64,000 nucleotides of DNA, from NCBI GenBank assembly GCA_021730945.1, contig JAKFYH010000028.1, forward strand, positions 65,472-129,471, written 5' to 3'. Below the pieces are notes generated by a model. That model saw only the letters and a program-made list of their open reading frames with translations, did no database searches and was not told where the DNA came from. The position numbers and the translations under genes were made by a program. The stretch comes from Acidobacteriota bacterium. GTDB lineage: Bacteria > Acidobacteriota > Vicinamibacteria > Vicinamibacterales > UBA2999. Positions 1 through 64,000 of the stretch are shown here, piece after piece (position 1 is the first letter of the stretch; each line of letters starts with the position of its first letter).

Positions 1-2005
1 TCGTGTCGAAGGCGTTGCGGATCCAGGCTTCGCCGAACAGCCACTTGCCGCGCGCGCCGGCGCGGAAGTTGGCGAGGCGATAGGTGTCCTGGCGGGCGGT
101 GTTGGCCTCGTCGTACTCGAAGGCGCCGTAGGTCACCACTTCGCCTCGGCCGTAGATCGTCACCGCCGAGTTGATGGCGCGCGACCACTGGGCGCCGACC
201 AGCGCGGTGAAGTCAGGCGTGTACGGCAACTTCTTGCCGGCGACATCGACGCCACCGGCCTGCGTCGCGGCGGAAAAGCGCGCGTGGGTGTAGCCAAACG
301 AACCGAACAGGTCGAGCGTGGCCAGCGGCCGGGCCGTGAGTTCCACCTCCACCCCGCGGCTGGCCGCGCCGCCGACGTTGGCGATGAAGAACTGGCCCGG
401 CACGAACGGGTTGGGAACGTTCAGCTGCAGGTCATCCCACTCGATGGCGAAGATCGCGGCGCTCGCCGACACCCGGCCCGCGGCCAGCGTCGACTTGACT
501 CCGCCTTCGACGTGCCAGGCATGCTCCTCGCCGTAGGCTTCGCTGCCCGGCAAGGCGGCCGGGTTGAAGCCGCCGGCCTTGAACCCGCGGCTGGCCGAGG
601 CGTAGAGGGTGCTGTCGGTGGTGGGCCGGAAGGCGAACGCGAACTGCGGCGAGACATCCGAGAACGTATCATCGGCGGCGACCGGGTTTGCCGGAGCGAT
701 GGCCGGCGAGAAGAACGTGTTGAGGGTCGCGTCGCTCTGTTCGCGATCGAAACGCACGCCTACGGTCAGGTCCACCCGCTCGTTGAAGCTCATGGTGCCA
801 TGTCCGAAGACGCCGATGCCGCTACTGTCGATCGCCGCTTCCGGCGAGGTCTGCGCCACCGGAAACGGAATCAGCGGCGACAGCACGAAGGCGTTGAGGG
901 AGTTGACCGCCAGCTGGTCGTAGTTCTGCCTGAAATAGTCAACGCCGCCCAGCCACTTCAGGGTGATCGCATCTGAAAGCTGCAACGGCGCGCTCTCGGG
1001 CGACGCCAGCCGAATCTCCTGCGTGAACTGGAAATCCTTTTCGTCGTTGCGCCGGGTCGCCAGGGCGAGCGGGGTGTAGTCGAGGTCGGTTTCGTCGGCA
1101 GTGGTCCACTTGACGAAACCCGTGGTGCTTTCAATCGACACCCGTTCGCCGTTGCCGCGCAGGTTGACGGTGGTGGCATTGATGTCGCGATTGGTGAACC
1201 CTTCGAAATCGCGCGAAACCGCGAACGGCGTGGCGCGAATCGCGCCGAGGTCGGCCAGCGCGTAGTCGCCATCACGGTTGCGCTCGTGCGAGTAGATCAC
1301 GCGCGCCTGCCAGTTGGCGTTGGGCGTCAGCATCAGCTGCGCCTTGGCGAACGTGCCGTCGCGGAAGTCGAGGTCGTTGCCGGTCGCGCGATTGACGGTG
1401 TAGCCGTCGCGCTGCTGGCGGCCGGCGGCGAGGCTGATGGCCGCCTTGTCGCCCAGCGGCCCCGAGATGTTGCCCCGCACCTGCTTCGAGCCAAAGTCGC
1501 CGAACGGCGCCACGATTGCGCCGGTCCAGCGCGCGGTCGACGGCCGGGCGCTGGTGACATTGACGATGCCGCCGAGCGTGTTGCGGCCGAAGAGCGGACT
1601 CTGCGGCCCGCGCACGAATTCAATCTGGTCGACGTCGAGCAATTCGACATTCGAGGAATTGCTGTTCAACTGCGGCACGCCGTCGATATAGGTGGTGATG
1701 GCCGGGTTGCCCGGGCTGGAGCCGATGCCGCGAAAGCGGGCGTTGCTCACCTTGCGGGCGGTGAACTCGGTGAACACGGTGTTGGGCGCGAACATCGCGG
1801 CATCGGTGATCACTTGCAGGCCGGCGCCGGCAATCGTCTCAGCGGTCACGGCGGTGACGCTGGCCGGCACCGCCTTCACATCTTCCGCCTCTTTCTGGGC
1901 GGTGACGATCACCGTTGGCAGGACGACTGTGGGCGGCGCCGACTGAGCGAACGACGCAGCGGGAGCGGCCAGGGCGATCAGGATGACAAGACGCAGGCTG
2001 AACAT
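1..2005 (-). CDS. TonB-dependent outer-membrane receptor (3' end cut by window)
   Basis: This gene encodes an outer-membrane beta-barrel receptor, probably for an iron complex or other large ligand powered by TonB. It starts at the ATG at 2005 and stays open to the window edge, so the last few tens of residues are missing. The start opens a Sec signal peptide (MFSLRLVILIALAAPAASFA) followed by a TonB-box-like VIVTAQK. The plug domain follows, with hallmark stretches RFRGIGSSPGNPAI, YIDGVPQLN and EFVRGPQSPLFGRNTLGG. The readable end (LANFRAGARGKWLFGEAW, then IRNAFDT) is the usual penultimate barrel strand, so little is lost. The ligand cannot be deduced. Its upstream region of about 210 bases is shared with the divergent mono-heme gene. 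Confidence 0.9.
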   Translation of the reverse strand, partial: MFSLRLVILIALAAPAASFAQSAPPTVVLPTVIVTAQKEAEDVKAVPASVTAVTAETIAGAGLQVITDAAMFAPNTVFTEFTARKVSNARFRGIGSSPGNPAITTYIDGVPQLNSNSSNVELLDVDQIEFVRGPQSPLFGRNTLGGIVNVTSARPSTARWTGAIVAPFGDFGSKQVRGNISGPLGDKAAISLAAGRQQRDGYTVNRATGNDLDFRDGTFAKAQLMLTPNANWQARVIYSHERNRDGDYALADLGAIRATPFAVSRDFEGFTNRDINATTVNLRGNGERVSIESTTGFVKWTTADETDLDYTPLALATRRNDEKDFQFTQEIRLASPESAPLQLSDAITLKWLGGVDYFRQNYDQLAVNSLNAFVLSPLIPFPVAQTSPEAAIDSSGIGVFGHGTMSFNERVDLTVGVRFDREQSDATLNTFFSPAIAPANPVAADDTFSDVSPQFAFAFRPTTDSTLYASASRGFKAGGFNPAALPGSEAYGEEHAWHVEGGVKSTLAAGRVSASAAIFAIEWDDLQLNVPNPFVPGQFFIANVGGAASRGVEVELTARPLATLDLFGSFGYTHARFSAATQAGGVDVAGKKLPYTPDFTALVGAQWSRAINSAVTIYGRGEVVTYGAFEYDEANTARQDTYRLANFRAGARGKWLFGEAWIRNAFDT

Positions 2006-2219
2006 CTCTTCATTATGCACGGCCCAAGCGGCGGCGATTCCGGCCCTGCATCCTTTCGTCCCTGAATACTGCCATAGGGCCGACAACGTTTCCCCGGGCC
2101 GTGGTCGGGGACCGATTTGACAAGATACCCCGGCTGTTTCGCGGTGTCGCGCAGGGCGGCACCCATGGGGACCCGCGCAGGAAGGATGCCCAGCGTTCGG
2201 TATAGGCTAGCGCGAGACG

Positions 2220-3443
2220 ATGATTCGCTGGATGGTGTGTACCGGTGTGGCGTGGGCCGTGGCCATGGCCAGCCTGGCGGGACAGCCCGGGCGCCTCGCG
2301 TTTCCCGGCACGATCGATCAGCACCCGGCGATCGAATACCGCACGACGCCGGCCACCGATGTGGTCTCGCTGCTGCGACGCGACCTCGCGTCCGGCGCTC
2401 CGGGTTTGGACTTCGACGGTCGGCTTGGCTACCTGCGCTCGCTGCTGGCTCGCCTGGACGTGCCGATCGAGTCTCAAGTGCTGCTGTTTTCGAAGACCGG
2501 CATTCAGCACCCCTACACCGATCCCGAACACCCGCGCGCGCTCTATTTCAACGATCGCGTCATTGTCGGCTACATTCCGGGCGCGCCGGTCATTGAGCTT
2601 GCGGCTCACGACCCGTCACAGGGCGTGATCTTCCACACCCTGGCGCAGGACGCGGCCGGCCCGCCGCGGATCGCGCGCCCCGACCGCTGCCTCGGCTGCC
2701 ACCTGTCGGCGAACAGCCTCGACGTGCCGGGGATTCTCGTCCGCAGCATGTTCACCGACGCCACCGGCCGCACGCGGCCGCAACTGGGCAGTGCGCTGGT
2801 GGATCACCGCACGCCGCTCGAGCAGCGCTGGGGCGGGTGGTATGTCACGGGCACTCACGGCGCCGCGCGCCACCGCGGCAATGCCATGGTCACCGACAAC
2901 CTGGCTCCCGAGTCGGCCGTCAACGCGACCACCCTCAACCGCACTCGCCTGGATCCGCGGGTGGACGGCGAGGCCTACCCGCTGGCCACGAGCGACATCG
3001 CCGCGCTCCTGGTGTTCGATCACCAGGGCCATGCCACCAACCTGTTGACGCGGCTTGGCTGGGAGACCCGGATCGCGCTGGCGGAATCGCGGCTCGACCT
3101 GTCGACGGGCGAGCTGCGCGACCTGGTGCATGAGACCGCCGGCTACCTGTTGTTCGTGGACGAGACGCCCCTGCCGGCGCCGGTTCGCGGCGTCTCCGGG
3201 TTTACGACGGTGTTTGGCGGCGGCGGCCCGCGCGATCGCCGCGGCCGTTCGCTGCGCGAACTCGACTTGCAAACGCGGTTGTTCCGCTACCGCTGCAGCT
3301 ACATGATCTATTCGCCGGCATTCGATGCGCTGCCGGCGGCGGCCCGCGCCGCGGTGTATGCGCGGATGCAGCATGTGCTCGCCGATCGTGACGACCGCGA
3401 GGTGAGCGAAATTCTCGATGACACGCGGAAAGGCTGGCGGTAA
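2220..3443 (+). CDS. Secreted mono-heme c-type cytochrome-like protein, unknown function
   Basis: A 407-residue exported protein with an N-terminal Sec signal (MIRWMVCTGVAWAVAMASLAG). It has a single heme c motif CLGCH near residue 160, inside RPDRCLGCHLSANSLDVPG. No further CxxCH is present, so it is at most a mono-heme protein embedded in a large domain I cannot name. The stop codon overlaps the crcB start (TAATG), so the two are translationally coupled. With the following PQQ-type propeller it may act in a periplasmic electron-transfer process, but that is inference from neighbours. Only a weak GAGA-like ribosome site precedes the ATG. Confidence 0.75.
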   Translation: MIRWMVCTGVAWAVAMASLAGQPGRLAFPGTIDQHPAIEYRTTPATDVVSLLRRDLASGAPGLDFDGRLGYLRSLLARLDVPIESQVLLFSKTGIQHPYTDPEHPRALYFNDRVIVGYIPGAPVIELAAHDPSQGVIFHTLAQDAAGPPRIARPDRCLGCHLSANSLDVPGILVRSMFTDATGRTRPQLGSALVDHRTPLEQRWGGWYVTGTHGAARHRGNAMVTDNLAPESAVNATTLNRTRLDPRVDGEAYPLATSDIAALLVFDHQGHATNLLTRLGWETRIALAESRLDLSTGELRDLVHETAGYLLFVDETPLPAPVRGVSGFTTVFGGGGPRDRRGRSLRELDLQTRLFRYRCSYMIYSPAFDALPAAARAAVYARMQHVLADRDDREVSEILDDTRKGWR

Positions 3444-3814
3444 TGCTCGTGTGGATCATGGTGGCCGGCGGCCTGGGCAGTGGCGCCCGCTACCTGGTTG
3501 GCCGGTGGGTGCTGGAGCGCTTCGGCGCGGCGTTTCCGTTCGGGACGCTGATGGTCAACGTCGCCGGGTGCTTCGCGCTGGGGATGCTCGCCCACGTCGC
3601 CGCCTCGGCGGCGTGGAGTCCTGAACTGCGGGCCGCGGTGTTTGTCGGCTTTCTTGGCGGGTTCACCACCTATTCCAGTTTCAACCAGGAGACGATTGCG
3701 CTGCTGACGAACGGCTCGGCGGCGATGGCCGTCCTGAACATCGGACTGACCCTGGCGGCGGGTCTGGCCGCCGGTTGGCTGGGGCTCGTGGCCGCGCGGC
3801 AACTTGTGGCATAG
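3443..3814 (+). CDS. crcB: Fluoride ion channel CrcB/Fluc
   Basis: A 123-residue inner-membrane protein with four predicted transmembrane helices, the normal size for the Fluc family. These are dual-topology dimers that export fluoride. Family signatures are present: GGLGSGARYLVGR at the N terminus, FGTLMVNVAGCF with the conserved Asn, and GFLGGFTTYSSF with the Phe-box and central Thr-Thr-Tyr-Ser. It overlaps the preceding gene by one base. I see no fluoride riboswitch (crcB motif) upstream, which is expected because the gene sits inside an operon. Confidence 0.95.
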   Translation: MLVWIMVAGGLGSGARYLVGRWVLERFGAAFPFGTLMVNVAGCFALGMLAHVAASAAWSPELRAAVFVGFLGGFTTYSSFNQETIALLTNGSAAMAVLNIGLTLAAGLAAGWLGLVAARQLVA

Positions 3815-3822
3815 TCCGGCGC

Positions 3823-5136
3823 ATGCGCAACATGCTTGTCGTGGTGGCGGCGGCCTGGCTGTCGGTGGTGGCGTTGCCGCCGGTCGGAACCCACGCCCAG
3901 GTCTCGCCGCCTGCCTCCGCGTCGTGGCGCCAGTGGGGCGGACCGACGCGCGACTTCATCATTGCGACGACCGGTCTTGCTGACAAGTGGCCCGATGCCG
4001 GCCCGCCGGTGCTCTGGAGCCGGCCGCTGGGGCCGGGTCACTCGGCGATTCTCGCAGACGAGGGGCGTCTCTACACGATGTATCGCGCCGGCAACGGGCG
4101 CGCCAAGCAGGGGCCGTGGGACGCAGAAGAGACAGTGGTCGCCATGGACGCGGCGTCGGGCCAGACGCGGTGGGAGCACCGGTATCCATCCCGGCGCGAA
4201 GACTTCAGCTTTGGCGCCGGCCCGCACTCGACACCACTGATCGTCGGCGAGCGGCTGTTCACGATCGGCACCAACAAGCAGTTGTTCGCGTTCGACAAGA
4301 ACAGCGGCCGGGTGCTGTGGTCGCACGATCTGATCAAGGAGTTCAATTCGCCCGAGCTGCTCATCCGTCCGGTCGTGAAGACCGGTTACGGCTGCAGCCC
4401 GATTGCCTACCGCGACACCATCATCTGCAGCGTCGGCGGCCCGGGCCAGGCGGTGATGGCCTTCCGCCAGAGCGACGGCGGCGTGGTCTGGAAGAGCGGC
4501 GACTTTCTCACTTCAGAGGCGCCGCCGATCCTGATTGAGATGGGCGGCCGGCCGCAGCTTGTGATTTTCGGCGGCGGCACCGTGAACGGGCTCGACCCCG
4601 CGAACGGCACGGTGCTGTGGTCGCATCCGCACGATCCCGGCAACGACCTCAACTGCGCGACCCCGCTGTTCGGGCCCGACAACATCCTGTTCGTGTCGTC
4701 GGCCTACCGGGCGGGCAGCCGCGCCATCCAACTCCGGCAGGACGGCGCCGCCACCCACACCGACGAGTTGTGGTTCACCAACCGCGTGCGCTTCATGTTC
4801 CTCAACGCCATTCGCCTGGGCGATTACGTCTATGGCACCACCGGCGATTTCGGCCCGGCGTTCCTGACCGCCCTCAACATCAAGACCGGCCAGGCGGCCT
4901 GGCAGCACCGCGGCTTCGGCCGCGCCAGCCTGATTCACGCCGACGGCAAGACCATCATCATGGATGAAGATGGCGACCTCGCCCTGGCCAGGCTCGCGCC
5001 CGAGGGCGTGACCATCCTGTCGGAAGCCAAGAAGGTGTTCGACACCACGTCGTGGACCGTGCCCACGCTGGTGGGCCGGACCTTGTATGCGCGCGACCGC
5101 GAGAAGATCGTGGCGCTCGACCTGGGAGCCCAATGA
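3823..5136 (+). CDS. Exported PQQ-binding-like beta-propeller protein
   Basis: A 437-residue protein with a signal peptide (MRNMLVVVAAAWLSVVALPP) and repeated beta-propeller blades of the quinoprotein/PQQ-repeat kind, for example VVAMDAASGQTRWEHRYP, LFAFDKNSGRVLWSHDL and VNGLDPANGTVLWSHPH. The catalytic residues of true PQQ alcohol dehydrogenases are not evident, so this is probably a non-enzymatic or uncharacterised propeller in the periplasm. The ATG at 3823 was chosen because it opens the signal peptide; it lies nine bases after the crcB stop. The gene overlaps the next by four bases (ATGA), which completes a four-gene operon. Confidence 0.85.
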   Translation: MRNMLVVVAAAWLSVVALPPVGTHAQVSPPASASWRQWGGPTRDFIIATTGLADKWPDAGPPVLWSRPLGPGHSAILADEGRLYTMYRAGNGRAKQGPWDAEETVVAMDAASGQTRWEHRYPSRREDFSFGAGPHSTPLIVGERLFTIGTNKQLFAFDKNSGRVLWSHDLIKEFNSPELLIRPVVKTGYGCSPIAYRDTIICSVGGPGQAVMAFRQSDGGVVWKSGDFLTSEAPPILIEMGGRPQLVIFGGGTVNGLDPANGTVLWSHPHDPGNDLNCATPLFGPDNILFVSSAYRAGSRAIQLRQDGAATHTDELWFTNRVRFMFLNAIRLGDYVYGTTGDFGPAFLTALNIKTGQAAWQHRGFGRASLIHADGKTIIMDEDGDLALARLAPEGVTILSEAKKVFDTTSWTVPTLVGRTLYARDREKIVALDLGAQ

Positions 5137-5660
5137 CCCGGACCATCGCGTCCACAGTCGGCGTCCTCGCGTTCGCCACCGCGGCACTGGTCGGCCAGGC
5201 ACCGGATCTGTCCGGCACCTGGAAACTGGACCCGGCGTCGAGCCAGATGGTGGCGACGGCGGGCTTCACCGGCTTGATCTCGGCCGGCGCGCCGTCGATG
5301 CTGCACATCACCCAGCCGGCCAACGGCACGCTGGTAGTCGAAAGCCAGATCAACGAAGCGCACGTCCGGATCTACAAGCCCGGTGCCCAGACTTCCACGC
5401 CGGCCGGACAGGGCGGCGCGGTGACCATGACGACGAAGTGGGAAGGCCGGGTGCTGGTCAGCGAAGGCGCCCTGAAGGCGCCCAACGGCGACGTGACCAC
5501 GGTGCGCGAGGCATTGTCGATCAGCGCCGATGGCAACGTGCTGACCGTGCAGATCGCCACCACCGCCGCGGTCCCAGCGGCGAGCGGGCTGGTCTACCGC
5601 AAGGTCACGAATGTCGGTCCGTGCGAGAGCTGGCCGACGCCGTGCAAGCGGGCGCCCTGA
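5133..5660 (+). CDS. Small secreted protein of unknown function (SGTWKLDP motif)
   Basis: A 175-residue exported protein with a signal peptide ending near ALVGQA. The mature N terminus DLSGTWKLDPASSQMV is a lipocalin-like opening common in secreted proteins of Acidobacteriota. No catalytic motif is visible. The rest is rich in beta-strand-type sequence and ends in CESWPTPCKRAP, whose two cysteines could form a disulfide. The start ATG overlaps the upstream TGA, so it is the last gene of the crcB operon. Function unknown. Confidence 0.75.
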   Translation: MTRTIASTVGVLAFATAALVGQAPDLSGTWKLDPASSQMVATAGFTGLISAGAPSMLHITQPANGTLVVESQINEAHVRIYKPGAQTSTPAGQGGAVTMTTKWEGRVLVSEGALKAPNGDVTTVREALSISADGNVLTVQIATTAAVPAASGLVYRKVTNVGPCESWPTPCKRAP

Positions 5661-5693
5661 CCCCAGGCGTTCGGCGCCCGCGGGGCGGTTGGC

Positions 5694-6500
5694 TCAGGCA
5701 AAAATCGGGAGTGCGGCCGGCGCGGCGAGCTTGAAGGTGTGCGCCTGCCACTCGATCATGGTGTTCACGGCTCGCTCGTCGAGCGCGACCGTGTATTGAT
5801 TGACATACAGCTCGATATGCCGGCGGACCACGTCCGGCGACATTTCCTGCGCATGGGCGGCGACATAAGCGTCGCTCGCGTGCGGATGCGCGAACGCGTA
5901 CTCGACGCTGGCCTTGAGCGCGGCGTCGATGGACGAGGCCAGGGTCGCGGCCAGGTCGCGGCGAACGGCGATGGCGGCCAGCGGCAGCGGGCAGTGCATG
6001 CGCTCTTCCCACACCTGGCCGAGGTCGGCAAGCAGGGTCAGGCCCTTGGCCTCGTAGGTGAAGCGGCCTTCGTGGATCAACACGCCGCAGTCGGCCTGGC
6101 CCTCCAGCACCGCGCCTTCAATCTGATCGAAGCGCATCGGCACGGTCTCGAATGGTCCGAGCAACCGCAACAGCAGCGCGGCGGTCGTGCGCTCGCCCGG
6201 AATCGCGATGCGGCCGCCGACCGCGCGAGCCCCTCGCGCCACGATGATCGGTCCGACGCCGTAGCCGGCGGCGCCGCCTGAGCGCAGCAGCGCGTAGCGA
6301 TCACGGACGCGGGCGTAGGCGGCAATCGAGATTTTTGTCACCTCGGCGCCGCCCGCCTCCGCCCGCGCATTGAGCGCCTCGACATCGTCGATGAACGGCG
6401 CCACTGCCGGTCCCGGCACCAGTCCATGCACCAGGGCGTGGAACGCGAACGTGTCGTTGGGACACGACGAGAAGCCGAAGTCTACTGCTGGGCGAGCCAC
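5694..6500 (-). CDS. mqnD: 1,4-dihydroxy-6-naphthoate synthase (menaquinone, futalosine pathway)
   Basis: MqnD converts cyclic dehypoxanthinyl futalosine to 1,4-dihydroxy-6-naphthoate in the alternative menaquinone pathway. The 268-residue product has the family's periplasmic-binding-protein-like fold and signatures: FGFSSCPNDTFAFHALVHG at the N terminus, the active-site loop region ILIHEGRFTY-like (GVLIHEGRFTYEAKGL) and WEERMHCPLPLAAIAVRR. The GTG at 6500 was chosen because it gives MARPAVDFGFSSCPND, the expected family start. It overlaps the end of the upstream futalosine hydrolase by 19 bases, so the two genes are co-translated on the minus strand. Confidence 0.93.
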   Translation of the reverse strand: MARPAVDFGFSSCPNDTFAFHALVHGLVPGPAVAPFIDDVEALNARAEAGGAEVTKISIAAYARVRDRYALLRSGGAAGYGVGPIIVARGARAVGGRIAIPGERTTAALLLRLLGPFETVPMRFDQIEGAVLEGQADCGVLIHEGRFTYEAKGLTLLADLGQVWEERMHCPLPLAAIAVRRDLAATLASSIDAALKASVEYAFAHPHASDAYVAAHAQEMSPDVVRRHIELYVNQYTVALDERAVNTMIEWQAHTFKLAAPAALPIFA

Positions 6501-7105
6501 GCGAGCAGCGCCTCCTGGGCGGCGGTGGCCGCCTCGGTGATCCGCCAGGCGGCGGTGTCGCGATCGGTCACGAGGTTGCTGATGCCGCGCAGTTCGCCGG
6601 CCGGGATGTTGTGCATGGCGGCGACATGGGCCACCGCGGCGCCTTCCATGTTCTCCACGGCGCCGCCAGTGCGGCTGGCGATCGCGTGCGCGGCGGCGGC
6701 GGTGCCCGTGCACGAGGTCATCGTCACGAATGGCACGCGCCGGACGGCGGGAAAGACCTGCAGCGGCAGCACGTTGTAGATCGGCACCGGTCCCGGGACG
6801 ACGGGGAAGCCGAGGGCCTGCATGTCGAGAAAACCGCCCGGGCTGGTGGCGCCGAGGTCGCCGTAGGTTTCGCTCCCGGCACAGGCGACGTCGCCGATGT
6901 TCAGGCCGGAGCCGGGATAGGCGCCGCCAATGCCGCACACGATGATCGCGGATGGGCGTGACTGCAGGATGGCCACTGTGACCGCATGAGCGGCGTTAAC
7001 CGGGCCCACACCCATGCGCAGCACCTGGCAGGCGGCCGGCGCGCGCTGTCGCAGCAGCCCGCTTTCGAGGTCGGTGGCCGTGCAGATCAGAAAGTCGGCG
7101 CCCAA
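6482..7105 (-). CDS. mqnB: Futalosine hydrolase
   Basis: MqnB removes hypoxanthine from futalosine, the step before MqnC/MqnD in menaquinone synthesis. The 207-residue product belongs to the nucleoside phosphorylase/MTAN-like superfamily: GVGPVNAAHAV and CGIGGAYPGSGLNIGDV bind the nucleoside, NMEGAAVAHVA carries the Glu that contacts the ribose, and GISNLVTDRD has the catalytic Asp region. It is the first gene of a two-gene overlapping operon with mqnD. The other mqn genes are not in this window. The divergent promoter of the BlaI-like gene lies in the 119 bases upstream. Confidence 0.92.
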   Translation of the reverse strand: MGADFLICTATDLESGLLRQRAPAACQVLRMGVGPVNAAHAVTVAILQSRPSAIIVCGIGGAYPGSGLNIGDVACAGSETYGDLGATSPGGFLDMQALGFPVVPGPVPIYNVLPLQVFPAVRRVPFVTMTSCTGTAAAAHAIASRTGGAVENMEGAAVAHVAAMHNIPAGELRGISNLVTDRDTAAWRITEAATAAQEALLAWLAQQ

Positions 7106-7169
7106 GGCCCCTCCAGCTTACCGCACCGGCGTTGGCGCCGAGGGCCTGATTGCCCCATGGCGCCCCCGC

Positions 7170-7198
7170 TTGACAGCCGTCCCGGCTCCTGCTATTTT
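7170..7198 (+). promoter_or_regulatory. Sigma-70-type promoter of the blaI-blaR1-like operon
   Basis: TTGACA at 7170-7175 and TATTTT at 7193-7198 are separated by exactly 17 bases. This is a near-consensus housekeeping promoter, with transcription expected to start near 7205. The operator described next lies immediately downstream, so a bound repressor would block initiation or escape. Confidence 0.7.
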
Positions 7199-7208
7199 CA
7201 TCGCGGAG

Positions 7209-7226
7209 ATGTTATAAAAATAACAT
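7209..7226. promoter_or_regulatory. BlaI-type operator overlapping the start codon
   Basis: ATGTTAT-AAAA-ATAACAT is a perfect 7-base inverted repeat with a 4-base spacer. It lies just downstream of the promoter, and its last two bases are the first two of the blaI-like ATG (7225). BlaI/MecI/CopY repressors bind such dyads in their own promoters, so autorepression is very likely. The nearest GGAG lies 16 bases from the ATG, so ribosome access may also be affected. Confidence 0.75.
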
Positions 7227-7611
7227 GACGGCCAAACCCGCCACCCTCAGCAAACGCGAACGCCAGATCATGGACCTGCTCTATCGCCTGGGCCGCGCCA
7301 CCGCCGCCGAGATTCGCGAGAGCCTCAGCGGCCAGCCCAGCGATTCGACCGTGCGCACCCAGTTGCGCGTGCTCGAGGACAAGGGCCACGTCCGCCACGA
7401 AGAACTCGGGCTGCGCTTCGTCTACCTGCCGACCGTACCGCGCCACTCGGCCCGCAAGTCGGCGCTCAATCACCTGGTCGACACCTTCTTCGACGGCTCG
7501 CACGCCAAGGTGGTGACGACGCTGCTCGGCAGCGACGCCGGGCGCCTGTCGGACGCCGACCTCGATCGCATCGCCGACTTGATCGCCGCGGCCAGAAAGG
7601 GCTCGCGATGA
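7225..7611 (+). CDS. BlaI/MecI/CopY-family transcriptional repressor
   Basis: A 128-residue winged-helix repressor (Penicillinase_R family). The N-terminal wing-helix segment (residues 6-70) contains LSKRERQIMDLLYRLG, the recognition helix SDSTVRTQLRVLEDKGHV and a C-terminal dimerisation region ending [10 protein letters not shown]. Such repressors are inactivated by proteolysis when a cognate BlaR1-type membrane protease senses a signal. The partner gene follows with a 4-base overlap (ATGA). The start at 7225 gives the normal N terminus and sits on a perfect palindromic operator. Confidence 0.9.
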   Translation: MTAKPATLSKRERQIMDLLYRLGRATAAEIRESLSGQPSDSTVRTQLRVLEDKGHVRHEELGLRFVYLPTVPRHSARKSALNHLVDTFFDGSHAKVVTTLLGSDAGRLSDADLDRIADLIAAARKGSR

Positions 7612-9212
7612 TCGCCCTCGACATCGGACTGCGCGCCTCGGTGGTGGTGCTGGTCGCGCTGCTGGCGTCGATCGCGCTTGGCCGGCGTTCGGCGGCACTG
7701 CGGCACTGGGTGCTGGCGGCCGGCATCCTCGCCGCGCCGGCGGTGGCGCCGCTCGGCATCGCCCTGCCGGAATGGAGCCTGCCGGCGGCGCCGCCTGAGA
7801 ACATCGCCGCCACCTTGGTGGCCGGTGAGAAGTTGCCGCTGGCCGAGGTCACCGGGCCATTACCCGCAGTGTTGCCACCGCCGGAACCGGTCCGCGCGCT
7901 GCCGGCCGCCGCGATCGTCACCGGCGTATGGCTGCTGGGAATTGCCGCCGGCGTCTTCACCCTGCTGGCCGGCCTGGTTCGTCTCGCGCGTCTGACCGGC
8001 GAGGCGCGGCCGCTGGCCGATGCGCGATGGCTGAGCCTCGCCGGGCAACTCGGTTCGACGCTTGGCGTCGGCCCGGTGGCACTGCGGCAGACCGCCCAGC
8101 CGACCACGCTCGGCACGTGGGGATGGCGCCGGCCGACCGTGCTGTTGCCGGCCGGTTGCGAACGGTGGAGCGATCAGCGCATTCGTATCGTGCTTGGCCA
8201 TGAGCTGGCGCATATCCGGCGGGCCGACTGGCCGCTGCAGATGGCGGCCGACGTGGTCCGCGCGGTGTTCTGGTACAACCCGCTGTTCTGGATCGCGTGC
8301 GCGCGGCTGCGGCGGGAAAGTGAGGCGGCGTGCGACGACACCGTCCTTGCGGCCGGCGTCCCCGCGACCGACTACGCCGGCCACTTGTTGGAGATCGCCA
8401 GGACGTGCCGGCTGCCGTCACAGCTGGCGACGCTGGTACCGATGGCTCGCCCGTCCACGTTGGAATGGAGGATTGCTGCAATGTTGAACCACACCTTGAT
8501 TCGCACGCGCCCGGCGCGCCGCACCCTGGCGCTCGCCTTCGCCGTCATCGCCGCCATCACGCTGACCACCGCGAGCTTCGGCGCTGCGGAACAGACACCG
8601 ATGCCGCTGACGGTGACCGCCTACGACGTCACCGGCGCCGTCCTGCCGGGTGCCGCCCTGTCACTGGACGATGGCAACGGCAATCGCCTGAACGAAGTCA
8701 CAGACTCGTCGGGGCGGGTCGATTTCGGGATCGTCGCACCCGGCCGCTATCTGCTGGCGACCAACCTGCCGGGCTTCCTGCCGGCGACCCACCAGGTCAC
8801 GCTGCAGGACCCACGGCAGTGGAACCTGTCGCTCACCTTCCAGGTGGGCACCCTCCAGGAGACGATTACCGTGAGCGAACAGCGGCCGGCGTCGGCGCCG
8901 GCGCGGGCGGCCCGGCCGGTGGTGCGCATTGGCGGCAACATCCGCCCGCCGCGCAAGCTCGTCGACGTGCGGCCGCTCTATCCGCAGTCGATGCGCGATG
9001 CCGGCATTGAAGGAGTGGTGTCGCTGAGCGCGCTGATCGATGCCGAAGGCCGGGTCGCGTCGGTGCGGGTGGCCGGTTCGCAGTCGCATCCCGACCTGGG
9101 CCAGGCGGCGGCAGACGCCGTGCGCCAGTGGCAGTTCAGCCCGACCCTGCTCAACGGCGAGGCGGTCGAAGTGCTCATGACCGTGGCGGTCGCGTTCAAA
9201 CTGCAGGACTGA
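7608..9212 (+). CDS. M56 BlaR1-like membrane metallopeptidase with carboxypeptidase-regulatory and TonB C-terminal domains
   Basis: A 534-residue fusion. Residues 1-290 form an M56 peptidase with N-terminal membrane segments, the gluzincin site HELAH at 198-202 and a downstream EAACDD helix. A further hydrophobic segment (about 305-325) leads to a carboxypeptidase-regulatory-like beta domain (about 330-415, with [20 protein letters not shown]). The end (about 450-533, [20 protein letters not shown] onward) is a TonB C-terminal domain with [16 protein letters not shown]. Classical BlaR1 ends in a beta-lactam sensor, which is absent here. It probably cleaves or signals to the upstream repressor; the signal is unknown. 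Confidence 0.88.
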
Positions 9213-11370
9213 GCCGCGGGGACTGGGCGAGCACCTGCTCGAGCCGCTCCTTCTGCAGCGGCTTGCTCAGGTGTTCGTCCATGCCGGCAGCGAGACATTC
9301 GGCGCGGTCGTCGTCGAAGGCGTTGGCGGTCAGCGCGATGATCCGCGGCCGGCGGCCCGCCGGGTGTTCCGCCAGAATTCGCCGGGTGGCATCGAGGCCG
9401 TCGAGCTCCGGCATCTGCAGGTCCATCAGGACGACGTCGTAGGGGATGTTGCGCACGGCGTCGACCGCCTCGAGGCCATTGGCCACGTGGTCGGCGCGAT
9501 ACCCCAGGCGTTCGAGCATCAGCAGGGCGATCTTCTGATTGACGAGGTTGTCCTCGGCCACCAGTACTCGTAGCGGATGGCGGTCGGCGAGCCTGGGCGC
9601 TGCCAGCACTTGCGATGCCGGTCGTTCCGGCAATTGGCCCGGCGCCAGCAGGTCCGAGACCGCGTTATACAAGCGCGACGCGCGCACCGGCTTGGTCAAG
9701 GTGGCGCCGAAGGCCGCGGTTTCACCGGGGTCCGGGAGGCTGAGCGAGGTCAGCAGGATCTTGGGTGGCGCGTTGTCACCCAACCGCTTGTCGATCTCGG
9801 CGGCCAGGCTGACCCCGTCCATCTCTGGCATCTGCAGGTCGACAATGGCCAGGTCGAAGGCCGCCTGGCCGAGCAGGGCCAGCGCCTCCGCCGGCGATGC
9901 GACGGCGGTGGCCACCAGCCCCCACACGTCGAACTGGCGGACCAACGATTGGCGCGTCGCCCCGTGATCATCGACGATCAGCACGCGGCGGCCAACCAGG
10001 CTTGGCACGCCGGCGTCGGCCGCGGCCTCCGCGCTTGAGGCGGTGTCCGGCACGCGCGCCGCGGCCGGCGCCTCGATCACAAACGAGACGCGCGTGCCCT
10101 TGCCTAACTCGCTCTCCACCCAGATGCGGCCGCCGAGCAGCGTCACCAGGCGCTGCGAAATCGTCAGGCCGAGGCCGGTGCCGCCGTACTTGCGGGTCGT
10201 CGAGACATCCACCTGGCTGAACGAATCGAACAACGTGGCCACGCGGTCCTGGGGAATGCCGATGCCGGTGTCCGCGACGACGAAGCGCACGTCGAGCTGC
10301 GATGAGCCGGGGTGCGGCGTGGCGCTGACGGTGACCGTGATGTCGCCGGCTTCGGTGAACTTCACCGCGTTGCCCAGCAGGTTGACCAGGATCTGCCGCA
10401 CCCGCCCGCCGTCGCTGACAATCAGCGCCGGCACCGAGGCGTCGATCTGGTAACTGAGGTCGAGGCCCTTGACGCCGGCCTGAACCGCCACCAGGTCGAA
10501 CGCATCTTCGATGCAGTGCTGCAGCGAGAATGGCTGGCGCTCCAGTTCCAGCTTTCCGGCGTCGATCTTCGAGAAGTCGAGGACGTCGTTGATGATTGTC
10601 ATCAGGCCGTCGCCACTCGAGCGGATGGTTTCGACATACTCGCGCTGCCGCGCGGTGAGGTCGGTGTCGAGCAGCAGGCTGGTCATGCCGATGACGCCGT
10701 TCATCGGGGTGCGAATTTCGTGGCTCATGCTGGCCAGGAATGCGGTCTTGGCCTGGGCGGCCGCCTCGGCCGCGATCTTGGCCGCGGTCAGTTCCCGGTT
10801 CGAGGTGCGCATGTCGTCGCGCAGCCGGCTGACGTAGCCGCCCATGGCGGCAAACCACGGCAGGATCACCGCGAGGATGATCAGGTAGAGGACCTCCTCG
10901 TCCATCGCCACCGCGCCGGGCTTGAACCAGTAGAGCGCGAGGAGCTGGGCGCTGTACGCCCCGATCGCCGTGGCCGCCAGCAGCAGTAATTGCCGCGTGC
11001 GCAGGCGGAATACGCCGAACAGGAACGCGACCAGGAACACGACAAACAGCGCCCCGCGGGCGCGGTCGGCGTAGTACATGATGTAGGCCATCGTCACGAT
11101 AGACGAGGCGACTTGAGCGACGGTGAGGCTGGGATCGCGGAACCGCAGGTTCACGCCGGTGCGGAAGGTCAGGTAGAACGCGGCGACCCAGAACAGGATC
11201 AGTTGCGTGCCGCGGACCAGTCCGGTCCATTCGAGCGCACCGAAGCTGTAGGCCACCGCGAGCAGCGCCATGACCATGAGCGACGTGCCGGCCGCCATCA
11301 GGAAGCGCTGCATGCGCAGCGCCTGGCGGTTGTCCGGATCCTCCAGGGTCACCACATGAGGATACGCCAT
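9196..11370 (-). CDS. Hybrid sensor histidine kinase with two receiver domains
   Basis: A 724-residue inner-membrane kinase. About six transmembrane helices occupy residues 25-180, followed by a short coiled coil ([20 protein letters not shown]). The HisKA domain has [13 protein letters not shown] with phospho-acceptor His217. The HATPase domain has the N box ([15 protein letters not shown]), DTGIGIPQ and [14 protein letters not shown]. Two receiver domains follow, at about 460-575 ([21 protein letters not shown]) and 600-715 ([21 protein letters not shown]). There is no Hpt domain, so the final phosphotransfer partner is elsewhere. Its 3' end overlaps the convergent M56 gene by 17 bases. The input signal is unknown. 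Confidence 0.92.
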
Positions 11371-11398
11371 CGGGCGTAATCGGTCCTCGCCGATCCGG

Positions 11399-11436
11399 CG
11401 GTTCGAGCGTCCCCACGGCGGGTGACGCTCGAACCG
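11399..11436 (-). terminator. Long hairpin, candidate terminator after the DinB-like gene
   Basis: CGGTTCGAGCGTC (11399-11411) and GACGCTCGAACCG (11424-11436) form a perfect 13-base-pair stem with a 12-base loop. It lies between the DinB-like stop and the kinase start on the same strand. No T-run follows, so it is not a canonical intrinsic terminator. It may act with Rho, as an mRNA-stabilising stem, or as a protein site. Confidence 0.5.
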
Positions 11437-11456
11437 CGGGCCGGATCGAGATGGTC

Positions 11457-12026
11457 CTATTGACCGGGGCGGCGCATCGTGGCGGCGCGCTCGGTCGAGG
11501 GCGGCACCAGGCCCTTGAGGCGCATGTAGGGCACCGCGGTGCCGTAGATTTCGTTGCTGTGGCCGATCAGGTTGGCCAGCGGCACGGCCCGCGCGACTTC
11601 GTTCTGGCCCTGCTTGACGAACTCCATGGCGCTGGCGTCAGTCAACGCCGCGAAGGCGCCGTCGCAGTAGGCAAACGAATCGGCAAGCGCTTTCACGAAC
11701 TCCGCCTTGGTCGTCTTCTTTTCGTTGTCATTCCCCTGGTTCGGATTGGCCTCGCCCTTGGCGACCGAGCAGGCATTGAACTGCGAATTGGCGACGTGGC
11801 CCATCAACTGACCGAAGGTCCGGACCTCCTTGGTCGGCTGAAACGTGTAGTCGGCCTCGGGCATCTTGGTCGACATCTCGGTCAGGTTCAGCTTTACGCC
11901 GGCGTAGCTGCGCTGCAGGCCGGTGGCCAGCGAGATTTTCTGCGGCGCCGGCATGGCCGGTGCCTGGGCAAAGGCCGCGGTGGCGGTGAGGACGACGACC
12001 GACAAGAAACTGATAGTGCGGATCAT
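11457..12026 (-). CDS. Secreted DinB-like four-helix-bundle protein
   Basis: A 189-residue protein with a Sec signal peptide ([20 protein letters not shown]) and a DinB/YfiT-like four-helix bundle. The opening [20 protein letters not shown] and the segments [16 protein letters not shown] and [12 protein letters not shown] supply the spaced histidines typical of this metal-binding fold. DinB-family proteins are mostly thiol-dependent transferases or of unknown role, and export is seen often in Acidobacteriota. The ATG at 12026 is supported by AGGAG six bases upstream; longer reading to 12134 would bury the signal peptide. A 12-base palindrome lies in its leader. Confidence 0.82.
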
Positions 12027-12048
12027 GTGAAACTCCTGAAAAGGGAAT

Positions 12049-12060
12049 GCGAACGTTCGC
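12049..12060. promoter_or_regulatory. Perfect 12-base palindrome upstream of the DinB-like gene
   Basis: GCGAACGTTCGC lies 22-33 bases upstream of the DinB-like start and is a perfect dyad. A TTGACT (minus strand, 12095-12090) lies farther upstream with poor -10 candidates between. It could be a repressor site, loosely reminiscent of GAAC/GTTC LexA boxes but without their spacer. The binder is unknown. Confidence 0.35.
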
Positions 12061-12091
12061 CCAGCGATACTGACGACCCGCCGCGGGCAAG

Positions 12092-12907
12092 TCAAGCCAC
12101 CGGCGCCCCGAGGCGATAGGTGCCGGGAGCGCACCGCGTCGCGAACCCCTCGGCCACCAGCGCGTGATGGCCGCGGCCGGCCTCGGCTCGCGAGAGGCCG
12201 GTGACACGTGCCAGTTCACCGGGCACGGTCAGCCCGGCGCCGGCCAGGAAGCACCGCGCGATTTCCCTGACCGCGACCTCGCGCTTGATACGCTGGCGCA
12301 ATCCTTCGGGGAACCGTCCGACCGCCAGCGTCCAGATGTAGGTGAACTTTGGCAGGTACAGCACTTCGCTGGGCACCACGATCATCGCGGCCTGCAACTC
12401 GTCGATTGCCTTGGTGAAGGCCGCGCGGTCGGTCACGCCGGAATCGGCTCGCAGGTCGCCGGTGGCCATTTCCCATTCCCGCCGCAGCACTTTCAGGATC
12501 GCCTGCGCCGGCGGGCTGAGCCGCCTGGGTTCCTCGGCCTTCTTCATGCCCCACACCGCATGGAAGTGCGGGATCATCCGCGGGGCCAGGAACATGGTCC
12601 GGCCACGCGCCATCTTGCCGTAATACACCTTGCCGCGTTTGACGATGTCGTCCTTCAGCAGCCAGGTGGCCGACGCTTCCGGATCCTTCTGGACGTTGCG
12701 TGGCATCACCGCATCGCGCCGGCCGCAGACCGCGACGTACAGCGACGGCCCCGGCTTGCGCGAATCGGTCAGGGCCGCCGTGAAACCGACCTGCTCGACG
12801 AAGCGCTCGGCCTCGACCGCTGTGTCAACTTGGCGCGCGCCCTCGCGCCGCCAGTGGCGGTCGCGATGGTCTTCGATGTGCTCGGGAATCGACGGTTTCG
12901 TCCTCAT
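12092..12907 (-). CDS. Winged-helix protein, possibly AlkZ-related
   Basis: A 271-residue cytoplasmic protein without membrane segments. The N-terminal third ([20 protein letters not shown], then [18 protein letters not shown]) and the middle [20 protein letters not shown] resemble proteins labelled AlkZ-related. The C terminus (about 215-271) looks like a winged helix: [20 protein letters not shown] followed by [10 protein letters not shown]. Related HTH_42 proteins include DNA glycosylases of interstrand-crosslink repair, but the catalytic QxQ/QxD signature is not evident here, so enzymatic activity is doubtful. The gene stands alone. The assignment rests on pattern memory and is moderate. 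Confidence 0.6.
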
Positions 12908-12944
12908 GCCGGCAGCGTCCGCAACGAGGTTACGATAGTAGAAG

Positions 12945-13085
12945 GTGTTCCGGGCGGAGTACTGGCCATGGCCCGGCGCGGCCGCAGTCGTCCTCCTCGG
13001 CCTGTTCGAAGACGAGGTCCCGCGACTGACCCACGGTGTGTGCGGCGACTGCCTGGCCCGTCTCTCGCTCGAAAACCTCGCGTAA
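12945..13085 (+). CDS. Possible 46-residue Cys protein (THGVCGDC motif)
   Basis: A small frame begins at a GTG directly after an in-frame TAG and runs 46 codons to TAA. It contains [13 protein letters not shown] near the C terminus. A THGxCxxC motif of this kind ends many small bacterial response-regulator-linked and zinc-knuckle proteins, and the reading frame here keeps it intact. The N-terminal half has a hydrophobic core ([18 protein letters not shown]). There is no good ribosome site, and an overlapping minus-strand frame (12930-13124) is also open. I regard this as a plausible small gene or a remnant, upstream of and in line with the PadR gene. Confidence 0.35.
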
Positions 13086-13129
13086 GACCGACCGACACAA
13101 CTTTTCGGCGGGCAGACTCGTCAAAGCCT

Positions 13130-13152
13130 ATTACCTAGACTGTCATGGTATT
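13130..13152. promoter_or_regulatory. Weak candidate operator upstream of PadR gene 1
   Basis: ATTACC (13130-13135) and GGTATT (13147-13152) form an imperfect inverted repeat (five of six pairs) with an 11-base spacer, 15 bases before the PadR ATG. PadR proteins usually autorepress through such spaced dyads. The match is short and could be chance. Confidence 0.25.
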
Positions 13153-13166
13153 GAAGCCGCGCCGGC

Positions 13167-13499
13167 ATGCCGCCTAAGACACCCAACGCCTTGCTGCACG
13201 GGGCGCTCGACGCCTTGATTCTCAAGACCTTGGCGCATGGCCCGCGCCATGGCTACGCGATTGCGCGATTCATCGAAGACACCACTGGCGAGGCCGTGCT
13301 GGTTGAGGAGGGGTCGCTCTACCCCTGTCTCTATCGCATGGAGCGCAAGGGTTGGCTCGACGCTGAATGGGGCACCTCAGAACTGGGCCGCCGCGCCAAG
13401 TTGTACCGGCTGACGCCGGCCGGCAGCCGGCAGCTGGCGGCGGAGATGGCGACCTGGCGCCGGTTCTCGGCCGGGGTGTCAAAGGTCTTTGCCACATGA
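13167..13499 (+). CDS. PadR-family transcriptional regulator (module 1)
   Basis: A 110-residue winged-helix regulator of the PadR-s1 type. Signatures: [60 protein letters not shown] and [13 protein letters not shown]. It overlaps the following giant permease gene by four bases (ATGA), a layout repeated at 37.5 kb. In Acidobacteriota such PadR genes commonly precede ADOP permeases and presumably repress them. The ATG at 13167 gives the usual N terminus [12 protein letters not shown]. Confidence 0.92.
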
Positions 13500-16174
13500 G
13501 GCGCTCCCTGCGGTCGTGGCTATGGCGCGTGCCTCTCGATCAAGAAGTGGACGAGGAGCTCGCCTTCCACCTCGAGATGCGGATCCGCGAGCTGATGGCC
13601 GACGGCATGGATCCCGAGCAGGCGCGCGCGACCGCCGTCCGCCGGATGGGTGATGTCACCAGTGTCAGGCAATCCATGGTCAGCCTTGGCAGAAAGCGGG
13701 ATCGGGAAATGCGTTTCGCCCTATGGTTCGAGGAGCTGAGAGACGACGTAGTGTTCGCGGCGCGACAGCTGCGCAGCGCCCCCACCTTTACGCTGATCGC
13801 GGTGACGACGCTGGCGTTGGGGATTGGCGCCAACAGTGCGATCTTCGCGCTGGTGGACGCGACGCTGTTGCGGCCGCTGCCGTATACCGAGCCGGATCGA
13901 CTAGTGACGATTTGGGAGACATCCGCCGCGACGCCGCGCGGGTTTGCCTCGCCACCGAACATGCTCGACTGGAGGTCGGGCAGCCGCACCTTCGACGACA
14001 TTGCCGCGTTCACACCAGACGTGGGCAGCATGGTCGTCGCCGGGCGCGACGGCACGGCCGAGACGGTGTCACGGCAATGGGTGACGGCGGGGATCTTCGA
14101 TGTGCTCGGCGTCAAGCCGATTGCCGGCCGCACCTTCCTGCCCGAGGACGAGCGGCAGATGGCCCAGCGGGTCGTGATTAGCGAGGGCTATTGGACCAGC
14201 CGTTTCAATCGCGATCAGGCGATCGTCGGAGGCGACATCAAGATGGACGGGCAGCTGTTCACCATCATTGGCGTTGCCCCGAAAGAGTTCGAGATTCTCG
14301 GCCGCACCTCCATGTGGGCGATGCGGCCCTTCCCCGAAAACATGCCGCCGCGTGCGCGTGGCGCGTATCAACTGCAGGTCGTTGGACGCATGAAGTCGGG
14401 GGTCGCGATCCAGGCGGCGCAAGCCGATCTTGGTGCGGTAGCCGACGGCCTGGCCCGTGAATTCCCGCAATTCAACCAGGGCCGTACGGTCACCCTCGAA
14501 CCATTGCACGACACCATGATCGGCAGCGACATCAAAGTCACGTCGATGCTGTTTCTCGGCGTGGTCGGATTTGTCCTCTTGATCTGTTGTGCCAACGTCG
14601 CCAACCTTTTGCTGGCGCGGGCGACCGCGCGCTCGCGGGAACTCGCGGTGCGTGCGGCGCTCGGCGCGGGCCGCCGCCGCATCATCCGGCAGCTGCTCAC
14701 CGAAAGCGTGGTCCTCTCGCTCATCGGCGGGGTCCTGGGGATCGGCGTCGGCGCGGCGATCCTGCAGGTGGCGCCGGTCGTGATTCCGGAGGGGCTGCTG
14801 CCGCCGACGGTGACGCTGTCGTTCGACCTGCGCGTGGTGGCGTTTTGCGGCCTCGCCGCGTTGATCGTCGGCGTGGTCTTTGGCATCGCGCCCGCCTTCC
14901 AGGCGACGGCCGTGTCGCCGTCGGAAGCGATGGGCGCCGACATTCGCACCACGACTGGCGGCGGCGCCCGGGTGCGGAGCCTGCTGGTCGTGGGCGAGGT
15001 CGCGACGGCGGTCCTGCTGTTGTTTGGCGCCGGCTTGCTCCTTCGCACGCTGGCGGCCGTGCAGTCTCACGATCGGGGCTTCCGCGCCGACGGCGTGCTC
15101 GCGATGCTGGTCGATCCGCTGGGCAGCAGCTATCCGACGCCGGAGTCGTTGCAGCAGTTCTTCGACCAGGTCGAGGCCGCGGTGCGGGCCGTGCCTGGCG
15201 TGGCCGATGCCGGCTGGTCGTCGGGGTTGCCGCTCGGCGAATCGGTGTTCGGTGAGTATCCCTTCAACTACGAAGTCGTGGGCGATGCGCCATTGGACCC
15301 GGCCCGCAAGCCGACGACGGACTACCAGGTGGTGAGCGGATCGTATTTTTCAACCCTCGAACTGCCGATCGTGGCCGGTCGCAACTTCGATGCGCGCGAC
15401 ATCAGCGGCAGCCCTCGGGTGTTGATCGTCAATGAAGCGTTCGCCCGCACCCTGGCGCCCCGCAATCCGATCGGGATGCAGGTGAGCGTGAAGGCGGTCG
15501 ATGCCTCGCCGAATGACAAGCCGGTCACACTTGAGATCATTGGCGTGGCCAAGCAGGTGAAACGGCGGCCCGATGAACCGACGGACTACGTACAGATGTA
15601 TACGCCGCTGCCGCAGGACCTGATCGGTGACGTCAACTTGTTGGTTCGCGCGAAGACCGGCAGCGCGGCGGCGCTGGCCCCGGCGGTCCGCGCCGCCATT
15701 GCGCGCGTCGACAAGGATCAGCTCGTCAGCGTGTCAGGCACCACGACGCTCGAGGATGTCGAGTGGGCGGCCACGGGCCGCCACCGCTTTCGCGCGGTGA
15801 TGGTCTCGGCGTTTGCCCTGCTCGCGGTCATCCTGGCGATGGTCGGCGTGTTCGGCATCCTGTCGTACTCCGTCCAGCAGCGCGTCCGCGATTTCGGCGT
15901 GCGTCGCGCGCTTGGCGCCACCAGCGGTGAGGTGCTGCGGCAGGTGGTCGGTGATGCGGTCCGCGTGATTGCCGCCGGCGCGGCGGTGGGGCTGGTGTTG
16001 TCGGCGATGCTGGGCCGATTGTTGACAAGCGTGCTGTTCGGCGTCCAGCCGCTCGACCTGTTGACGTTTGCGGCCGTGGCGATCGTGCTGGGGCTGGCGG
16101 CGGCGGTCGCGGTCATGGGCCCGGCCTGGCGCGCGTCGCGGATCGATCCCGCGACGGCGCTGCGAAGTCAGTAG
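13496..16174 (+). CDS. ADOP-type ABC transporter permease (FtsX/MacB-like, two blocks)
   Basis: An 892-residue inner-membrane permease. Residues 1-70 are a cytoplasmic N-terminal region ([20 protein letters not shown], then [11 protein letters not shown]) typical of acidobacterial duplicated orphan permeases. Two MacB periplasmic-core plus FtsX blocks follow: the first opens with [20 protein letters not shown] and has its FtsX helices near 345-500, with [20 protein letters not shown] in between; the second ends with [20 protein letters not shown] and the C-terminal helices. No ATPase gene is adjacent. Substrate unknown; MacB relatives move peptides, macrolides or lipoproteins. The ATG overlaps the PadR stop. 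Confidence 0.9.
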
Positions 16175-17200
16175 TTACCGTTTGATCGAGGCGAGCGCGG
16201 TCTTCGGCACCTTGGCGACGACGTTGATGTGGGGATCGACCAGTTCGGCGATGTCGTACTGCAGGACGGCGCCGACAAACAGCGCCACCTCACTGTCGGT
16301 CATGCCGTAATCCTTCTTGAGCCACTCCACCAGCAGCGTGGTGGACGCCTGGATCGACTCGGCCACCGATCCCGAGACGCCAAACGCGATCAGGAAGTCT
16401 TTGGTCTCGGCGCGCACCTGCTGGTAGATCTCGCCTTTGATCACGTCGACGGTGAACTCGACATCAGCCGACGTTTCAAGCGCCGAGCCGGTCAGCTCGC
16501 CGTCGCCTTGCGCCGCGTGGGCATCGCCGATGCCGAACAACCCGCCGGCGTGGAAGACGGGGAAGTAGAGCGTGGTCCCCTCGACGTTGTCGTTATAGTC
16601 GAGATTGCCGCCAAAGACGCCGAGGTCGGTGCCGCGTAACTGCTCCATGCCCGGCGGCGCCACCGACACACAACCGAGCATCGTCTTGATCGGGACGGTG
16701 AAGCCTTTCATGCGCTCGGTCGGATTGGCCAGGGTGGCGACGCCCTTGTCCATGTCGAGCGTCCACTCGCCGGTGACCGCCGGATCGTAGGTGGCGCCGA
16801 CCAGGTAACTGGCATTGATCGCCCGTGCGTTGATGCGGCCGCCTTGCCGCGCCGTCTTCTTGTTGGCGCGCACCTTGGTCAGCCGCACCACCAGCGTGTC
16901 GCCCGGCATCGCGCCCTCGACGTAGAACGGGCCGGTGGATGGATTGCCGCCGACACCCAACCGGGTGGCCTTGGCGTCGCGGTCGTTGTCGAACGTGCGC
17001 GTGCGGACACTGTCGCCCGGGCGGATCCGGAGCACTGGCGCCCAGATCGAGGAATATGTCGTGTAGAACGACGTCGGTTCGAAATCATGGGTCTTCGCCG
17101 CCGGCTGCTCGCTCGTTCCGGCGCCGGCGATGAGGGTGGTATGTGCCGTCAGCACCGCGCCGCACAGGAAGGCAGCCGCCAGCGATCGTGTCTTGGTCAT
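16175..17200 (-). CDS. Exported acetamidase/formamidase-family amidohydrolase
   Basis: A 341-residue protein of the FmdA/AmdA family, which hydrolyses short amides to ammonia and the acid. Family segments include RIRPGDSVRTRTFDN, VGGNPSTGPFYVEGAMPGDT, KTMLGCVSVAPPGM, FGGNLDYNDNVEGTTLYFPV and GLFGIGDAHAAQGDGE, which contain the metal-binding acidic and histidine residues. An N-terminal Sec signal (MTKTRSLAAAFLCGAVLTAH) predicts a periplasmic location. An alternative ATG four codons upstream (17212) is possible. The gene stops exactly where the convergent permease gene stops, with no spacer. Confidence 0.88.
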   Translation of the reverse strand: MTKTRSLAAAFLCGAVLTAHTTLIAGAGTSEQPAAKTHDFEPTSFYTTYSSIWAPVLRIRPGDSVRTRTFDNDRDAKATRLGVGGNPSTGPFYVEGAMPGDTLVVRLTKVRANKKTARQGGRINARAINASYLVGATYDPAVTGEWTLDMDKGVATLANPTERMKGFTVPIKTMLGCVSVAPPGMEQLRGTDLGVFGGNLDYNDNVEGTTLYFPVFHAGGLFGIGDAHAAQGDGELTGSALETSADVEFTVDVIKGEIYQQVRAETKDFLIAFGVSGSVAESIQASTTLLVEWLKKDYGMTDSEVALFVGAVLQYDIAELVDPHINVVAKVPKTALASIKR

Positions 17201-17301
17201 GGTGGCTGACATTCTACGGGGATTGGCGCGCGCGGCTTGATGAGAACGGCCGATACGTCCAATCCCGCGGCCGGATGCGCCGGGAGGTACACTTGATCGC
17301 C

Positions 17302-18579
17302 ATGACGGAGTCATCGCTTGACCCCGGCCCGATTGTGACGGGCCGCTGGCTGGTGCGCCTGCGGTGGGCCGCCGTGCTGGCGCAAGCGCTGGGCGTGGCC
17401 GTGGCGGTCAGCGGGCTGGGCATCGCGCTGCCGGTCGCGCCGATTGTCATTCTGATCATCCTGCTGGCGGCCAGCAATGCCGGCCTCGGCTGGTGGGTGT
17501 CGCGCGGACGGCCCACCGAGCCGGGCGTGTTAGGCGCGGTGCTGGGATTCGACGTGGCGCTGCTGACTGCTCTGCTCTGGCTGACCGGCGGCACCTCGAA
17601 TCCGTTCACCACCGCCTACCTGGTGTACATCGCGCTGGCGGCGGTGACCCTGGGATCGCGATGGACGTGGACCATTGCCACCCTGTCCGTGGTCGGCTAC
17701 GCCACCTTGTTCGTTGTCGCGCCGCCGGTAGATCCTCACGCGGCGCACCGGCCGGCCACCGATTTGTCGGGCCACCTGGCGGGCATGTGGGTGGCCTTTC
17801 TTTCAGCCGCAGTTTTGATCGGGTTCTTTGTCACGCGCGTGCGCGAAGCGCTGGATGAACGGGATCGGGCACTGGCCGAAGCACGGCGTCTGGCCGCCGC
17901 CCGCGACCGCCTCGCCTCGCTGACCACCCTGGCCGCCGGCGCCGCCCACGAACTGGCCACGCCGCTGGCTACCATCGCGGTGGCCTCGAAGGAGCTGGTC
18001 CGCGAAGCGGAGGCCTGCGCCAACCCGGATCTGATCGAAGACGCCGTGCTGATTCGATCGCAAGTCGAGCGGTGCCGGCAGATTCTCGATCACATGAGCG
18101 GGCGCGCCGACGGGACGACCGGCGACCCCCCCGCGACGATCGACGTGGCGGTGATGATTCGCGACGCGGTCGAGGCACTGCCGGCCGGCTCGGCCGAGCG
18201 GGTGAGTGTGACCGTTGAAGGCACGCCCACCCGAGTCCGCCTCCCGCGGGTGGGGATTGCCCGGGTGTTGACCACCTTGATCAAGAACGCCCTGGAGGCC
18301 ACCGATCAGGGCGGCAGCGTGACGATGGCGGTGACCAGCTCGCCGCAGACGCTCGATCTCGCCGTCCGCGACGGCGGCCGCGGCATGGACGAGGCCACGC
18401 TGGCCCGCGCCGGCGAGCCGTTCTTCACCACCAAGCCGCCCGGCGCCGGGTTCGGCCTCGGCCTGTTCCTGGCCCGGACCTTTGTCGAACAATGGGGCGG
18501 GCAATTCTCTTTGCGGTCGGAATCAGGCAAGGGTACGGCGGCGGCAGTATCCTTTACGGCGGATGGACATTCGGCCTGA
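17302..18579 (+). CDS. regB: RegB/PrrB-like redox sensor histidine kinase
   Basis: A 425-residue membrane kinase with about six transmembrane helices in residues 20-180. The quinone-sensing heptapeptide of RegB, GGxxNPF, is present as GGTSNPF at 96-102. The H box is AAGAAHELATPLATIAV with His216, the RegB version rather than the common SHELRTP. A Cys at 258 (SQVERCRQILDHMSG) matches the position of the redox-active cysteine of the RegB dimer interface. The HATPase has NALEATDQGG and GAGFGLGLFLARTFVEQWGG. RegB phosphorylates RegA when the respiratory chain is reduced. The response regulator follows with a 17-base overlap. Confidence 0.88.
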   Translation: MTESSLDPGPIVTGRWLVRLRWAAVLAQALGVAVAVSGLGIALPVAPIVILIILLAASNAGLGWWVSRGRPTEPGVLGAVLGFDVALLTALLWLTGGTSNPFTTAYLVYIALAAVTLGSRWTWTIATLSVVGYATLFVVAPPVDPHAAHRPATDLSGHLAGMWVAFLSAAVLIGFFVTRVREALDERDRALAEARRLAAARDRLASLTTLAAGAAHELATPLATIAVASKELVREAEACANPDLIEDAVLIRSQVERCRQILDHMSGRADGTTGDPPATIDVAVMIRDAVEALPAGSAERVSVTVEGTPTRVRLPRVGIARVLTTLIKNALEATDQGGSVTMAVTSSPQTLDLAVRDGGRGMDEATLARAGEPFFTTKPPGAGFGLGLFLARTFVEQWGGQFSLRSESGKGTAAAVSFTADGHSA

Positions 18580-19120
18580 CGCCCTCGACCGGTCCGCGCC
18601 AAGCGTGTTGCTGGTCGAGGATGACGAGCGGTTTCGCGAGCGGATGGCCCGCGCCCTGACCGCGCGCGGCTGCGATGTGCGCGCGGTGGACTCGGTGGCG
18701 GACGCGATTGCCGCAGCGACCCTCGAAAGCCCGGAACTGGCGGTGGTCGATCTCAAGTTGCCGATCGGCAGCGGGCTGGACGTGGTGCGCGCCCTGCGCG
18801 CCATCGACCCGACCACCAGGATCGTGGTGCTGACCGGTTACGGCAGCATCGCCACGGCGCTCGAAAGCGTGAAGCTCGGCGCGACCCATTACCTGACCAA
18901 GCCGGTGGACGCCGATCAGGTGCTGGCGGCGTTTGCGGGACAGGACGTCACGCAGGAGGCGCCGACGGTGGAGGTGCCTTCACTCGCGCGTGTGGAGTGG
19001 GAGCACATCCAGCGCATCCTCAACGATTGTGACGGCAACGTGTCACAGGCGGCGCGCCTGCTCGGCATTCACCGGCGCTCGCTGCAGCGCAAGCTCTCCA
19101 AGTTCCCCACCGCGCGCTAG
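18563..19120 (+). CDS. regA: RegA/PrrA/ActR-like response regulator
   Basis: A 185-residue regulator. The receiver domain spans residues 14-125, with VLLVEDDERF, the phospho-acceptor Asp63 in VVDLKLPIGSGL, and the conserved VLTGYGSIATALESVKLGAT and LTKPVD. The C-terminal Fis-type helix-turn-helix reads RILNDCDGNVSQAARLLGIH, then RRSLQRKLSK, the near-invariant DNA-binding helix of the RegA/PrrA/ActR family. In Proteobacteria this system controls respiration, photosynthesis and nitrogen genes in response to redox state. The start ATG at 18563 overlaps the kinase gene and follows a GGCGGATGG context with only a weak ribosome site, consistent with translational coupling. Confidence 0.9.
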   Translation: MDIRPDALDRSAPSVLLVEDDERFRERMARALTARGCDVRAVDSVADAIAAATLESPELAVVDLKLPIGSGLDVVRALRAIDPTTRIVVLTGYGSIATALESVKLGATHYLTKPVDADQVLAAFAGQDVTQEAPTVEVPSLARVEWEHIQRILNDCDGNVSQAARLLGIHRRSLQRKLSKFPTAR

Positions 19121-19123
19121 CGC

Positions 19124-19588
19124 CTAGTTCAAGTCGAGCAGCTCATCGTCGAGACGGCTGACCAACTGCGATGAGACGGCCTGGGCCGGGGCGGAGGCGC
19201 CGGACTGCGGCCGGGGCGTGCGCCGCAACCAGAGCACCAGCCACGCGCCGGTCGCCGCCAGCAGCACGGCCGGAAACACCCACGCCACCAGGCCGACGCC
19301 GGTGGTCTTTGGCTCGCTTCGGATCGAGTCGCCGAACCGGTGGTAGAGCTCGGCCTCAATCGCCGCGGGCGGTGTTCCCGCCGCCAGATCCCGGCGGATC
19401 TCCTGGCGCAGGGTCTCGGCCTGACTCGAGCCGCAGGTCGCCAGCAGCTTGCCGGGGCAGTACGGGCTCATGACGCGGTGGAAGATGACGTCGGCGGCGG
19501 TGTCCACCGCTGAGGTGGACTGCGCGTATGCAGGGGAGCCGCCAGCCACCAGCAGAACCAAGCCGACGATCGCCATCACGCGTGCCAT
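19124..19588 (-). CDS. CcmH/CycL-like cytochrome c biogenesis protein with altered Cys motif
   Basis: A 154-residue exported, membrane-anchored protein. After the signal peptide (MARVMAIVGLVLLVAGGSPA) come the CcmH-like helices: FHRVMSPYCPGKLLATC, then RQEIRRDLAAGTPPAAIEAE and LYHRFGDSIRSEPKTTG. One C-terminal transmembrane helix follows (WVFPAVLLAATGAWLVLWL). CcmH reduces apocytochrome cysteines for heme attachment using LRCxxC; here the cysteines are separated by seven residues (CPGKLLATC). No other ccm gene is adjacent. The ATG at 19588 was chosen for the signal peptide. It is divergent from mbnP and shares the promoter region with the duplicated motif. Confidence 0.75.
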   Translation of the reverse strand: MARVMAIVGLVLLVAGGSPAYAQSTSAVDTAADVIFHRVMSPYCPGKLLATCGSSQAETLRQEIRRDLAAGTPPAAIEAELYHRFGDSIRSEPKTTGVGLVAWVFPAVLLAATGAWLVLWLRRTPRPQSGASAPAQAVSSQLVSRLDDELLDLN

Positions 19589-19623
19589 ACCCCATGGTAG
19601 CGGCCGCGGCCACTGCCGATACC

Positions 19624-19666
19624 GCGGCAAATCGCCGCACCAGGCGGGGCGCGACAATTCGCCGCA
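19624..19666. promoter_or_regulatory. Two tandem copies of a 16-base dyad motif (ccmH/mbnP divergent promoter)
   Basis: GCGGCAAATCGCCGCA (19624-19639) and GCGACAATTCGCCGCA (19651-19666) start 27 bases apart, and both are followed by CCAGG. Each is an imperfect dyad of the form GCGRC-AAWTC-GCCGC. They lie 36-78 bases upstream of the CcmH-like start and about 100-140 upstream of mbnP. The second copy is identical over 16 bases to the site at 27719-27734. This is a probable operator for an unidentified regulator. Confidence 0.6.
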
Positions 19667-19764
19667 CCAGGGCGCGCCGCGCGGCGGGCCAGAATAAGGC
19701 CACTTTCGGGAGCCATGAGGCTCCGGGTCGGCGGCGGTTCGGTAATCGACTTCACGTGAGGAAC

Positions 19765-20676
19765 ATGATGCTCAAGCAGATCGGTCGGGTCGGATTCATC
19801 CTGGCGGCGATTGTCACCCTGGCGACACCCGCATTCGCGCACTTCAGCCTGGCCAAGGACGAGCAGGCCGCCGAGGCGAGCATGCCGGTGGCCATTCGAT
19901 TCGCGGCGACCGTCGGTGACAAGACCTTCTCGTGCGGTGACAAGTACGAGGGCATTGGCACCACGGCGTCGACCGTGCAGGTGACCGACTTCCGCTTCTT
20001 TGCCTCGAACGTGCGGCTGGTCCGCGCCGACGGCGGCGAGGTGCCCGTCAAGCTCACCGAGGACGGCCTGTGGCAGACCGGTGGCGTGGCCCTGGTGGAT
20101 TTCGAGGATGCGACCGGCACCTGTGTGAACGGCACGCCCGAGACCCGTTACGTGATTGAAGGCACCGCGCCGCAGGGCAACTACACGGGTGTGCGCTTCG
20201 CGCTGGGCCTGCCCTTCGAGGTCAATCATCGTGAGGTCACGCTGCAGCCGTCGCCGCTCAACCTGAGCCGCATGTTCTGGAGCTGGAACGCCGGCTACAA
20301 GTTCATGCGCCTCGACATCCGCAGCACGGGCCAGCCCAAGGGCTGGATGGTGCACCTGGGCAGCACCGGTTGCACGCCGGGCGACTCGCCCACGACGGCG
20401 CCGGTGTCGTGCAAGAACGCCAACCTGGCCACGATCGACGTGCCCTACGTGGCGGGCCGCGACGTGATCAGGTTCGACCTGAAGGCGCTGCTCGCCGAGA
20501 GTAACGTCGACGCCAACCAGGAGAAGACCGCGATGGGCTGCATGTCGGGTCCGACCGACACCGAATGCGCGCCGCTCTTCAAGCAGCTCGGCCTGGCCAT
20601 CAACGACACGCCCGCCGGCCGGCAGCGGGTGTTCTCCACGCGTCCCGCGGCGGCGACGATGGCGGCGCCGCGCTGA
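19765..20676 (+). CDS. MbnP-family periplasmic copper protein (four-Cys metallo-mystery-pair protein)
   Basis: A 303-residue exported protein of the MbnP/MXAN_0976-like family. After a signal peptide ending at TPAFA, it contains FSCGDKYEGIGTTASTVQVT (Cys57), DFEDATGTCVNG (Cys120), the family hallmark FWSWNAGYKFMRLD (171-184) with two tryptophans, TGCTPG (Cys203) and SCKNAN (Cys216). MbnP binds copper, and in characterised methanotroph systems a tryptophan is oxidised to kynurenine by the partner di-heme enzyme MbnH to help form the site. The partner gene follows with a one-base overlap (TGATG). The first ATG of ATGATG at 19765 has GAGGA five bases upstream. Confidence 0.87.
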   Translation: MMLKQIGRVGFILAAIVTLATPAFAHFSLAKDEQAAEASMPVAIRFAATVGDKTFSCGDKYEGIGTTASTVQVTDFRFFASNVRLVRADGGEVPVKLTEDGLWQTGGVALVDFEDATGTCVNGTPETRYVIEGTAPQGNYTGVRFALGLPFEVNHREVTLQPSPLNLSRMFWSWNAGYKFMRLDIRSTGQPKGWMVHLGSTGCTPGDSPTTAPVSCKNANLATIDVPYVAGRDVIRFDLKALLAESNVDANQEKTAMGCMSGPTDTECAPLFKQLGLAINDTPAGRQRVFSTRPAAATMAAPR

Positions 20677-22181
20677 TGAGATCGCGAGCCGGCCTGACGG
20701 CCCTCATGCTGGCCGCGTGTGCCTGGGCGGTGGCCGTCGCGGCCGCCGTCCAGGAACCTGCGCATGTCCACCACGCGCCGGCCCAGGCGCGGATGCTGAC
20801 CAGTCCGCTCGAACTGACCGAAGCCGACGTCTCGGCGGGCGCCGAGGCCTTCAAGAGCCGCTGTGCATCGTGCCACGGCGCCGACGGCAAGGGACCGCTG
20901 CTGTGGCAGAACGGCCGGCCGAAACCGTCGGACCTGACCGAGTCGCGCATGCGCGAGCACGTCGATGGCGAGATCTATTGGGTAATTACCAACGGCATCA
21001 CCGAGAGCGGCATGCCGGCGTCGGCATCGCAGTTTAGCGAGCGCACGCGGTGGCAACTGGTGGCGTATGTCCGCACTCTCGCCGGAATCAAGCTGGCACT
21101 GTCGACGCCGGGTGCGGGAGGCAGCTACGTGTGGGACTTGCCGCCGGGATTTCCGCGCCCGAAAGTGCCGGCCGACAATCCGATGAGCGCCGAGAAAGTG
21201 GAGCTGGGCCGCCACCTGTTTTACGACACGCGCCTGTCGGTCGACAACACCTTCTCGTGCGCGTCGTGCCACAAGCAGGACCGGGCCTTTGCCGACGAGA
21301 AGGCCCGCGGCGTCGGCGTGACCGGCGAGGTGCATCCGCGCGGCAGCATGAGCCTGGGCAACATTGCCTACAGTCCGGTGCTGACCTGGGCCAATCCGAC
21401 CCAGCGCAAGCTCGAGACCCAGGCGCTGGTGCCGATGTTTGGCGATGAACCGGTTGAACTGGGCCTCTCCGGCAAGGAGAAGGAGATGCTGTCGAAACTG
21501 GCGGCTGATCCCCGCTACCTCGAGCTCTTCGCCAAGGCCTTTCCGGGCGAGGCCCAGCCCATCACGCTGGCCAATGTCACCAAGGGGATCGCGTCGTTCG
21601 AGCGCGTGCTGCTCTCGGGACGCTCGCCCTACGATCGTTATCGCACCGGCGAGGATCTGATCGCAATCTCGGATTCGGCCAAGCGCGGCGAGGCGTTGTT
21701 CTTCTCGGAGAAAACGGAATGCTTCCATTGCCACGGCGGCTTCAACTTCACCGAGACCGCCGACTACATTGGCAAGGGATTTCTCGAGATCGAGTTCCAC
21801 AACACCGGCCTCTACAACGTCGACGGCAACGGCGCATACCCCGCGCCCAATACCGGCGTGATGGCGGTTTCGGAGGATGAAGAAGACATGGGCCGGTTCA
21901 AGGCGCCGTCACTGAGGAACATCGCCGAGACCGCGCCCTACATGCACGACGGCAGCATTGCCACGCTCGAGGAAGTGATTGCCCACTACGAGGCCGGCGG
22001 GCGGACGATTACCGGCGGGCCGAATGCGGGTGATGGCTCGAAGAGCCCGCTCAAGAGCAGCTTCGTGAAGGGCTTCACGCTGACGCCGCAGGAACGAAAG
22101 GACCTGGTGGCGTTTCTCAAGAACCTGACCGACGAGGAGTTCCTGACCGACCCGCGATTCGGCAATCCGTGGAAGAAATAG
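20676..22181 (+). CDS. MbnH-type di-heme cytochrome c peroxidase-like enzyme with extra N-terminal cytochrome domain
   Basis: A 501-residue exported protein with three heme c sites. A short cytochrome c domain (about 45-140) holds CASCH at 63-67 and a candidate axial Met in ITESGMPAS. The MbnH/MauG-like di-heme domain follows, with CASCH at 195-199 (CASCHKQDRAFADEKARGVG) and CFHCH at 349-353 (CFHCHGGFNFTE). RFKAPSLRNIAETAPYMHDG is the typical CCP/MauG proximal region. MbnH normally has only two hemes and about 350-400 residues, so the N-terminal cytochrome is an added electron-transfer module. It presumably oxidises the upstream MbnP using peroxide or oxygen-derived equivalents. Confidence 0.87.
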   Translation: MRSRAGLTALMLAACAWAVAVAAAVQEPAHVHHAPAQARMLTSPLELTEADVSAGAEAFKSRCASCHGADGKGPLLWQNGRPKPSDLTESRMREHVDGEIYWVITNGITESGMPASASQFSERTRWQLVAYVRTLAGIKLALSTPGAGGSYVWDLPPGFPRPKVPADNPMSAEKVELGRHLFYDTRLSVDNTFSCASCHKQDRAFADEKARGVGVTGEVHPRGSMSLGNIAYSPVLTWANPTQRKLETQALVPMFGDEPVELGLSGKEKEMLSKLAADPRYLELFAKAFPGEAQPITLANVTKGIASFERVLLSGRSPYDRYRTGEDLIAISDSAKRGEALFFSEKTECFHCHGGFNFTETADYIGKGFLEIEFHNTGLYNVDGNGAYPAPNTGVMAVSEDEEDMGRFKAPSLRNIAETAPYMHDGSIATLEEVIAHYEAGGRTITGGPNAGDGSKSPLKSSFVKGFTLTPQERKDLVAFLKNLTDEEFLTDPRFGNPWKK

Positions 22182-22297
22182 GAGCCGCCGAGCCGGCGGA
22201 TGGCGTCGAGGACATTCACACGCACCCGGTCCTCCCACGCACCGTACGCCTGTCACTGAGCTTCAACTTCCAGGCCGGGGGCCGCGCCGAGCATCGC

Positions 22298-22702
22298 TCA
22301 CGCCGCCTCCCAGCCCTCCAGGCGAAGCCCAGGCACGCGCTCGAACTCACGACGGTTGTGGGTGACAAGCGTCAGGCCGAGCGCGACGGCGATGGCCGCG
22401 ATCATGAGATCGTTCGAACCAATCTCCGTTCCGTCGCGGCGCAGGTGCGAGCGCAGCGATCCATAGACATCCGCCGCCCCATCGTCGAAGAACACCGACT
22501 GAAACGGCTCAAAGAAGTCGCGGAGCCGGCGCAGGTTCGCGGCCACCTTCCGGCTGTTGTGCGCCCCGAACAGCAACTCGGCCTTGACCACGCTGCACAG
22601 GCACACCTCGCTTGGCGAACACGCCAGCAGGCGGTCGCGAACCACTGGATTCGACCCTCGCAGAAAGTCGATGCAGATGTCGGTATCGAGCAGGTAGGTC
22701 AC
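22298..22702 (-). CDS. vapC: VapC-type PIN-domain toxin
   Basis: A 134-residue PIN ribonuclease. The acidic active-site residues are present: Asp6 in YLLDTDICIDFLRG, the Glu of VVKAELLFGA, the Asp of IGSNDLMIAAIAVALG, and the terminal LVTHNRREFERVPGLRLE. VapC toxins cleave specific tRNA or rRNA sites and are neutralised by the cognate VapB. It overlaps the antitoxin gene by four bases on the minus strand, the usual order of antitoxin first. Complete, with no sign of decay. Confidence 0.93.
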   Translation of the reverse strand: MTYLLDTDICIDFLRGSNPVVRDRLLACSPSEVCLCSVVKAELLFGAHNSRKVAANLRRLRDFFEPFQSVFFDDGAADVYGSLRSHLRRDGTEIGSNDLMIAAIAVALGLTLVTHNRREFERVPGLRLEGWEAA

Positions 22703-22920
22703 GGCAGCTCGACGTGGTCAGGCGGCGCGTCTGGTCCGACGATGAAGTCGCCCTCCCATTCCCCGTACAGACGTTCCAACGAAGCCGGCCACTTGCCTGG
22801 CACGAGCTCGCGCTCGGCAAGCGCGGTCACAAATGCCGAAACGCTCTGGCCGGATTTCCGGGCGGCGAGCTTGAGCCGGCTGGCGATCTTGTCGGGGAGA
22901 TACAAGGTGACCTGAGCCAT
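22699..22920 (-). CDS. vapB: VapB-like ribbon-helix-helix antitoxin
   Basis: A 73-residue antitoxin. The N-terminal ribbon-helix-helix reads MAQVTLYLPDKIASRLKLAA, then RKSGQSVSAFVTALAERELV. The C-terminal tail (SLERLYGEWEGDFIVGPDAP) would wrap the toxin. The start at 22920 is exactly flush with a 37-base hairpin operator, and no ribosome-binding site lies in front. The mRNA may therefore be leaderless, or translated poorly unless the hairpin is opened. Confidence 0.88.
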   Translation of the reverse strand: MAQVTLYLPDKIASRLKLAARKSGQSVSAFVTALAERELVPGKWPASLERLYGEWEGDFIVGPDAPPDHVELP

Positions 22921-22956
22921 GTCGTGGCAAGTATACCACGTATACTTGCCACGACA
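22920..22956. promoter_or_regulatory. Perfect palindromic operator/promoter of vapBC
   Basis: The arms at 22920-22936 and 22940-22956 are perfect 17-base reverse complements around a 3-base spacer, with GTATAC at the centre of each side. The outer base is the first base of the vapB start codon. On the minus strand a TATACT (5/6 match to -10) lies nine bases before the ATG, so transcription should begin at or just before the ATG. This is the expected site for VapBC autorepression. Confidence 0.8.
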
Positions 22957-22995
22957 GGCACGGCTGACCCGCGGACGCAGGCCAACGTTGCCCGA

Positions 22996-23535
22996 TCAGG
23001 GCTTGATCAGAACGTAGCCCTGCTGCTGCAACGCGATGATGGTCGTGAGCGCCCAGAGGTCGCGCTGCACTTCGGGCGTGATGTCCTTGGCGTCGATCTT
23101 GCGGCCGAGCGTCGCCTGGCCGCAGACCCGCAGGTCAACGCCGGCCTTCTTGAGCGCCTGCATCATGGCGAGGTTCGGGTTGTCCTTGCCGTCGTGCCGC
23201 GCCTTGTACGCCTCGTTGGTCATGATGAAGTCGGTGGCGCCCTGGTGGAACACCACCGCCACCTTGCGGTTGGCGGCCGGCACGCCGGTTTTCGCGAGCG
23301 TGTTCACGTAACGAGCCACCGCCTCCAACATCGGATGCACCGTCGCGGTCTTGGGGCCTTCCGTGGCCATGTCGAAGACCACCTTGTGGACGATCGCGGG
23401 ATTGGGCATTTCCTTGGCGCCGGGCACGTCACGCGCCGGCTCCACGCCGGGCACGGGCAATGCCTGAGCGTGGGCGACGGCGGCGTTGGCGACGAGCGCC
23501 ACGGCGATGGACAAAACTCGCAGGGTCTTGATCAT
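22996..23535 (-). CDS. Exported DsrE/DsrF-like protein 1
   Basis: A 179-residue periplasmic protein with a Sec signal (MIKTLRVLSIAVALVANAAV, cleaved after AHA). It has a DsrE-like fold: HKVVFDMATEGPKTATVHPM, VAVVFHQGATDFIMTNEAYK, MMQALKKAGVDLRVCGQATL and a C-terminal ALTTIIALQQQGYVLIKP. The single Cys in LRVCGQA sits at the position used for sulfur transfer in DsrE/TusD proteins. It has AGGAG with good spacing before the ATG at 23535. It lies 73 bases downstream of a second, related gene on the same strand. Function unknown; periplasmic sulfur or thiol chemistry is a guess. Confidence 0.8.
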   Translation of the reverse strand: MIKTLRVLSIAVALVANAAVAHAQALPVPGVEPARDVPGAKEMPNPAIVHKVVFDMATEGPKTATVHPMLEAVARYVNTLAKTGVPAANRKVAVVFHQGATDFIMTNEAYKARHDGKDNPNLAMMQALKKAGVDLRVCGQATLGRKIDAKDITPEVQRDLWALTTIIALQQQGYVLIKP

Positions 23536-23608
23536 GCTCGGTTCTCCTGAAAACGAAGTCATACGCAATCGACGATCGAGCAACACGGACCCGCGAACGG
23601 GGCCGCGC

Positions 23609-24244
23609 CTACCCGACATACAAGTACGAGAACCCGTACTCCTGCGCGTGGGTCACGCCCACCACGCCGGCTGACACGATGCGGGCGTTGGGCACGAGGT
23701 TCGCCGTCATCTCCTTCAGCACGGCGTCGGCGTCGCCACCCTGGCCGGCGATGCGGCCGGCGAGGCCCCGGCTGGCGGTGCCACAAACCATGAACTGCAC
23801 GCCGCGCTTGGCCAGCCCGGCCAGTTGCGGACGCTCGGCCGAGTTGAAGGGATTGGCCGACGGCGGCGGCGTGGCCTTGCCGTCAATCGACTTGCCGTAC
23901 TTCGACCAGATGGCATCGGTATAGCCATACGCCGTTGCCGAGTGGCGCAGCACCATGATGATGGCGACCTCGGCGTCCTCGAGGCCGTAGGGGGTCTTGT
24001 TGCCCGTGAACAGGTTGCCGACGAAACGGATGCCGTCGGGTATGCCCTGGGGACTGACGACGTCGAGGATCACGCGGTGCTTGCCCGGCAGGGCCGATAT
24101 CCAGGCATCCTGCTCATGGCGAGCCGGCGTGAAGGGCGAGGCGGCGCCCTGCGCCGCGGCCCGGCGGGCGCCGATCGTCATGCTCGTGGCCGCCATGCCG
24201 AGGCCGGCAATCAGCGCGCGGCGATTCTTCTTCGTTGAGCTCAT
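23609..24244 (-). CDS. Exported DsrE-like protein 2 (Tat-type signal)
   Basis: A 211-residue protein whose N terminus MSSTKKNRRALIAGLGMAAT has a twin-arginine before the hydrophobic stretch and AAAQ before the mature part, suggesting Tat export. The mature domain is DsrE-like: HRVILDVVSPQGIPDGIRFV, EVAIIMVLRHSATAYGYTDA, LAKRGVQFMVCGTASRGLAG and a C-terminal GVVGVTHAQEYGFSYLYVG. The conserved Cys of MVCGTA matches that of its neighbour at 22996. The two genes probably form an operon of divergent paralogues. Tat use would imply folding or cofactor loading before export. Function not known. Confidence 0.78.
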   Translation of the reverse strand: MSSTKKNRRALIAGLGMAATSMTIGARRAAAQGAASPFTPARHEQDAWISALPGKHRVILDVVSPQGIPDGIRFVGNLFTGNKTPYGLEDAEVAIIMVLRHSATAYGYTDAIWSKYGKSIDGKATPPPSANPFNSAERPQLAGLAKRGVQFMVCGTASRGLAGRIAGQGGDADAVLKEMTANLVPNARIVSAGVVGVTHAQEYGFSYLYVG

Positions 24245-24350
24245 TCGGTCATCCTTAGGGGCCGATGCGCCGCTGGTCGGCACCGGCGAGCGACGGCTCG
24301 CGTGAACAGCCCGAGGAGATTGTATGCGCCAGGCGGCCCAGACAGGCCGG

Positions 24351-25916
24351 TCATCGTGACGCCGTGCCCTTCGGTAACGGCCGCCGCGGCAGCATCTGCT
24401 CGCGATTGGCGGCGTGGTAGACGAAGGCCGCGGTCATCACCGCGTTCTTCATCAAGTCGCCTGCGATCAACTGGTCGTAAACATCCAGACTCGAGTGGTG
24501 GGTGCGGCTGGAGTACTGCACCGGATCCTGGATGAACTGGAAGCCGGGCAGGCCGACCGCATGGAACGCCTGGTGGTCGGTGCCGCCGGTGTTGCGAATG
24601 GTCACGTCGGTCATGCCGAGATTGCGGAACGGCTCCATCCAGGCACGGAAAATCGGCGCCACCGCCTCGTTGCCCTGCAGGTAGATGCCGCGGTAGGCGC
24701 CGGTGCCGTTGTCCATGTTGAAGTAGCCGGCCAGCTTGGCGTGCTCGGGCTTCACCTGCATCGTTGCCGGATCGCCGAAGTGCGCCTTCACGTACTCGCG
24801 CGAGCCGATCAGGCCCTGCTCCTCGCCGGTCCACAGGCCCAGGCGCACCGTGCGGCGCAGCTTGACGCCCGACTGCTTGAGGATGCGCATGGCCTCCATC
24901 ATCACCGCCGAGCCCGAGGCGTTGTCGACCGCGCCGGTACCGGCATGCCAGGAATCAAAGTGCGCGCCGAGCATCACGATCTCGTCGGCCTTGTCGGTGC
25001 CCGGAATCTCGGCGACGATGTTGAACATTGTCAAGTCGCCGTCGTGGAAGCTGCTGCGCACGTCGACTTCGATGGCGATCGGCGTGCCCTTGCCGGCCAT
25101 CCGCGCCAGCCGGTTGTAGTGTTCGGTGGCCACCGCCAGCTGCGGCGGCACCGGCGGATCCTTCAGGCCGCGTGGGCCGCCGGCGGCGGTGAGCACGCTG
25201 CCGCTGTCGCCGCGGCCGTTGCCCGGCTCGAGCACCGCCACCACGCCCTCGGCGATCAGGAACACGTTGCGTCTGGCGGCGAAGGCCTGGGCCTGCCCGG
25301 GATTGAAGTTACCGGGGCCGCCACCGGGGCCGACCTGCTGTTCCTGCATGTCGGTGAGATCCTTCTCGGTGAAGCGCCGGGCCGGCGGTTCCCACAGCGG
25401 CAGGACCGGACGCGCTGCCTGCAACAGGACGACCTTGCCTTTGAGCTTGCCCTTGAATTTCTCGAGATCGGCATCGTTGGCCATCGGGGCCAATACCACG
25501 TCGGCGGTCACCGCCGCGCCGGTGCCGGGGGTCCAGGCCTTGGCGTAGGCGAGCACCGGCCAGGGCGTGGGCTTCAGCACATGAACGACAGTCCGTTCGT
25601 TGCTCCAGCCGCGGCCGAAGTCGGCGCCCCAGGGCTCCTGCCTGGCGTTGGCCAGGCCCCACTCGGCGAGCTTCTTGACCGCCCAGTCGGCGGCAGCCCG
25701 CATCTGCGGCGAGTTGGTGAGGCGCGGGCCATGCACTTCGGTGAGCCACCATGCCGTGTCCATCACCTGCGATCGATCGAGGCCCTCGTCTTTGATGCGC
25801 TGGATAGCGCCAAGATCAACTGCTTCGCCAGACTGGGCCGACAGGTCCAGTACTCCGGTCATCAACACGGCCAGACACACCGCCGGCAGCCACAATAGTC
25901 GTCGTCTTGTCGTCAT
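24351..25916 (-). CDS. Exported M28-family zinc metallopeptidase
   Basis: A 521-residue secreted peptidase with a signal peptide (cleavage near LDLSA). A protease-associated-like insert (about 130-270) precedes the M28 catalytic domain. That domain carries the co-catalytic zinc ligands: His/Asp in GAHFDSWHAGTGAVDNASG, the Glu pair in LWTGEEQGLIGSREY, the Asp of NMDNGTGAY and the terminal His of SSRTHHSSLDVYDQL. Members are aminopeptidases or carboxypeptidases of the Q type (plasma glutamate carboxypeptidase-like). It is complete and probably nutritional. The amidohydrolase upstream on the same strand is separated by 36 bases, so co-transcription is possible. Confidence 0.9.
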   Translation of the reverse strand: MTTRRRLLWLPAVCLAVLMTGVLDLSAQSGEAVDLGAIQRIKDEGLDRSQVMDTAWWLTEVHGPRLTNSPQMRAAADWAVKKLAEWGLANARQEPWGADFGRGWSNERTVVHVLKPTPWPVLAYAKAWTPGTGAAVTADVVLAPMANDADLEKFKGKLKGKVVLLQAARPVLPLWEPPARRFTEKDLTDMQEQQVGPGGGPGNFNPGQAQAFAARRNVFLIAEGVVAVLEPGNGRGDSGSVLTAAGGPRGLKDPPVPPQLAVATEHYNRLARMAGKGTPIAIEVDVRSSFHDGDLTMFNIVAEIPGTDKADEIVMLGAHFDSWHAGTGAVDNASGSAVMMEAMRILKQSGVKLRRTVRLGLWTGEEQGLIGSREYVKAHFGDPATMQVKPEHAKLAGYFNMDNGTGAYRGIYLQGNEAVAPIFRAWMEPFRNLGMTDVTIRNTGGTDHQAFHAVGLPGFQFIQDPVQYSSRTHHSSLDVYDQLIAGDLMKNAVMTAAFVYHAANREQMLPRRPLPKGTASR

Positions 25917-25952
25917 ACCAACCTCCAGGTTGTCTTGGCCGGAGCCAACCAG

Positions 25953-27656
25953 CTAGCGCCGATAGGCCACCTTACCGCCGACGATGGTGTAGACCGCCTG
26001 CGCTGACGGAATCTCGTCCTCGGCGACGGTCATGATGTCCTTCGACAGCACCGTGATGTCGGCCAGCTTGCCGACGGCGATCGACCCCTTCAGTGTCTCT
26101 TCCTTCGCCGCGAATGCGGCGTTCCAGGTGTAGGACTTGAGCGCCTCGGCGCGCGACATTTTCTGGTCGCCGAAAAACACCGAGCCGTCCCTGGTCTTGC
26201 GGGTGATGGTGGCGTGGAAGTTCGCCATCGGGTCGATGCGCTCCACCGGCACGTCGGTGCCATTGGCGATAATCGCACCGCTCTGCATCAGCTTCTGCCA
26301 CACGTAGGCGCCCTCTTCGGCGCGCCTGGCGCCGAGCCGGGCCAGGACATACGGCGCATCCGAGGTGGCGTGAACAGCCTGCATCGCCGGGATTACGCCG
26401 AGCTGTCCGAACCGCGGGATGTCGGCGGCGCTGATGTGCTGCGCGTGCTCGATGCGCCAGCGCAGGTCCTTCTGATCGGGACGCGCCTTGAAGGCGCGTT
26501 CGTAGACATTGAGCACTTCCCGGTTGGCCCGATCGCCGATCGCGTGCGCGCACAACTGCACGTTGTGCTCGAGGGCGATCTGCGAGGTCTCGGCGATGCT
26601 CTCCGGCGAGTTGGTGGGCAGCCCGACGCTGGACGGCGAATCGCTGTAGGGTTCGAGCATCCAGGCGCCGCGCGAGCCGAGCGCGCCATCAGCCACCACC
26701 TTGATCGCGGCAATCGTCAGGTGGTTGTCGTAGAGGCCAACCGCCCGGTACTGCCCGAGCCGGGCGCGCAGGTTGTCGTTGCTGTCGCGCACCATCACCC
26801 ACAGCCGGATACCCAGCCCGCCCTCGGCGGCCACCCGCTTGAGCATGTCGATGGTGGCGAAGCTCGAGCCGGCGTCATGGAACGACGTCACCCCTTTTTC
26901 GAGGCTGGCCTGCACCGACAACTCGACCTGCCGGCGCGCATCGGCGTCGCGGTCGGCGGCGGTCTTCTGCGATCGCCACTGCTCGTAGGCGCGACCGACG
27001 ATGCCCGAGGCGGTTTCGCGGAGCAGACCGATCGGGCGGCCGGAGGCGTCCTTGAGGATCTCGCCGCCGCTCGGGTTGACCGTCGCCCGGGTCAGGTTCG
27101 CGGCTTCCATCGCCTTTGCGTTCACGAACGTCGCGTGGCCGCTGGCGTGGGTGAGCAGCACCGGGTTGTTCGGTGACACCTTGCTCAACACATCATGAAA
27201 GGGGAAGCCCTCGACATTCGGCTTCGGCACGCTGGACCACTTCTCCTGGTGCCAGCCGCGGCCGAGGATCCACTCGCCCGGCGGCGCCTGCTTCGCGGCG
27301 GCTGCCACCATCGCGACAATCTCGTCCCAGTCCTTGACGTCCATTAGATCGAGCGTCAGCTTCGACTGGCCGAGCCCGGTGAAATGGCCGTGGCTCTCGA
27401 TCAGCCCGGGAATCGCCAACTGCCCGCGCAGGTCGATGACCTCGGTGGCCGGACCCACGAACGCCTGGATCGCCTGGTTGGAGCCGACCGCGACGATGCG
27501 ATCGCCGCGGATGGCGATGGCCTGAGCCTCCGGCCTGGCGGCGTCAACGGTGACGACTTTGCCGTTCTGCAGGACCAACGTCGCTGGCGTGGGTTGATTC
27601 TGCCCAGCCACCCCGACGGTCGAGAGGAGCAACGAGAGTGCGGCAAGATATTTCAC
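25953..27656 (-). CDS. Exported amidohydrolase of the YtcJ-like (Amidohydro_3) family
   Basis: A 567-residue metal-dependent hydrolase with a signal peptide (MKYLAALSLLLSTVGVAG). It has the family's bipartite beta-sandwich plus TIM barrel: VLQNGKVVTVDAARPEAQAI at the start, metal ligands in GLIESHGHFTGL, the barrel segments SFHDAGSSFATID and CAHAIGDRANREVLNVYERA, IEHAQHISAADIPRF, and the C-terminal NGTDVPVERIDPMANFHATI. Substrate is unknown; relatives are annotated as exoenzyme regulatory or N-substituted formamide deformylases. It is divergent from the cytochrome-PCuAC-SCO operon and shares its promoter region. Confidence 0.9.
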   Translation of the reverse strand: MKYLAALSLLLSTVGVAGQNQPTPATLVLQNGKVVTVDAARPEAQAIAIRGDRIVAVGSNQAIQAFVGPATEVIDLRGQLAIPGLIESHGHFTGLGQSKLTLDLMDVKDWDEIVAMVAAAAKQAPPGEWILGRGWHQEKWSSVPKPNVEGFPFHDVLSKVSPNNPVLLTHASGHATFVNAKAMEAANLTRATVNPSGGEILKDASGRPIGLLRETASGIVGRAYEQWRSQKTAADRDADARRQVELSVQASLEKGVTSFHDAGSSFATIDMLKRVAAEGGLGIRLWVMVRDSNDNLRARLGQYRAVGLYDNHLTIAAIKVVADGALGSRGAWMLEPYSDSPSSVGLPTNSPESIAETSQIALEHNVQLCAHAIGDRANREVLNVYERAFKARPDQKDLRWRIEHAQHISAADIPRFGQLGVIPAMQAVHATSDAPYVLARLGARRAEEGAYVWQKLMQSGAIIANGTDVPVERIDPMANFHATITRKTRDGSVFFGDQKMSRAEALKSYTWNAAFAAKEETLKGSIAVGKLADITVLSKDIMTVAEDEIPSAQAVYTIVGGKVAYRR

Positions 27657-27718
27657 GACCGGATTTTACCTCGAACGCCTCCCCTGGCCGGCCCCGCCCG
27701 GCGTGCCGCGATGGCCCC

Positions 27719-27734
27719 GCGACAATTCGCCGCA
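27719..27734. promoter_or_regulatory. Third copy of the shared dyad motif, upstream of the cytochrome-PCuAC-SCO operon
   Basis: GCGACAATTCGCCGCA lies 36 bases before the cytochrome c ATG. It is identical to the copy at 19651-19666 and differs at two positions from that at 19624-19639. All three sit in front of heme/copper maturation genes, which supports a common regulator. Confidence 0.6.
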
Positions 27735-27769
27735 GGCGCGGATCGGCCCTCGCCCGTCACAATGCAGAG

Positions 27770-28192
27770 ATGGCACTGACGGCGCCGCGGCGCGTACGGT
27801 GGCGGCTCGCCGCCGCTGTGCTGGCATTACCCATGGCCGCCTGCGGCGGCCCGCCGCCCGCCGCCCAGACGGAATTGAGCGGCCGCCTGCTTTACGCCAC
27901 CAACGGTTGCGGCGCCTGTCACGGACAAGACGGCCAGGGCGACGGCCCCATCGCCAGGACGCTGACGCCGCCGCCTCGCGACTTTCGTGACGGCGCGGCC
28001 TTCAAGAACGGCGTCGAGCCCGCTGCCATTGCCAGAACCATCGCCGAGGGGCTGACCCGTGACGGCGGCCAGATGCAGTCGTACGGCCACCTGACCGAGA
28101 GCGAGCGCCTGCGCCTTGCTGACTACGTCATTTCGTTGCGGGCCCAGCCGGCCCAAGGAGCCCAGCATGATCGTCCGCCGAAGACCGACTAG
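27770..28192 (+). CDS. Cytochrome c lipoprotein (mono-heme)
   Basis: A 140-residue lipoprotein: the lipobox PMAAC ends the signal sequence, so the protein is probably lipid-anchored. One heme c motif CGACH lies in LLYATNGCGACHGQDGQGDG, with a likely axial Met in GGQMQSYGHLT and the terminal helix LRLADYVISLRAQ, as in class I cytochromes. It leads an operon whose next genes are a copper chaperone and SCO, so it may act in terminal oxidase assembly or as an electron donor. The downstream gene starts inside it (26-base overlap). The ATG at 27770 follows GCAGAG, a weak ribosome site. Confidence 0.87.
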   Translation: MALTAPRRVRWRLAAAVLALPMAACGGPPPAAQTELSGRLLYATNGCGACHGQDGQGDGPIARTLTPPPRDFRDGAAFKNGVEPAAIARTIAEGLTRDGGQMQSYGHLTESERLRLADYVISLRAQPAQGAQHDRPPKTD

Positions 28193-28613
28193 CGTTGTCG
28201 CCATGACCGTGTTGACCGCCGGACTCGTCTCGCTCGGCGCACAGGCGCCGATCGCCGTGACCGACGCCTGGGTGCGCGAACCGGTCCCTGGCCGGCCGAT
28301 GACCGCCGCCTATGCGGTGATCGAAAATCCCGGCGCCAACGAGATCGCGCTGGTCGGCGTGTCCAGCGAGGTGGCCGGCACCCTTGAATTGCACGAGATG
28401 GTGCGCACCGGCGACATGATGAAGATGCAGCAGGTGAAACAGATCGTGGTCCCGGCCTCGGGCAAGGTCGAGCTCAAGCCCGGCGGGTATCACGTGATGC
28501 TGTTTGACCTCAAGCAACCGCTGAAGGTGGGGGACGAGGTCACCCTGACCTTCACGACCAGCAGTGGCTGGCGCATCAAGGTGCCCGCCAAGGTCAAAAA
28601 GGGCACGATGTGA
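28167..28613 (+). CDS. PCuAC periplasmic copper(I) chaperone
   Basis: A 148-residue exported protein that delivers Cu(I) to the CuA/CuB sites of cytochrome oxidase together with SCO. The complete family motif H-x10-M-x21-H-x-M is present: His76, Met87, His109 and Met111 (ELHEMVRTGDMMKMQQVKQ and GGYHVMLFDLK). The N-terminal hydrophobic segment VVAMTVLTAGLVSLGAQA is the export signal. The ATG at 28167 has AAGGAG six bases upstream. It overlaps both the preceding cytochrome gene and the following SCO gene, so expression is tightly coupled. Confidence 0.92.
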   Translation: MIVRRRPTSVVAMTVLTAGLVSLGAQAPIAVTDAWVREPVPGRPMTAAYAVIENPGANEIALVGVSSEVAGTLELHEMVRTGDMMKMQQVKQIVVPASGKVELKPGGYHVMLFDLKQPLKVGDEVTLTFTTSSGWRIKVPAKVKKGTM

Positions 28614-29212
28614 TGTCCCGCATCTGGAGCCTGATCGCGCTGGTGGCGGTGCTGTTGCTGCCCTCGTGCGCGGCGCCGCCAGGCCGTGAAGCGGCACCTG
28701 CCGATCGGCCGCCGCTCCCGGAGATAGCCCCGTTCGAGTTCTCGCTGACCGATCAGGATGGCCGGCCGTTCGTGCTGTCATCGTTGCGCGGCAAGGTGGT
28801 GCTGGTGTTCTTCGGCTACACGATGTGTCCCGATGCCTGCCCGACCACGCTGTCGAAACTGAGCTCGGCCTACGCCCGGTTGACCCCCGACGAGCGCGCC
28901 CGGGTCAAGACCCTGTACATTTCCGTGGACCCCGAGCGCGACACGCCGGCGGTGATGAAGGACCATCTCACCTACTTCGGCGTCGATGCCTTCGGTCTCA
29001 CGGGACCGGACGCGGCAGTCCGCGAGGTGGCGAGCAAATTCGGCGCCCACTACGAGCGGTCGCCGACGCCGACGGCGGGCGGCTATACCATGTCGCACAC
29101 GGTGTCGATCTTTGGCCTGAACGCCACCGGCCGGCCGGCCCGGATCATCAGGTACGAGTCGAGCGTGGACGAGGTATTGGCCGACGTGCGCGCGTTACTC
29201 GCGGAGGGATAA
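28613..29212 (+). CDS. SCO1/SenC copper chaperone for cytochrome oxidase
   Basis: A 199-residue lipoprotein (lipobox around LLLPSC, Cys19) with a thioredoxin-like fold. The copper site is complete: CPDAC at Cys72/Cys76 in FFGYTMCPDACPTTLSK and His162 in TMSHTVSIFGL. SCO proteins assemble CuA by copper delivery or thiol reduction. The ATG at 28613 overlaps the PCuAC stop (TGATG); an in-frame GTG one codon earlier is also possible. The partnership with PCuAC is classic. Confidence 0.93.
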   Translation: MSRIWSLIALVAVLLLPSCAAPPGREAAPADRPPLPEIAPFEFSLTDQDGRPFVLSSLRGKVVLVFFGYTMCPDACPTTLSKLSSAYARLTPDERARVKTLYISVDPERDTPAVMKDHLTYFGVDAFGLTGPDAAVREVASKFGAHYERSPTPTAGGYTMSHTVSIFGLNATGRPARIIRYESSVDEVLADVRALLAEG

Positions 29213-29215
29213 ACT

Positions 29216-29887
29216 GTGACCATGACCATGCCAACGCTCGGATTCTGTGTCGCGCTGGCGGCGGTCGCCGGTGTCGCCGGCGTTCACGCCCAACAGCAAC
29301 CGGGCGCCAAGCCCGATCACATGCAACACCGCTTCGACGATCCCGCGAAGTTCGCCAAGTCGTTCGACGACCCGGCGCGCGACGGGTGGCAGATGCCGGC
29401 CAGGGTGATCGATGCGCTCGGCCTGAAGGGCGGCATGGCGGTGGCCGACATCGGCGCCGGTACCGGCTACTTCAGCATGCGGCTGGCCAAGGTGTCGCCG
29501 GCCCTCACGGTGTACGCCGTCGACATCGAACCGGCGATGGTCGACCACCTCAAGCATCGCGCCGCCGGCGAGCAACTGGCGAATGTGATTCCCACTCTCG
29601 CGGCCGCCTCGAGTCCGAAGCTGCCCAAGCCGGTGGACGTGGTGCTGATCGTCGACACCTACCATCACGTCGGCGACCGGGTGGCTTACTTTCGGAACCT
29701 GCGCCAGTCGCTCACGCCTTCCGGGCGGGTCGCGATCGTGGATTTCCGCAAGGATGCGCCGGACGGTCCGCCGGCAGAGTTCCGGTTCACGGTGGAGCAG
29801 ATTGAGGCCGAGATGAAGGCCGCCGGGTACCAGTTGGAAGCCCGTCACGACTTCTTGCCCCGCCAGCATTTCCTGATCTTCCGCTGA
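29216..29887 (+). CDS. Exported SAM-dependent methyltransferase-like protein
   Basis: A 223-residue class I methyltransferase fold with motif I MAVADIGAGTGYFSMRLAKV, the acidic post-I AVDIEPAMVDHL and motif IV-like VDVVLIVDTYHHVGDRV. Unusually it starts with a Sec signal (MPTLGFCVALAAVAGVAGVH, cleaved near AQQQ), which places it in the periplasm, where SAM is not expected. GTG at 29216 is favoured by GGAGG upstream; in-frame ATGs at 29222 and 29228 are alternatives. It lies four bases after SCO and closes the operon. Exported methyltransferases of this kind recur in related bacteria, but their role is unknown. Confidence 0.8.
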   Translation: MTMTMPTLGFCVALAAVAGVAGVHAQQQPGAKPDHMQHRFDDPAKFAKSFDDPARDGWQMPARVIDALGLKGGMAVADIGAGTGYFSMRLAKVSPALTVYAVDIEPAMVDHLKHRAAGEQLANVIPTLAAASSPKLPKPVDVVLIVDTYHHVGDRVAYFRNLRQSLTPSGRVAIVDFRKDAPDGPPAEFRFTVEQIEAEMKAAGYQLEARHDFLPRQHFLIFR

Positions 29888-29892
29888 CTGCG

Positions 29893-29908
29893 GGCCGGCA
29901 GCCCGGCC
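29893..29908 (+). terminator. Short GC-rich hairpin after the cytochrome-SCO operon
   Basis: GGCCGG-CAGC-CCGGCC forms a six-base-pair stem with a four-base loop, just after the methyltransferase stop. No T-run follows. It is only a weak terminator candidate. Confidence 0.3.
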
Positions 29909-29996
29909 GTTGACTTCGCTGCGCTCGATGGCCCGATCGGCCGGATAATGGGGCGTCCGGCAGTGCAGCCGTATCAAGTCAACGTGAGGTAGTTCG

Positions 29997-31670
29997 ATGA
30001 TTTCAAAGACCACGATCTATTCGGCCGCCGTGGTGGCCACGCTGGTGCTGGCGGCCGGTTACGGCGAAACGCCGCTCGCGCAGGCGGCCCAGGCGCCGGC
30101 GGCGCAGGCGGCCCGTGGCGGCCGTGGCGGCGGCGACGGCGCCGCGCCCGCGCGCAAGGCCGGCGAGGGTGCCGGCCCGTTCAAGAAGATGGTGATTCGC
30201 GGTGTCACGCTGATCGATGGCACCGGCGGTCCGCCGCTCAGTCCGATGGATATCGTGATCGAGGGCAACCGGATCACTTCGGTGCGCCAGGCCGGCTGGC
30301 CGGGCATGGCCGAGACGCCCAATCGCGAACCGCGCGACTTCGACCACGAGATCGACGGCAGGGGCATGTATGTGATGCCCGGCTTCGTCGACATGCACGT
30401 GCACGGATCCGGGCGCGGCAAGGCGCCGGACCTGAGCTACTCGTACAAGCTGTGGCTGGCGCACGGCGTCACCACGGTCCGCGGCGTGTCGCTGTCGTCG
30501 GCCGAGGTGTCCAGCTCCGAGAAGAACCGCTCGGCAAAGAACGAGATCGCGGCGCCGCGCATCTTCAATTACCAGACGCTCGGGTCGGGCTGGCCCAACG
30601 GGCCGGTGACGTCGGCCGAGAAGGCGCGCGACTGGGTGCGCTGGGCCGCCGCCAACAACATCGACGGCATCAAGTTCTTCAATCGCGGCGACGAGACGCC
30701 CGAGATCATCACCGCCGCCATCGACGAGGCGCACAAGAACAAGATGGGCACGGTCGCCCACCTGTCGCAGAACGGCGTCGCCAACTTCAACGGCCGCAAT
30801 GCCGGTGACGCTCACCTCGACACCATCACCCATTACTACGGCCACATGGAATCGCTCCTGAAGGACAAGACCATCCAGGACTATCCGATTGGCTACGACT
30901 ACAACAACGAGCAGGATCGCTTCGGCGATATCGCCCGCATCTGGAACCAGACCTACGAGCCGGGTTCGAAGGAATGGGTCGCCTATCTCGAACAGCAGAA
31001 GGCGAACAAGGTCACCTTCGATCCGACCTTCAACATTTACGCCGCCTCACGCGACCTGATGCGCGCGCGTAACGCCGACTGGCACCAGGCCTACACCATG
31101 CCGCAGCTGTGGAACTACTTCCAGAGCACGCGCGACAACCACGGGTCCTACTTCTACGACTGGACCACCGAGAACGAATACCACTGGAAGATGTTCTACC
31201 AGCGCTACATGCGGCTGATGAACGACTACAAGAACATGGGCGGCCGGGTCACGGTCGGCACCGACTCCGGCTTCATCTGGAAGACCTACGGTTTCGCCTA
31301 CATCGAAGAGCTCGAATTGTTGCGCGAGGCCGGCTTCTCGCCGCTGGAGATCATCCGCTCGGCCACCATGTGGGGCGCCAAGACCCTGTATGAACCGAAA
31401 GGCGAGGCCGCGCCGATGGGCGTGGTGCGCTCGGGCATGCTCGCCGACCTGGTGATTGCCAGCGAGAATCCGCTGAGCAACCTGAAGACGCTCTACGGCA
31501 CCGGCCACATGCGGCTGAACCCTCAGACCAACCGCCAGGAGAAGGTTGGCGGCGTGAAGTACACCATCAAGGACGGTATCGTCTACGACGCGCAGAAGCT
31601 GCTGGCGGAAGTGGCGGCGGCGGTCGCAGCTGAAAAGCGCACCACCACGACGACGGCGTCGCAGCAGTAG
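29997..31670 (+). CDS. Exported amidohydrolase-family protein
   Basis: A 557-residue protein with an export signal followed by a low-complexity Ala/Gln/Gly-rich linker (about 30-55). The amidohydrolase domain starts at MVIRGVTLIDGTGGPPLSPM and has the metal ligands of VMPGFVDMHVHGSG. Barrel histidines lie in GTVAHLSQNGVAN and HLDTITHYYGHMES, and VTVGTDSGFIWKTYGFAYIE holds the catalytic Asp. The C-terminal sandwich has VRSGMLADLVIASENPLSNL. Substrate unknown; dipeptidase or prolidase-like activity is common in the group. GAGG nine bases upstream supports the ATG at 29997. Confidence 0.9.
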   Translation: MISKTTIYSAAVVATLVLAAGYGETPLAQAAQAPAAQAARGGRGGGDGAAPARKAGEGAGPFKKMVIRGVTLIDGTGGPPLSPMDIVIEGNRITSVRQAGWPGMAETPNREPRDFDHEIDGRGMYVMPGFVDMHVHGSGRGKAPDLSYSYKLWLAHGVTTVRGVSLSSAEVSSSEKNRSAKNEIAAPRIFNYQTLGSGWPNGPVTSAEKARDWVRWAAANNIDGIKFFNRGDETPEIITAAIDEAHKNKMGTVAHLSQNGVANFNGRNAGDAHLDTITHYYGHMESLLKDKTIQDYPIGYDYNNEQDRFGDIARIWNQTYEPGSKEWVAYLEQQKANKVTFDPTFNIYAASRDLMRARNADWHQAYTMPQLWNYFQSTRDNHGSYFYDWTTENEYHWKMFYQRYMRLMNDYKNMGGRVTVGTDSGFIWKTYGFAYIEELELLREAGFSPLEIIRSATMWGAKTLYEPKGEAAPMGVVRSGMLADLVIASENPLSNLKTLYGTGHMRLNPQTNRQEKVGGVKYTIKDGIVYDAQKLLAEVAAAVAAEKRTTTTTASQQ

Positions 31671-31691
31671 GTCGCAGGGCAGGGACAGTGA

Positions 31692-33320
31692 ATGTCGCGA
31701 CTGGTCCTTGCCCTGCTTTTCCTGTTCCATGCCGGAACTGACGCCGAGCAGGCGCTCGGCGTCCTTCACATCAAGGTCGTCGTCTCAGACAGTTCGGGGA
31801 CGGCGATGCCGGTCCCGCGTCACGCGCTCCTGATCAGCGACAATCCCGCCAGCGCGCCGCCCCGGCGCGTGCTCACGACCCTCGATGGCACTGTTGACGT
31901 GCGGCTGGCCCCGGGGAACTACACCGTCGAGTCCGACCGGCCGGTCGCGTTTGACGGCAAGGCCTACCAGTGGACACAGCTGGTCGACGTTGTCGCCGGT
32001 CGCGACGCGGTGATCGAGTTGACGTCCGGCAATGCGGAAGTGGTGGCCGTCACCGATGCCGCGGCGTCGGTCACTTCGCCGTCGGAAACCGATCCTTCGT
32101 CGCTGCTGGCGCGGTGGCAAGGCAGCCTGGTTCAGATCTGGACGGCCACCCAACACGGATCGGGCTTCCTGATCGATCCCGCCGGCCTCGTGGCCGCCGA
32201 TCAGCAAGTGATCGGTGGTGCGACGGTGGTCGAGGTGCAGGTGTCGGCGCAGGTGAAGGTGGCCGGCGCCGTGATCGCGTCGGACCCGATGCGCGGCGTC
32301 GCCCTGATACGAATCGACCCGGAGATCGCGGCATTGCTGAAGCCGCTGCCCCTGGAGTGTGAGCGACCGGTGGAGCCGCTCACCGTCGGCCAGGAGATTG
32401 CCGCGCTTGAGCTTGGGCTCGGCCGGCCACCCGGATCGAGCGCCGGATCGATCGACAGCGTGCTGGCCAACGTGCTTGATACCGACCTGCTGCCGACGCC
32501 TGGAGGCACGGGCGGGCCGGCCTTTGCACCCAACGGGCGGCTGATCGGACTGACCACGATCGTCACCGCTCGCAGTGGCCAGCGCGACCTGCGCGGCCGG
32601 ATCGTGCGTGCCGGCCGCATTTGTGAGCTGGTGTCGACGGTGGCGGCGAAGATGAACCAGGCGCCGCCGTCCGCCGCGCATCTGCCGGTGGAGTTGGCCC
32701 AGCCGCAAACAACGTCCACGGGTGAGCCGGCCCGCGCGGGCAACCTGAGCCTCTACCGGATGTCCTCGTCCGATTTCGACATCACCTTCATCACGCCGGC
32801 GCTGCTCAAGGCGGCGGCGGGGGCGCAGGAGGGCCGTACCCGCGATCGAGGCGGCCGCGCGCCTGGCGCCGACGAGATCGCCGAGCGGTTGCTCACCGAC
32901 TTCGCCAACTGGTCTGACTACGTCGCCGGATCGCCGCCGGTTCTGCTGGTGCGGGTGACACCGAAGCTGGTGGAGGGGTTCTGGACCAAGGTGGCGCGCG
33001 GTGCGGCGATGACGCAGGGCATGGCGATTGGGCCGATCAAGCGCCTCAAGCCCGACTTTGCCAGCATGCGTGTCTTCTGCGGTGATGCCGCCGTCGTCCC
33101 GGTGCATCCCTTCAAGCTCGAGCATCGCGTCAGCGACGACGACACGCTCGTGGAGGGCCTCTACGCGTTCGACCCGGGCGCGATCGCGCCGTCGTGCGCC
33201 TCGGTGACTCTTCGGTTGTCGTCGGAGAAAGATCCCGCCAAGTCCGACACGGCGATCGTCGACGCAAAGGTGGTGGAGCGGATCTGGCAGGACCTTGCGC
33301 CCTGGCATCTGGTCAAATAG
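31692..33320 (+). CDS. Secreted trypsin-fold protein with substituted catalytic triad
   Basis: A 542-residue exported protein. A transthyretin-like N-terminal domain (about 25-120) precedes an HtrA/S1C-type double barrel (about 140-330). The landmarks align: HGSGFLIDPAGLVAADQQVI corresponds to the His motif but has Gln172 in place of His; SDPMRGVALIRID has Gly202 in place of Asp; TPGGTGGPAFAPNGRLIGL has Thr273 in place of Ser. It should therefore not be a serine protease and may be a binding or scaffold protein. The C-terminal part (about 360-540) is not recognised. It lies five bases upstream of a K+ channel gene on the same strand. Confidence 0.72.
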   Translation: MSRLVLALLFLFHAGTDAEQALGVLHIKVVVSDSSGTAMPVPRHALLISDNPASAPPRRVLTTLDGTVDVRLAPGNYTVESDRPVAFDGKAYQWTQLVDVVAGRDAVIELTSGNAEVVAVTDAAASVTSPSETDPSSLLARWQGSLVQIWTATQHGSGFLIDPAGLVAADQQVIGGATVVEVQVSAQVKVAGAVIASDPMRGVALIRIDPEIAALLKPLPLECERPVEPLTVGQEIAALELGLGRPPGSSAGSIDSVLANVLDTDLLPTPGGTGGPAFAPNGRLIGLTTIVTARSGQRDLRGRIVRAGRICELVSTVAAKMNQAPPSAAHLPVELAQPQTTSTGEPARAGNLSLYRMSSSDFDITFITPALLKAAAGAQEGRTRDRGGRAPGADEIAERLLTDFANWSDYVAGSPPVLLVRVTPKLVEGFWTKVARGAAMTQGMAIGPIKRLKPDFASMRVFCGDAAVVPVHPFKLEHRVSDDDTLVEGLYAFDPGAIAPSCASVTLRLSSEKDPAKSDTAIVDAKVVERIWQDLAPWHLVK

Positions 33321-33325
33321 GGCCT

Positions 33326-35041
33326 GTGAAGTACATACCGAGCCAGGTCGCCTTCTTCTTCGCGGTGCGGGAGTCGCGGGCGAATGTGCGCAGCCTCCTG
33401 CAGTACGTCGCCTTCCTGGTCGCGCTGATCGCGGTGTACGCGGTGATGTTCCACGTCATCATGGAGCGGTTCGAAGGCCAGGCGCATTCGTGGATCACCG
33501 GCGTCTACTGGACGCTGGTCGTGATGTCGACCCTGGGCTTCGGCGACATTACGTTTACTTCCGACGCCGGCCGGCTCTTCAGCATTGTCGTGCTGGTGTC
33601 GGGTGTCGTGCTGCTCCTCGTGATGCTGCCGTTTCTGTTCATCAGCCTCTTCTATGCGCCCTGGCTCGAGGCGCGGGTCCGGCTGAGGGCGCCGCGCGAG
33701 CTGCCGGAAGGCACCCGGGACCACGTGCTGATCACCGGCTACGATTCAGTGGCCGACGGATTGATCGAGCGCCTGCGGGCCGGGGCCATTCCCTACACCG
33801 TCATCGAGCCCGATCCTGCCGCCGCCGCCCAGCTCGTGGCCGACGGCGTGTCGGCGGCCACCGGCGACATTGACCGGGCCGACACCTACCGCGCCATGCG
33901 GGCGGCCAGCGCGCGGATGCTGGTGGCCAACCGCGAGGACACCATCAACACCAACACCACGCTGACGGCGCGCGAAGTGCATCCGGGCCTGGTGATTGCC
34001 GCGATCGTCGAGCACGAGGCGTCGGTCGACGTCCTGCAATTGAGCGGCGCCACGCACGTACTGCCGCTCAAGGCGCAACTGGGCCAGTATCTCGCCAACC
34101 GCGTCGACATCGGGCGGGTCGAGGCGCATGTCGTCGGCAGCTACCGCGGCCTTCAGGTGGCCGAGCTCACGGCCCGGGGGACGTCGTTTGCCGGCAGCAC
34201 GGTGCGCGCCACCCGGCTGCGCGAGACCAGCGGCATGAGCGTGGTGGGCATCTGGAAGCGCGGCCGCCTGAATCCCGCGTACCCCGACACGCCGATCGAC
34301 GATGCCAGCGTCGTGGTGGTGGCGGGCACCGGCGATCAGATCGCGGCGCTCAACCAGACGCTGCCGCAGCGCGCCCTCCAGAACACGGGCGCCATTGTGG
34401 TGGTCGGGGCCGGCCGCGTCGGGCAGGCCGCGGTGGAAGCGCTCAAGGCCAAGGGCGTCCGCGCTCACGTGGTCGACCGCGACCGGCGAAGCCTGGCGCC
34501 GCTTGAGGGCGTGGCCGATCGGCTGATTGAAGGCGATGCCTCCGATCGCGAGGTGCTCGAACGGGCCGGACTGCACGAGGCGCCGTCGGTGCTGCTGACC
34601 ACCAATGACGATGCCATGAACATTTACCTGGCGGTCTACTGCCGGCGCCTGCAGCCCAACCTGCGCATCGTCAGCCGCATCACCCACGAGCGTAACGTGG
34701 AGGCCATTCACCGCGCGGGCGCCGACTTCGTGTTGAGTTACGCCTCGCTCGGCGCCGAGACGATCTTCTCGCTGCTGCGCTCGTACGAGCAAGTGATCCT
34801 CGGTGAAGGCGTGGACCTGTTCACGCGGCCGGTGCCAGCCCGGCTGATTGGCCGCACGCTGAAGGACGGCGCGATCGGGTCGTTGACCGGGCTCTGTGTC
34901 ATCGCCATCCAACAGGGCGACCGGATGGTGACCGAGATGCACTCCGACACGATTCTGCCGGAGGGCGCGGAGCTCGTGATGATTGGCAGCGTGGAGCAAC
35001 GACAGGCGTTTACCGACGCCTACGGGGCGCCACGGCGTTGA
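33326..35041 (+). CDS. Potassium channel with two RCK (TrkA-N/TrkA-C) units
   Basis: A 571-residue membrane protein. Two transmembrane helices (about 27-45 and 80-105) flank a pore loop with the selectivity filter STLGFGD (68-74), a variant of TVGYGD. Two RCK units follow: the first Rossmann domain begins at DHVLITGYDSVADGLIERLR; the second begins at GAIVVVGAGRVGQAAVEALK, with the acidic VDRDRRSL and GDASDREVL. TrkA-C segments lie at about 265-345 and 485-568 (PARLIGRTLKDGAI). It is a ligand-gated K+ channel resembling MthK/Kch. The GTG at 33326 gives the natural N terminus. Confidence 0.9.
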   Translation: MKYIPSQVAFFFAVRESRANVRSLLQYVAFLVALIAVYAVMFHVIMERFEGQAHSWITGVYWTLVVMSTLGFGDITFTSDAGRLFSIVVLVSGVVLLLVMLPFLFISLFYAPWLEARVRLRAPRELPEGTRDHVLITGYDSVADGLIERLRAGAIPYTVIEPDPAAAAQLVADGVSAATGDIDRADTYRAMRAASARMLVANREDTINTNTTLTAREVHPGLVIAAIVEHEASVDVLQLSGATHVLPLKAQLGQYLANRVDIGRVEAHVVGSYRGLQVAELTARGTSFAGSTVRATRLRETSGMSVVGIWKRGRLNPAYPDTPIDDASVVVVAGTGDQIAALNQTLPQRALQNTGAIVVVGAGRVGQAAVEALKAKGVRAHVVDRDRRSLAPLEGVADRLIEGDASDREVLERAGLHEAPSVLLTTNDDAMNIYLAVYCRRLQPNLRIVSRITHERNVEAIHRAGADFVLSYASLGAETIFSLLRSYEQVILGEGVDLFTRPVPARLIGRTLKDGAIGSLTGLCVIAIQQGDRMVTEMHSDTILPEGAELVMIGSVEQRQAFTDAYGAPRR

Positions 35042-35113
35042 TGAGGGATCGTCGACCCGTGCCGGCCGCTGCCTTCCACCTGGCCGCCTCGTCGAGGGCC
35101 GGTCACATCAAGT

Positions 35114-36757
35114 TCACGCAGGTGCGCCGGGCGCCGGCTCCCGCACGAGGTGCACGGTCCTGGTTGGGAAGGCAAAGCTCGATCCGGCTGCTTCCACCAC
35201 GCCCATGAAGCCGAGCAGCACCTCTTCGCGGCAGCCCTGAAAGTCGCCCCAGGTGGGCACGTCGAACCACGCCATGATCTCGATGTCGAGGGAGCTGGCG
35301 CCGAACGCCGCAAACTTGATCACCATGGCATCGGGCCAGATCTTCGGGTGGGCCCGTAGCACGCGCTCGAACCCGGTCAGGATCGTCCGCATCTGACTCT
35401 GAGTCGTACCGTAGGTCACCCCAATCATCGTCGCCAGCCGCATGCGATCGCGCGCTTGAAACGACTCCAGCCGCTGGTCGGCCAGCTTGCCGTTGGGAAT
35501 AGAGACGAGCGTGCGGTCGAGTGTGCGGAAGCGGGTCGAGCGCAGGCCGATGTCTTCGACAGTGCCGACGAAGTCTTCCACCTTCACGAAGTCGCCGATG
35601 CGAAAAGGCTGGTCGATGGCCAGCGACACGGAGCCAAAGACGTTCTCGACCGTCTTCTGCGCGCCAAACGCCACGGCCAGGCCGCCGATGCCGAGGCCGG
35701 CCAGCACGGTGCCCACCGGGTAGCCGAGCGACGCGATCATCGCCAGCACGCCGAGGCCGAGCACCAGCCCTTGCATGATCTTTGTGGCGATCGACAGCAT
35801 GTTGCGCACCGACGGGCTGTTGGCCGCCCACGGCTGGCTGGTGATCCATCCGGTCACCACCGGCACCAGGCGCCACAGTCCCCAAAAGACAGCGAAGGCC
35901 ATGGCGGGCCGCGTGAATAATTCCACCAGCGTGATGGCATCCTGCGTGATCTGGATCAGGCTGCAGCCGGCGGCGAACAGCACGATGCTGAACACCAGGG
36001 TGAGCGGCGGCCCGAGGCTGGCGAGCATCTGGTCGTCCCAGGTGGCACGGGTTCGTCGCGTGACGGCGCCGATTAGGGCGACGGTGAGATTGCGCAAGCC
36101 GCGGCCACCGGCCCAGGCGAGAAACGCGATGATCGGCAGCAGGAGCCAGTGCCACCACAGCACGCCGAAGAATCCCGGGCGCAGCAGCACATCGAAGCGG
36201 GTACCCGAGAACAGGTTGCGCACCCACCGGTCGGGCAGGTCGGCATACCAGCCGTCAATGCGTGTCACGGTATTGGGCGAGAACGCCCAGAACGTCCCGG
36301 CCTGGTCGGAGGTCCGGACCATCCGCATCGGTTCTTCACGGTTGCCCACCGGGACGGCCGCGACCGTTTCGAGTTCGGGCGGCAGTCCGTCGTCCAGTTG
36401 CCCTCGTGACCCTCCCGAGATGGTTTCGATGTCGATCAGGCGGCGGCTGTCGATCACGCCTTTGAGGCGTTCCGCCAGTTCGGGTGAGCGCGACCGCTGC
36501 TGGTCGGTCAACGACAGGTAGCGGGCGGCATCCTGCCATTGCCCGGCATTGGCGGCGTCGATGAACGCAAGCATCGACGAGCGCGGCGAATCGGCAGCGA
36601 CCGGCTCGGCCGGGGGCTCAGCCGGCGCGGGTGACGGCGGTTGCGACTCGGCGGGAGTGGCCGGCGATTGCGCCGCGAGTGTGGCCCCTGCGGAGATGAT
36701 CAGGAGCGCGGCCAGCGACGAGGCGAGCAACGATCGGCGTAGGGTGATGGCGGCCAT
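35114..36757 (-). CDS. MscS-family mechanosensitive channel
   Basis: A 547-residue membrane protein that releases osmolytes when tension rises. A signal peptide (MAAITLRRSLLASSLAALLI) and a periplasmic Pro/Ala/Glu-rich segment precede a domain of about 120 residues. About five transmembrane helices follow from 210 to 370. The pore helix is clear: GTVLAGLGIGGLAVAFGAQK, then TVENVFGSVSLAIDQPFRIG, and the beta domain FRTLDRTLVSIPNGKLADQR. The C-terminal alpha-beta domain ends at residue 547 with VREPAPGAPA. It is one of the larger MscS types (YnaI/YbiO-like). It stands alone on the minus strand, converging with the K+ channel gene. Confidence 0.9.
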   Translation of the reverse strand: MAAITLRRSLLASSLAALLIISAGATLAAQSPATPAESQPPSPAPAEPPAEPVAADSPRSSMLAFIDAANAGQWQDAARYLSLTDQQRSRSPELAERLKGVIDSRRLIDIETISGGSRGQLDDGLPPELETVAAVPVGNREEPMRMVRTSDQAGTFWAFSPNTVTRIDGWYADLPDRWVRNLFSGTRFDVLLRPGFFGVLWWHWLLLPIIAFLAWAGGRGLRNLTVALIGAVTRRTRATWDDQMLASLGPPLTLVFSIVLFAAGCSLIQITQDAITLVELFTRPAMAFAVFWGLWRLVPVVTGWITSQPWAANSPSVRNMLSIATKIMQGLVLGLGVLAMIASLGYPVGTVLAGLGIGGLAVAFGAQKTVENVFGSVSLAIDQPFRIGDFVKVEDFVGTVEDIGLRSTRFRTLDRTLVSIPNGKLADQRLESFQARDRMRLATMIGVTYGTTQSQMRTILTGFERVLRAHPKIWPDAMVIKFAAFGASSLDIEIMAWFDVPTWGDFQGCREEVLLGFMGVVEAAGSSFAFPTRTVHLVREPAPGAPA

Positions 36758-36839
36758 CCAGCCATTTCACATCAAGCGGCGGCGTCAGCCAAAGAACTTG
36801 TGCGTGCATCGATGAGCTGCCGCATTCCGCCCGGTGCGG

Positions 36840-36845
36840 TACAAT
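36840..36845 (+). promoter_or_regulatory. Candidate -10 element upstream of the HPF-like gene
   Basis: TACAAT (5/6 match to the -10 consensus) lies 71 bases before the ATG. No good -35 is present at 16-18 bases upstream. The 158-base gap before this gene otherwise shows nothing recognisable. Confidence 0.3.
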
Positions 36846-36916
36846 CGGGTAATCAGGAGATCTTGAGGCCACGCCCGACCGGCCTCCACGTGTACACGCC
36901 AGCCCCCAGGTAGCAA

Positions 36917-37417
36917 ATGAAGACTCAAGTTAACAGTGACAAGTCCATCAAGGTGTCCGCCGCCTTTATTCGTTTTATCGACACCGAGACCGACCGCGTG
37001 CTGGATCGATTTGCCGCCCAGTTGACGCGCGTGGAGGTCCACCTGAGCGACGTCAACAGCAAGAAGACGGGTGGGGCCGACAAGCAGTGCGTGGTGGAGG
37101 CGCGGCCGGCCGGCCTGCGGCCGGTCAGCGTGACGGCCACGGCTCCCACGGTCAACATGGCGTTCGCTCAGGCGCTGAACAAGATGCGGCGATCGCTCAC
37201 TTCGATCTTCGGCCGTCTGGGCCGCTCGTCGCGGCATGCCGACCCAGCCCGCACGACCGCGGCGAAGAAGCCGGTGAGCGCAAAGAAGAAGACCGCTGCG
37301 AAGAAGATTGCTGCGAAGAAGACCGCGGCAACGGCAGCGGCCGAGGCCGCTGACAGGGCCGGCGCCAGGAAGAAGGGCATCTACCAGGCGCGGCGCAAGG
37401 CCTGGCCGGTCCGCTAG
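36917..37417 (+). CDS. HPF/RaiA-like ribosome-associated protein with histone-H1-like basic tail
   Basis: A 166-residue protein. Residues 1-100 have the S30AE (ribosome hibernation) pattern: FIRFIDTETDRVLDRFAAQL, TRVEVHLSDVNSKKTGGADK, CVVEARPAGLRPVSVTATAP and NMAFAQALNKMRRSLTSIFG. Instead of the usual dimerisation domain of long HPF, residues 108-150 form a Lys/Ala repeat (AAKKPVSAKKKTAAKKIAAK), like histone H1 or Hc1 tails. It may bind ribosomes through the first part and RNA or DNA through the tail. The gene stands alone with its own weak promoter. S30AE membership is solid; the role of the tail is inference. Confidence 0.82.
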   Translation: MKTQVNSDKSIKVSAAFIRFIDTETDRVLDRFAAQLTRVEVHLSDVNSKKTGGADKQCVVEARPAGLRPVSVTATAPTVNMAFAQALNKMRRSLTSIFGRLGRSSRHADPARTTAAKKPVSAKKKTAAKKIAAKKTAATAAAEAADRAGARKKGIYQARRKAWPVR

Positions 37418-37447
37418 CCGGCCGGCCGGATCAGATCGCTTCTCCGT

Positions 37448-37476
37448 TTGACTTTCTAATGGAGTGAGGGCATCAT
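37448..37476 (+). promoter_or_regulatory. Promoter of PadR/ADOP module 2
   Basis: TTGACT (37448-37453) and CATCAT (37471-37476) are 17 bases apart. Transcription should begin near 37483-37485, which is the start codon itself, so the mRNA would be leaderless. Confidence 0.45.
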
Positions 37477-37483
37477 CCATTAG
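37456..37483. promoter_or_regulatory. PadR autoregulatory operator (inverted repeat)
   Basis: CTAATGGA (37456-37463) and TCCATTAG (37476-37483) are perfect 8-base reverse complements with a 12-base spacer. They lie between the -35 and the start codon and cover the -10 region. The repeat ends one base before the PadR ATG. PadR dimers bind spaced dyads of this kind to repress themselves. Confidence 0.65.
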
Positions 37484-37484
37484 G

Positions 37485-37832
37485 ATGCCTAATAAAGAAC
37501 CGTCCAAGGCCGAAGTGCTGCGCGGCACGCTCGATCTGATGGTGCTGCAGACCCTCGCCGCGCTCGGACCGCAACACGGCTACGCCATCGGCGCCCGCCT
37601 CGGGCAGGTCTCGTCGGGGGCGCTGACCCTGAACATGGGCACGCTGTACCCGGGGCTGATGCGGCTGGAGCAGCAGGGCCTGATTGACGCCGAGTGGGGC
37701 GTTACCGACAACAACCGCCAGGCGCGCTTCTATGCGATCACCGCCGCCGGACGCCGCCGGCTCGTGGCCGAGAAGAAGGCGTGGGACCAGATGGTCTCGG
37801 TCATGCACGCGCTGTTCGAGGATCCGTCGTGA
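37485..37832 (+). CDS. PadR-family transcriptional regulator (module 2)
   Basis: A 115-residue PadR-s1 winged-helix repressor: VLRGTLDLMVLQTLAALGPQ, HGYAIGARLGQVSSGALTLN, MGTLYPGLMRLEQQGLIDAE and ARFYAITAAGRRRLVAEKKA. The ATG at 37485 was preferred over the GTG at 37464, because the GTG lies inside the operator and upstream of the predicted transcription start. It overlaps the permease start by four bases (GTGA), as in module 1, and presumably represses it. The two PadR proteins are only moderately similar, so their signals probably differ. Confidence 0.92.
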   Translation: MPNKEPSKAEVLRGTLDLMVLQTLAALGPQHGYAIGARLGQVSSGALTLNMGTLYPGLMRLEQQGLIDAEWGVTDNNRQARFYAITAAGRRRLVAEKKAWDQMVSVMHALFEDPS

Positions 37833-40510
37833 CGCCCCCGGGGGCAGTGGCCACGATCCGGGAGTGGACCCGGCGGATGTGGGGCGCGCTCAGTGGCCGG
37901 CGGACCGACCAGGACCTGCAGCGCGAGATTGCCGGGCACCTCGCCTTCGCTGAAGACGAGCTCCGCCGGCAGGGCCATTCGCCGAACGAAGCCGCGCGAC
38001 TCGCGCGCGCCGCGGCCGGCGGCCGCGTCCAGGCTCTCGAGGCGCTGCGCGACCAGCGCGGCCTGCCCTGGCTCAGCTCGTCGTGGCTCGATATCAGGCT
38101 CGGGCTCCGCTTGCTCGTCCGCAGCTGGGGACTGACCCTCGCCGGCGGACTGGCGATGTCGGTGGCGATCAGCATCGCTGCCGTCGTGTTCGCGGCGTTT
38201 GACATGGTCATGTGGAGTCCGATGCCGCTCGATGAGGGCGATCGGATCGTGGCCATTCAGGTGTGGGACCGGGAGGCCGGCCGGCGGCGGGACACGCCCT
38301 GGGAGGACCTCGAGCGTTGGCGTGGCAGCCTGCAGTCGATCGATGAGGTCGGCGCGTACCAGGCGATTCGCCGCAACGTGATCACGGCCGACGGCTCAGT
38401 TGAATTTACGGCGGTGGCCGCGATGTCTGCCGCCGGATTTCGGGTCGCGCGGGTGCCGCCGCAGCTCGGCCGGCCGATCGCCGATGCCGATGCCGCGCCC
38501 GGCGCCGTGCCTGTCGTCGTCATCGGCCACGATGTCTGGCAGCGGCGTTTTGCCGGTGCGCGAGACGTGATCGGCCGTGAGCTTCGGCTGGGCGAGGCCA
38601 TGCACACCGTGGTCGGCGTCATGCCCGACGGCTTCCACTTCCCGTACAACTTCCGCTACTGGGTCCCGCTACAGCGCGCGGCCGGCGAGGTGTTGCACAA
38701 CGCCGGTCCCGAGGGAGTGGTGTTCGGCCGGCTCGCGCCGGATGCAACGCTTGCCCGCGCGGACGCGGAGGTGTCGGCGATCGGGATTCTGCCGTCCGTT
38801 CTCCCTGGCGCGAGGCGCGAAGCAGGGACCGGCGCGCGCGTGGTGCCGTACACGTTTGCCTTCACCGGCGACTTCGAACGCGGTGAGCTGGGTCTGCTTT
38901 GGACGCTCGCCAGCCTGGCCCTGGTCCTTCTGCTGCTGCCGCCGTGCGCGAACATCGCCATCCTGAACTACGCGCGCACAGTCACGCGACAGCAGGAGTT
39001 CGCCGCCCGCCACGCCCTCGGCGGCAGCCGCGCGCGGATCGTCTGGCAGTTGTTCGTCGAGGCGCTGGTGCTGACGGCCGCCTCCGCCGCTGTCGCGCTC
39101 GTGATCCTGCGCGTGGTCTCGATAGTCGTGTCCGGCCGTCTGCAGCAGCTCCCCGGTGGCCCGCCGTTCTGGATGTCATTCGACGTGTCGTACCGCACCC
39201 TTCTCTTCGTGGCCGGACTGGCCGTGGCAGGAGCGGCCGTGTCCGGCCTCGTGCCGGCGCTCCAGGCGACGGGCCGCCTGGCCCGGCTCGGCGCCGGCGC
39301 GCTCGCTCCACGAACCAGCCTCCGGCTCGGCGCTACGTGGACCACGCTGGTGATCGCACAGGTCGCCTTCTCAGTCGGCGTGTTGCCACTGGCCGTCGAA
39401 CTCGGCTGGGGCACACTGCGAAACGGCGTCGTTGGCCCAGGCTTCGCCGCCGAGGAGTTTGCGACCGCACGGGTCGCGCTGGAGCGCACCGATCTGTTTG
39501 GCATTCGCCAGCGCGAGTTGGCGCGACAGCTGCTGGCCGACCCGGCGGTGCGCGGCGTGGCCGCCGCCTTGCGACCACCTGGCGAGGAGCCCTGGGTGTT
39601 TGTTGACATTGAGGGCCGCGAGGCGCCGACCGAGGCGCTCAATGGCCAGTTGCCGGGCTTTCCCGCCCGGTTCAACCGGGTCGATGCCGCGTTCTTCGAG
39701 ATCTACCAGGTGCCGACGCTGCTCGGCCGCGGATTTGCCGCCGGCGACGCCGCGCCCGAGGCCGACGCGGTCCTGGTCAACCGGAACTTTGCGGAGACCA
39801 TTGCTCCCGGCGGCAACGCGCTCGGCCACCGTTTCCGGTACGCCCGCGCGATGAGCGGCGAGCTGCAGGGGCCGGAAGCGAATCGCTGGTACGAAGTGGC
39901 CGGCGTGGTCGGTAATCTGCCGGTGACGACCGACGCACGGGTGGCCTACCATGCGGCGGTCCCAGGTCAAATCCAGCCGGTGAACCTGCAACTTCGCCTC
40001 AGGGGCGACTCGGCTGGACTTGCCGAGCGCCTGCGCCACGTCGCTGCGCGCGTCGATCCCTTACTGCACGTCGATGAGGTCAGCACGCTGGCAGAGATCT
40101 ATCGCGAGCACCGCTTCGGCGACAACCTCGGCGCCATCACCATCGGCGCGGTCACCGGCAGCGTGCTCCTGCTTTCGGCGGCCGGCCTGTATGCGCTCAT
40201 GGCATTCACGGTCGCGCAGCGACGGCGTGAGATCGGCATCCGTTCGGCGCTGGGCGCTCAGCCCGGTCAGTTGGTGGCGGCTGTGTTCAGGCGCGCCTTC
40301 TGGCAGATCGGTGCCGGCTCGGCCGTAGGCATCCTGGCGGCCTACGCTGTCGGCCGCTACGTGCCGATTGAGCAGATCGGCGGCATGCCGATTCCCGGCA
40401 TCCTCCCGGGCGCAGCCGCGTTCATGCTGCTCGTTGGCGTGCTGGCGGCGCTTGGGCCCGCCCGGCGCGGGCTCCGTATCGATCCCACTGAAGCGCTGCG
40501 AAGCGAATAG
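37829..40510 (+). CDS. ADOP-type ABC transporter permease 2
   Basis: An 893-residue inner-membrane permease of the same architecture as that at 13496. An N-terminal cytoplasmic segment (GRRTDQDLQREIAGHLAFAE) precedes two MacB-core/FtsX blocks. The first FtsX block is around residues 350-470 (ARTVTRQQEFAARHALGGSR). The second ends with GSVLLLSAAGLYALMAFTVA, then QRRREIGIRSALGAQPGQLV and ARRGLRIDPTEALRSE. The first block is more diverged from the norm than in copy 1; for example the [13 protein letters not shown] motif is replaced by GLAMSVAISIAAVVFAAFDM. There is no adjacent ATPase. The GTG at 37829 was chosen because it overlaps the PadR stop. Confidence 0.88.
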   Translation: MTPPGAVATIREWTRRMWGALSGRRTDQDLQREIAGHLAFAEDELRRQGHSPNEAARLARAAAGGRVQALEALRDQRGLPWLSSSWLDIRLGLRLLVRSWGLTLAGGLAMSVAISIAAVVFAAFDMVMWSPMPLDEGDRIVAIQVWDREAGRRRDTPWEDLERWRGSLQSIDEVGAYQAIRRNVITADGSVEFTAVAAMSAAGFRVARVPPQLGRPIADADAAPGAVPVVVIGHDVWQRRFAGARDVIGRELRLGEAMHTVVGVMPDGFHFPYNFRYWVPLQRAAGEVLHNAGPEGVVFGRLAPDATLARADAEVSAIGILPSVLPGARREAGTGARVVPYTFAFTGDFERGELGLLWTLASLALVLLLLPPCANIAILNYARTVTRQQEFAARHALGGSRARIVWQLFVEALVLTAASAAVALVILRVVSIVVSGRLQQLPGGPPFWMSFDVSYRTLLFVAGLAVAGAAVSGLVPALQATGRLARLGAGALAPRTSLRLGATWTTLVIAQVAFSVGVLPLAVELGWGTLRNGVVGPGFAAEEFATARVALERTDLFGIRQRELARQLLADPAVRGVAAALRPPGEEPWVFVDIEGREAPTEALNGQLPGFPARFNRVDAAFFEIYQVPTLLGRGFAAGDAAPEADAVLVNRNFAETIAPGGNALGHRFRYARAMSGELQGPEANRWYEVAGVVGNLPVTTDARVAYHAAVPGQIQPVNLQLRLRGDSAGLAERLRHVAARVDPLLHVDEVSTLAEIYREHRFGDNLGAITIGAVTGSVLLLSAAGLYALMAFTVAQRRREIGIRSALGAQPGQLVAAVFRRAFWQIGAGSAVGILAAYAVGRYVPIEQIGGMPIPGILPGAAAFMLLVGVLAALGPARRGLRIDPTEALRSE

Positions 40511-40544
40511 GGAGCCGCAGAAGACCTGGCGCCCAGGCGGCAGG

Positions 40545-40566
40545 TGAGGCATATAATCCCGCCTCA
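40545..40566. promoter_or_regulatory. Perfect -10 box flanked by an inverted repeat, multicopper oxidase promoter
   Basis: TATAAT (40552-40557) lies inside TGAGGC-atataatccc-GCCTCA, a perfect 6-base inverted repeat with a 10-base spacer. The ATG follows three bases after the repeat, so the leader would be only about six bases. No good -35 is visible, which fits an activated or operator-controlled promoter. Confidence 0.5.
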
Positions 40567-40569
40567 ATC

Positions 40570-42552
40570 ATGACCTTCAGCCGCACGGCTCGTTTCGCGC
40601 CGGCCGCCATCGCCATCGCACTGATTCTCACCGTCGTCGAGGGTCGGAGCGATGTGCAATCCCAGGTCGATCGGGTCGTCTCCAATCCGCCGGTGCTCAA
40701 CGGTGCCGGACGGGCGATGGCGCCGGTGCTGCTTGGTCGCAGCCCCGTGACCCCACAGTCGACCGAAGCGGCGTTCGATCTGAACGTGGCGTATACCTAC
40801 GCCCGGATCTGGAACCCCGCCACCGACCGCTACGATCGCGTCAACCTGCGCAGCTACCAGGGCACGCAGGTCAATCCGCAGGCGCCATTCGTCTCGCCGA
40901 CGATCGAAGTGACGCCCGGCGACACCATTCGCCTGACGCTCAACAATCGCCTGCCGCCGGATCCAAGCTGCACGCACGCTCACGACGCGAACACGCCGCA
41001 CTGCTTCAACGGCACCAACCTGCACACCCACGGGCTGTGGACCAATCCCGGCGGCAACGGCGACAACGTGCTGATCTCCGTCAATCCCGGTGTCAGCTTT
41101 CAGTACGAGTACAACATCCCGCCGGATCACCCCGCGGGAACGTTCTGGTATCACACGCACCGGCACGGATCGACGGCGCTGCAGGTCTCGAGCGGGATGG
41201 CCGGCGCCCTGATCGTGCGCGGCAACCGGTTGCCGACCAGCCGCGGCGGTGGTGACCTCGACACGCTGTTCCGGCCGACCGCCGTGCAGCCGTTCACCGA
41301 GCGAATTGTCGTGATGCAGCAGATTAACTACGCCTGTCGAGACGCGTCCGGCGCCATTCAGGTCGATGCCGCGAACAACTACCGTTGCGATCCGGGTGAT
41401 ATCGGCTCGGTGGAGAATTACGATCAACTGGCCTTTGGCCAGTGGCCGGGGTCAGGTCACTACACCAGCATCAACGGACACGTCCTGCCGACCTTTACCG
41501 GCGCGAGGGCGGGCCTGCTCGAACGCTGGCGGATGATTCACGCCGGTGTCGCCGACACCATCAACCTCGAGTTCCGCGCCATGACGCAGACTGCCGGCGT
41601 CTCCGGCCTGCGCGCCTCCGAGAACGCCCGCTTCATCGGTGATAACTGCGGCGGGCCGGCGCTGCCGCAACGTCTCGTCGCCGCCGACGGCCTGACGATG
41701 GGCGCGATCAACACGACCGGCCAGACGGTGTTTCAGCCTGGTTATCGATGGGATGTGCTCATGCTGTTCCCGCAGCCGGGCACCTACTGCGTGATCGACG
41801 CCGCGGCGCCGGCGCCAGGGGTTGGGCGAACCGCGCCGTCGCAGCAGCTGCTCGGCTTCGTGACGGTGGCGCCTGGCGAGAATGTGCCGCAGAACACCGC
41901 GCAGTTCGTGCTGGATGCCCTGGCGGAAGCCGCCTATCAAAACATGCCTGACGCCGTGAGGCGCGGGGTGATCGCCGACTTGAACGCCGGCTTGAAGCTG
42001 ACCTCGTTCGTCCCGCACGAAGACATCGCACCGAACGAAGTCACGGGAACCCAGTCGCTCACGTTCAATATTGTGACCACCGGCACGTCCGATTCGTTCC
42101 AGGTCGACGGCCGGTCCTACGACCCAGCTCGGCTCGATCGGGTCCTGACCCTCGGGGCGGTGGATGAGTGGACGCTCAAGTCCGCGATCTTCGCGCATCC
42201 TTTCCACATCCACGTCAATCCGTTCCAGATCATCCGGATTCTCGATCCGACCGGCAAGGACGTGAGTGCGCCCGATGCGGCCGACAGTTTCGGCACGACC
42301 GGCGCGCCGGATTCACAGTTCCGGGGAATGAGGGGCGTGTGGAAGGACACGTTGTGGATCAAGAACGCGGCGGCTGGCACCACAGCGGACGAACTGAAGG
42401 CCGGGATGTATACCGCGATCGTGCGGACGCGCTATCGGCGTTACATCGGCGACTTCGTGCTCCACTGCCACATCCTCACGCACGAGGATCAGGGCATGAT
42501 GCAAAACGTCCGGATCGCGTTGCCCGGCGCCGGGGGCGCGCGCCAGCAGTAA
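40570..42552 (+). CDS. Exported multicopper oxidase
   Basis: A 660-residue periplasmic laccase-like oxidase with a signal peptide (residues 1-25). All four copper-ligand clusters are intact: HTHG in GTNLHTHGLW, HTHRHG in TFWYHTHRHGST, HPFHIHVNPF, and the C-terminal HCHILTHEDQGMM with the type 1 Cys, His and axial Met. The domains are cupredoxin 1 (about 95-220), 2 (about 235-420) and 3 (about 500-655). Possible roles are copper oxidation, phenol oxidation or metal detoxification; the sequence does not decide. It follows ADOP module 2 but has its own promoter. Confidence 0.93.
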   Translation: MTFSRTARFAPAAIAIALILTVVEGRSDVQSQVDRVVSNPPVLNGAGRAMAPVLLGRSPVTPQSTEAAFDLNVAYTYARIWNPATDRYDRVNLRSYQGTQVNPQAPFVSPTIEVTPGDTIRLTLNNRLPPDPSCTHAHDANTPHCFNGTNLHTHGLWTNPGGNGDNVLISVNPGVSFQYEYNIPPDHPAGTFWYHTHRHGSTALQVSSGMAGALIVRGNRLPTSRGGGDLDTLFRPTAVQPFTERIVVMQQINYACRDASGAIQVDAANNYRCDPGDIGSVENYDQLAFGQWPGSGHYTSINGHVLPTFTGARAGLLERWRMIHAGVADTINLEFRAMTQTAGVSGLRASENARFIGDNCGGPALPQRLVAADGLTMGAINTTGQTVFQPGYRWDVLMLFPQPGTYCVIDAAAPAPGVGRTAPSQQLLGFVTVAPGENVPQNTAQFVLDALAEAAYQNMPDAVRRGVIADLNAGLKLTSFVPHEDIAPNEVTGTQSLTFNIVTTGTSDSFQVDGRSYDPARLDRVLTLGAVDEWTLKSAIFAHPFHIHVNPFQIIRILDPTGKDVSAPDAADSFGTTGAPDSQFRGMRGVWKDTLWIKNAAAGTTADELKAGMYTAIVRTRYRRYIGDFVLHCHILTHEDQGMMQNVRIALPGAGGARQQ

Positions 42553-42590
42553 CGGATCGGCTGTTAGGATTTGCTCGCGTGAGCGAAGGG

Positions 42591-42666
42591 TGGTGGACCT
42601 GACCGGGATCGAACCGGTGACCTCATCAATGCCATTGATGCGCGCTCCCAACTGCGCTACAGGCCC
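42591..42666 (-). tRNA. tRNA-Ala (anticodon GGC), CCA encoded
   Basis: A 76-base cloverleaf on the minus strand. The acceptor stem GGGCCTG/CAGGTCC contains the G3-U70 pair that identifies alanine tRNAs. The D stem is GCGC/GCGC; the anticodon stem is CATCA/TGATG with loop ATGGCAT, anticodon GGC. The T arm is ACCGG-TTCGATC-CCGGT. Discriminator A and CCA are encoded. It lies between the multicopper oxidase and the fatty acid hydroxylase gene. Confidence 0.95.
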
Positions 42667-42679
42667 CTTAGGGAAGTTC

Positions 42680-43624
42680 TTATCGTATCTCGGCTGGGCC
42701 GGCCTGATCAACCACCGGTTGGACGGTGCTGGGCGCGGTGGCCCGGGCCTGGGCGGCCTGGCGGTCCCGTTCTTCCTGCTCGCGCACCATCCGCCGGCGG
42801 CGCTTGAGCAGGGCATTGTCCATCATGGAGATCGGCCAGTTCGGCGCCTTGGTCAGCCGGGCCGCCATCTCCTTGGTCGCCGGTGCGCCGTCGATCAGGA
42901 GCACCGCGGGCTGTTCGTAAGTGCCCAGCACGAGGTCGGCCACCGGCAGGCCATAGAACCCGGCGATGTTCATGTTGCACTTGTAGTTGGCGTGGTGCGC
43001 CTGGTGGAACCCGTAGAGCTTGCGCCACAGCGTGCCGAACACCGGGCTGTCAATCCTGGTCTTCCAGAACGGATCGTACGGCGTGTGATGGGCGACGTGA
43101 ATGGTCTCGTAGAGGAGGTGCGCAATCGCAATGGCGGTGTAGCCGCCCAGCAGCACGGGCACCTGCGGAAACGAAAAGGCGGCCACCGACAGGAACGGCG
43201 TGAGAAACGCCATGAACGCCAGGAGCGCATAGGGCGGAAAGGTCGCGAACCGGTCGTGCTCCAGATCATTAATCGGGTAGGCGCTGACCACACGGTCGGC
43301 CGGGATCTTGATGTTGGTGAGCTTGTGATGGGCAAGATGGCTGAAACTCAGCCGGCCCAGGAAACTGATGCTGTTGGCGTGCAGCAGGTAGCGGTGAAAC
43401 AGGTACTCGCCGAAACAGAACAGCAGGTTGAAGGCCAGCGTGGTCAGCACCACGCCGCCAGGACCCCACGACCACTGGGCCTGCCACAGGGCTGGGAAAA
43501 AATACGCGATCGCCGCAAACGCCCCGAGCGGATGCAGCACGCAAAACACCACGAACAAAGGCAGGGCGAGGGGATTGCGGCTGCGGCTTTCGAACGAGAG
43601 GAAGTTGAGGGTCGGTAGTGTCAT
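42680..43624 (-). CDS. Fatty acid hydroxylase/sterol desaturase-superfamily membrane protein
   Basis: A 314-residue membrane enzyme with a di-iron site. The eight-histidine pattern is present: HRYLLH in GEYLFHRYLLHANSISF, HLAHH in LSFSHLAHHKLTN, HVAHH in YETIHVAHHTPYD and HQAHH in YGFHQAHHANYKC. Four or more transmembrane helices surround it (FVVFCVLHPLGAFAAIAYFF and others). Such enzymes hydroxylate or desaturate lipids using O2. The ATG at 43624 was taken as the start because upstream in-frame sequence is low in hydrophobicity and lies in the divergent gene's leader. The C-terminal 40 residues are a charged tail. Confidence 0.88.
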   Translation of the reverse strand: MTLPTLNFLSFESRSRNPLALPLFVVFCVLHPLGAFAAIAYFFPALWQAQWSWGPGGVVLTTLAFNLLFCFGEYLFHRYLLHANSISFLGRLSFSHLAHHKLTNIKIPADRVVSAYPINDLEHDRFATFPPYALLAFMAFLTPFLSVAAFSFPQVPVLLGGYTAIAIAHLLYETIHVAHHTPYDPFWKTRIDSPVFGTLWRKLYGFHQAHHANYKCNMNIAGFYGLPVADLVLGTYEQPAVLLIDGAPATKEMAARLTKAPNWPISMMDNALLKRRRRMVREQEERDRQAAQARATAPSTVQPVVDQAGPAEIR

Positions 43625-43731
43625 AGTTGCGCGATCTGCGGGCACGAGCGCCACTCGCAGCGCACCTTGGTTCGAGTCATCATACGTCGAGCGGCAATCC
43701 ATTCGCTGATAAGATTGCTCCCGGCCCCACC

Positions 43732-44133
43732 GTGAACGACGCCGACCGAATCCTGCTCCGAGAACTCCGGAAGGCCCTGTTGCACCTGCACAAGACACTG
43801 CTGGACTGGCAGCGGGCAGAGTACGAGCTTGACCACGGCCCCATGGCGCCGGGCCAACTGCTCCAGACCATCTTCAACGACGAGGCCTTTGCCTGGCTGC
43901 GGTCGATGTCGGGCCTGATCGTCGGCATAGACGAGGCGCTCGAAGCCAAGCCCCCCGAGTCGCCGGCTGCTTCCCCCCTGATCGCCCAGGCCAGGGAGCT
44001 GGCGGCGCCGGCGCCGGGCACCCCCTACGCCGACCGCTATCGTGCCGCGCTCCAGGACCTGCCCGATGCCGTCCTCGCCCACCGCGACCTGGTGACGATC
44101 CTCAAGCTCCAAGCCCCCCAGGCCAACGCCTGA
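43732..44133 (+). CDS. Conserved hypothetical protein (helical)
   Basis: A 133-residue cytoplasmic protein, mainly alpha-helical by eye: DADRILLRELRKALLHLHKT, LLDWQRAEYELDHGPMAPGQ and AFAWLRSMSGLIVGIDEALE. It has no signal peptide, membrane segment or metal motif. Small proteins with this opening recur in many bacteria, but I do not know a function. The GTG at 43732 gives the expected N terminus MNDADRILLREL; the frame is open farther upstream but runs into the divergent hydroxylase start. Confidence 0.7.
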   Translation: MNDADRILLRELRKALLHLHKTLLDWQRAEYELDHGPMAPGQLLQTIFNDEAFAWLRSMSGLIVGIDEALEAKPPESPAASPLIAQARELAAPAPGTPYADRYRAALQDLPDAVLAHRDLVTILKLQAPQANA

Positions 44134-44140
44134 CTCGGCC

Positions 44141-44761
44141 TCACGGGCTGAGCGTGACGCTGGTCCGCGGCTCCTTCACGTCGACCGGGCGATCGATCGT
44201 CCGGCCCTCAAAGGTCACGCTGAGCGTATAGGCGCCCGGCACGACACCGGCAATCGAAAAGCGTCCGCCGTCGTCGGCCACAGTCGTGAACGGGCTGTTG
44301 GCGGCAATCAGCGTCGCCTGCATCCCGGGATGCACGCTGCAGGTGACATCGTATTGACCCACCCGATCGAACGTATGCACGTACTTCTCCTGCGGGTCGG
44401 TCTCGACATCGAACACCGACGTGCCCGTGCTCCTGCGGTTCACCGTGACGTTGTGCCCCATGTCCTCGGTGTTGCGAAACTCCACCGGTTGCCCGACCCG
44501 GACGTAGAGTACGCCCGGCACGAACTGTTTGGAGTACTGGTCCAGCACCGCCGGCCCTTCGGGCATCGGCACGCCGCCGGCGGGAATCAACGACACCACC
44601 GCGCCCCTTGGCGCCGTGCCGGCCACTTCGGCTACGCCGGTGGCCACCGGCGGGGCGGTCGTGGGCGATGGCGGCGCGGCGGGTGCGCCACATGCCGCCA
44701 TCAACAGGCTCGACGCGGCGCAGATTGTGATGCAGGCGCCGGCAAGGCGTGTCCGATTCAT
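44141..44761 (-). CDS. Cupredoxin-like lipoprotein with carboxypeptidase-regulatory domain
   Basis: A 206-residue lipoprotein: the signal ends in the lipobox LLMAAC, followed by a Pro/Ala/Thr linker. The first domain resembles plastocyanin/amicyanin blue-copper folds: VGQPVEFRNTEDMGHNVTVN, with His in GHN, and YDVTCSVHPGMQATLIA, with the C-x2-H-x2-M type 1 copper ligand series. The last about 70 residues (SPFTTVADDGGRFSIAGVVP and on) form a carboxypeptidase-regulatory-like beta domain. It could carry electrons or bind copper at the cell surface. It is divergent from the exonuclease gene with no room for a long shared promoter. Confidence 0.78.
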   Translation of the reverse strand: MNRTRLAGACITICAASSLLMAACGAPAAPPSPTTAPPVATGVAEVAGTAPRGAVVSLIPAGGVPMPEGPAVLDQYSKQFVPGVLYVRVGQPVEFRNTEDMGHNVTVNRRSTGTSVFDVETDPQEKYVHTFDRVGQYDVTCSVHPGMQATLIAANSPFTTVADDGGRFSIAGVVPGAYTLSVTFEGRTIDRPVDVKEPRTSVTLSP

Positions 44762-44810
44762 GGAGCCGATCTTACACGGAGGCCGGCACGTCGCCGTGGC
44801 CAGGGGGCCC

Positions 44811-45671
44811 GTGATACCGTTCCCGTCGTTGATCGTCCACCTGATTGACGGCACTTTCGAGTTGTTCCGCCACTTCTACGGCGCCCCGTCCGCGATCGAT
44901 CCGAGCGGCATGGAGGTCGGCGCGGTGCGCGGCGTCCTCGCATCGATTCGTGGCATGGTCAACGGCGGCGCCACCCACGTCGGCGTCGCCACCGATCACG
45001 TGATCGAATCGTTCCGCAACGAGTTGTGGCCCGGCTACAAGACCGGCGAAGGCATTGAGCCGGCGCTGCTGGCGCAGTTCCCGTTGCTCGAAGAGGCACT
45101 CTCGGCCTACGGCGTGGTGGTGTGGCCGATGGTGGACTTTGAGGCGGACGATGCGCTGGGCGCCGCGGCGGTGAAGGCGGCACGCGACCCGCGCGTGACA
45201 CAAGTGCGCATCTGCACGCCCGACAAGGATCTCGCCCAATGCGTCCAGGGCACGCGCATCGTCCAGGAAGATCGCCTGCGGCGCACGACTCGTGACGAGG
45301 CGGGGGTAATCGCGAAGTTCGGCGTGCCACCAGCCTCGATTCCCGACTACCTTGCGCTCGTCGGCGACTCCTCCGACGGCTACCCGGGGCTGCAAGGCTG
45401 GGGCGCGAAGTCGGCAGCCCTGGTGCTGGCGAAATACGGCCACATCGAGAATATTCCCGACGATGGGACCACCTGGGGTGTGAACGTGAGGGCCGCATCG
45501 CTGGCGGCAACGCTCAAGCGGGATCGCGACAAGGCGTTGTTGTTCCGGCAGATTGCGACTATTCGCGCCGATGCGCCGGTGTTCGCGTCGGTGGATGAAC
45601 TGGAGTATCAGGGGCCGACGCCGGCGTTTGCGGCGATCAAGGAGCGGCTGGATTCAGCGAGGTCGGAATGA
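44811..45671 (+). CDS. Standalone 5'-3' exonuclease (PolA N-terminal-like/FEN)
   Basis: A 286-residue nuclease of the 5'-3' exonuclease family that acts on flaps or primers. The PIN-like core has LIDGTFELFRHFYGA, FEADDALGAAAV and ICTPDKDLAQCV with the metal-binding aspartates. The H3TH motif is GDSSDGYPGLQGWGAKSAAL. There is no polymerase portion, so this is a freestanding FEN. The start may be GTG at 44811 or TTG at 44829 (MIVHLIDG). It overlaps the GH127 gene by four bases, an odd functional pairing probably caused by compaction. Confidence 0.87.
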   Translation: MIPFPSLIVHLIDGTFELFRHFYGAPSAIDPSGMEVGAVRGVLASIRGMVNGGATHVGVATDHVIESFRNELWPGYKTGEGIEPALLAQFPLLEEALSAYGVVVWPMVDFEADDALGAAAVKAARDPRVTQVRICTPDKDLAQCVQGTRIVQEDRLRRTTRDEAGVIAKFGVPPASIPDYLALVGDSSDGYPGLQGWGAKSAALVLAKYGHIENIPDDGTTWGVNVRAASLAATLKRDRDKALLFRQIATIRADAPVFASVDELEYQGPTPAFAAIKERLDSARSE

Positions 45672-48082
45672 TCAAGGTGACCCGCAGCGAGTTCTTTCAA
45701 CTCGTTGCCGGCGGTTCGGCGTGGTTGGTGTCATCGGGCTTCGCCCAGCGGATCGTGCCTGCGGTGCCAGGCGGCGCGCGACCGCTGCCGCCGACGGCGG
45801 TGCGCCTGACCGGCGGGCCGCTCAAGCGCGCGCAGGATCTGGACGCCAAGTACCTGCTGTCGCTCGAACCCGATCGCATGCTCGCGTTCTACCGCAAGCT
45901 GGCTGGCCTGGCGCCGAAAGCCGAGGGCTACACCGGCTGGGATGCTGAGGGCCGCCAGCTCACCGGCCACATTGCCGGTCACTACCTGTCGGCGGTCAGT
46001 CTGATGTTCGCGGCCACCGGCGACGCCCGCTTCCAGCAACGCGCCGACTATATTGTCCGCGAGCTGAAGGCCGTGCAGGATGCCCACGGCGATGGCTTCG
46101 CCGGTGCACTCCAGGGAGTGAAGACCGCCTTGGCCGAGGTGTCGCACGGCGTCGTCCGCTCGTCCAACTTCGACCTGAACGGCCTGTGGTCGCCCTGGTA
46201 CACGCTGCACAAGACCTTCGCCGGCCTGCGCGACGCCTATCGCCACACCGGCAACCAGACGGCGCTGGAAGTCGAAGTGAAGTTTGCCGCGTGGGCGCAG
46301 ACCTGGCTGGCGCCGATGGACGATGAAGCGGTGCAGCGCATGCTGGCGACCGAGTTCGGCGGCATGAACGAGGTGCTGGCGGACCTCTACGCCGATACCG
46401 GCGACCGGCGTTGGCTCGATCTCTCGTACAAGTTCGAACACAAGGCGGTGATGGACCCGCTCAAGAGCGGCCTGGATCCGCTGAGCAGCCTGCATGGCAA
46501 CACGCAGGTGCCGAAGGCGATCGGCTCGGCCGCCCGCTACGGCTATGCCGGCGACCCGGCGGATCGGGCCGCGGCCGTCACGTTCTGGGATCGCGTGGTC
46601 GACCACCACACGTTTGCGACCGGTGGCCATGGCAAGGATGAGTACTTCCGCGAGCCGGACCTGCTGGGCAACATCACGGAAGGCCGGACCGCGGAGACCT
46701 GCAACGTCTACAACATGCTGAAGCTGACGCGGAAGCTGTTCGCGATCCAGCCCGACATCCGCCTTGCCGAATTTCACGAACGCGCGTTGTTCAATCACAT
46801 CCTGGGCTCAATGGACAGCGAGGATGGCGCGACCTGCTACATGGTGCCGGTCGGATCGGCGGTGCGCCGCGAGTACGCCGACATGCAGCGCAGCTTCACC
46901 TGCTGCGTCGGCACCGGCATGGAGAGCCATGCGCTGCATGGGCTCGGGGTCTACTACGAATCGGGAGGCGGGAGGCGGGCGCCGGGAGTTGAAGATCTGA
47001 AGTTGTGGGTGAATCTCTATGCGCCGTCGACCGGGCAGTGGGAAGCGGCCGGCGTGAAGTTCGAGATGGCCACCAGTTTTCCCGAGGGTGACACCGCGCT
47101 CATGACCTTTGCGGTGCGGGCGGCGCGCGAGTTCACGCTCGCCTTGCGGCGGCCGTCGTGGGCCGGCGAGGGTTTCACCGTGCGGGTGAATGGCCGCGCG
47201 CTCGACCAGGTGCCGGCGGCCGGGTCCTACGTCGAGATTCGCCGCACCTGGCAGGACGGCGACGCGGTGGCGGTATCGCTGCCCAAGACATTGCGGCTCG
47301 AGCGGCTGGCCGACCATCCGCGCAAGGGCGTCGTGATGTGGGGACCGCTCGTCATGGCCGGTGACCTGGGCGCGGCGCCGCGCCGCGCCGACGATGGTGA
47401 TGGCGACGGTGTGCGGTCGGCGCCACCTGAAGCCCCGGCGATTGTGACCGAGCGTCCACTGACCACCGTGCTGAAGCCCCTGGCCGGTGAGCCGGGCACC
47501 TTCCTGGGACTCGGTGTGGCCCGGACGACCATCGACGAGTATCCGATCGATGTTCGGTTCCGCCCGTTCTACGGCGTGCATCGGCGCGTGTATTCGGCGT
47601 ATTGGGATGTGCTGACCCCGATCGAGTTTGCCGCCCGGGTGGCCGAGCGCGACGGCGAACGCCAGCGGCAGGCCGAGCTCGAGGCGGCGACGATTGCCGC
47701 GCTGGTGTCGATTGATCCCGAGTCCGAAAAGCCGTTCAACCCTCGCGGCGACGACACCACGATCGTTCGCACCGACGGCCGGCCCGGCCGCCGGAGCGCG
47801 AAGTGGTTTTCGTACGACTTACCAGTGGAGGGCGATGCGGTCGAGCTGGTGGTGACCTACAACAGCGACAACCGCCGGCCCCGCACGTTCGACATCCTGG
47901 TGGACGGGGTGCGGATTGGCAATGGCGTGATGCCGCAAACCAGCGTCGCCCGGTTCATCGACATGCACTACGCGGTGCCGCCGCCGCTCACGAGCGGCCG
48001 CCCGGTCATCACCGTGCGCTTTGTCGCCACCGGCGGCAACGAGGTGGCGCCGGTGTTCGCGATCCGGACCATCCGCGGCTAG
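45668..48082 (+). CDS. GH127 beta-L-arabinofuranosidase-like glycosidase (exported)
   Basis: An 804-residue protein with an N-terminal signal (SEFFQLVAGGSAWLVSSGFA, possibly Tat-like or Sec). The alpha/alpha barrel has GAEGRQLTGHIAGHYLSAV-type helices (here EGRQLTGHIAGHYLSAVSLM), GLWSPWYTLHKTFAGLRDAY and the zinc-cysteine site: ETCNVYNMLKLT and SFTCCVGTGMESHALHG, which supply the catalytic cysteine of GH127. Two beta domains follow. An extra Gly/Arg-rich stretch, SGGGRRAPGVEDL (about residues 434-446), interrupts the usual YYESG...LWVNLY segment. It removes L-arabinofuranose or related sugars from plant glycans; exact specificity is open. Confidence 0.88.
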   Translation: MIKVTRSEFFQLVAGGSAWLVSSGFAQRIVPAVPGGARPLPPTAVRLTGGPLKRAQDLDAKYLLSLEPDRMLAFYRKLAGLAPKAEGYTGWDAEGRQLTGHIAGHYLSAVSLMFAATGDARFQQRADYIVRELKAVQDAHGDGFAGALQGVKTALAEVSHGVVRSSNFDLNGLWSPWYTLHKTFAGLRDAYRHTGNQTALEVEVKFAAWAQTWLAPMDDEAVQRMLATEFGGMNEVLADLYADTGDRRWLDLSYKFEHKAVMDPLKSGLDPLSSLHGNTQVPKAIGSAARYGYAGDPADRAAAVTFWDRVVDHHTFATGGHGKDEYFREPDLLGNITEGRTAETCNVYNMLKLTRKLFAIQPDIRLAEFHERALFNHILGSMDSEDGATCYMVPVGSAVRREYADMQRSFTCCVGTGMESHALHGLGVYYESGGGRRAPGVEDLKLWVNLYAPSTGQWEAAGVKFEMATSFPEGDTALMTFAVRAAREFTLALRRPSWAGEGFTVRVNGRALDQVPAAGSYVEIRRTWQDGDAVAVSLPKTLRLERLADHPRKGVVMWGPLVMAGDLGAAPRRADDGDGDGVRSAPPEAPAIVTERPLTTVLKPLAGEPGTFLGLGVARTTIDEYPIDVRFRPFYGVHRRVYSAYWDVLTPIEFAARVAERDGERQRQAELEAATIAALVSIDPESEKPFNPRGDDTTIVRTDGRPGRRSAKWFSYDLPVEGDAVELVVTYNSDNRRPRTFDILVDGVRIGNGVMPQTSVARFIDMHYAVPPPLTSGRPVITVRFVATGGNEVAPVFAIRTIRG

Positions 48083-48094
48083 GATGCCCGCCGA

Positions 48095-49195
48095 TCAGTA
48101 CTCGCTGAAGATGCGCTGAATCTCGGCGCGGTCGCTGGAACGGGTCAGCGCGAGCATGAGCAGCACGCGCGCCTTGACCGGCGTGTGATCCTCGCCGGCG
48201 ACGCTGAACATGCGGCGGCGCCGCTGCGCCTCGGTGGCCTGGGCCGCTACCGGCAGGTCGCTGCGCGGCGGAGCAATGCGGCCGCTGCCGGTCCGGGTGC
48301 TGCTGACCACAAACACGCCCTTCTCGGCGGCATAGGCCAGTCCCTCCTGCTGCGTGCCGCTGGTCGCGCCGGCGCCGGCTACCGCGATCACGATGCCCTT
48401 GGCGCCGTTGTCAACCGCCGCCTTGATCAGGTCACCCGATGCACCCTGGTAGACCATGATCACGTCCACCCGCGGCAGCTCGGCGACGTTGGCGAGATCG
48501 AACTCGGTCCGCTCGTTGGTGCGCTGGGTGATCTGGTTGAAGAACACCACACGATCGCGGTCGACCACGCCCAGCTGGCCGTACTCGCGGCTGCGAAACG
48601 TCTGCAGGCGCAGGGCATCGGTCTTGGTGACATTGCGCGCCGAGTTGATTTCGTCGTTCAGCACCACCAGCGCGCCCTTGTTGCGGGCCGCCGGATCGGC
48701 CGCCACCCGCACGCCTTCGAGCAGGTTCGCCGCGCCCTCGTAGCCGAGCGTGCTCGGGTTGCGCATCGAGCCGACGACCACCACCGGCCGGGGATCGCGC
48801 ACGGTCAGGTGAAGAAAGAACGCCGTTTCCTCCAGCGTGTCGGTGCCGCTCGTGACCACGACGCCGGCAATGTCCTTGTCGCTGGCGTACAAGGCGTTGA
48901 TGCGCTTGGCCAGGCCGAGCCATTGCGCCAGGCTCAACTCGCTGCTCGCCACGTTGGCAAACTGCTCGAAGGTGAGGCGGGCGTAGCGCTCGACGCCCGG
49001 CATCGACTTGGCCAGCTCCTCGGCGGTCAGCCGGCCGCCGTCGCGATTGGAGATGGTGCCGCCGGTGGCGACAAAGTGGACGCGGGGCAGGGTGACGGCC
49101 GCCGGGGCCGGTTGAGCCAGCAGCGAGGGGCCGGCCAGGCCACTGCAAAGCAGCGCCATTGCCAACAGCAACGTCGGAGGGAAGAGTCGAGTCAT
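48095..49195 (-). CDS. ansB: Exported type II L-asparaginase
   Basis: A 366-residue periplasmic asparaginase with a signal peptide (cleaved near LLAQP). The two catalytic motifs are intact: VHFVATGGTISNRDGG with the nucleophilic Thr, and VVVTSGTDTLEETAFFLHL with the Thr-Asp pair. The Lys of the second triad lies in the NVTKTDA region and the C-terminal dimer contacts are conserved (KGVFVVSSTRTGSGRI). It hydrolyses Asn, possibly Gln, to release ammonia for nitrogen supply. The ATG at 49195 opens the signal peptide. Confidence 0.92.
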   Translation of the reverse strand: MTRLFPPTLLLAMALLCSGLAGPSLLAQPAPAAVTLPRVHFVATGGTISNRDGGRLTAEELAKSMPGVERYARLTFEQFANVASSELSLAQWLGLAKRINALYASDKDIAGVVVTSGTDTLEETAFFLHLTVRDPRPVVVVGSMRNPSTLGYEGAANLLEGVRVAADPAARNKGALVVLNDEINSARNVTKTDALRLQTFRSREYGQLGVVDRDRVVFFNQITQRTNERTEFDLANVAELPRVDVIMVYQGASGDLIKAAVDNGAKGIVIAVAGAGATSGTQQEGLAYAAEKGVFVVSSTRTGSGRIAPPRSDLPVAAQATEAQRRRRMFSVAGEDHTPVKARVLLMLALTRSSDRAEIQRIFSEY

Positions 49196-49205
49196 ATTGC
49201 CCTGA

Positions 49206-49421
49206 TTATGTATTGGCTGGGGTCGCGCCCGATACGAGAGACAGCCAATTGCTGAGCTCACGCGCGGCATCTTCGGGAGTTTTGCCGTAAAACGGCATCA
49301 ACGAGGTCTGGATTCCCGGCCGGCGAACGATTTGCGCGCGCCAGCGCTCCGCCGAGACGGGCGAAACTTCGATCTGGTAGGTTCGACCAGCGATGCGTTC
49401 TTCGAAAAGTTGGATGGGCAC
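49206..49421 (-). CDS. Small conserved-looking hypothetical protein
   Basis: A 71-residue product with beta-strand-like pattern: PIQLFEERIAGRTYQIEVSP, VSAERWRAQIVRRPGIQTSL and MPFYGKTPEDAARELSNWLS. The last part resembles the dsRBD-like fold or HicB-type small proteins, but no family is certain. The GTG at 49421 was chosen because the upstream part of the frame lies in an AT-rich, non-coding-looking stretch. It has no clear ribosome site. It ends 11 bases before the asparaginase start on the same strand, so the two may be co-transcribed. Confidence 0.55.
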   Translation of the reverse strand: MPIQLFEERIAGRTYQIEVSPVSAERWRAQIVRRPGIQTSLMPFYGKTPEDAARELSNWLSLVSGATPANT

Positions 49422-49608
49422 GTGAGAGGTGACGATTGTATGTCGTTGGTGGAACGGATCAAGCGAAGCGCGGCACGAAAGCGGCGGCGGATCCCGTTTC
49501 GGTATCGCGGTCAGAGGGACGGACTGGCCGGATTTTTTTTCTTTGTCGTCTCGTCCACAGTTTTTCGACCGTTCGTCCACAGGATTTCCACAAGGCGATA
49601 AACTAGCG

Positions 49609-50991
49609 GTGGTTGTGACCGTCCGCTGCCTGCTCCTGATCGTCTCGTTGATGGCTCCGGCCGCCGCCGCGGCGCAGACGCCGGCCAGCCGCGTGCTGTT
49701 CCGCGTCTTCCTCTCGGACGGCCGCGCGCTTGCCAGCTACGGCGAATGGGCAAGGGTGGCCGACCGCGTCATTTTTTCCATTCCCACCCGGTTGACCAGC
49801 GATCCGGTGGAACTGCACCTGGTCAACATCGCCTCGGGACGGGTGGACTGGCCGCGGACCGAGCTGTACGCCGAGTCGGTACGCGCCGCCAACTACGCCG
49901 CGACCCGGGGCGAGGCTGATTTCGCCCGCTTCAGCGCCGAGACCGCCAAGGCCCTCAACGAGGTGGCGCGGATTGCCGATCCCGGTGTCCGGCTGGCCGT
50001 GGCCGAGCGCGCCCGCGTGGCGCTGGCCGAGTGGCCGGCCACGCACTATGGCTATCGCATCGGCGAGGTCCGCGAGTCGCTGGACGTTCTCGACGCGATC
50101 ATTTCGCAATTGCGCGTCGCGGTCGGCCAGACCCGGTTCGACCTGTCGCTGAGCGCGCCACTGGCCGCGCCGCCGCCGCCGCCGTTGCCGGTACCCACCG
50201 ATGCCGAGCTGGTCGAGCAACTGGTGACCGCCGCCTCGCTCTCCGACACTTCCACCGAGCGCGTCACCTTGCTGCAGTCAGTGCTCGGCCTGCTCGATCG
50301 CGCAGTCGGCCTGTTACCCGATGAGTGGGCGCGCCGCGTCCGCCACAGCGTGACCGGCGACCTCGAAGGCGAGCGCCAGATCGAACGCGCCTACGCCGCC
50401 CTGCGGCAACGCACGCTGGAGGACGCGATCAAGATTGCGCTCAAGGGCGAGCACCACAAGTTCGAGCCGCTGCGCGACCGGGTGATGGCGGAGGACCGCC
50501 GGCTCGGCGGCCACCGCGCCGGCGAGGTGGCGGCGCTGCTGGCCACTATCGACGCGCAGGCCGATGCGGCCAAGCAGTCGCGCGCGGCGCGCAAGGACTG
50601 GGAGCGGCGCGAGCAGGGCTATCGGCGCTATCGCCGCTCGATGAACGGGGCGTTCAAGGTGTTCCGCGATGCGACGGTCAGTCTCGACCAGGTCCGGACG
50701 CTTTCGGGTCCGCCGCTGCACACCCTGCCGCCGCTGCGCCGCCGGATGGCCGAGGCCGCGGTCAGGATCGGCAAGGTGACGCCGCCGTCCGACCTGGCCA
50801 ACCCTCATGCCCTGATTCGGAGTGCCTGGGAGCTGGCCGAGAGCGCGCTGGCCTTGCGCGCCGAGTCGGTGTCTCTCAACAGCGCCGACCTGGCGCAGCG
50901 CGCCTCGTCTGCCGCCGCCGGCGGCGTGATGTTGTATGAGCGGGCGCGCGCCGACCTGGCCGCCGCCATGGCGCCGCCCTCGCCCCGGTGA
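49609..50991 (+). CDS. Secreted helical protein of unknown function coupled to addBA-like genes
   Basis: A 460-residue exported protein (signal: VVTVRCLLLIVSLMAPAAAA). An N-terminal beta-rich region (SRVLFRVFLSDGRALASYGE, then WARVADRVIFSIP) precedes long helices (FARFSAETAKALNEVARIAD, VAERARVALAEWPATHYGYR). A Pro-rich linker lies near residue 190. The rest is charged helical sequence with coiled-coil character (KQSRAARKDWERREQGYRRY). No domain is recognised. Its stop overlaps the AddB-like GTG by four bases, so it is translated with DNA-repair genes despite being exported. GTG at 49609 or 49615 may start it. Confidence 0.72.
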   Translation: MVVTVRCLLLIVSLMAPAAAAAQTPASRVLFRVFLSDGRALASYGEWARVADRVIFSIPTRLTSDPVELHLVNIASGRVDWPRTELYAESVRAANYAATRGEADFARFSAETAKALNEVARIADPGVRLAVAERARVALAEWPATHYGYRIGEVRESLDVLDAIISQLRVAVGQTRFDLSLSAPLAAPPPPPLPVPTDAELVEQLVTAASLSDTSTERVTLLQSVLGLLDRAVGLLPDEWARRVRHSVTGDLEGERQIERAYAALRQRTLEDAIKIALKGEHHKFEPLRDRVMAEDRRLGGHRAGEVAALLATIDAQADAAKQSRAARKDWERREQGYRRYRRSMNGAFKVFRDATVSLDQVRTLSGPPLHTLPPLRRRMAEAAVRIGKVTPPSDLANPHALIRSAWELAESALALRAESVSLNSADLAQRASSAAAGGVMLYERARADLAAAMAPPSPR

Positions 50992-53936
50992 TCACCCCCC
51001 GCCGCACCCGCCTGCTGCGTGCCGCCGGCCTGGACGGCTTTCGTGCCCGCCTGGTCGACAGCGTCCGCAGCCACGCCGGGGATGCCGACAGTTTTGTGCT
51101 GGTGCCGACCCGGGCGGCCGGCGAGCAGTTGCGCCGGTTGTTGCAGGCACGGCTGGGCGCCGCGTTCGACGCGCCGCCGATCGGCACCCGCGGCGACTTG
51201 TATGGGCTGCTGCTGGCACGGCTGCACCCCGAAGCGCGCACGCTGTCGGCGTTCGAGCGCGAGGCCGTGATCGCCGCCGCCGCCCGCGATGCCGAGGAGG
51301 CGGGGACGCCGCCGCCGTTTCACCTGCGCCCGGCGCTGGTGGCCGAGATGCTGGCGCTCTACGACCACGTGCGCCGGTTGCACCGCTCAGTCGATGACTT
51401 CGATCGGCTGCTGACCGGCGAGTTGGAACCGGCGGCCGAAGCCGATCGAGGCGCCGCGCAACTGCTGGAGCAGACGCGGTTCCTGGCGGCGGCCTTTCGC
51501 GGCTACGAGGCCCGCCTGCGCGACAGCGGCGGCCTCGACGAGCATGCCGCGCGCCTGCAGCTGATGACCACAGCGGCCCCGGCGCCGCTGCGCCACGTGG
51601 TGGTCAGCGTCGGCGACCGTTCGCTTGACGCCGATGGCTTGTGGCCCGCCGACGTGGCCATGCTGACCAGCATTCACGGGCTGGACGCGATCGATGTGGT
51701 GGCCACTGATGGCACGCTGGAGGCCGGCTATCTCGATCGCCTGCGGCTGGCGTTTGTCGGCATCGAAGAACTCGAGTCGCCGCCTCCGCCCCCGCCGCCC
51801 GCGATCGTGGTGCCCGCCGGCGCCGGCGGCGAGTTGCCGTTCGTGCTCGAGTACCGCGATCGCGAGGAGGAGCTCGAGGGCGTGGCCCGCCGCTTGAAGG
51901 CCGACCGCCGCGCCGGCCGCACGGTCGCACTCGGCCAGACGGCACTGGTGGTGGCACGGCCCCTGCCGTACTTGTATCTCGCGCGCGAGGTGTTCGAAGG
52001 CGCCGGTGTGCCGTTCGAGGCGCTCGACACGCTGCCGTTGGCCGCCGAACCATATGCGGCCGCGGTGGACGTGGCCATGGAATGCGTGGCGGCCGGCTTT
52101 ACCCGCCGCGCGCTGGTGGCGGTGCTGCGCTCACCACATTTTCGCTGCGCGATCGACGAGGTCGAACCCGATCGGGCGGCGATCGCCGCGCTCGATGCGA
52201 CGCTGGCCGAACAACGCTACCTGGGCGGACTCGATCGCCTGGCCGCGCTCGCCGAGGCCTGCGGCGGCGCGGCCCGGCCCGCCCATGCTGCCGCGCTGGC
52301 GGCGGCGACAATGCTGGCACCGCTGGCTGACGCGCGTCCGCTGGTTGACCACATCGATCTGTTACGGACGTTTCTTGATCGCTACGATCGCCCGCATCCC
52401 GGCAATGAACGGCGAGACCGGGTCCGCGCCGCCGTCATGCTGGCGCTGGCGGGGATGGCCGAAGCGTGCCGGCGGCACGACCCCGCCGCCTCGGGCACCA
52501 TCACCGATTTGTCAGCCGCCGTGCGGCGATGGCTCGGGGCCCAGACGTTCGCGCTTCGCACCGGCGCCGGGGGGCTCCAGATCGTCGATGCGCAGTCGGC
52601 GCGCTTTGCCGACTTCGCCGACATCCAGGTCATGGGGCTGGTCGAGGGCGAATGGCCCGAGCGCCCGCGCCGCAACATCTTCTATCCGCAGTCGCTGCTC
52701 GCGCAGTTGGAGCCGGCGCGGCCCGACCGGGTGGCGCTGCAGCAGGAGCGCGACCTCGTGCGCTTCGCCCGCGCCACCTTCCGCGATCTGCTGCAGTCGG
52801 CGCGCCGGCACGTGCGGGTCTCGACCTTCGCGCTCGAAGCCGACGCGGTGGTCGAGCCCTCCGCGTTGCTGGACGACCTGCCGTCGTTCGGCCTGTCGCG
52901 GGAAGTCGCCACCCCGGATCCGTCGGTACGGGTGTTCGCCTACGAAGCCCTCGCGGCGCAGGCGGCGCCGGAAGGGTCGCTGCCGACTCAGGTGGCGCAG
53001 TGGGCACACGCACGCGCAGGCGGCGCCGATCGGGCGCGTGCGCGCTTCGCCGGCGAGGCCGGGCCCTGGGTGCTGCCGCGAGTGAGCGTGAGCCGGCTGG
53101 AGCGCTACCTGAAGTGCCCGTTCCAGTTCTATGTCGCCAACGTCCTGCAGGTGGACGAGGAGCCGGAAGACGAGACCATGCGGTCGCCGCTCGAGCGCGG
53201 CCGGTTCCTGCATGAGCTGTTCGAACGCTTCTTCCACGAATGGCAGGCCCGCGGCCACGGCGGCATTACCGCCGCCGGCATGACCGCGGCGCGCGAGCTG
53301 TTCCGCGAAATCTGCGAGCCGGCCCTTGCCACTCTGGCCCCGGCAGAGGCCGGTCTCGAGCGGGCGCGGCTCTACGGGTCGGCGGTCGGCTCAGGCATCG
53401 CCGAGCGGGTATTTGCGATGGAGGCCGAGCGGGGCGTCGAGATTCGCGAGCGGCTGATGGAGTACGAGCTCGACGGCGACTTTACGTTTACCGGCGAGTC
53501 CGGCGCCACCCGGCGGGTCCGGCTGCGCGCCAAGATCGACCGCGTCGACGTGCTGGCCGACGGCACCTTCCGCCTGATCGACTACAAGACCAAGTACGTG
53601 CCGGATCGGCGCGTGGCGCTGCAGTTGCCGATCTATAGCGCCGGCGTCAGGGCGCGGCTGTCGGCGGAGCGTGGCCGCGAGATGGTTGCCAGCGAGGCGA
53701 TGTACCTGTCGTTCGAGGGCCGGGAGGCGGTGTTCCCGCTCGAGGAGCGCGGCAAGTCGTTCGCGGAACTGGTCACCGCCGCCGAACACCGGCTGGTGCA
53801 GGCGCTTGATGACATCGCGGCCGGCCACTTTCCGCCCCGCCCCGAGACGCGCAACCTCTGCGGCATGTGCGCGTTCGTGGCGGTGTGCCGTAATCCGGGC
53901 GGGTTGCCGGAGCAGGAGGGAGCGGCCGATGCCTGA
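50988..53936 (+). CDS. addB: AddB-like protein with PD-(D/E)XK nuclease and Fe-S cysteines
   Basis: A 982-residue DNA-repair protein. The first about 650 residues resemble the inactive helicase-like body of AddB/RexB: VLVPTRAAGEQLRRLLQARL and GLVEGEWPERPRRNIFYPQS. No Walker A motif is present near the N terminus. The nuclease domain (about 700-975) has the Fe-S cysteines KCPFQFY (near 709) and CGMCAFVAVC (near 957), and the catalytic motif RLIDYKTKYV near 862 with the upstream Asp in RAKIDRVDVL. It partners the next gene, whose start overlaps by eight bases. Role: processing double-strand breaks for recombination. Confidence 0.87.
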   Translation: MITPRRTRLLRAAGLDGFRARLVDSVRSHAGDADSFVLVPTRAAGEQLRRLLQARLGAAFDAPPIGTRGDLYGLLLARLHPEARTLSAFEREAVIAAAARDAEEAGTPPPFHLRPALVAEMLALYDHVRRLHRSVDDFDRLLTGELEPAAEADRGAAQLLEQTRFLAAAFRGYEARLRDSGGLDEHAARLQLMTTAAPAPLRHVVVSVGDRSLDADGLWPADVAMLTSIHGLDAIDVVATDGTLEAGYLDRLRLAFVGIEELESPPPPPPPAIVVPAGAGGELPFVLEYRDREEELEGVARRLKADRRAGRTVALGQTALVVARPLPYLYLAREVFEGAGVPFEALDTLPLAAEPYAAAVDVAMECVAAGFTRRALVAVLRSPHFRCAIDEVEPDRAAIAALDATLAEQRYLGGLDRLAALAEACGGAARPAHAAALAAATMLAPLADARPLVDHIDLLRTFLDRYDRPHPGNERRDRVRAAVMLALAGMAEACRRHDPAASGTITDLSAAVRRWLGAQTFALRTGAGGLQIVDAQSARFADFADIQVMGLVEGEWPERPRRNIFYPQSLLAQLEPARPDRVALQQERDLVRFARATFRDLLQSARRHVRVSTFALEADAVVEPSALLDDLPSFGLSREVATPDPSVRVFAYEALAAQAAPEGSLPTQVAQWAHARAGGADRARARFAGEAGPWVLPRVSVSRLERYLKCPFQFYVANVLQVDEEPEDETMRSPLERGRFLHELFERFFHEWQARGHGGITAAGMTAARELFREICEPALATLAPAEAGLERARLYGSAVGSGIAERVFAMEAERGVEIRERLMEYELDGDFTFTGESGATRRVRLRAKIDRVDVLADGTFRLIDYKTKYVPDRRVALQLPIYSAGVRARLSAERGREMVASEAMYLSFEGREAVFPLEERGKSFAELVTAAEHRLVQALDDIAAGHFPPRPETRNLCGMCAFVAVCRNPGGLPEQEGAADA

Positions 53937-56730
53937 TCAGCCGCGCCTGCAGTTCGACCCTGAGGAGACCGCCGACGACCGGGCGCGGCGGCTGGCCGTG
54001 GATCCGGCGCGCAACGTCGCGCTCGAGGCCTCGGCCGGCACCGGCAAGACCAGGGTGCTGGTGGATCGCTACGTGCGGCTGCTCGAGGTCGGGGTGGCCC
54101 CGCGCAACATTCTCGCCATCACCTTTACCCGCAAGGCCGCGGCGGAAATGCGGCAGCGGGTGATGGCGACGCTCCGCGAGCGTCACCGGCTCGGCAGCCT
54201 GACCGGCGATCGCTGGCGCGAGATTCGCGATGCGTTCGGTGAAATCTCGATCAGCACGATCGACGCGTTCTGCCTGTCGCTGCTGCACGAGTTTCCGCTC
54301 GAGGCCGGCGTCGATCCGGGGTTTGACCTCGCCGACGAAACCGAGACGCCGCGGTTCATCGAGTCGTCTCTGGATCGCGCGTTCGACATCGGCCGTGCCG
54401 TGTCACTGCACGACGCCGACGTGGCGCTGCTCGTGACCGAACTCGGTGAGCCACGGCTGCGCAAGGGGCTGACGGCGCTGCTCGATCGCCGGCTGGTGGC
54501 GTGGGATGCGCTCAATCGCTTCCTGCGCGGCCGCGACGTGACGGTCGAGGCGGCCTGCCTGCGGTTGTGGCAGGCCCTGCGGGCGGCGGTGTCGTCGGTG
54601 GGCGGGGCCGCGGCCTTTCGTGCCGCGGGTCCTCCGCTCCCGGGCTTCGAGCTGGTGGCCGGCGACGTCGACCTGATCATGGCGGAACCGGCGCCCGCGC
54701 CGGCGCTGCTGCGCGGCGCGCTCGATCGGCTCGCCAATCTCACGCTGACCAAGGACGGTGAACCGCGCAAGCGATTGCCGCACAAGAAGTCGGAGTATCG
54801 CTCGGCCGCCGACTACGAGCGCCACAAGGCGGTGGTGTTCGGCCTGGGCCCCCACGTTGAGGACGCGCTGGCCGCGTTCCGGCGCGACCTCAACATCGTG
54901 CTGGCGCGCGGCGTCCGGCGGCTGTTTGCAATTGCCCAGGACGAGTACCGGCGCACCCTCGACAAGCACGGCGTGCTTGATTTCCCCGACCTGCTTGAGC
55001 GCACGCTGAAGCTGCTCGGCCAGATGGAGGAGTTCTCGCGCAGCCGCTACCGGCTTGAGTCACGCTACGAGCATGTGCTGGTGGACGAGTTCCAGGACAC
55101 CAGCCGCGCCCAGTGGCAGCTGGTCCGCGAGCTGGTGCGGGCCTGGGCGGCCGGCGAGGGCATGGCCCACGGCCCGATTCCGCCCTCGATCTTCATCGTC
55201 GGCGATCGCAAGCAGTCGATCTATGGCTTTCGCGATGCCGAAGTCACCGTGCTCGATGCCGCCAGCCGCTTCATCGCGGCGCTGCGGCCGGACGCGCCGG
55301 CGCGGGCGGCCATCACCCGCAGCTACCGATCGGTCCACGAGTTGCTGACGTTTGTGAACGACGTCTGCGCCGAGCTCGAGAAGGCGCCGGAGCGGCCCGA
55401 TGCCTTTCGCTACGACGAGACGGACGCGTTCCCGGTGCTCGACGACAGCCCGCGAGAGGCCGAGGCGGTGGGCGTGGTCGCCGGCGACAGCGATGCGGCG
55501 CAGGCAGAGGCCGTGGCCGATGAGATTGCCCGCTTGCTGGCCGACGCCGCCACCATTCGCGATCGCCATAGCGGCGTCCGGCGAGCGGTGCTGCCCGGCG
55601 ACATCGGCATCCTGTTCCGCACCCGCGACGGCCACACCCTGTTCGAGGCCGCCCTGGCGCGGCGCGGCGTGCCGTTTTATGTCTACAAGGGCCTGGGTTT
55701 CTTCGACGCCGATGAGGTCAAGGATGTGCTGGCGCTCCTCGCCTACCTGGCCGATCCCGGGTCGAACCTGCGGGCCGCGGCGCTGTTGCGATCGCGCATC
55801 GTGCGGCTGTCAGACGAGTCGTTGAAACGGCTGGCGCCGGCGATCGCGGCGGCGCTCACCTCGGCCGAGCCGCCGCCGGCGGCCGGCGAATTGCCGGCCG
55901 ACGACCAGGAGCGGCTGCGGCTGGCGCGCGGCAGCGTCGGCGCCTGGATCGCGATGGCCGACCAGGTGCCACCGGCCGAGCTCGTCGATCGGGTGCTGGC
56001 CGATGCCGCGTATGCGGTGGAGATCGGCGGCGCCGGTTTCGCGCAGGCGCGCGAGAACCTGAAGAAAGTCCGCGGATTGATCCGCCGGATCCAGAATCGC
56101 GGCTACGCCACGCTTGGCCGCCTGTCCGACTACTTCGCCGAACTGGTGGCGGGCGGCGACGAGTCCAACGCGATTATCGACGCGGCCGACGCCGTCAATC
56201 TCATGACCGTGCACGCCGCCAAGGGCCTCGAGTTCCCGGTGGTGTTCGTCGTCAATCTTGGCAAGGGCAGTGGCGGCGGGCGCGATGACATCCGGGTGGT
56301 GGCGCCGCCGTTTGCGGGTGACGAGTCTGACGCTGGTGACGCCGCGGTCAGCATCGGCGTCCACGAGAACGAGAGCGATCGCGACAGCGACGACAAGGAT
56401 CGCGAGGAGACCAAGCGGCTGCTCTATGTTGCCCTGACGCGCGCGCGGGATCGGCTTTACCTGTCGGGGACGGCCACCGGCGGCAAGTGGGTCTTGCAGC
56501 GCGGCTCACTGGGGCGCATCCTGCCGGCGGTGTTGATGTCGGCGGCGGCCAGTGGCCACGGGCCGGACTTGGTGTGGAATGGACGCAGTGCGGCTCACCG
56601 CATTCGCCGCGTGCCGCCGTCCGGTGACGTGCCGCGGACCTGGCGGCCGGCGCTCTCGATTCGCGACCAATTAGTGGACCTGGTGCCTTTCGCGGCACCC
56701 GACGCTGCTGATCCCGTGAATTTGTCCTAG
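53929..56730 (+). CDS. addA: AddA-like UvrD/Rep helicase lacking a C-terminal nuclease
   Basis: A 933-residue superfamily 1A helicase. Motifs in order: ALEASAGTGKTRVLVDRYVR (Walker A, 31-50), NILAITFTRKAAAEMRQRV (Ia), EHVLVDEFQDTSRAQWQLVR (Walker B), FIVGDRKQSIYGFRDAEV (III), LMTVHAAKGLEFPVVFVVNL (V) and EETKRLLYVALTRARDRLYL (VI). AddA proteins usually reach about 1200 residues with a C-terminal nuclease; this one ends shortly after motif VI (DLVPFAAPDAADPVNLS), so only the AddB-like partner supplies a nuclease. The ATG at 53929 has AGGAGG nearby and overlaps addB by eight bases. Confidence 0.9.
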   Translation: MPDQPRLQFDPEETADDRARRLAVDPARNVALEASAGTGKTRVLVDRYVRLLEVGVAPRNILAITFTRKAAAEMRQRVMATLRERHRLGSLTGDRWREIRDAFGEISISTIDAFCLSLLHEFPLEAGVDPGFDLADETETPRFIESSLDRAFDIGRAVSLHDADVALLVTELGEPRLRKGLTALLDRRLVAWDALNRFLRGRDVTVEAACLRLWQALRAAVSSVGGAAAFRAAGPPLPGFELVAGDVDLIMAEPAPAPALLRGALDRLANLTLTKDGEPRKRLPHKKSEYRSAADYERHKAVVFGLGPHVEDALAAFRRDLNIVLARGVRRLFAIAQDEYRRTLDKHGVLDFPDLLERTLKLLGQMEEFSRSRYRLESRYEHVLVDEFQDTSRAQWQLVRELVRAWAAGEGMAHGPIPPSIFIVGDRKQSIYGFRDAEVTVLDAASRFIAALRPDAPARAAITRSYRSVHELLTFVNDVCAELEKAPERPDAFRYDETDAFPVLDDSPREAEAVGVVAGDSDAAQAEAVADEIARLLADAATIRDRHSGVRRAVLPGDIGILFRTRDGHTLFEAALARRGVPFYVYKGLGFFDADEVKDVLALLAYLADPGSNLRAAALLRSRIVRLSDESLKRLAPAIAAALTSAEPPPAAGELPADDQERLRLARGSVGAWIAMADQVPPAELVDRVLADAAYAVEIGGAGFAQARENLKKVRGLIRRIQNRGYATLGRLSDYFAELVAGGDESNAIIDAADAVNLMTVHAAKGLEFPVVFVVNLGKGSGGGRDDIRVVAPPFAGDESDAGDAAVSIGVHENESDRDSDDKDREETKRLLYVALTRARDRLYLSGTATGGKWVLQRGSLGRILPAVLMSAAASGHGPDLVWNGRSAAHRIRRVPPSGDVPRTWRPALSIRDQLVDLVPFAAPDAADPVNLS

Positions 56731-56746
56731 GCGGGGCCGATTTGCG

Positions 56747-56776
56747 TTGCGTTCGGCCGAAGGCATCCCATACAAT
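56747..56776 (+). promoter_or_regulatory. Candidate promoter of the zinc-ribbon gene
   Basis: TACAAT (56771-56776) is a good -10; TTGCGT (56747-56752) lies 18 bases upstream as a weak -35. A strong AAGGAG ribosome site follows nine bases before the GTG at 56803. Confidence 0.45.
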
Positions 56777-56802
56777 TTTGACGGATCAAGGAGCGTATTT
56801 AC

Positions 56803-57024
56803 GTGCCACTGACGTGTTCGGCCTGCGGGAACACCCGCAAATTTCTCGTGAAAACGCTACAGATGCACGTTGTGCAGCTTGACGACACGCGGGTGGAAGT
56901 CTCGGAAGAGAGCAAACCCGGTGTGATCGAAGTACTGTGCGACGAGTGCGAGGCGGCGCTCAACTTCGAGGAAGTGGAGGACGCCATTCGCAAGGAAATA
57001 CTCCTCACCCTCGGCGCCCGGTAA
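56803..57024 (+). CDS. Small zinc-ribbon protein
   Basis: A 73-residue cytoplasmic protein with two CxxC pairs: LTCSACGNTRKF and EVLCDECEAALNF, about 38 residues apart, giving a zinc ribbon. The middle is a beta hairpin with an acidic C terminus (EEVEDAIRKEILLTL). Similar small proteins occur across Acidobacteriota, and the function is not known. GTG start with AAGGAG and its own promoter. Convergent with the next zinc-ribbon gene. Confidence 0.82.
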   Translation: MPLTCSACGNTRKFLVKTLQMHVVQLDDTRVEVSEESKPGVIEVLCDECEAALNFEEVEDAIRKEILLTLGAR

Positions 57025-57041
57025 GTCGCGGGCAGGACCGG

Positions 57042-57224
57042 CTAGTCTCCGCCGTCGGAATCCTCGAAATAGTCGCACTCCGGACACACCCACTCGCTGA
57101 CGGCGGTCTTCACTTCCTGTGAGGTCCCCGGCACGCGCGTGACGACCTCGCGTGTCACCAGCCGCATGAACTCGCCGCACATCGGGCACTCTTTGGCCAT
57201 GCGCGCATCGTAATCGCGTCGCAT
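57042..57224 (-). CDS. Small zinc-ribbon protein (CPMC...CPEC)
   Basis: A 60-residue protein with two CPxC knuckles: MAKECPMCGEFM and EWVCPECDYFEDSDG, typical of rubredoxin-like or zinc-ribbon small proteins. The ATG at 57224 is supported by GGAGG 11 bases upstream; a second ATG eight codons later (57200) gives MAKECPMC. Its promoter region, only 42 bases, is shared with the divergent DnaJ-zinc-finger-like gene. Function unknown; possibly nucleic-acid or protein binding. Confidence 0.8.
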   Translation of the reverse strand: MRRDYDARMAKECPMCGEFMRLVTREVVTRVPGTSQEVKTAVSEWVCPECDYFEDSDGGD

Positions 57225-57266
57225 GGTCTTGACAACCTCCAGGCCCGAACCTATCGTACGACCAAG

Positions 57267-57725
57267 GTGTTTCGTCCCCGTCCGCTTGACTCGTCGCGCC
57301 TCGCGCTGGAATCGCTCGTGCCTCACGAGCGCGCCTATCGGCGCTCGTTCAGCGACGAGGTTGCCATCGACTTTCCCTCGTCGCAGGCCGCCATCGAGCT
57401 GTTCCGCCGCGACCATGGCGAGGCGGCCGGCGCCGGCGGTTCGACCGCGACCGAGATCACCATCTCGGTCTACCAGGCCGGCATCGGCGCCATGGTGCCG
57501 CTCGATGTGCGGGTGCCGCGCACCTGCGATTGTTGCGGCGGCCGTGGCGAGGTGTGGAGCGAGCCTTGCCGCCACTGCGACGGCGCCGGCCAGCAACTCC
57601 ACACCGAGCGGCTGAGGGTCGCCGTTCCGCGCGGCGTTAACGACGGCGACCACTTCAGCTTCAACGTATCGCTCGCCCGGGGTCCGCGCACGCGCGTGGA
57701 CGTGCGCGTTGCGGTCCTGGCGTGA
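57267..57725 (+). CDS. DnaJ-type zinc-finger/C-terminal-domain fragment protein
   Basis: A 152-residue protein lacking a J domain. Residues 60-150 look like the start of the DnaJ substrate-binding region: EITISVYQAGIGAMVPLDVR, one zinc centre formed by CDCCGGRGE and CRHCDGAGQ, then a beta strand with RLRVAVPRGVNDGDHFSFNV. Full DnaJ has two zinc centres (four CxxCxGxG); here only two motifs remain. It may hold substrate or act with another J protein. GTG start; the stop overlaps the next gene (GTGA). Confidence 0.75.
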   Translation: MFRPRPLDSSRLALESLVPHERAYRRSFSDEVAIDFPSSQAAIELFRRDHGEAAGAGGSTATEITISVYQAGIGAMVPLDVRVPRTCDCCGGRGEVWSEPCRHCDGAGQQLHTERLRVAVPRGVNDGDHFSFNVSLARGPRTRVDVRVAVLA

Positions 57726-58114
57726 AGCGTCACGTCGATTTCCTGGCGACGCTCTACCTGACCTGGGGCGGTATTTTCACGCTTGTCGCCCTCGCCGGCT
57801 TCGCGCTGGCTGCCGGCGCTGCCGCGATTGCCTCGTCCACCGGCCCGGTGCGCTTCAGTTCAGAAATGGCGGCCAGCCTGACGGCGCTGACCATCGGCGT
57901 GATCTCGGTGATTGCCCTGGTGTGGGGTGCCCTGCACCTGTATGTCGGCCGCACGCTCCGCCGCCACCGGCCCTCCGCCCGCCTGATGGCGCTCGGCCTG
58001 GCGGTGGGCAATCTCGTGCTGCTGCCGTTCGGCACGGCCCTCGGCGCCTACGCCGGCTGGGTGCTGCTGAGCGAAGAGGGCCGCCACCTGTTTGAAGGGT
58101 CGCCGGTGGCCTGA
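57722..58114 (+). CDS. Small membrane protein of unknown function
   Basis: A 130-residue protein with three hydrophobic segments: FLATLYLTWGGIFTLVALAG, TALTIGVISVIALVWGALHL and MALGLAVGNLVLLPFGTALG. A basic loop (GRTLRRHRPSARL) lies between the second and third. Proteins with this layout are widespread as uncharacterised membrane proteins. Its GTG start overlaps the stop of the DnaJ-like gene by four bases, so the two are coupled. Converges with yidD. Confidence 0.75.
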   Translation: MKRHVDFLATLYLTWGGIFTLVALAGFALAAGAAAIASSTGPVRFSSEMAASLTALTIGVISVIALVWGALHLYVGRTLRRHRPSARLMALGLAVGNLVLLPFGTALGAYAGWVLLSEEGRHLFEGSPVA

Positions 58115-58115
58115 C

Positions 58116-58391
58116 TTACGCCGGCGGGTCTTTGGTGCCGGCCGGTGTCCAGGGCCCGCATCGCAACACCCGCTGGGCCGCCAGCCATCCGCCCCGGACC
58201 ACTCCGTAGCGCTTGATCACCGCCTCACCGTAGTAACTGCACGTCGGTTCAAAGCGGCAGCTGACGCCGGCCCGGGCGTAGAGCGGCGAGAGGGTGGCCT
58301 GGTAGAGGTGAATGCCGCCGACCGCAGCCCGGGTGGCGAGCTGAGATGCGGGGGGGCGCCGCAGGTCGACCACGATCGCGGCGACAATCAC
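58116..58391 (-). CDS. yidD: YidD membrane protein insertion efficiency factor
   Basis: A 91-residue inner-membrane-associated protein that assists YidC-dependent insertion. Signatures: GGIHLYQATLSPLYARAGVS, CRFEPTCSYYGEAVIKRYGV and GGWLAAQRVLRCGPW with the three conserved cysteines. GTG at 58391 was chosen; a CTG at 58421 would overlap the upstream stop (CTGA) and add a fuller hydrophobic N terminus (LTRKLWIAIAV), so the true start may be there. It is in line with the upstream DUF4870-like gene. yidD usually neighbours rnpA-yidC; here it is detached. Confidence 0.85.
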   Translation of the reverse strand: MIVAAIVVDLRRPPASQLATRAAVGGIHLYQATLSPLYARAGVSCRFEPTCSYYGEAVIKRYGVVRGGWLAAQRVLRCGPWTPAGTKDPPA

Positions 58392-58417
58392 CGCGATCGC
58401 GATCCAGAGTTTGCGCG

Positions 58418-58765
58418 TCAGAACTTGTCCGCGAACTCGCTCAGGCCGGGAATGATCAGCCGTTTCCCGTTGATGCCCTTGAGCATGGCAAAGATGTGGA
58501 GGCCCAATTGCGCGACCGCGAGCAGCGGCATGATCAACGCGAAGATGCAGCCAATCGGCCCGAGTGCCACCAGCACGAAGTTGGCGACCACCCAGATCAC
58601 CAGCTCGGCCAGCATCAGCACGATGCCGTGCTTGGCGTGCCACTGCACTTCCTTGTCGTCCTTTTCGGTCAGCAGCGGCACCAACGCCAGCAGCCACAGG
58701 TACGACAACACGATCATCAGGTTACGGTTGTTCGAGGGTGCGCTACCGGGTGTTGCATCGGCCAT
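58418..58765 (-). CDS. DUF4870-like small membrane protein
   Basis: A 115-residue protein with three membrane segments: NLMIVLSYLWLLALVPLLTE, GIVLMLAELVIWVVANFVLV and CIFALIMPLLAVAQLGLHIF. The opening sequence VPLLTEKDDKEVQWHAKHGI, with a conserved His between helices 1 and 2, matches DUF4870-type proteins. AAGGAGA lies well spaced before the ATG at 58765. Function unknown. It leads the yidD gene on the minus strand. Confidence 0.85.
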   Translation of the reverse strand: MADATPGSAPSNNRNLMIVLSYLWLLALVPLLTEKDDKEVQWHAKHGIVLMLAELVIWVVANFVLVALGPIGCIFALIMPLLAVAQLGLHIFAMLKGINGKRLIIPGLSEFADKF

Positions 58766-58848
58766 CGGTTGGTCTCCTTCACAGGGGGAAGCGCGTCAGT
58801 TGTGGCCGAAGTCTATCAAGTTCGCCCGCATGGTAAGCTGAATTTCTT

Positions 58849-59937
58849 ATGACCTCGGAACTGGTCCTGGCAGCGCTGCGGGGCGTCGACGACCCCGACC
58901 TGCGCGCGGACATTGTCTCGCTCAAATTTGTCAAAGACGTCACCCTCACCGGCGGCCGCGCGGCGGTGACGATCGAGTTATCCAGCCCGTCCTTCGTGGC
59001 ACGTGACACGGTCCGCGAGCGGGCGGCGGCGGCGGTGGCCGCGGTGCCGGGCGTGACCGCGGTCGACGTGACCATGGCGTTCTCGGTGCGAGCGACCTCC
59101 GCCCCCGAGCACGGCAAGCCGCCGCTGCCCGGCGTCAAGAACGTGATCGCCGTCGGCGCCGGCAAGGGCGGCGTCGGCAAGACCACGGTGGCGGTCAACC
59201 TCGCGGTGGCCCTGTCGAAGCTCGGCGCCCGCGTCGGCATGCTCGACGGCGATATCTACGGGCCGAACGTTCCCATCATGTTCGGATTGCAGGCGCAGTT
59301 GCAGATGGACGGCAAGATGATCCGTCCGGCTGAGAAGTACGGCATCCAGATCGTCTCGATGGGGTTTCTCGCCCAGGACGAAGCGCCGATGATTTGGCGC
59401 GGCCCGATGCTGCATAGCGCCATTCAGCAATTCTGTCGCGACGTCGGCTGGAAGGATCTCGACTACCTGATTGTCGACATGCCGCCGGGCACCGGCGACG
59501 TGGCGCTCTCGCTCAGTCAAACCGTCCCCGCCGCCGGCGCCATCGTCGTCACCACGCCGCAGCAGGTGTCGCTGGCCGACAGCAAGCGGGCGGTGCGGAT
59601 GTACCAGAAGCTCAACATCCCGACGCTGGGCATGGTCGAGAACATGGCGTTTTACGAATGCACCAACTGCCATCATGAAGCCGATATCTTCGGGCACGGC
59701 GGCGGGGAACAGATGGCGGCGCAACTGGACGTGCCGTTCCTGGGCCGGTTGCCGATCTACCAGCCGATTCGCGTCGGCGGCGATCGCGGCATTCCATTGG
59801 TGATTGCCGAGCCGGAGTCGGTCGCGGCCCGCGCCTTCACGGCGCTGGCCGAAGCCACCGTGATTCAAATCGCCGTGGCCGCGCAGAAGAACGCGATTAC
59901 TCACAAGGGCAAGATTCCGCTCGTTCAAGTCAAGTAA
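58849..59937 (+). CDS. apbC: Mrp/ApbC iron-sulfur cluster carrier ATPase
   Basis: A 362-residue P-loop ATPase that carries Fe-S clusters to apoproteins. An N-terminal MIP18/DUF59-like domain (1-85: VLAALRGVDDPDLRADIVSL) precedes the ATPase: GAGKGGVGKTTVAVNLAVAL (deviant Walker A), MLDGDIYGPNVPIMFGL, LDYLIVDMPPGTGDVALSLS and the cluster-binding CxxC in NMAFYECTNCHHEADIFG. It could support the Fe-S-containing AddB-like protein and respiratory enzymes. It stands as a single gene. Confidence 0.93.
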   Translation: MTSELVLAALRGVDDPDLRADIVSLKFVKDVTLTGGRAAVTIELSSPSFVARDTVRERAAAAVAAVPGVTAVDVTMAFSVRATSAPEHGKPPLPGVKNVIAVGAGKGGVGKTTVAVNLAVALSKLGARVGMLDGDIYGPNVPIMFGLQAQLQMDGKMIRPAEKYGIQIVSMGFLAQDEAPMIWRGPMLHSAIQQFCRDVGWKDLDYLIVDMPPGTGDVALSLSQTVPAAGAIVVTTPQQVSLADSKRAVRMYQKLNIPTLGMVENMAFYECTNCHHEADIFGHGGGEQMAAQLDVPFLGRLPIYQPIRVGGDRGIPLVIAEPESVAARAFTALAEATVIQIAVAAQKNAITHKGKIPLVQVK

Positions 59938-59965
59938 TCCACCGACGACGCGGTGTCCTCGGTGG

Positions 59966-61135
59966 CTAATCTCTTCTCAGCCGCGCCATCGCCCACGCGC
60001 CGAGCAGTGGTCCGGGCACGAGCAGCAGCGATGCGTAGCGCCAACTGGTGAGATCCGCCAGCCGCGGCAACAGTTCAATCGTCACCATCGTCAGCAGGAA
60101 CCCGACGCAGGTTTGCAGGGTGAGGGCGGTCCCGACGTATTCAGTTGGGGCGTGTTCGCTGACCAGGGCTGAGAACTGCGCTGAGTCGGCGACGACGGCA
60201 AAGCCCCAGGCCATCACCAGGATATAAAGCCAGACCGGCGAGGCGCCGAAGGCGGCGACGGTGAGTGCCGCGCAGGCGGCGCTGGCCAGCATCGCCCACA
60301 TGGCGATGCGGGCCTTGCCGAGGCGGTCGGCCAGATACCCGGCCATGCCGCACCCCGCGGCACCGCTGCCAATGGCGAGAAACGCCGCGACCGAGGCGGC
60401 GGCGCCGGCGTCCGGCATGCCCGAGGCGGTGAAGCTGGCGGCGGCCAGGACCGCGATCCACGTCCACATGGCGTAGAGCTCCCACATGTGGCCGAGGTAG
60501 CCGAGCGTCGCGAGGCGCGCGCCGCGGCTGGCCAGGATCTTCCGGATGGCGTGTGGATCGAATGGCGCGGTGGCGGCGACGTAGGGACCATCGCGCACCA
60601 CGGCCAGCACCAGGATGCCGCCGAGCGCGGCCAACCCGGAGACCAGCAGCATTGGCTCGTGCCAGCGTTCGCCGAAGACGGCGGTCAGCAAATGCGGCAC
60701 GGCCTTACCCAACGTGAGCGCGCCGATCAGCAGGCCGAGAGCGAATCCGCGTTGATCGCGAAACCAGCCGGCGGCAATCTTCATCCCCGGCGGATAGACC
60801 AGGGCCAGTGATACTCCGGTCAGGAAGCGCAGCGCGATCACGGTCCCCGGGTTTGGCGCCACAATCACCGCGGCATTCGCGGCGGCGCCGGCCAGCGAGC
60901 CCATGAACATCAGCGTGCGCGCGTTCAGGACGTCGGCCAGGTTGCCGAGTGCACTGGCCAGCGTGCCGACGACAAACCCGGCCTGGACCGCCATGGTCAG
61001 CCAGGCGGCATGCCCGGCAGGCATGTCGAACTCGCGCACCAGCAGCGGCGTGACGGCGGTGGCCGAAAACCACAGCGTCATACCCAGCAACTGCGCCAGG
61101 GAAACGACGGCCAGCATTCGCCACGCCGATGACAT
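59966..61135 (-). CDS. MFS transporter (CynX/NimT-like)
   Basis: A 389-residue membrane protein with about 12 transmembrane helices and the major facilitator pattern: LAQLLGMTLWFSATAVTPLL in helix 1, GNLADVLNARTLMFMGSLAG in loop 2-3 (a diverged motif A), RFLTGVSLALVYPPGMKIAA and AGYLADRLGKARIAMWAMLA in the second half. Substrate not evident; relatives move cyanate, nitroimidazoles or nitrate. The ATG at 61135 gives a normal N terminus. It is divergent from the M16 peptidase pair, with a short tandem repeat between. Confidence 0.87.
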   Translation of the reverse strand: MSSAWRMLAVVSLAQLLGMTLWFSATAVTPLLVREFDMPAGHAAWLTMAVQAGFVVGTLASALGNLADVLNARTLMFMGSLAGAAANAAVIVAPNPGTVIALRFLTGVSLALVYPPGMKIAAGWFRDQRGFALGLLIGALTLGKAVPHLLTAVFGERWHEPMLLVSGLAALGGILVLAVVRDGPYVAATAPFDPHAIRKILASRGARLATLGYLGHMWELYAMWTWIAVLAAASFTASGMPDAGAAASVAAFLAIGSGAAGCGMAGYLADRLGKARIAMWAMLASAACAALTVAAFGASPVWLYILVMAWGFAVVADSAQFSALVSEHAPTEYVGTALTLQTCVGFLLTMVTIELLPRLADLTSWRYASLLLVPGPLLGAWAMARLRRD

Positions 61136-61151
61136 AATCAGAACCGGTTCA

Positions 61152-61191
61152 CGACTCCCGGTTCCCGGCTCTCGACTCCCGTCTCCCGGCT
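61152..61191. repeat. Short tandem repeat CGACTCCCGGTTCCCGGCT-like, two copies
   Basis: Two 19-base units start 21 bases apart (61152 and 61173) and differ at two positions. They lie between the divergent MFS and M16 genes. The opposite strand reads AGCCGGGAGACGGGAGTCG, a motif family that also resembles part of the GH127 gene at about 46968-46995. Confidence 0.6.
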
Positions 61192-61199
61192 GTATCGCA

Positions 61200-62504
61200 A
61201 TGCAAATACCGTACACCAAACGCACGCTGTCCAACGGCCTCGACGTCATCGTGCACGAGGATCACCAGTTGCCCATGGTGGCGGTGAATCTCTGGTATCA
61301 CGTTGGATCGAAAAACGAGCGGCCGGGGCGCACCGGGTTCGCGCACCTCTTTGAGCACTTGATGTTTGAGGGCTCCGAACATCACGACCACGGCTATTTT
61401 CCGCCCATGCAGCGGGCCGGCGCCTTGATCAATGGTTCGACCAGCAGCGATCGCACGAACTATTGGGAGGTGGTGCCGACCGGCTCGCTGGAACTGGCGT
61501 TGTGGATGGAATCCGATCGCATGGGCTATCTGCTGCCCGCGCTGACCGAGAAGAAGTTCGCCAACCAGCGGGAAGTCGTGCTGAACGAGCGCCGCCAGAA
61601 CTACGAGAACCGGCCCTACGGCATGGCCGGCATGGCCCTGTCGGCGGCGATGTTCGCGCCCGACCATCCCTATCACTGGCCAACCATCGGCGCGCCCGAT
61701 GACCTGCGGGCAGCGACGCTGGCTGACGTGCATGCGTTCTTCCAGAAGTTCTATCACCCGTCCAACGCATCCTTGGCCCTGGCCGGCGACATCGAGACCG
61801 CCGAGGCGTTCGACCTGGCCGAGCGGTTCTTCGGCGAGCTGCCACCAGGCCCGGTACCCGACCCGGTGCGGGCCGAGGCCGGCCTCGCGGCCAGCGCCAA
61901 CCTGGTGCTTGAGGACCGTGTCGAGCTGCCGCGCCTGTACTTGAGCTGGCATTCGCCGGCCATGTTTGGCGACGGCGATGCCGAACTCGACGTCATCGCC
62001 GATGTGCTCGCACATGGCAAGTCCTCCCGCCTTTACAAGCGGCTGGTCTACGAACGCCGCATTGCCACCGACGTATCGGCCTACCAGCATTCACGGGAGA
62101 TCAGCAGCGTGTTCCAGATGGCCTGCACCGCGGCGGCCGGCGTACCGCTCAGCGAACTGGAGTCAGCGGTTCGCGCAGCGGTGGCCGAGATTGCCGCCAC
62201 CGGCCCGACGCCGGCGGAAATCGAGCGCGCTCTGGCGCAGAGCGAGGCGCAGTTCCTGTATCGCCTCCAGACCATCGGCGGGTTCGGCGGCAAGTCGGAT
62301 CAGCTCAATGCCTACAACACCTACCTCGGTGATCCGGGCTATTTCGATCGCGATCGCCAACGCTATGTCGGCATGACCGCCGTCGCGGCGGCCGCCGCGG
62401 CCCGCCGGTGGCTGCAGGAGGCCCCACTCGTCGCGCTCAGCGTCGTCCCTCACGGCCGCCGGGAATTGGCGCTGCCGGGTGCGACCGAGGTTCACGTCTC
62501 ATGA
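61200..62504 (+). CDS. M16-family zinc peptidase, catalytic subunit
   Basis: A 434-residue protease of the pitrilysin/processing-peptidase family. The inverted zinc motif HxxEH is in GFAHLFEHLMFEGSEHHDHG, with the downstream Glu in NQREVVLNERRQNYENRPYG. The C-terminal half has GDIETAEAFDLAERFFGELP and LVYERRIATDVSAYQHSREI. There is no signal peptide, so it is cytoplasmic or exported by an unseen route. It pairs with the next gene (4-base ATGA overlap), which lacks the zinc site, as in PqqF-like and mitochondrial-type alpha/beta peptidase pairs. Confidence 0.9.
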   Translation: MQIPYTKRTLSNGLDVIVHEDHQLPMVAVNLWYHVGSKNERPGRTGFAHLFEHLMFEGSEHHDHGYFPPMQRAGALINGSTSSDRTNYWEVVPTGSLELALWMESDRMGYLLPALTEKKFANQREVVLNERRQNYENRPYGMAGMALSAAMFAPDHPYHWPTIGAPDDLRAATLADVHAFFQKFYHPSNASLALAGDIETAEAFDLAERFFGELPPGPVPDPVRAEAGLAASANLVLEDRVELPRLYLSWHSPAMFGDGDAELDVIADVLAHGKSSRLYKRLVYERRIATDVSAYQHSREISSVFQMACTAAAGVPLSELESAVRAAVAEIAATGPTPAEIERALAQSEAQFLYRLQTIGGFGGKSDQLNAYNTYLGDPGYFDRDRQRYVGMTAVAAAAAARRWLQEAPLVALSVVPHGRRELALPGATEVHVS

Positions 62505-63880
62505 GCCGCGTCGATCGCAGCCGCCTGCCGGAGCCCGGCCCCGACCGGCCGTTCCGCTTTCCACGCATTGCCCGGCGCACGCTGGCCAACGGCCTCCAGT
62601 TGCGGGCCGTCACGCACAGCGCCGTGCCGATGATTTCGATCGTGTTGCTGGTGCCGGGCGGGTCGTCGGCGGATCCCGCCGATCGTCCAGGCCTGGTGTC
62701 GATGACCGCCGGGTTGCTGGACGAGGGCAGCCGCGGCCAGTCGGCGCTCGACATCGCCGACCGCGTCGCGCGCATCGGCGGCGACCTCGATCTCGAGCAG
62801 AGTGCCGACGCGGTCGTGGTCGCGCTCACCACGCTGGATCGCCATGTCGAGCCCGGGCTGGCCCTGGTGCACGAGATCGTCTCGTCGCCCAACCTGGCCG
62901 TCGACGATTTCAACCGGGTTCGCAACCTGCGCCTGGAGCGGCTGCGGCAAATGAAGGATCACGCCAGCGCGATGGCCGAGCGCGCCTTTGCGCAGGTGCT
63001 TTACGGCCGCCACCCTTATGGTCACCTCGGCTACGGGACCATGGCCTCGCTGACCGCCGCCACGGTGGAGGACACCCGCCTGCTTCATGCCGCGATGTTC
63101 GCGCCGGAAGGTTCCACGTTGATCGTGGTGGGCGATCGGCCGGACGAGGAGCTGCTCGATCTGGCGTCGGCGGCTTTTTCCGGGTGGCGCGCCCTCGGTT
63201 CGACCATGCGCCTCGATCGCGAGGCGGCATTGGCGCCGCCGCCGGCCCGTCCGCTGACGCGGCTCGGCGTGGTGTCGCGTCCTGGTGCCGCGCAGTCGGA
63301 GCTGCGGATTGGGCATGTGTGCGCGCCGCGCGCCACGCCTGATTATCACGCGCTGTTGATGCTGAATACGATTCTGGGCGGGCAGTTCGTCAGCCGGATC
63401 AACCTGAACCTGCGCGAAGCCAAGGGCTACACCTACGGCGTGCGCACCGGCTTCGACCTGCGCCGGGGCATTGGTCCCTTCGTGCTGCAGACCAGCGTCG
63501 GCACCGAGGTCACGGTGCCCGCCGTTCGCGAGGCGCTGAACGAGATTCGCGAGATCGCCACGACCCGGCCGGCGACCGGCGACGAGCTGTCACTGGGGTT
63601 TGCGACCATCAGCAAGGGCTACCCGCGCGGGTTCGAGACGGCCACCCAGGTGGCGCGATCGGTGGCGCAATTGGCCCTGCACGGCCTGCCCGATTCCTAT
63701 TTTGAGGACTTCATCCCGCGCTTTGCGCAAGTCACGCAAGACGACGTCAGCCGGGTGGCCGCCCGCTATCTGGATCTCGACAAAATGACGACGCTGATTG
63801 TCGGTGACTTGGATAAGATTGCGGTTTCTCTGCCCGACCTGGGGCTGGGCGAGTACCAGGTCTTGACGCCTGAGATTTAA
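62501..63880 (+). CDS. M16-family peptidase, non-catalytic subunit
   Basis: A 459-residue M16 protein in which the HxxEH motif is replaced by LVSMTAGLLDEGSRG, so it cannot bind the catalytic zinc. The substrate-binding R/Y pair is present (NLREAKGYTYGVRTGFDLRR). It most likely forms the clamshell complex with the upstream catalytic subunit. The overlap with that gene (ATGA) supports equal expression. The following oxidoreductase starts directly after the stop (TAA GTG), so it may belong to the same operon. Confidence 0.9.
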   Translation: MSRVDRSRLPEPGPDRPFRFPRIARRTLANGLQLRAVTHSAVPMISIVLLVPGGSSADPADRPGLVSMTAGLLDEGSRGQSALDIADRVARIGGDLDLEQSADAVVVALTTLDRHVEPGLALVHEIVSSPNLAVDDFNRVRNLRLERLRQMKDHASAMAERAFAQVLYGRHPYGHLGYGTMASLTAATVEDTRLLHAAMFAPEGSTLIVVGDRPDEELLDLASAAFSGWRALGSTMRLDREAALAPPPARPLTRLGVVSRPGAAQSELRIGHVCAPRATPDYHALLMLNTILGGQFVSRINLNLREAKGYTYGVRTGFDLRRGIGPFVLQTSVGTEVTVPAVREALNEIREIATTRPATGDELSLGFATISKGYPRGFETATQVARSVAQLALHGLPDSYFEDFIPRFAQVTQDDVSRVAARYLDLDKMTTLIVGDLDKIAVSLPDLGLGEYQVLTPEI

Positions 63881-64000
63881 GTGAAAGCCATCCGCTTCCA
63901 CGCGCACGGCGGCCCCGACGTGCTTCGCTATGAAGACGTCGACGAGCCGATCGCCGGACCGGGCGAAGCGGTGGTCCGCGTGCGGGCCTGTGCGCTCAAT
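63881..64000 (+). CDS. Zinc-type alcohol dehydrogenase/quinone oxidoreductase (5' part only)
   Basis: The first 40 residues are present before the window ends: MKAIRFHAHGGPDVLRYEDV and the segment GPGEAVVRVRACALN. This is the standard N terminus of medium-chain dehydrogenase/reductases of the quinone oxidoreductase (QOR) type. The GTG start lies immediately after the M16 stop. Cofactor and substrate domains are outside the window. Confidence 0.85.
   Translation, partial: MKAIRFHAHGGPDVLRYEDVDEPIAGPGEAVVRVRACALN

Follow-up and report, generated by a model that had tools for sequence, protein, structure and literature searches.

Hibernation factors differ mainly in the C-terminal part that follows the S30AE core, and it is this part which decides between storage of 70S ribosomes and formation of 100S dimers. 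The hpf protein of A. baumannii was observed on the 70S ribosome, where it overlaps the eravacycline site of the 30S subunit, and no 100S particles were seen in that work (PMC8263017). The tail of E. coli YfiA is reported to inhibit the binding of RMF (PMC7764885). The gene analysed here lies in a 64,000-nucleotide stretch of an Acidobacteriota genome (the window) and joins an S30AE domain to a long Lys/Ala-rich basic tail with a conserved end (Table 1). While the S30AE family is known, the tailed form looks undescribed: no account of a Lys/Ala tail on an S30AE protein was found in the literature searched, outside which most subscription journals fall.

Table 1. The S30AE-tail gene, its parts and its surroundings (positions of the window)
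Feature	Position	Strand	Basis or remark
S30AE-tail gene	36917..37417	+	166 aa; ORF, frame, start and length as in the earlier note
S30AE (HPF/RaiA-type) domain, residues 1-100	36917..37216	+	PF02482, 7m4z_v, AlphaFold, VIA-align
Lys/Ala-rich linker, residues 101-148	37217..37360	+	composition; alignment with tailed relatives
Conserved C-terminal motif, residues 149-166, GARKKGIYQARRKAWPVR	37361..37414	+	invariant columns, recurrence, dN/dS
Stop codon, S30AE-tail gene	37415..37417	+	
MscS-type mechanosensitive channel gene, divergent	35114..36757	-	PF00924 2.1e-19; context only
PadR-type regulator gene, downstream	37464..37832	+	PF03551 2.6e-19; context only
MacB/FtsX-type permease frame, after PadR gene			PF12704 and PF02687 matches; context only

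The S30AE domain

An earlier note on this DNA had claimed that the first 100 residues fit the S30AE fold, and three sources agree with it: PF02482 was matched by Pfam at residues 8-96 above its cut-off (E 3.3e-7, 31.4 bits against 23.7), residues 2-100 were matched by phmmer to PDB chain 7m4z_v (8.5e-15), and the predicted fold is of the same type. The whole protein was modelled by AlphaFold with 45 aligned rows. Block pLDDT of the S30AE part is mostly 96-98, the lowest value being 85 in one loop, and the order of strands and helices in the model (E H E E E H) is that of the beta-alpha-beta-beta-beta-alpha fold of S30AE. The best solved match found by VIA-align is again 7m4z_v, which superposes on 102 residues with an rmsd of 1.1 Å (Z 18.2, 33% identity; TM 0.94 when normalised by target length), so the N-terminal part does model as S30AE, and the next structural matches are hibernation factors of E. 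coli, P. urativorans and V. cholerae with Z of 15-16. The match to the NCBIfam equivalog model yfiA (TIGR00741) scores 17.9 bits where the cut-off is 40.9, so the protein is a divergent short form of S30AE. It is a member of a short, widespread S30AE subfamily. Three of six plasmid records with relatives (tblastn) are annotated as 'HPF/RaiA family ribosome-associated protein', the other three being without a feature at that place. The dimerisation domain of long HPF, PF16321, is absent from the protein (Pfam, E<=1).

No sigma-70-like site was found 5' of the gene in a promoter scan of positions 36700-37600. One such site (9/12) is situated at 37448-37476, between the S30AE-tail gene and the PadR gene, and because of it the PadR/permease pair may possess its own promoter. 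Rfam gave no match over positions 35000-40600.

The basic tail and its conserved end

The tail comprises residues 101-166, that is 66 residues rich in Lys, Ala and Arg with a net charge of +17. The Lys/Ala repeat which the earlier note had placed at residues 108-150 is indeed present (43 residues with 9 Lys and 18 Ala); what had been overlooked is that the basic tail extends to residue 166 and carries a conserved motif at its end. Among 328 open frames of at least 100 codons, in all six frames, the richest 43-residue Lys/Ala stretch of the window belongs to this gene (11 Lys and 17 Ala), the next-richest frame having 6 Lys and 9 Ala in 43. G+C at the three codon positions is 0.61, 0.65 and 0.86 in the tail and 0.58, 0.46 and 0.83 in the S30AE part, and a third-position value as high as that of the S30AE part fits a translated frame. 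The full model predicts, with moderate confidence, a helix at residues 131-161, and a model of the isolated tail, built from three rows, has a single helix at its residues 29-67 (block pLDDT up to 81, pTM 0.26). According to these low-confidence structures the tail may be a flexible basic segment, possibly helical on binding.

The proposed likeness to the tails of H1 and Hc1 holds for the Lys/Ala composition and does not extend to a family match, as Pfam at E<=1 gave none of the linker-histone, Hc1 and AlgP families. Homology with H1/Hc1 was rejected, since besides S30AE no Pfam family exceeded its cut-off and the search to E<=1 gave a weak Nup49_C match below it. An NCBIfam match to PRTRC_E at residues 61-126 (25.1 against 37.95 bits) is also below cut-off, extends into the low-complexity tail and was discarded. 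The composition is nevertheless what speaks for the earlier idea of a tether, in which the protein would grip an idle ribosome with its S30AE domain and chromosomal DNA with its H1-like tail, keeping ribosomes at the nucleoid or compacting the DNA in stationary phase. There is a precedent in AlgP of Pseudomonas, a DNA-binding protein with an H1-like KPAA tail, about which its authors speculate that it tethers polyphosphate granules to the chromosome (PMC9239181). We consider such a DNA tether unlikely because the tail is short compared with the 154 residues in AlgP, it is fused to a domain of rRNA-binding type, no DNA-binding family was matched (Pfam, E<=1), and unspecific binding of DNA would leave the conserved end motif unexplained. 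The presence of AlgP at polyphosphate granules (PMC9239181) could also be taken as a model for a polycation tail that would draw hibernating ribosomes together in condensates of polyphosphate or rich in RNA. This is very unlikely, as neither the sequence nor the neighbourhood contains a hint of polyphosphate and the motif would again be without explanation.

Four C-termini were aligned, RGPKKKLIFQARRKSQP of L046, RGPKKKQIYQQRRKAQP of L053, RGPKKKGIYQARRKSWP of L047 and AGARKKGIYQARRKAWP of the window protein, and 9 of their 28 columns are invariant; the motif consensus is about G-[P/A]-[K/R]-K-K-x-I-[Y/F]-Q-x-R-R-K-x-x-P. From the alignment, the tail is a variable Lys/Ala linker followed by a conserved C-terminal motif. 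The motif is present in six of the eight distinct tailed proteins (window, L046, L047, L053, L127, which equals L128, and L129), while it is divergent in L158 and absent in L162, which indicates that a basic tail can exist without it. Among the 171 loci scanned it is confined to tailed S30AE genes. A DNA pattern of the motif was found in 3 of 396 genomes of the phylum, each time at a tailed S30AE gene and with 0 control matches, and this pattern is not exhaustive since it misses the tailed genomes G147 and G211, which read RRR. In viral contigs none of the 7 stretches with the motif pattern encodes a relative, and relatives from plasmids and phages match at most 66% of the query, none of them reaching the end of the tail.

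Comparison of three Edaphobacter proteins gave a dN/dS of 0.04-0.07 in the motif, of 0.41-0.61 in the linker and of 0.13-0.57 in the S30AE part, values which come from three close sequences with 26 C-terminal codons and hence from few sites. Among these three proteins purifying selection is stronger on the motif than on the linker. A reading of the motif as an AT-hook was rejected, since the core of an AT-hook is RGRP and both RGPKKK of the relatives and AGARKK of the window protein are unlike it. The best matches of the motif among solved structures, a cysteine desulfurase (E 0.19) and mL41 (E 2.4), were taken as chance.

Distribution and descent of the tailed form

A profile scan of public genomes (84,980 species) gave at least 593 stretches with at least 575 relatives, the best 80 of which were examined. 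In these best 80 of at least 575, 77 are tail-less, and the frame continues after residue 100 for a median of 19 residues with a median net charge of 0; the tailed ones are L046 (Edaphobacter lichenicola, 182 aa), L053 (Terriglobia MAG, 172 aa) and L047 (Acidobacteria MAG). The tail and the S30AE part of L047 are in different frames (L047:5001-5469) near a C run, so either the frameshift of this gene is real or the sequence is in error there. A profile made from the window protein, L046 and L053 matched 23 of 396 genomes of the phylum at E<=1e-8, and in five of these, the window's included, the match reaches profile position 168 or 171. At E<=1e-20, 26 of 399 genomes from the class of G371 were matched, which adds the basic-tailed L158 and L162. 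In the window's own class 8 of 193 genomes were matched and only the window's genome reaches the profile end; of the other seven, the six that were read (G005, G025, G301, G840, G850 and G893) are tail-less, the seventh being G790 with two matches. Among other relatives read separately, L133 excluded, a basic tail was seen in L162 only and the motif in none; L133, L175 and L180, matched to profile positions 103, 120 and 108 respectively, are outside the tail count. Basic tails are thus present in seven distinct relatives, all of them Acidobacteriota, five of which keep the motif. The net charge of the tail, counted for seven tailed proteins, ranges from +15 to +21. Among the relatives listed the tailed form occurs only in some Acidobacteriota, and forms outside the phylum may be missed.

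The nearest relatives in the window's genus and family, the genus mate L004 and the family mate L003, are tail-less as well. The earlier note had held that homologues without the tail would speak against its reading, and this is how the 77 proteins mentioned above, L003 and L004 look, but not a supported sub-clade in which the end motif is conserved; the tail is therefore not a one-off. When the tree was built from the S30AE part alone (62 rows, 108 columns), seven of the eight tailed proteins fell, together with the shortened relative L056, into one group of 8 rows with support 99/97, and L053 is placed outside it on a long branch. A single clade of all eight tailed proteins was not rejected (p-AU 0.10), p being 0.45 with L056 added, and a single origin of the tail with one loss is possible on this tree. 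Where kinship is given, the window's genome and the tailed relatives share the phylum only and belong to different classes. As the tailed relatives are found in another class, and the tail-less S30AE proteins L004 and L003 are distant from the window's on the tree, transfer of the tailed gene between classes can fairly be inferred. With 0.655 the G+C of the gene differs little from the 0.677 of the window, so any such transfer would be old.

The prevalence of tail-less forms among the best 80 relatives, together with a linker that is variable and weakly constrained by its dN/dS, would be expected if the tail were a near-neutral low-complexity extension. This is highly improbable, since conservation of the end motif reaches across classes of the phylum, the motif is under purifying selection, and the charge is maintained within the range given above.

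No conserved neighbourhood was found among L046, L047 and L053. Their neighbours are Bax1-I and a metallophosphoesterase in L046, Usp, BON and a second S30AE gene in L047, and NIPSNAP in L053, and because these neighbourhoods differ no operon partner is proposed. At L047:2609-6518 the tailed gene has a universal-stress-protein gene, a BON-domain gene and another short S30AE gene close by, and the region looks like a stress island.

Proposed role and comparison with known hibernation factors

The window's genome, in 67 contigs, has a completeness rating of 100%. Its one match to PF02482 at E<=1 is the S30AE-tail gene itself. PF16321 has 0 matches in the whole genome at E<=1, so the protein and the genome are both without the long-HPF dimerisation domain, in line with the earlier note, and no RMF is over the cut-off, with three weak matches below it. 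An S30AE match at E<=0.01 was found in 3 (G000, G001 and G005) of the 9 genomes of the genus, the window's included, compared with 47 of the 60 genomes searched in all; the remaining six of the nine (G000-G008) have none at this threshold, and the usual long HPF may have been lost in the genus. The stronger match of G001 is a different kind of S30AE protein without such a tail. A separate fusion was noticed in a genome of the window's order, where L006:880-1800 (+) encodes a CBS-domain pair (2.4e-23) joined to a weak S30AE match (20.3 bits against a cut-off of 23.7).

A genome without PF16321 and without RMF over the cut-off, and a protein laid out as S30AE domain, flexible linker and small conserved C-terminal element, could point to substitute dimerisation, in which linker and end motif would replace the linker and C-terminal domain of long HPF and connect one 70S ribosome with another, either through self-association or through rRNA of the neighbour. 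We find this quite unlikely: the motif has about 18 residues and is very basic, the models give a helix only and no small domain, and the closest solved homologue, though tail-less itself, gave 70S and no 100S particles (PMC8263017). It is a tentative and somewhat doubtful proposal that linker and end motif could form a new C-terminal module which ties the idle 70S to a second nucleic-acid partner, ribosome or chromosome, and replaces the long-HPF dimerisation domain where neither long HPF nor RMF is found.

The reading we prefer, to which we give about an even chance, is that the protein is a short hibernation factor which renders 70S ribosomes inactive and that its tail acts as a second, electrostatic nucleic-acid anchor, most likely to rRNA. 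By analogy with the closest solved homologue, the 70S-bound hpf of A. baumannii (7M4Z), the S30AE domain would most likely sit in the A/P-site cleft of 30S in an idle 70S ribosome, where tRNA and mRNA would be blocked. The tail is long enough to exit the cleft and would use its charge to hold the factor on nucleic acid, most likely on rRNA of the same ribosome and possibly on that of a neighbour, while the end motif would make a specific contact. Nucleic-acid binding by a tail of +17 is plausible from its charge, and we rank rRNA first among its ligands since it is nearest to a ribosome-bound protein, followed by DNA, the neighbouring ribosome and polyphosphate. The reading draws on the domain and its fold, the 70S-bound homologue, the single S30AE match in the genome without recognisable long HPF or RMF, the charge of the tail, the invariant and constrained motif and the supported sub-clade, whereas ribosome binding, the tail's contact with nucleic acid and the target of that contact are deduced from these. 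If the tail does reach DNA, stored ribosomes would be linked physically and directly to the nucleoid. Several observations count against the rRNA-anchor reading. Four tailed genomes of the Edaphobacter group (G371, G147, G211 and G204) also carry a tail-less paralogue (L148-L151), which indicates that the tail is unnecessary for hibernation as such, and identity of the window's motif with those of relatives (7/15 to 12/18) is not consistently above that of the S30AE domain (47-61%). The divergent motif of L158 and its absence in L162, the few sites behind the dN/dS values and the low confidence of the tail structure weigh on the same side.

Chlamydial Hc1 is a bacterial H1-like protein. Both AlgP and Hc1 possess a Lys/Ala-rich low-complexity tail that is like the window's in composition, with no family-level match, and the window's tail differs in being fused to a domain of ribosome-binding type and in ending with a specific motif. 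Mosquito ribosomal protein S6 has a histone H1-like C-terminal extension, which its authors regard as convergent (PMC548281); it is, like the window protein, a translation-apparatus protein with an H1-like tail, but it is eukaryotic and from another family. By analogy, AlgP and mosquito S6 may be taken as precedents for H1-like tails on a granule-/DNA-binding protein and on a ribosomal protein, respectively, while they are silent on the role of the tail in the window. E. coli YfiA (RaiA) is also a short S30AE protein with a C-terminal tail, but its structure (1n3g) has 12% identity to the window protein, whose tail is of 66 residues and +17 and whose genome is without RMF over the cut-off. The short HPF/RaiA-family protein of A. 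baumannii (7M4Z chain v) belongs to the same S30AE subfamily, and its 116 residues contain neither a Lys/Ala tail nor the end motif, both of which the window protein has. With long HPF of S. aureus, B. subtilis and T. thermophilus the window protein has in common the S30AE core fold and the layout of core, linker and C-terminal element; in long HPF this element is the dimerising PF16321, whereas here it is a short basic motif. A conserved basic motif carried on a Lys/Ala linker, in a genome with no recognisable long HPF or RMF, offers a compact test for a third kind of C-terminal anchor in ribosome storage.
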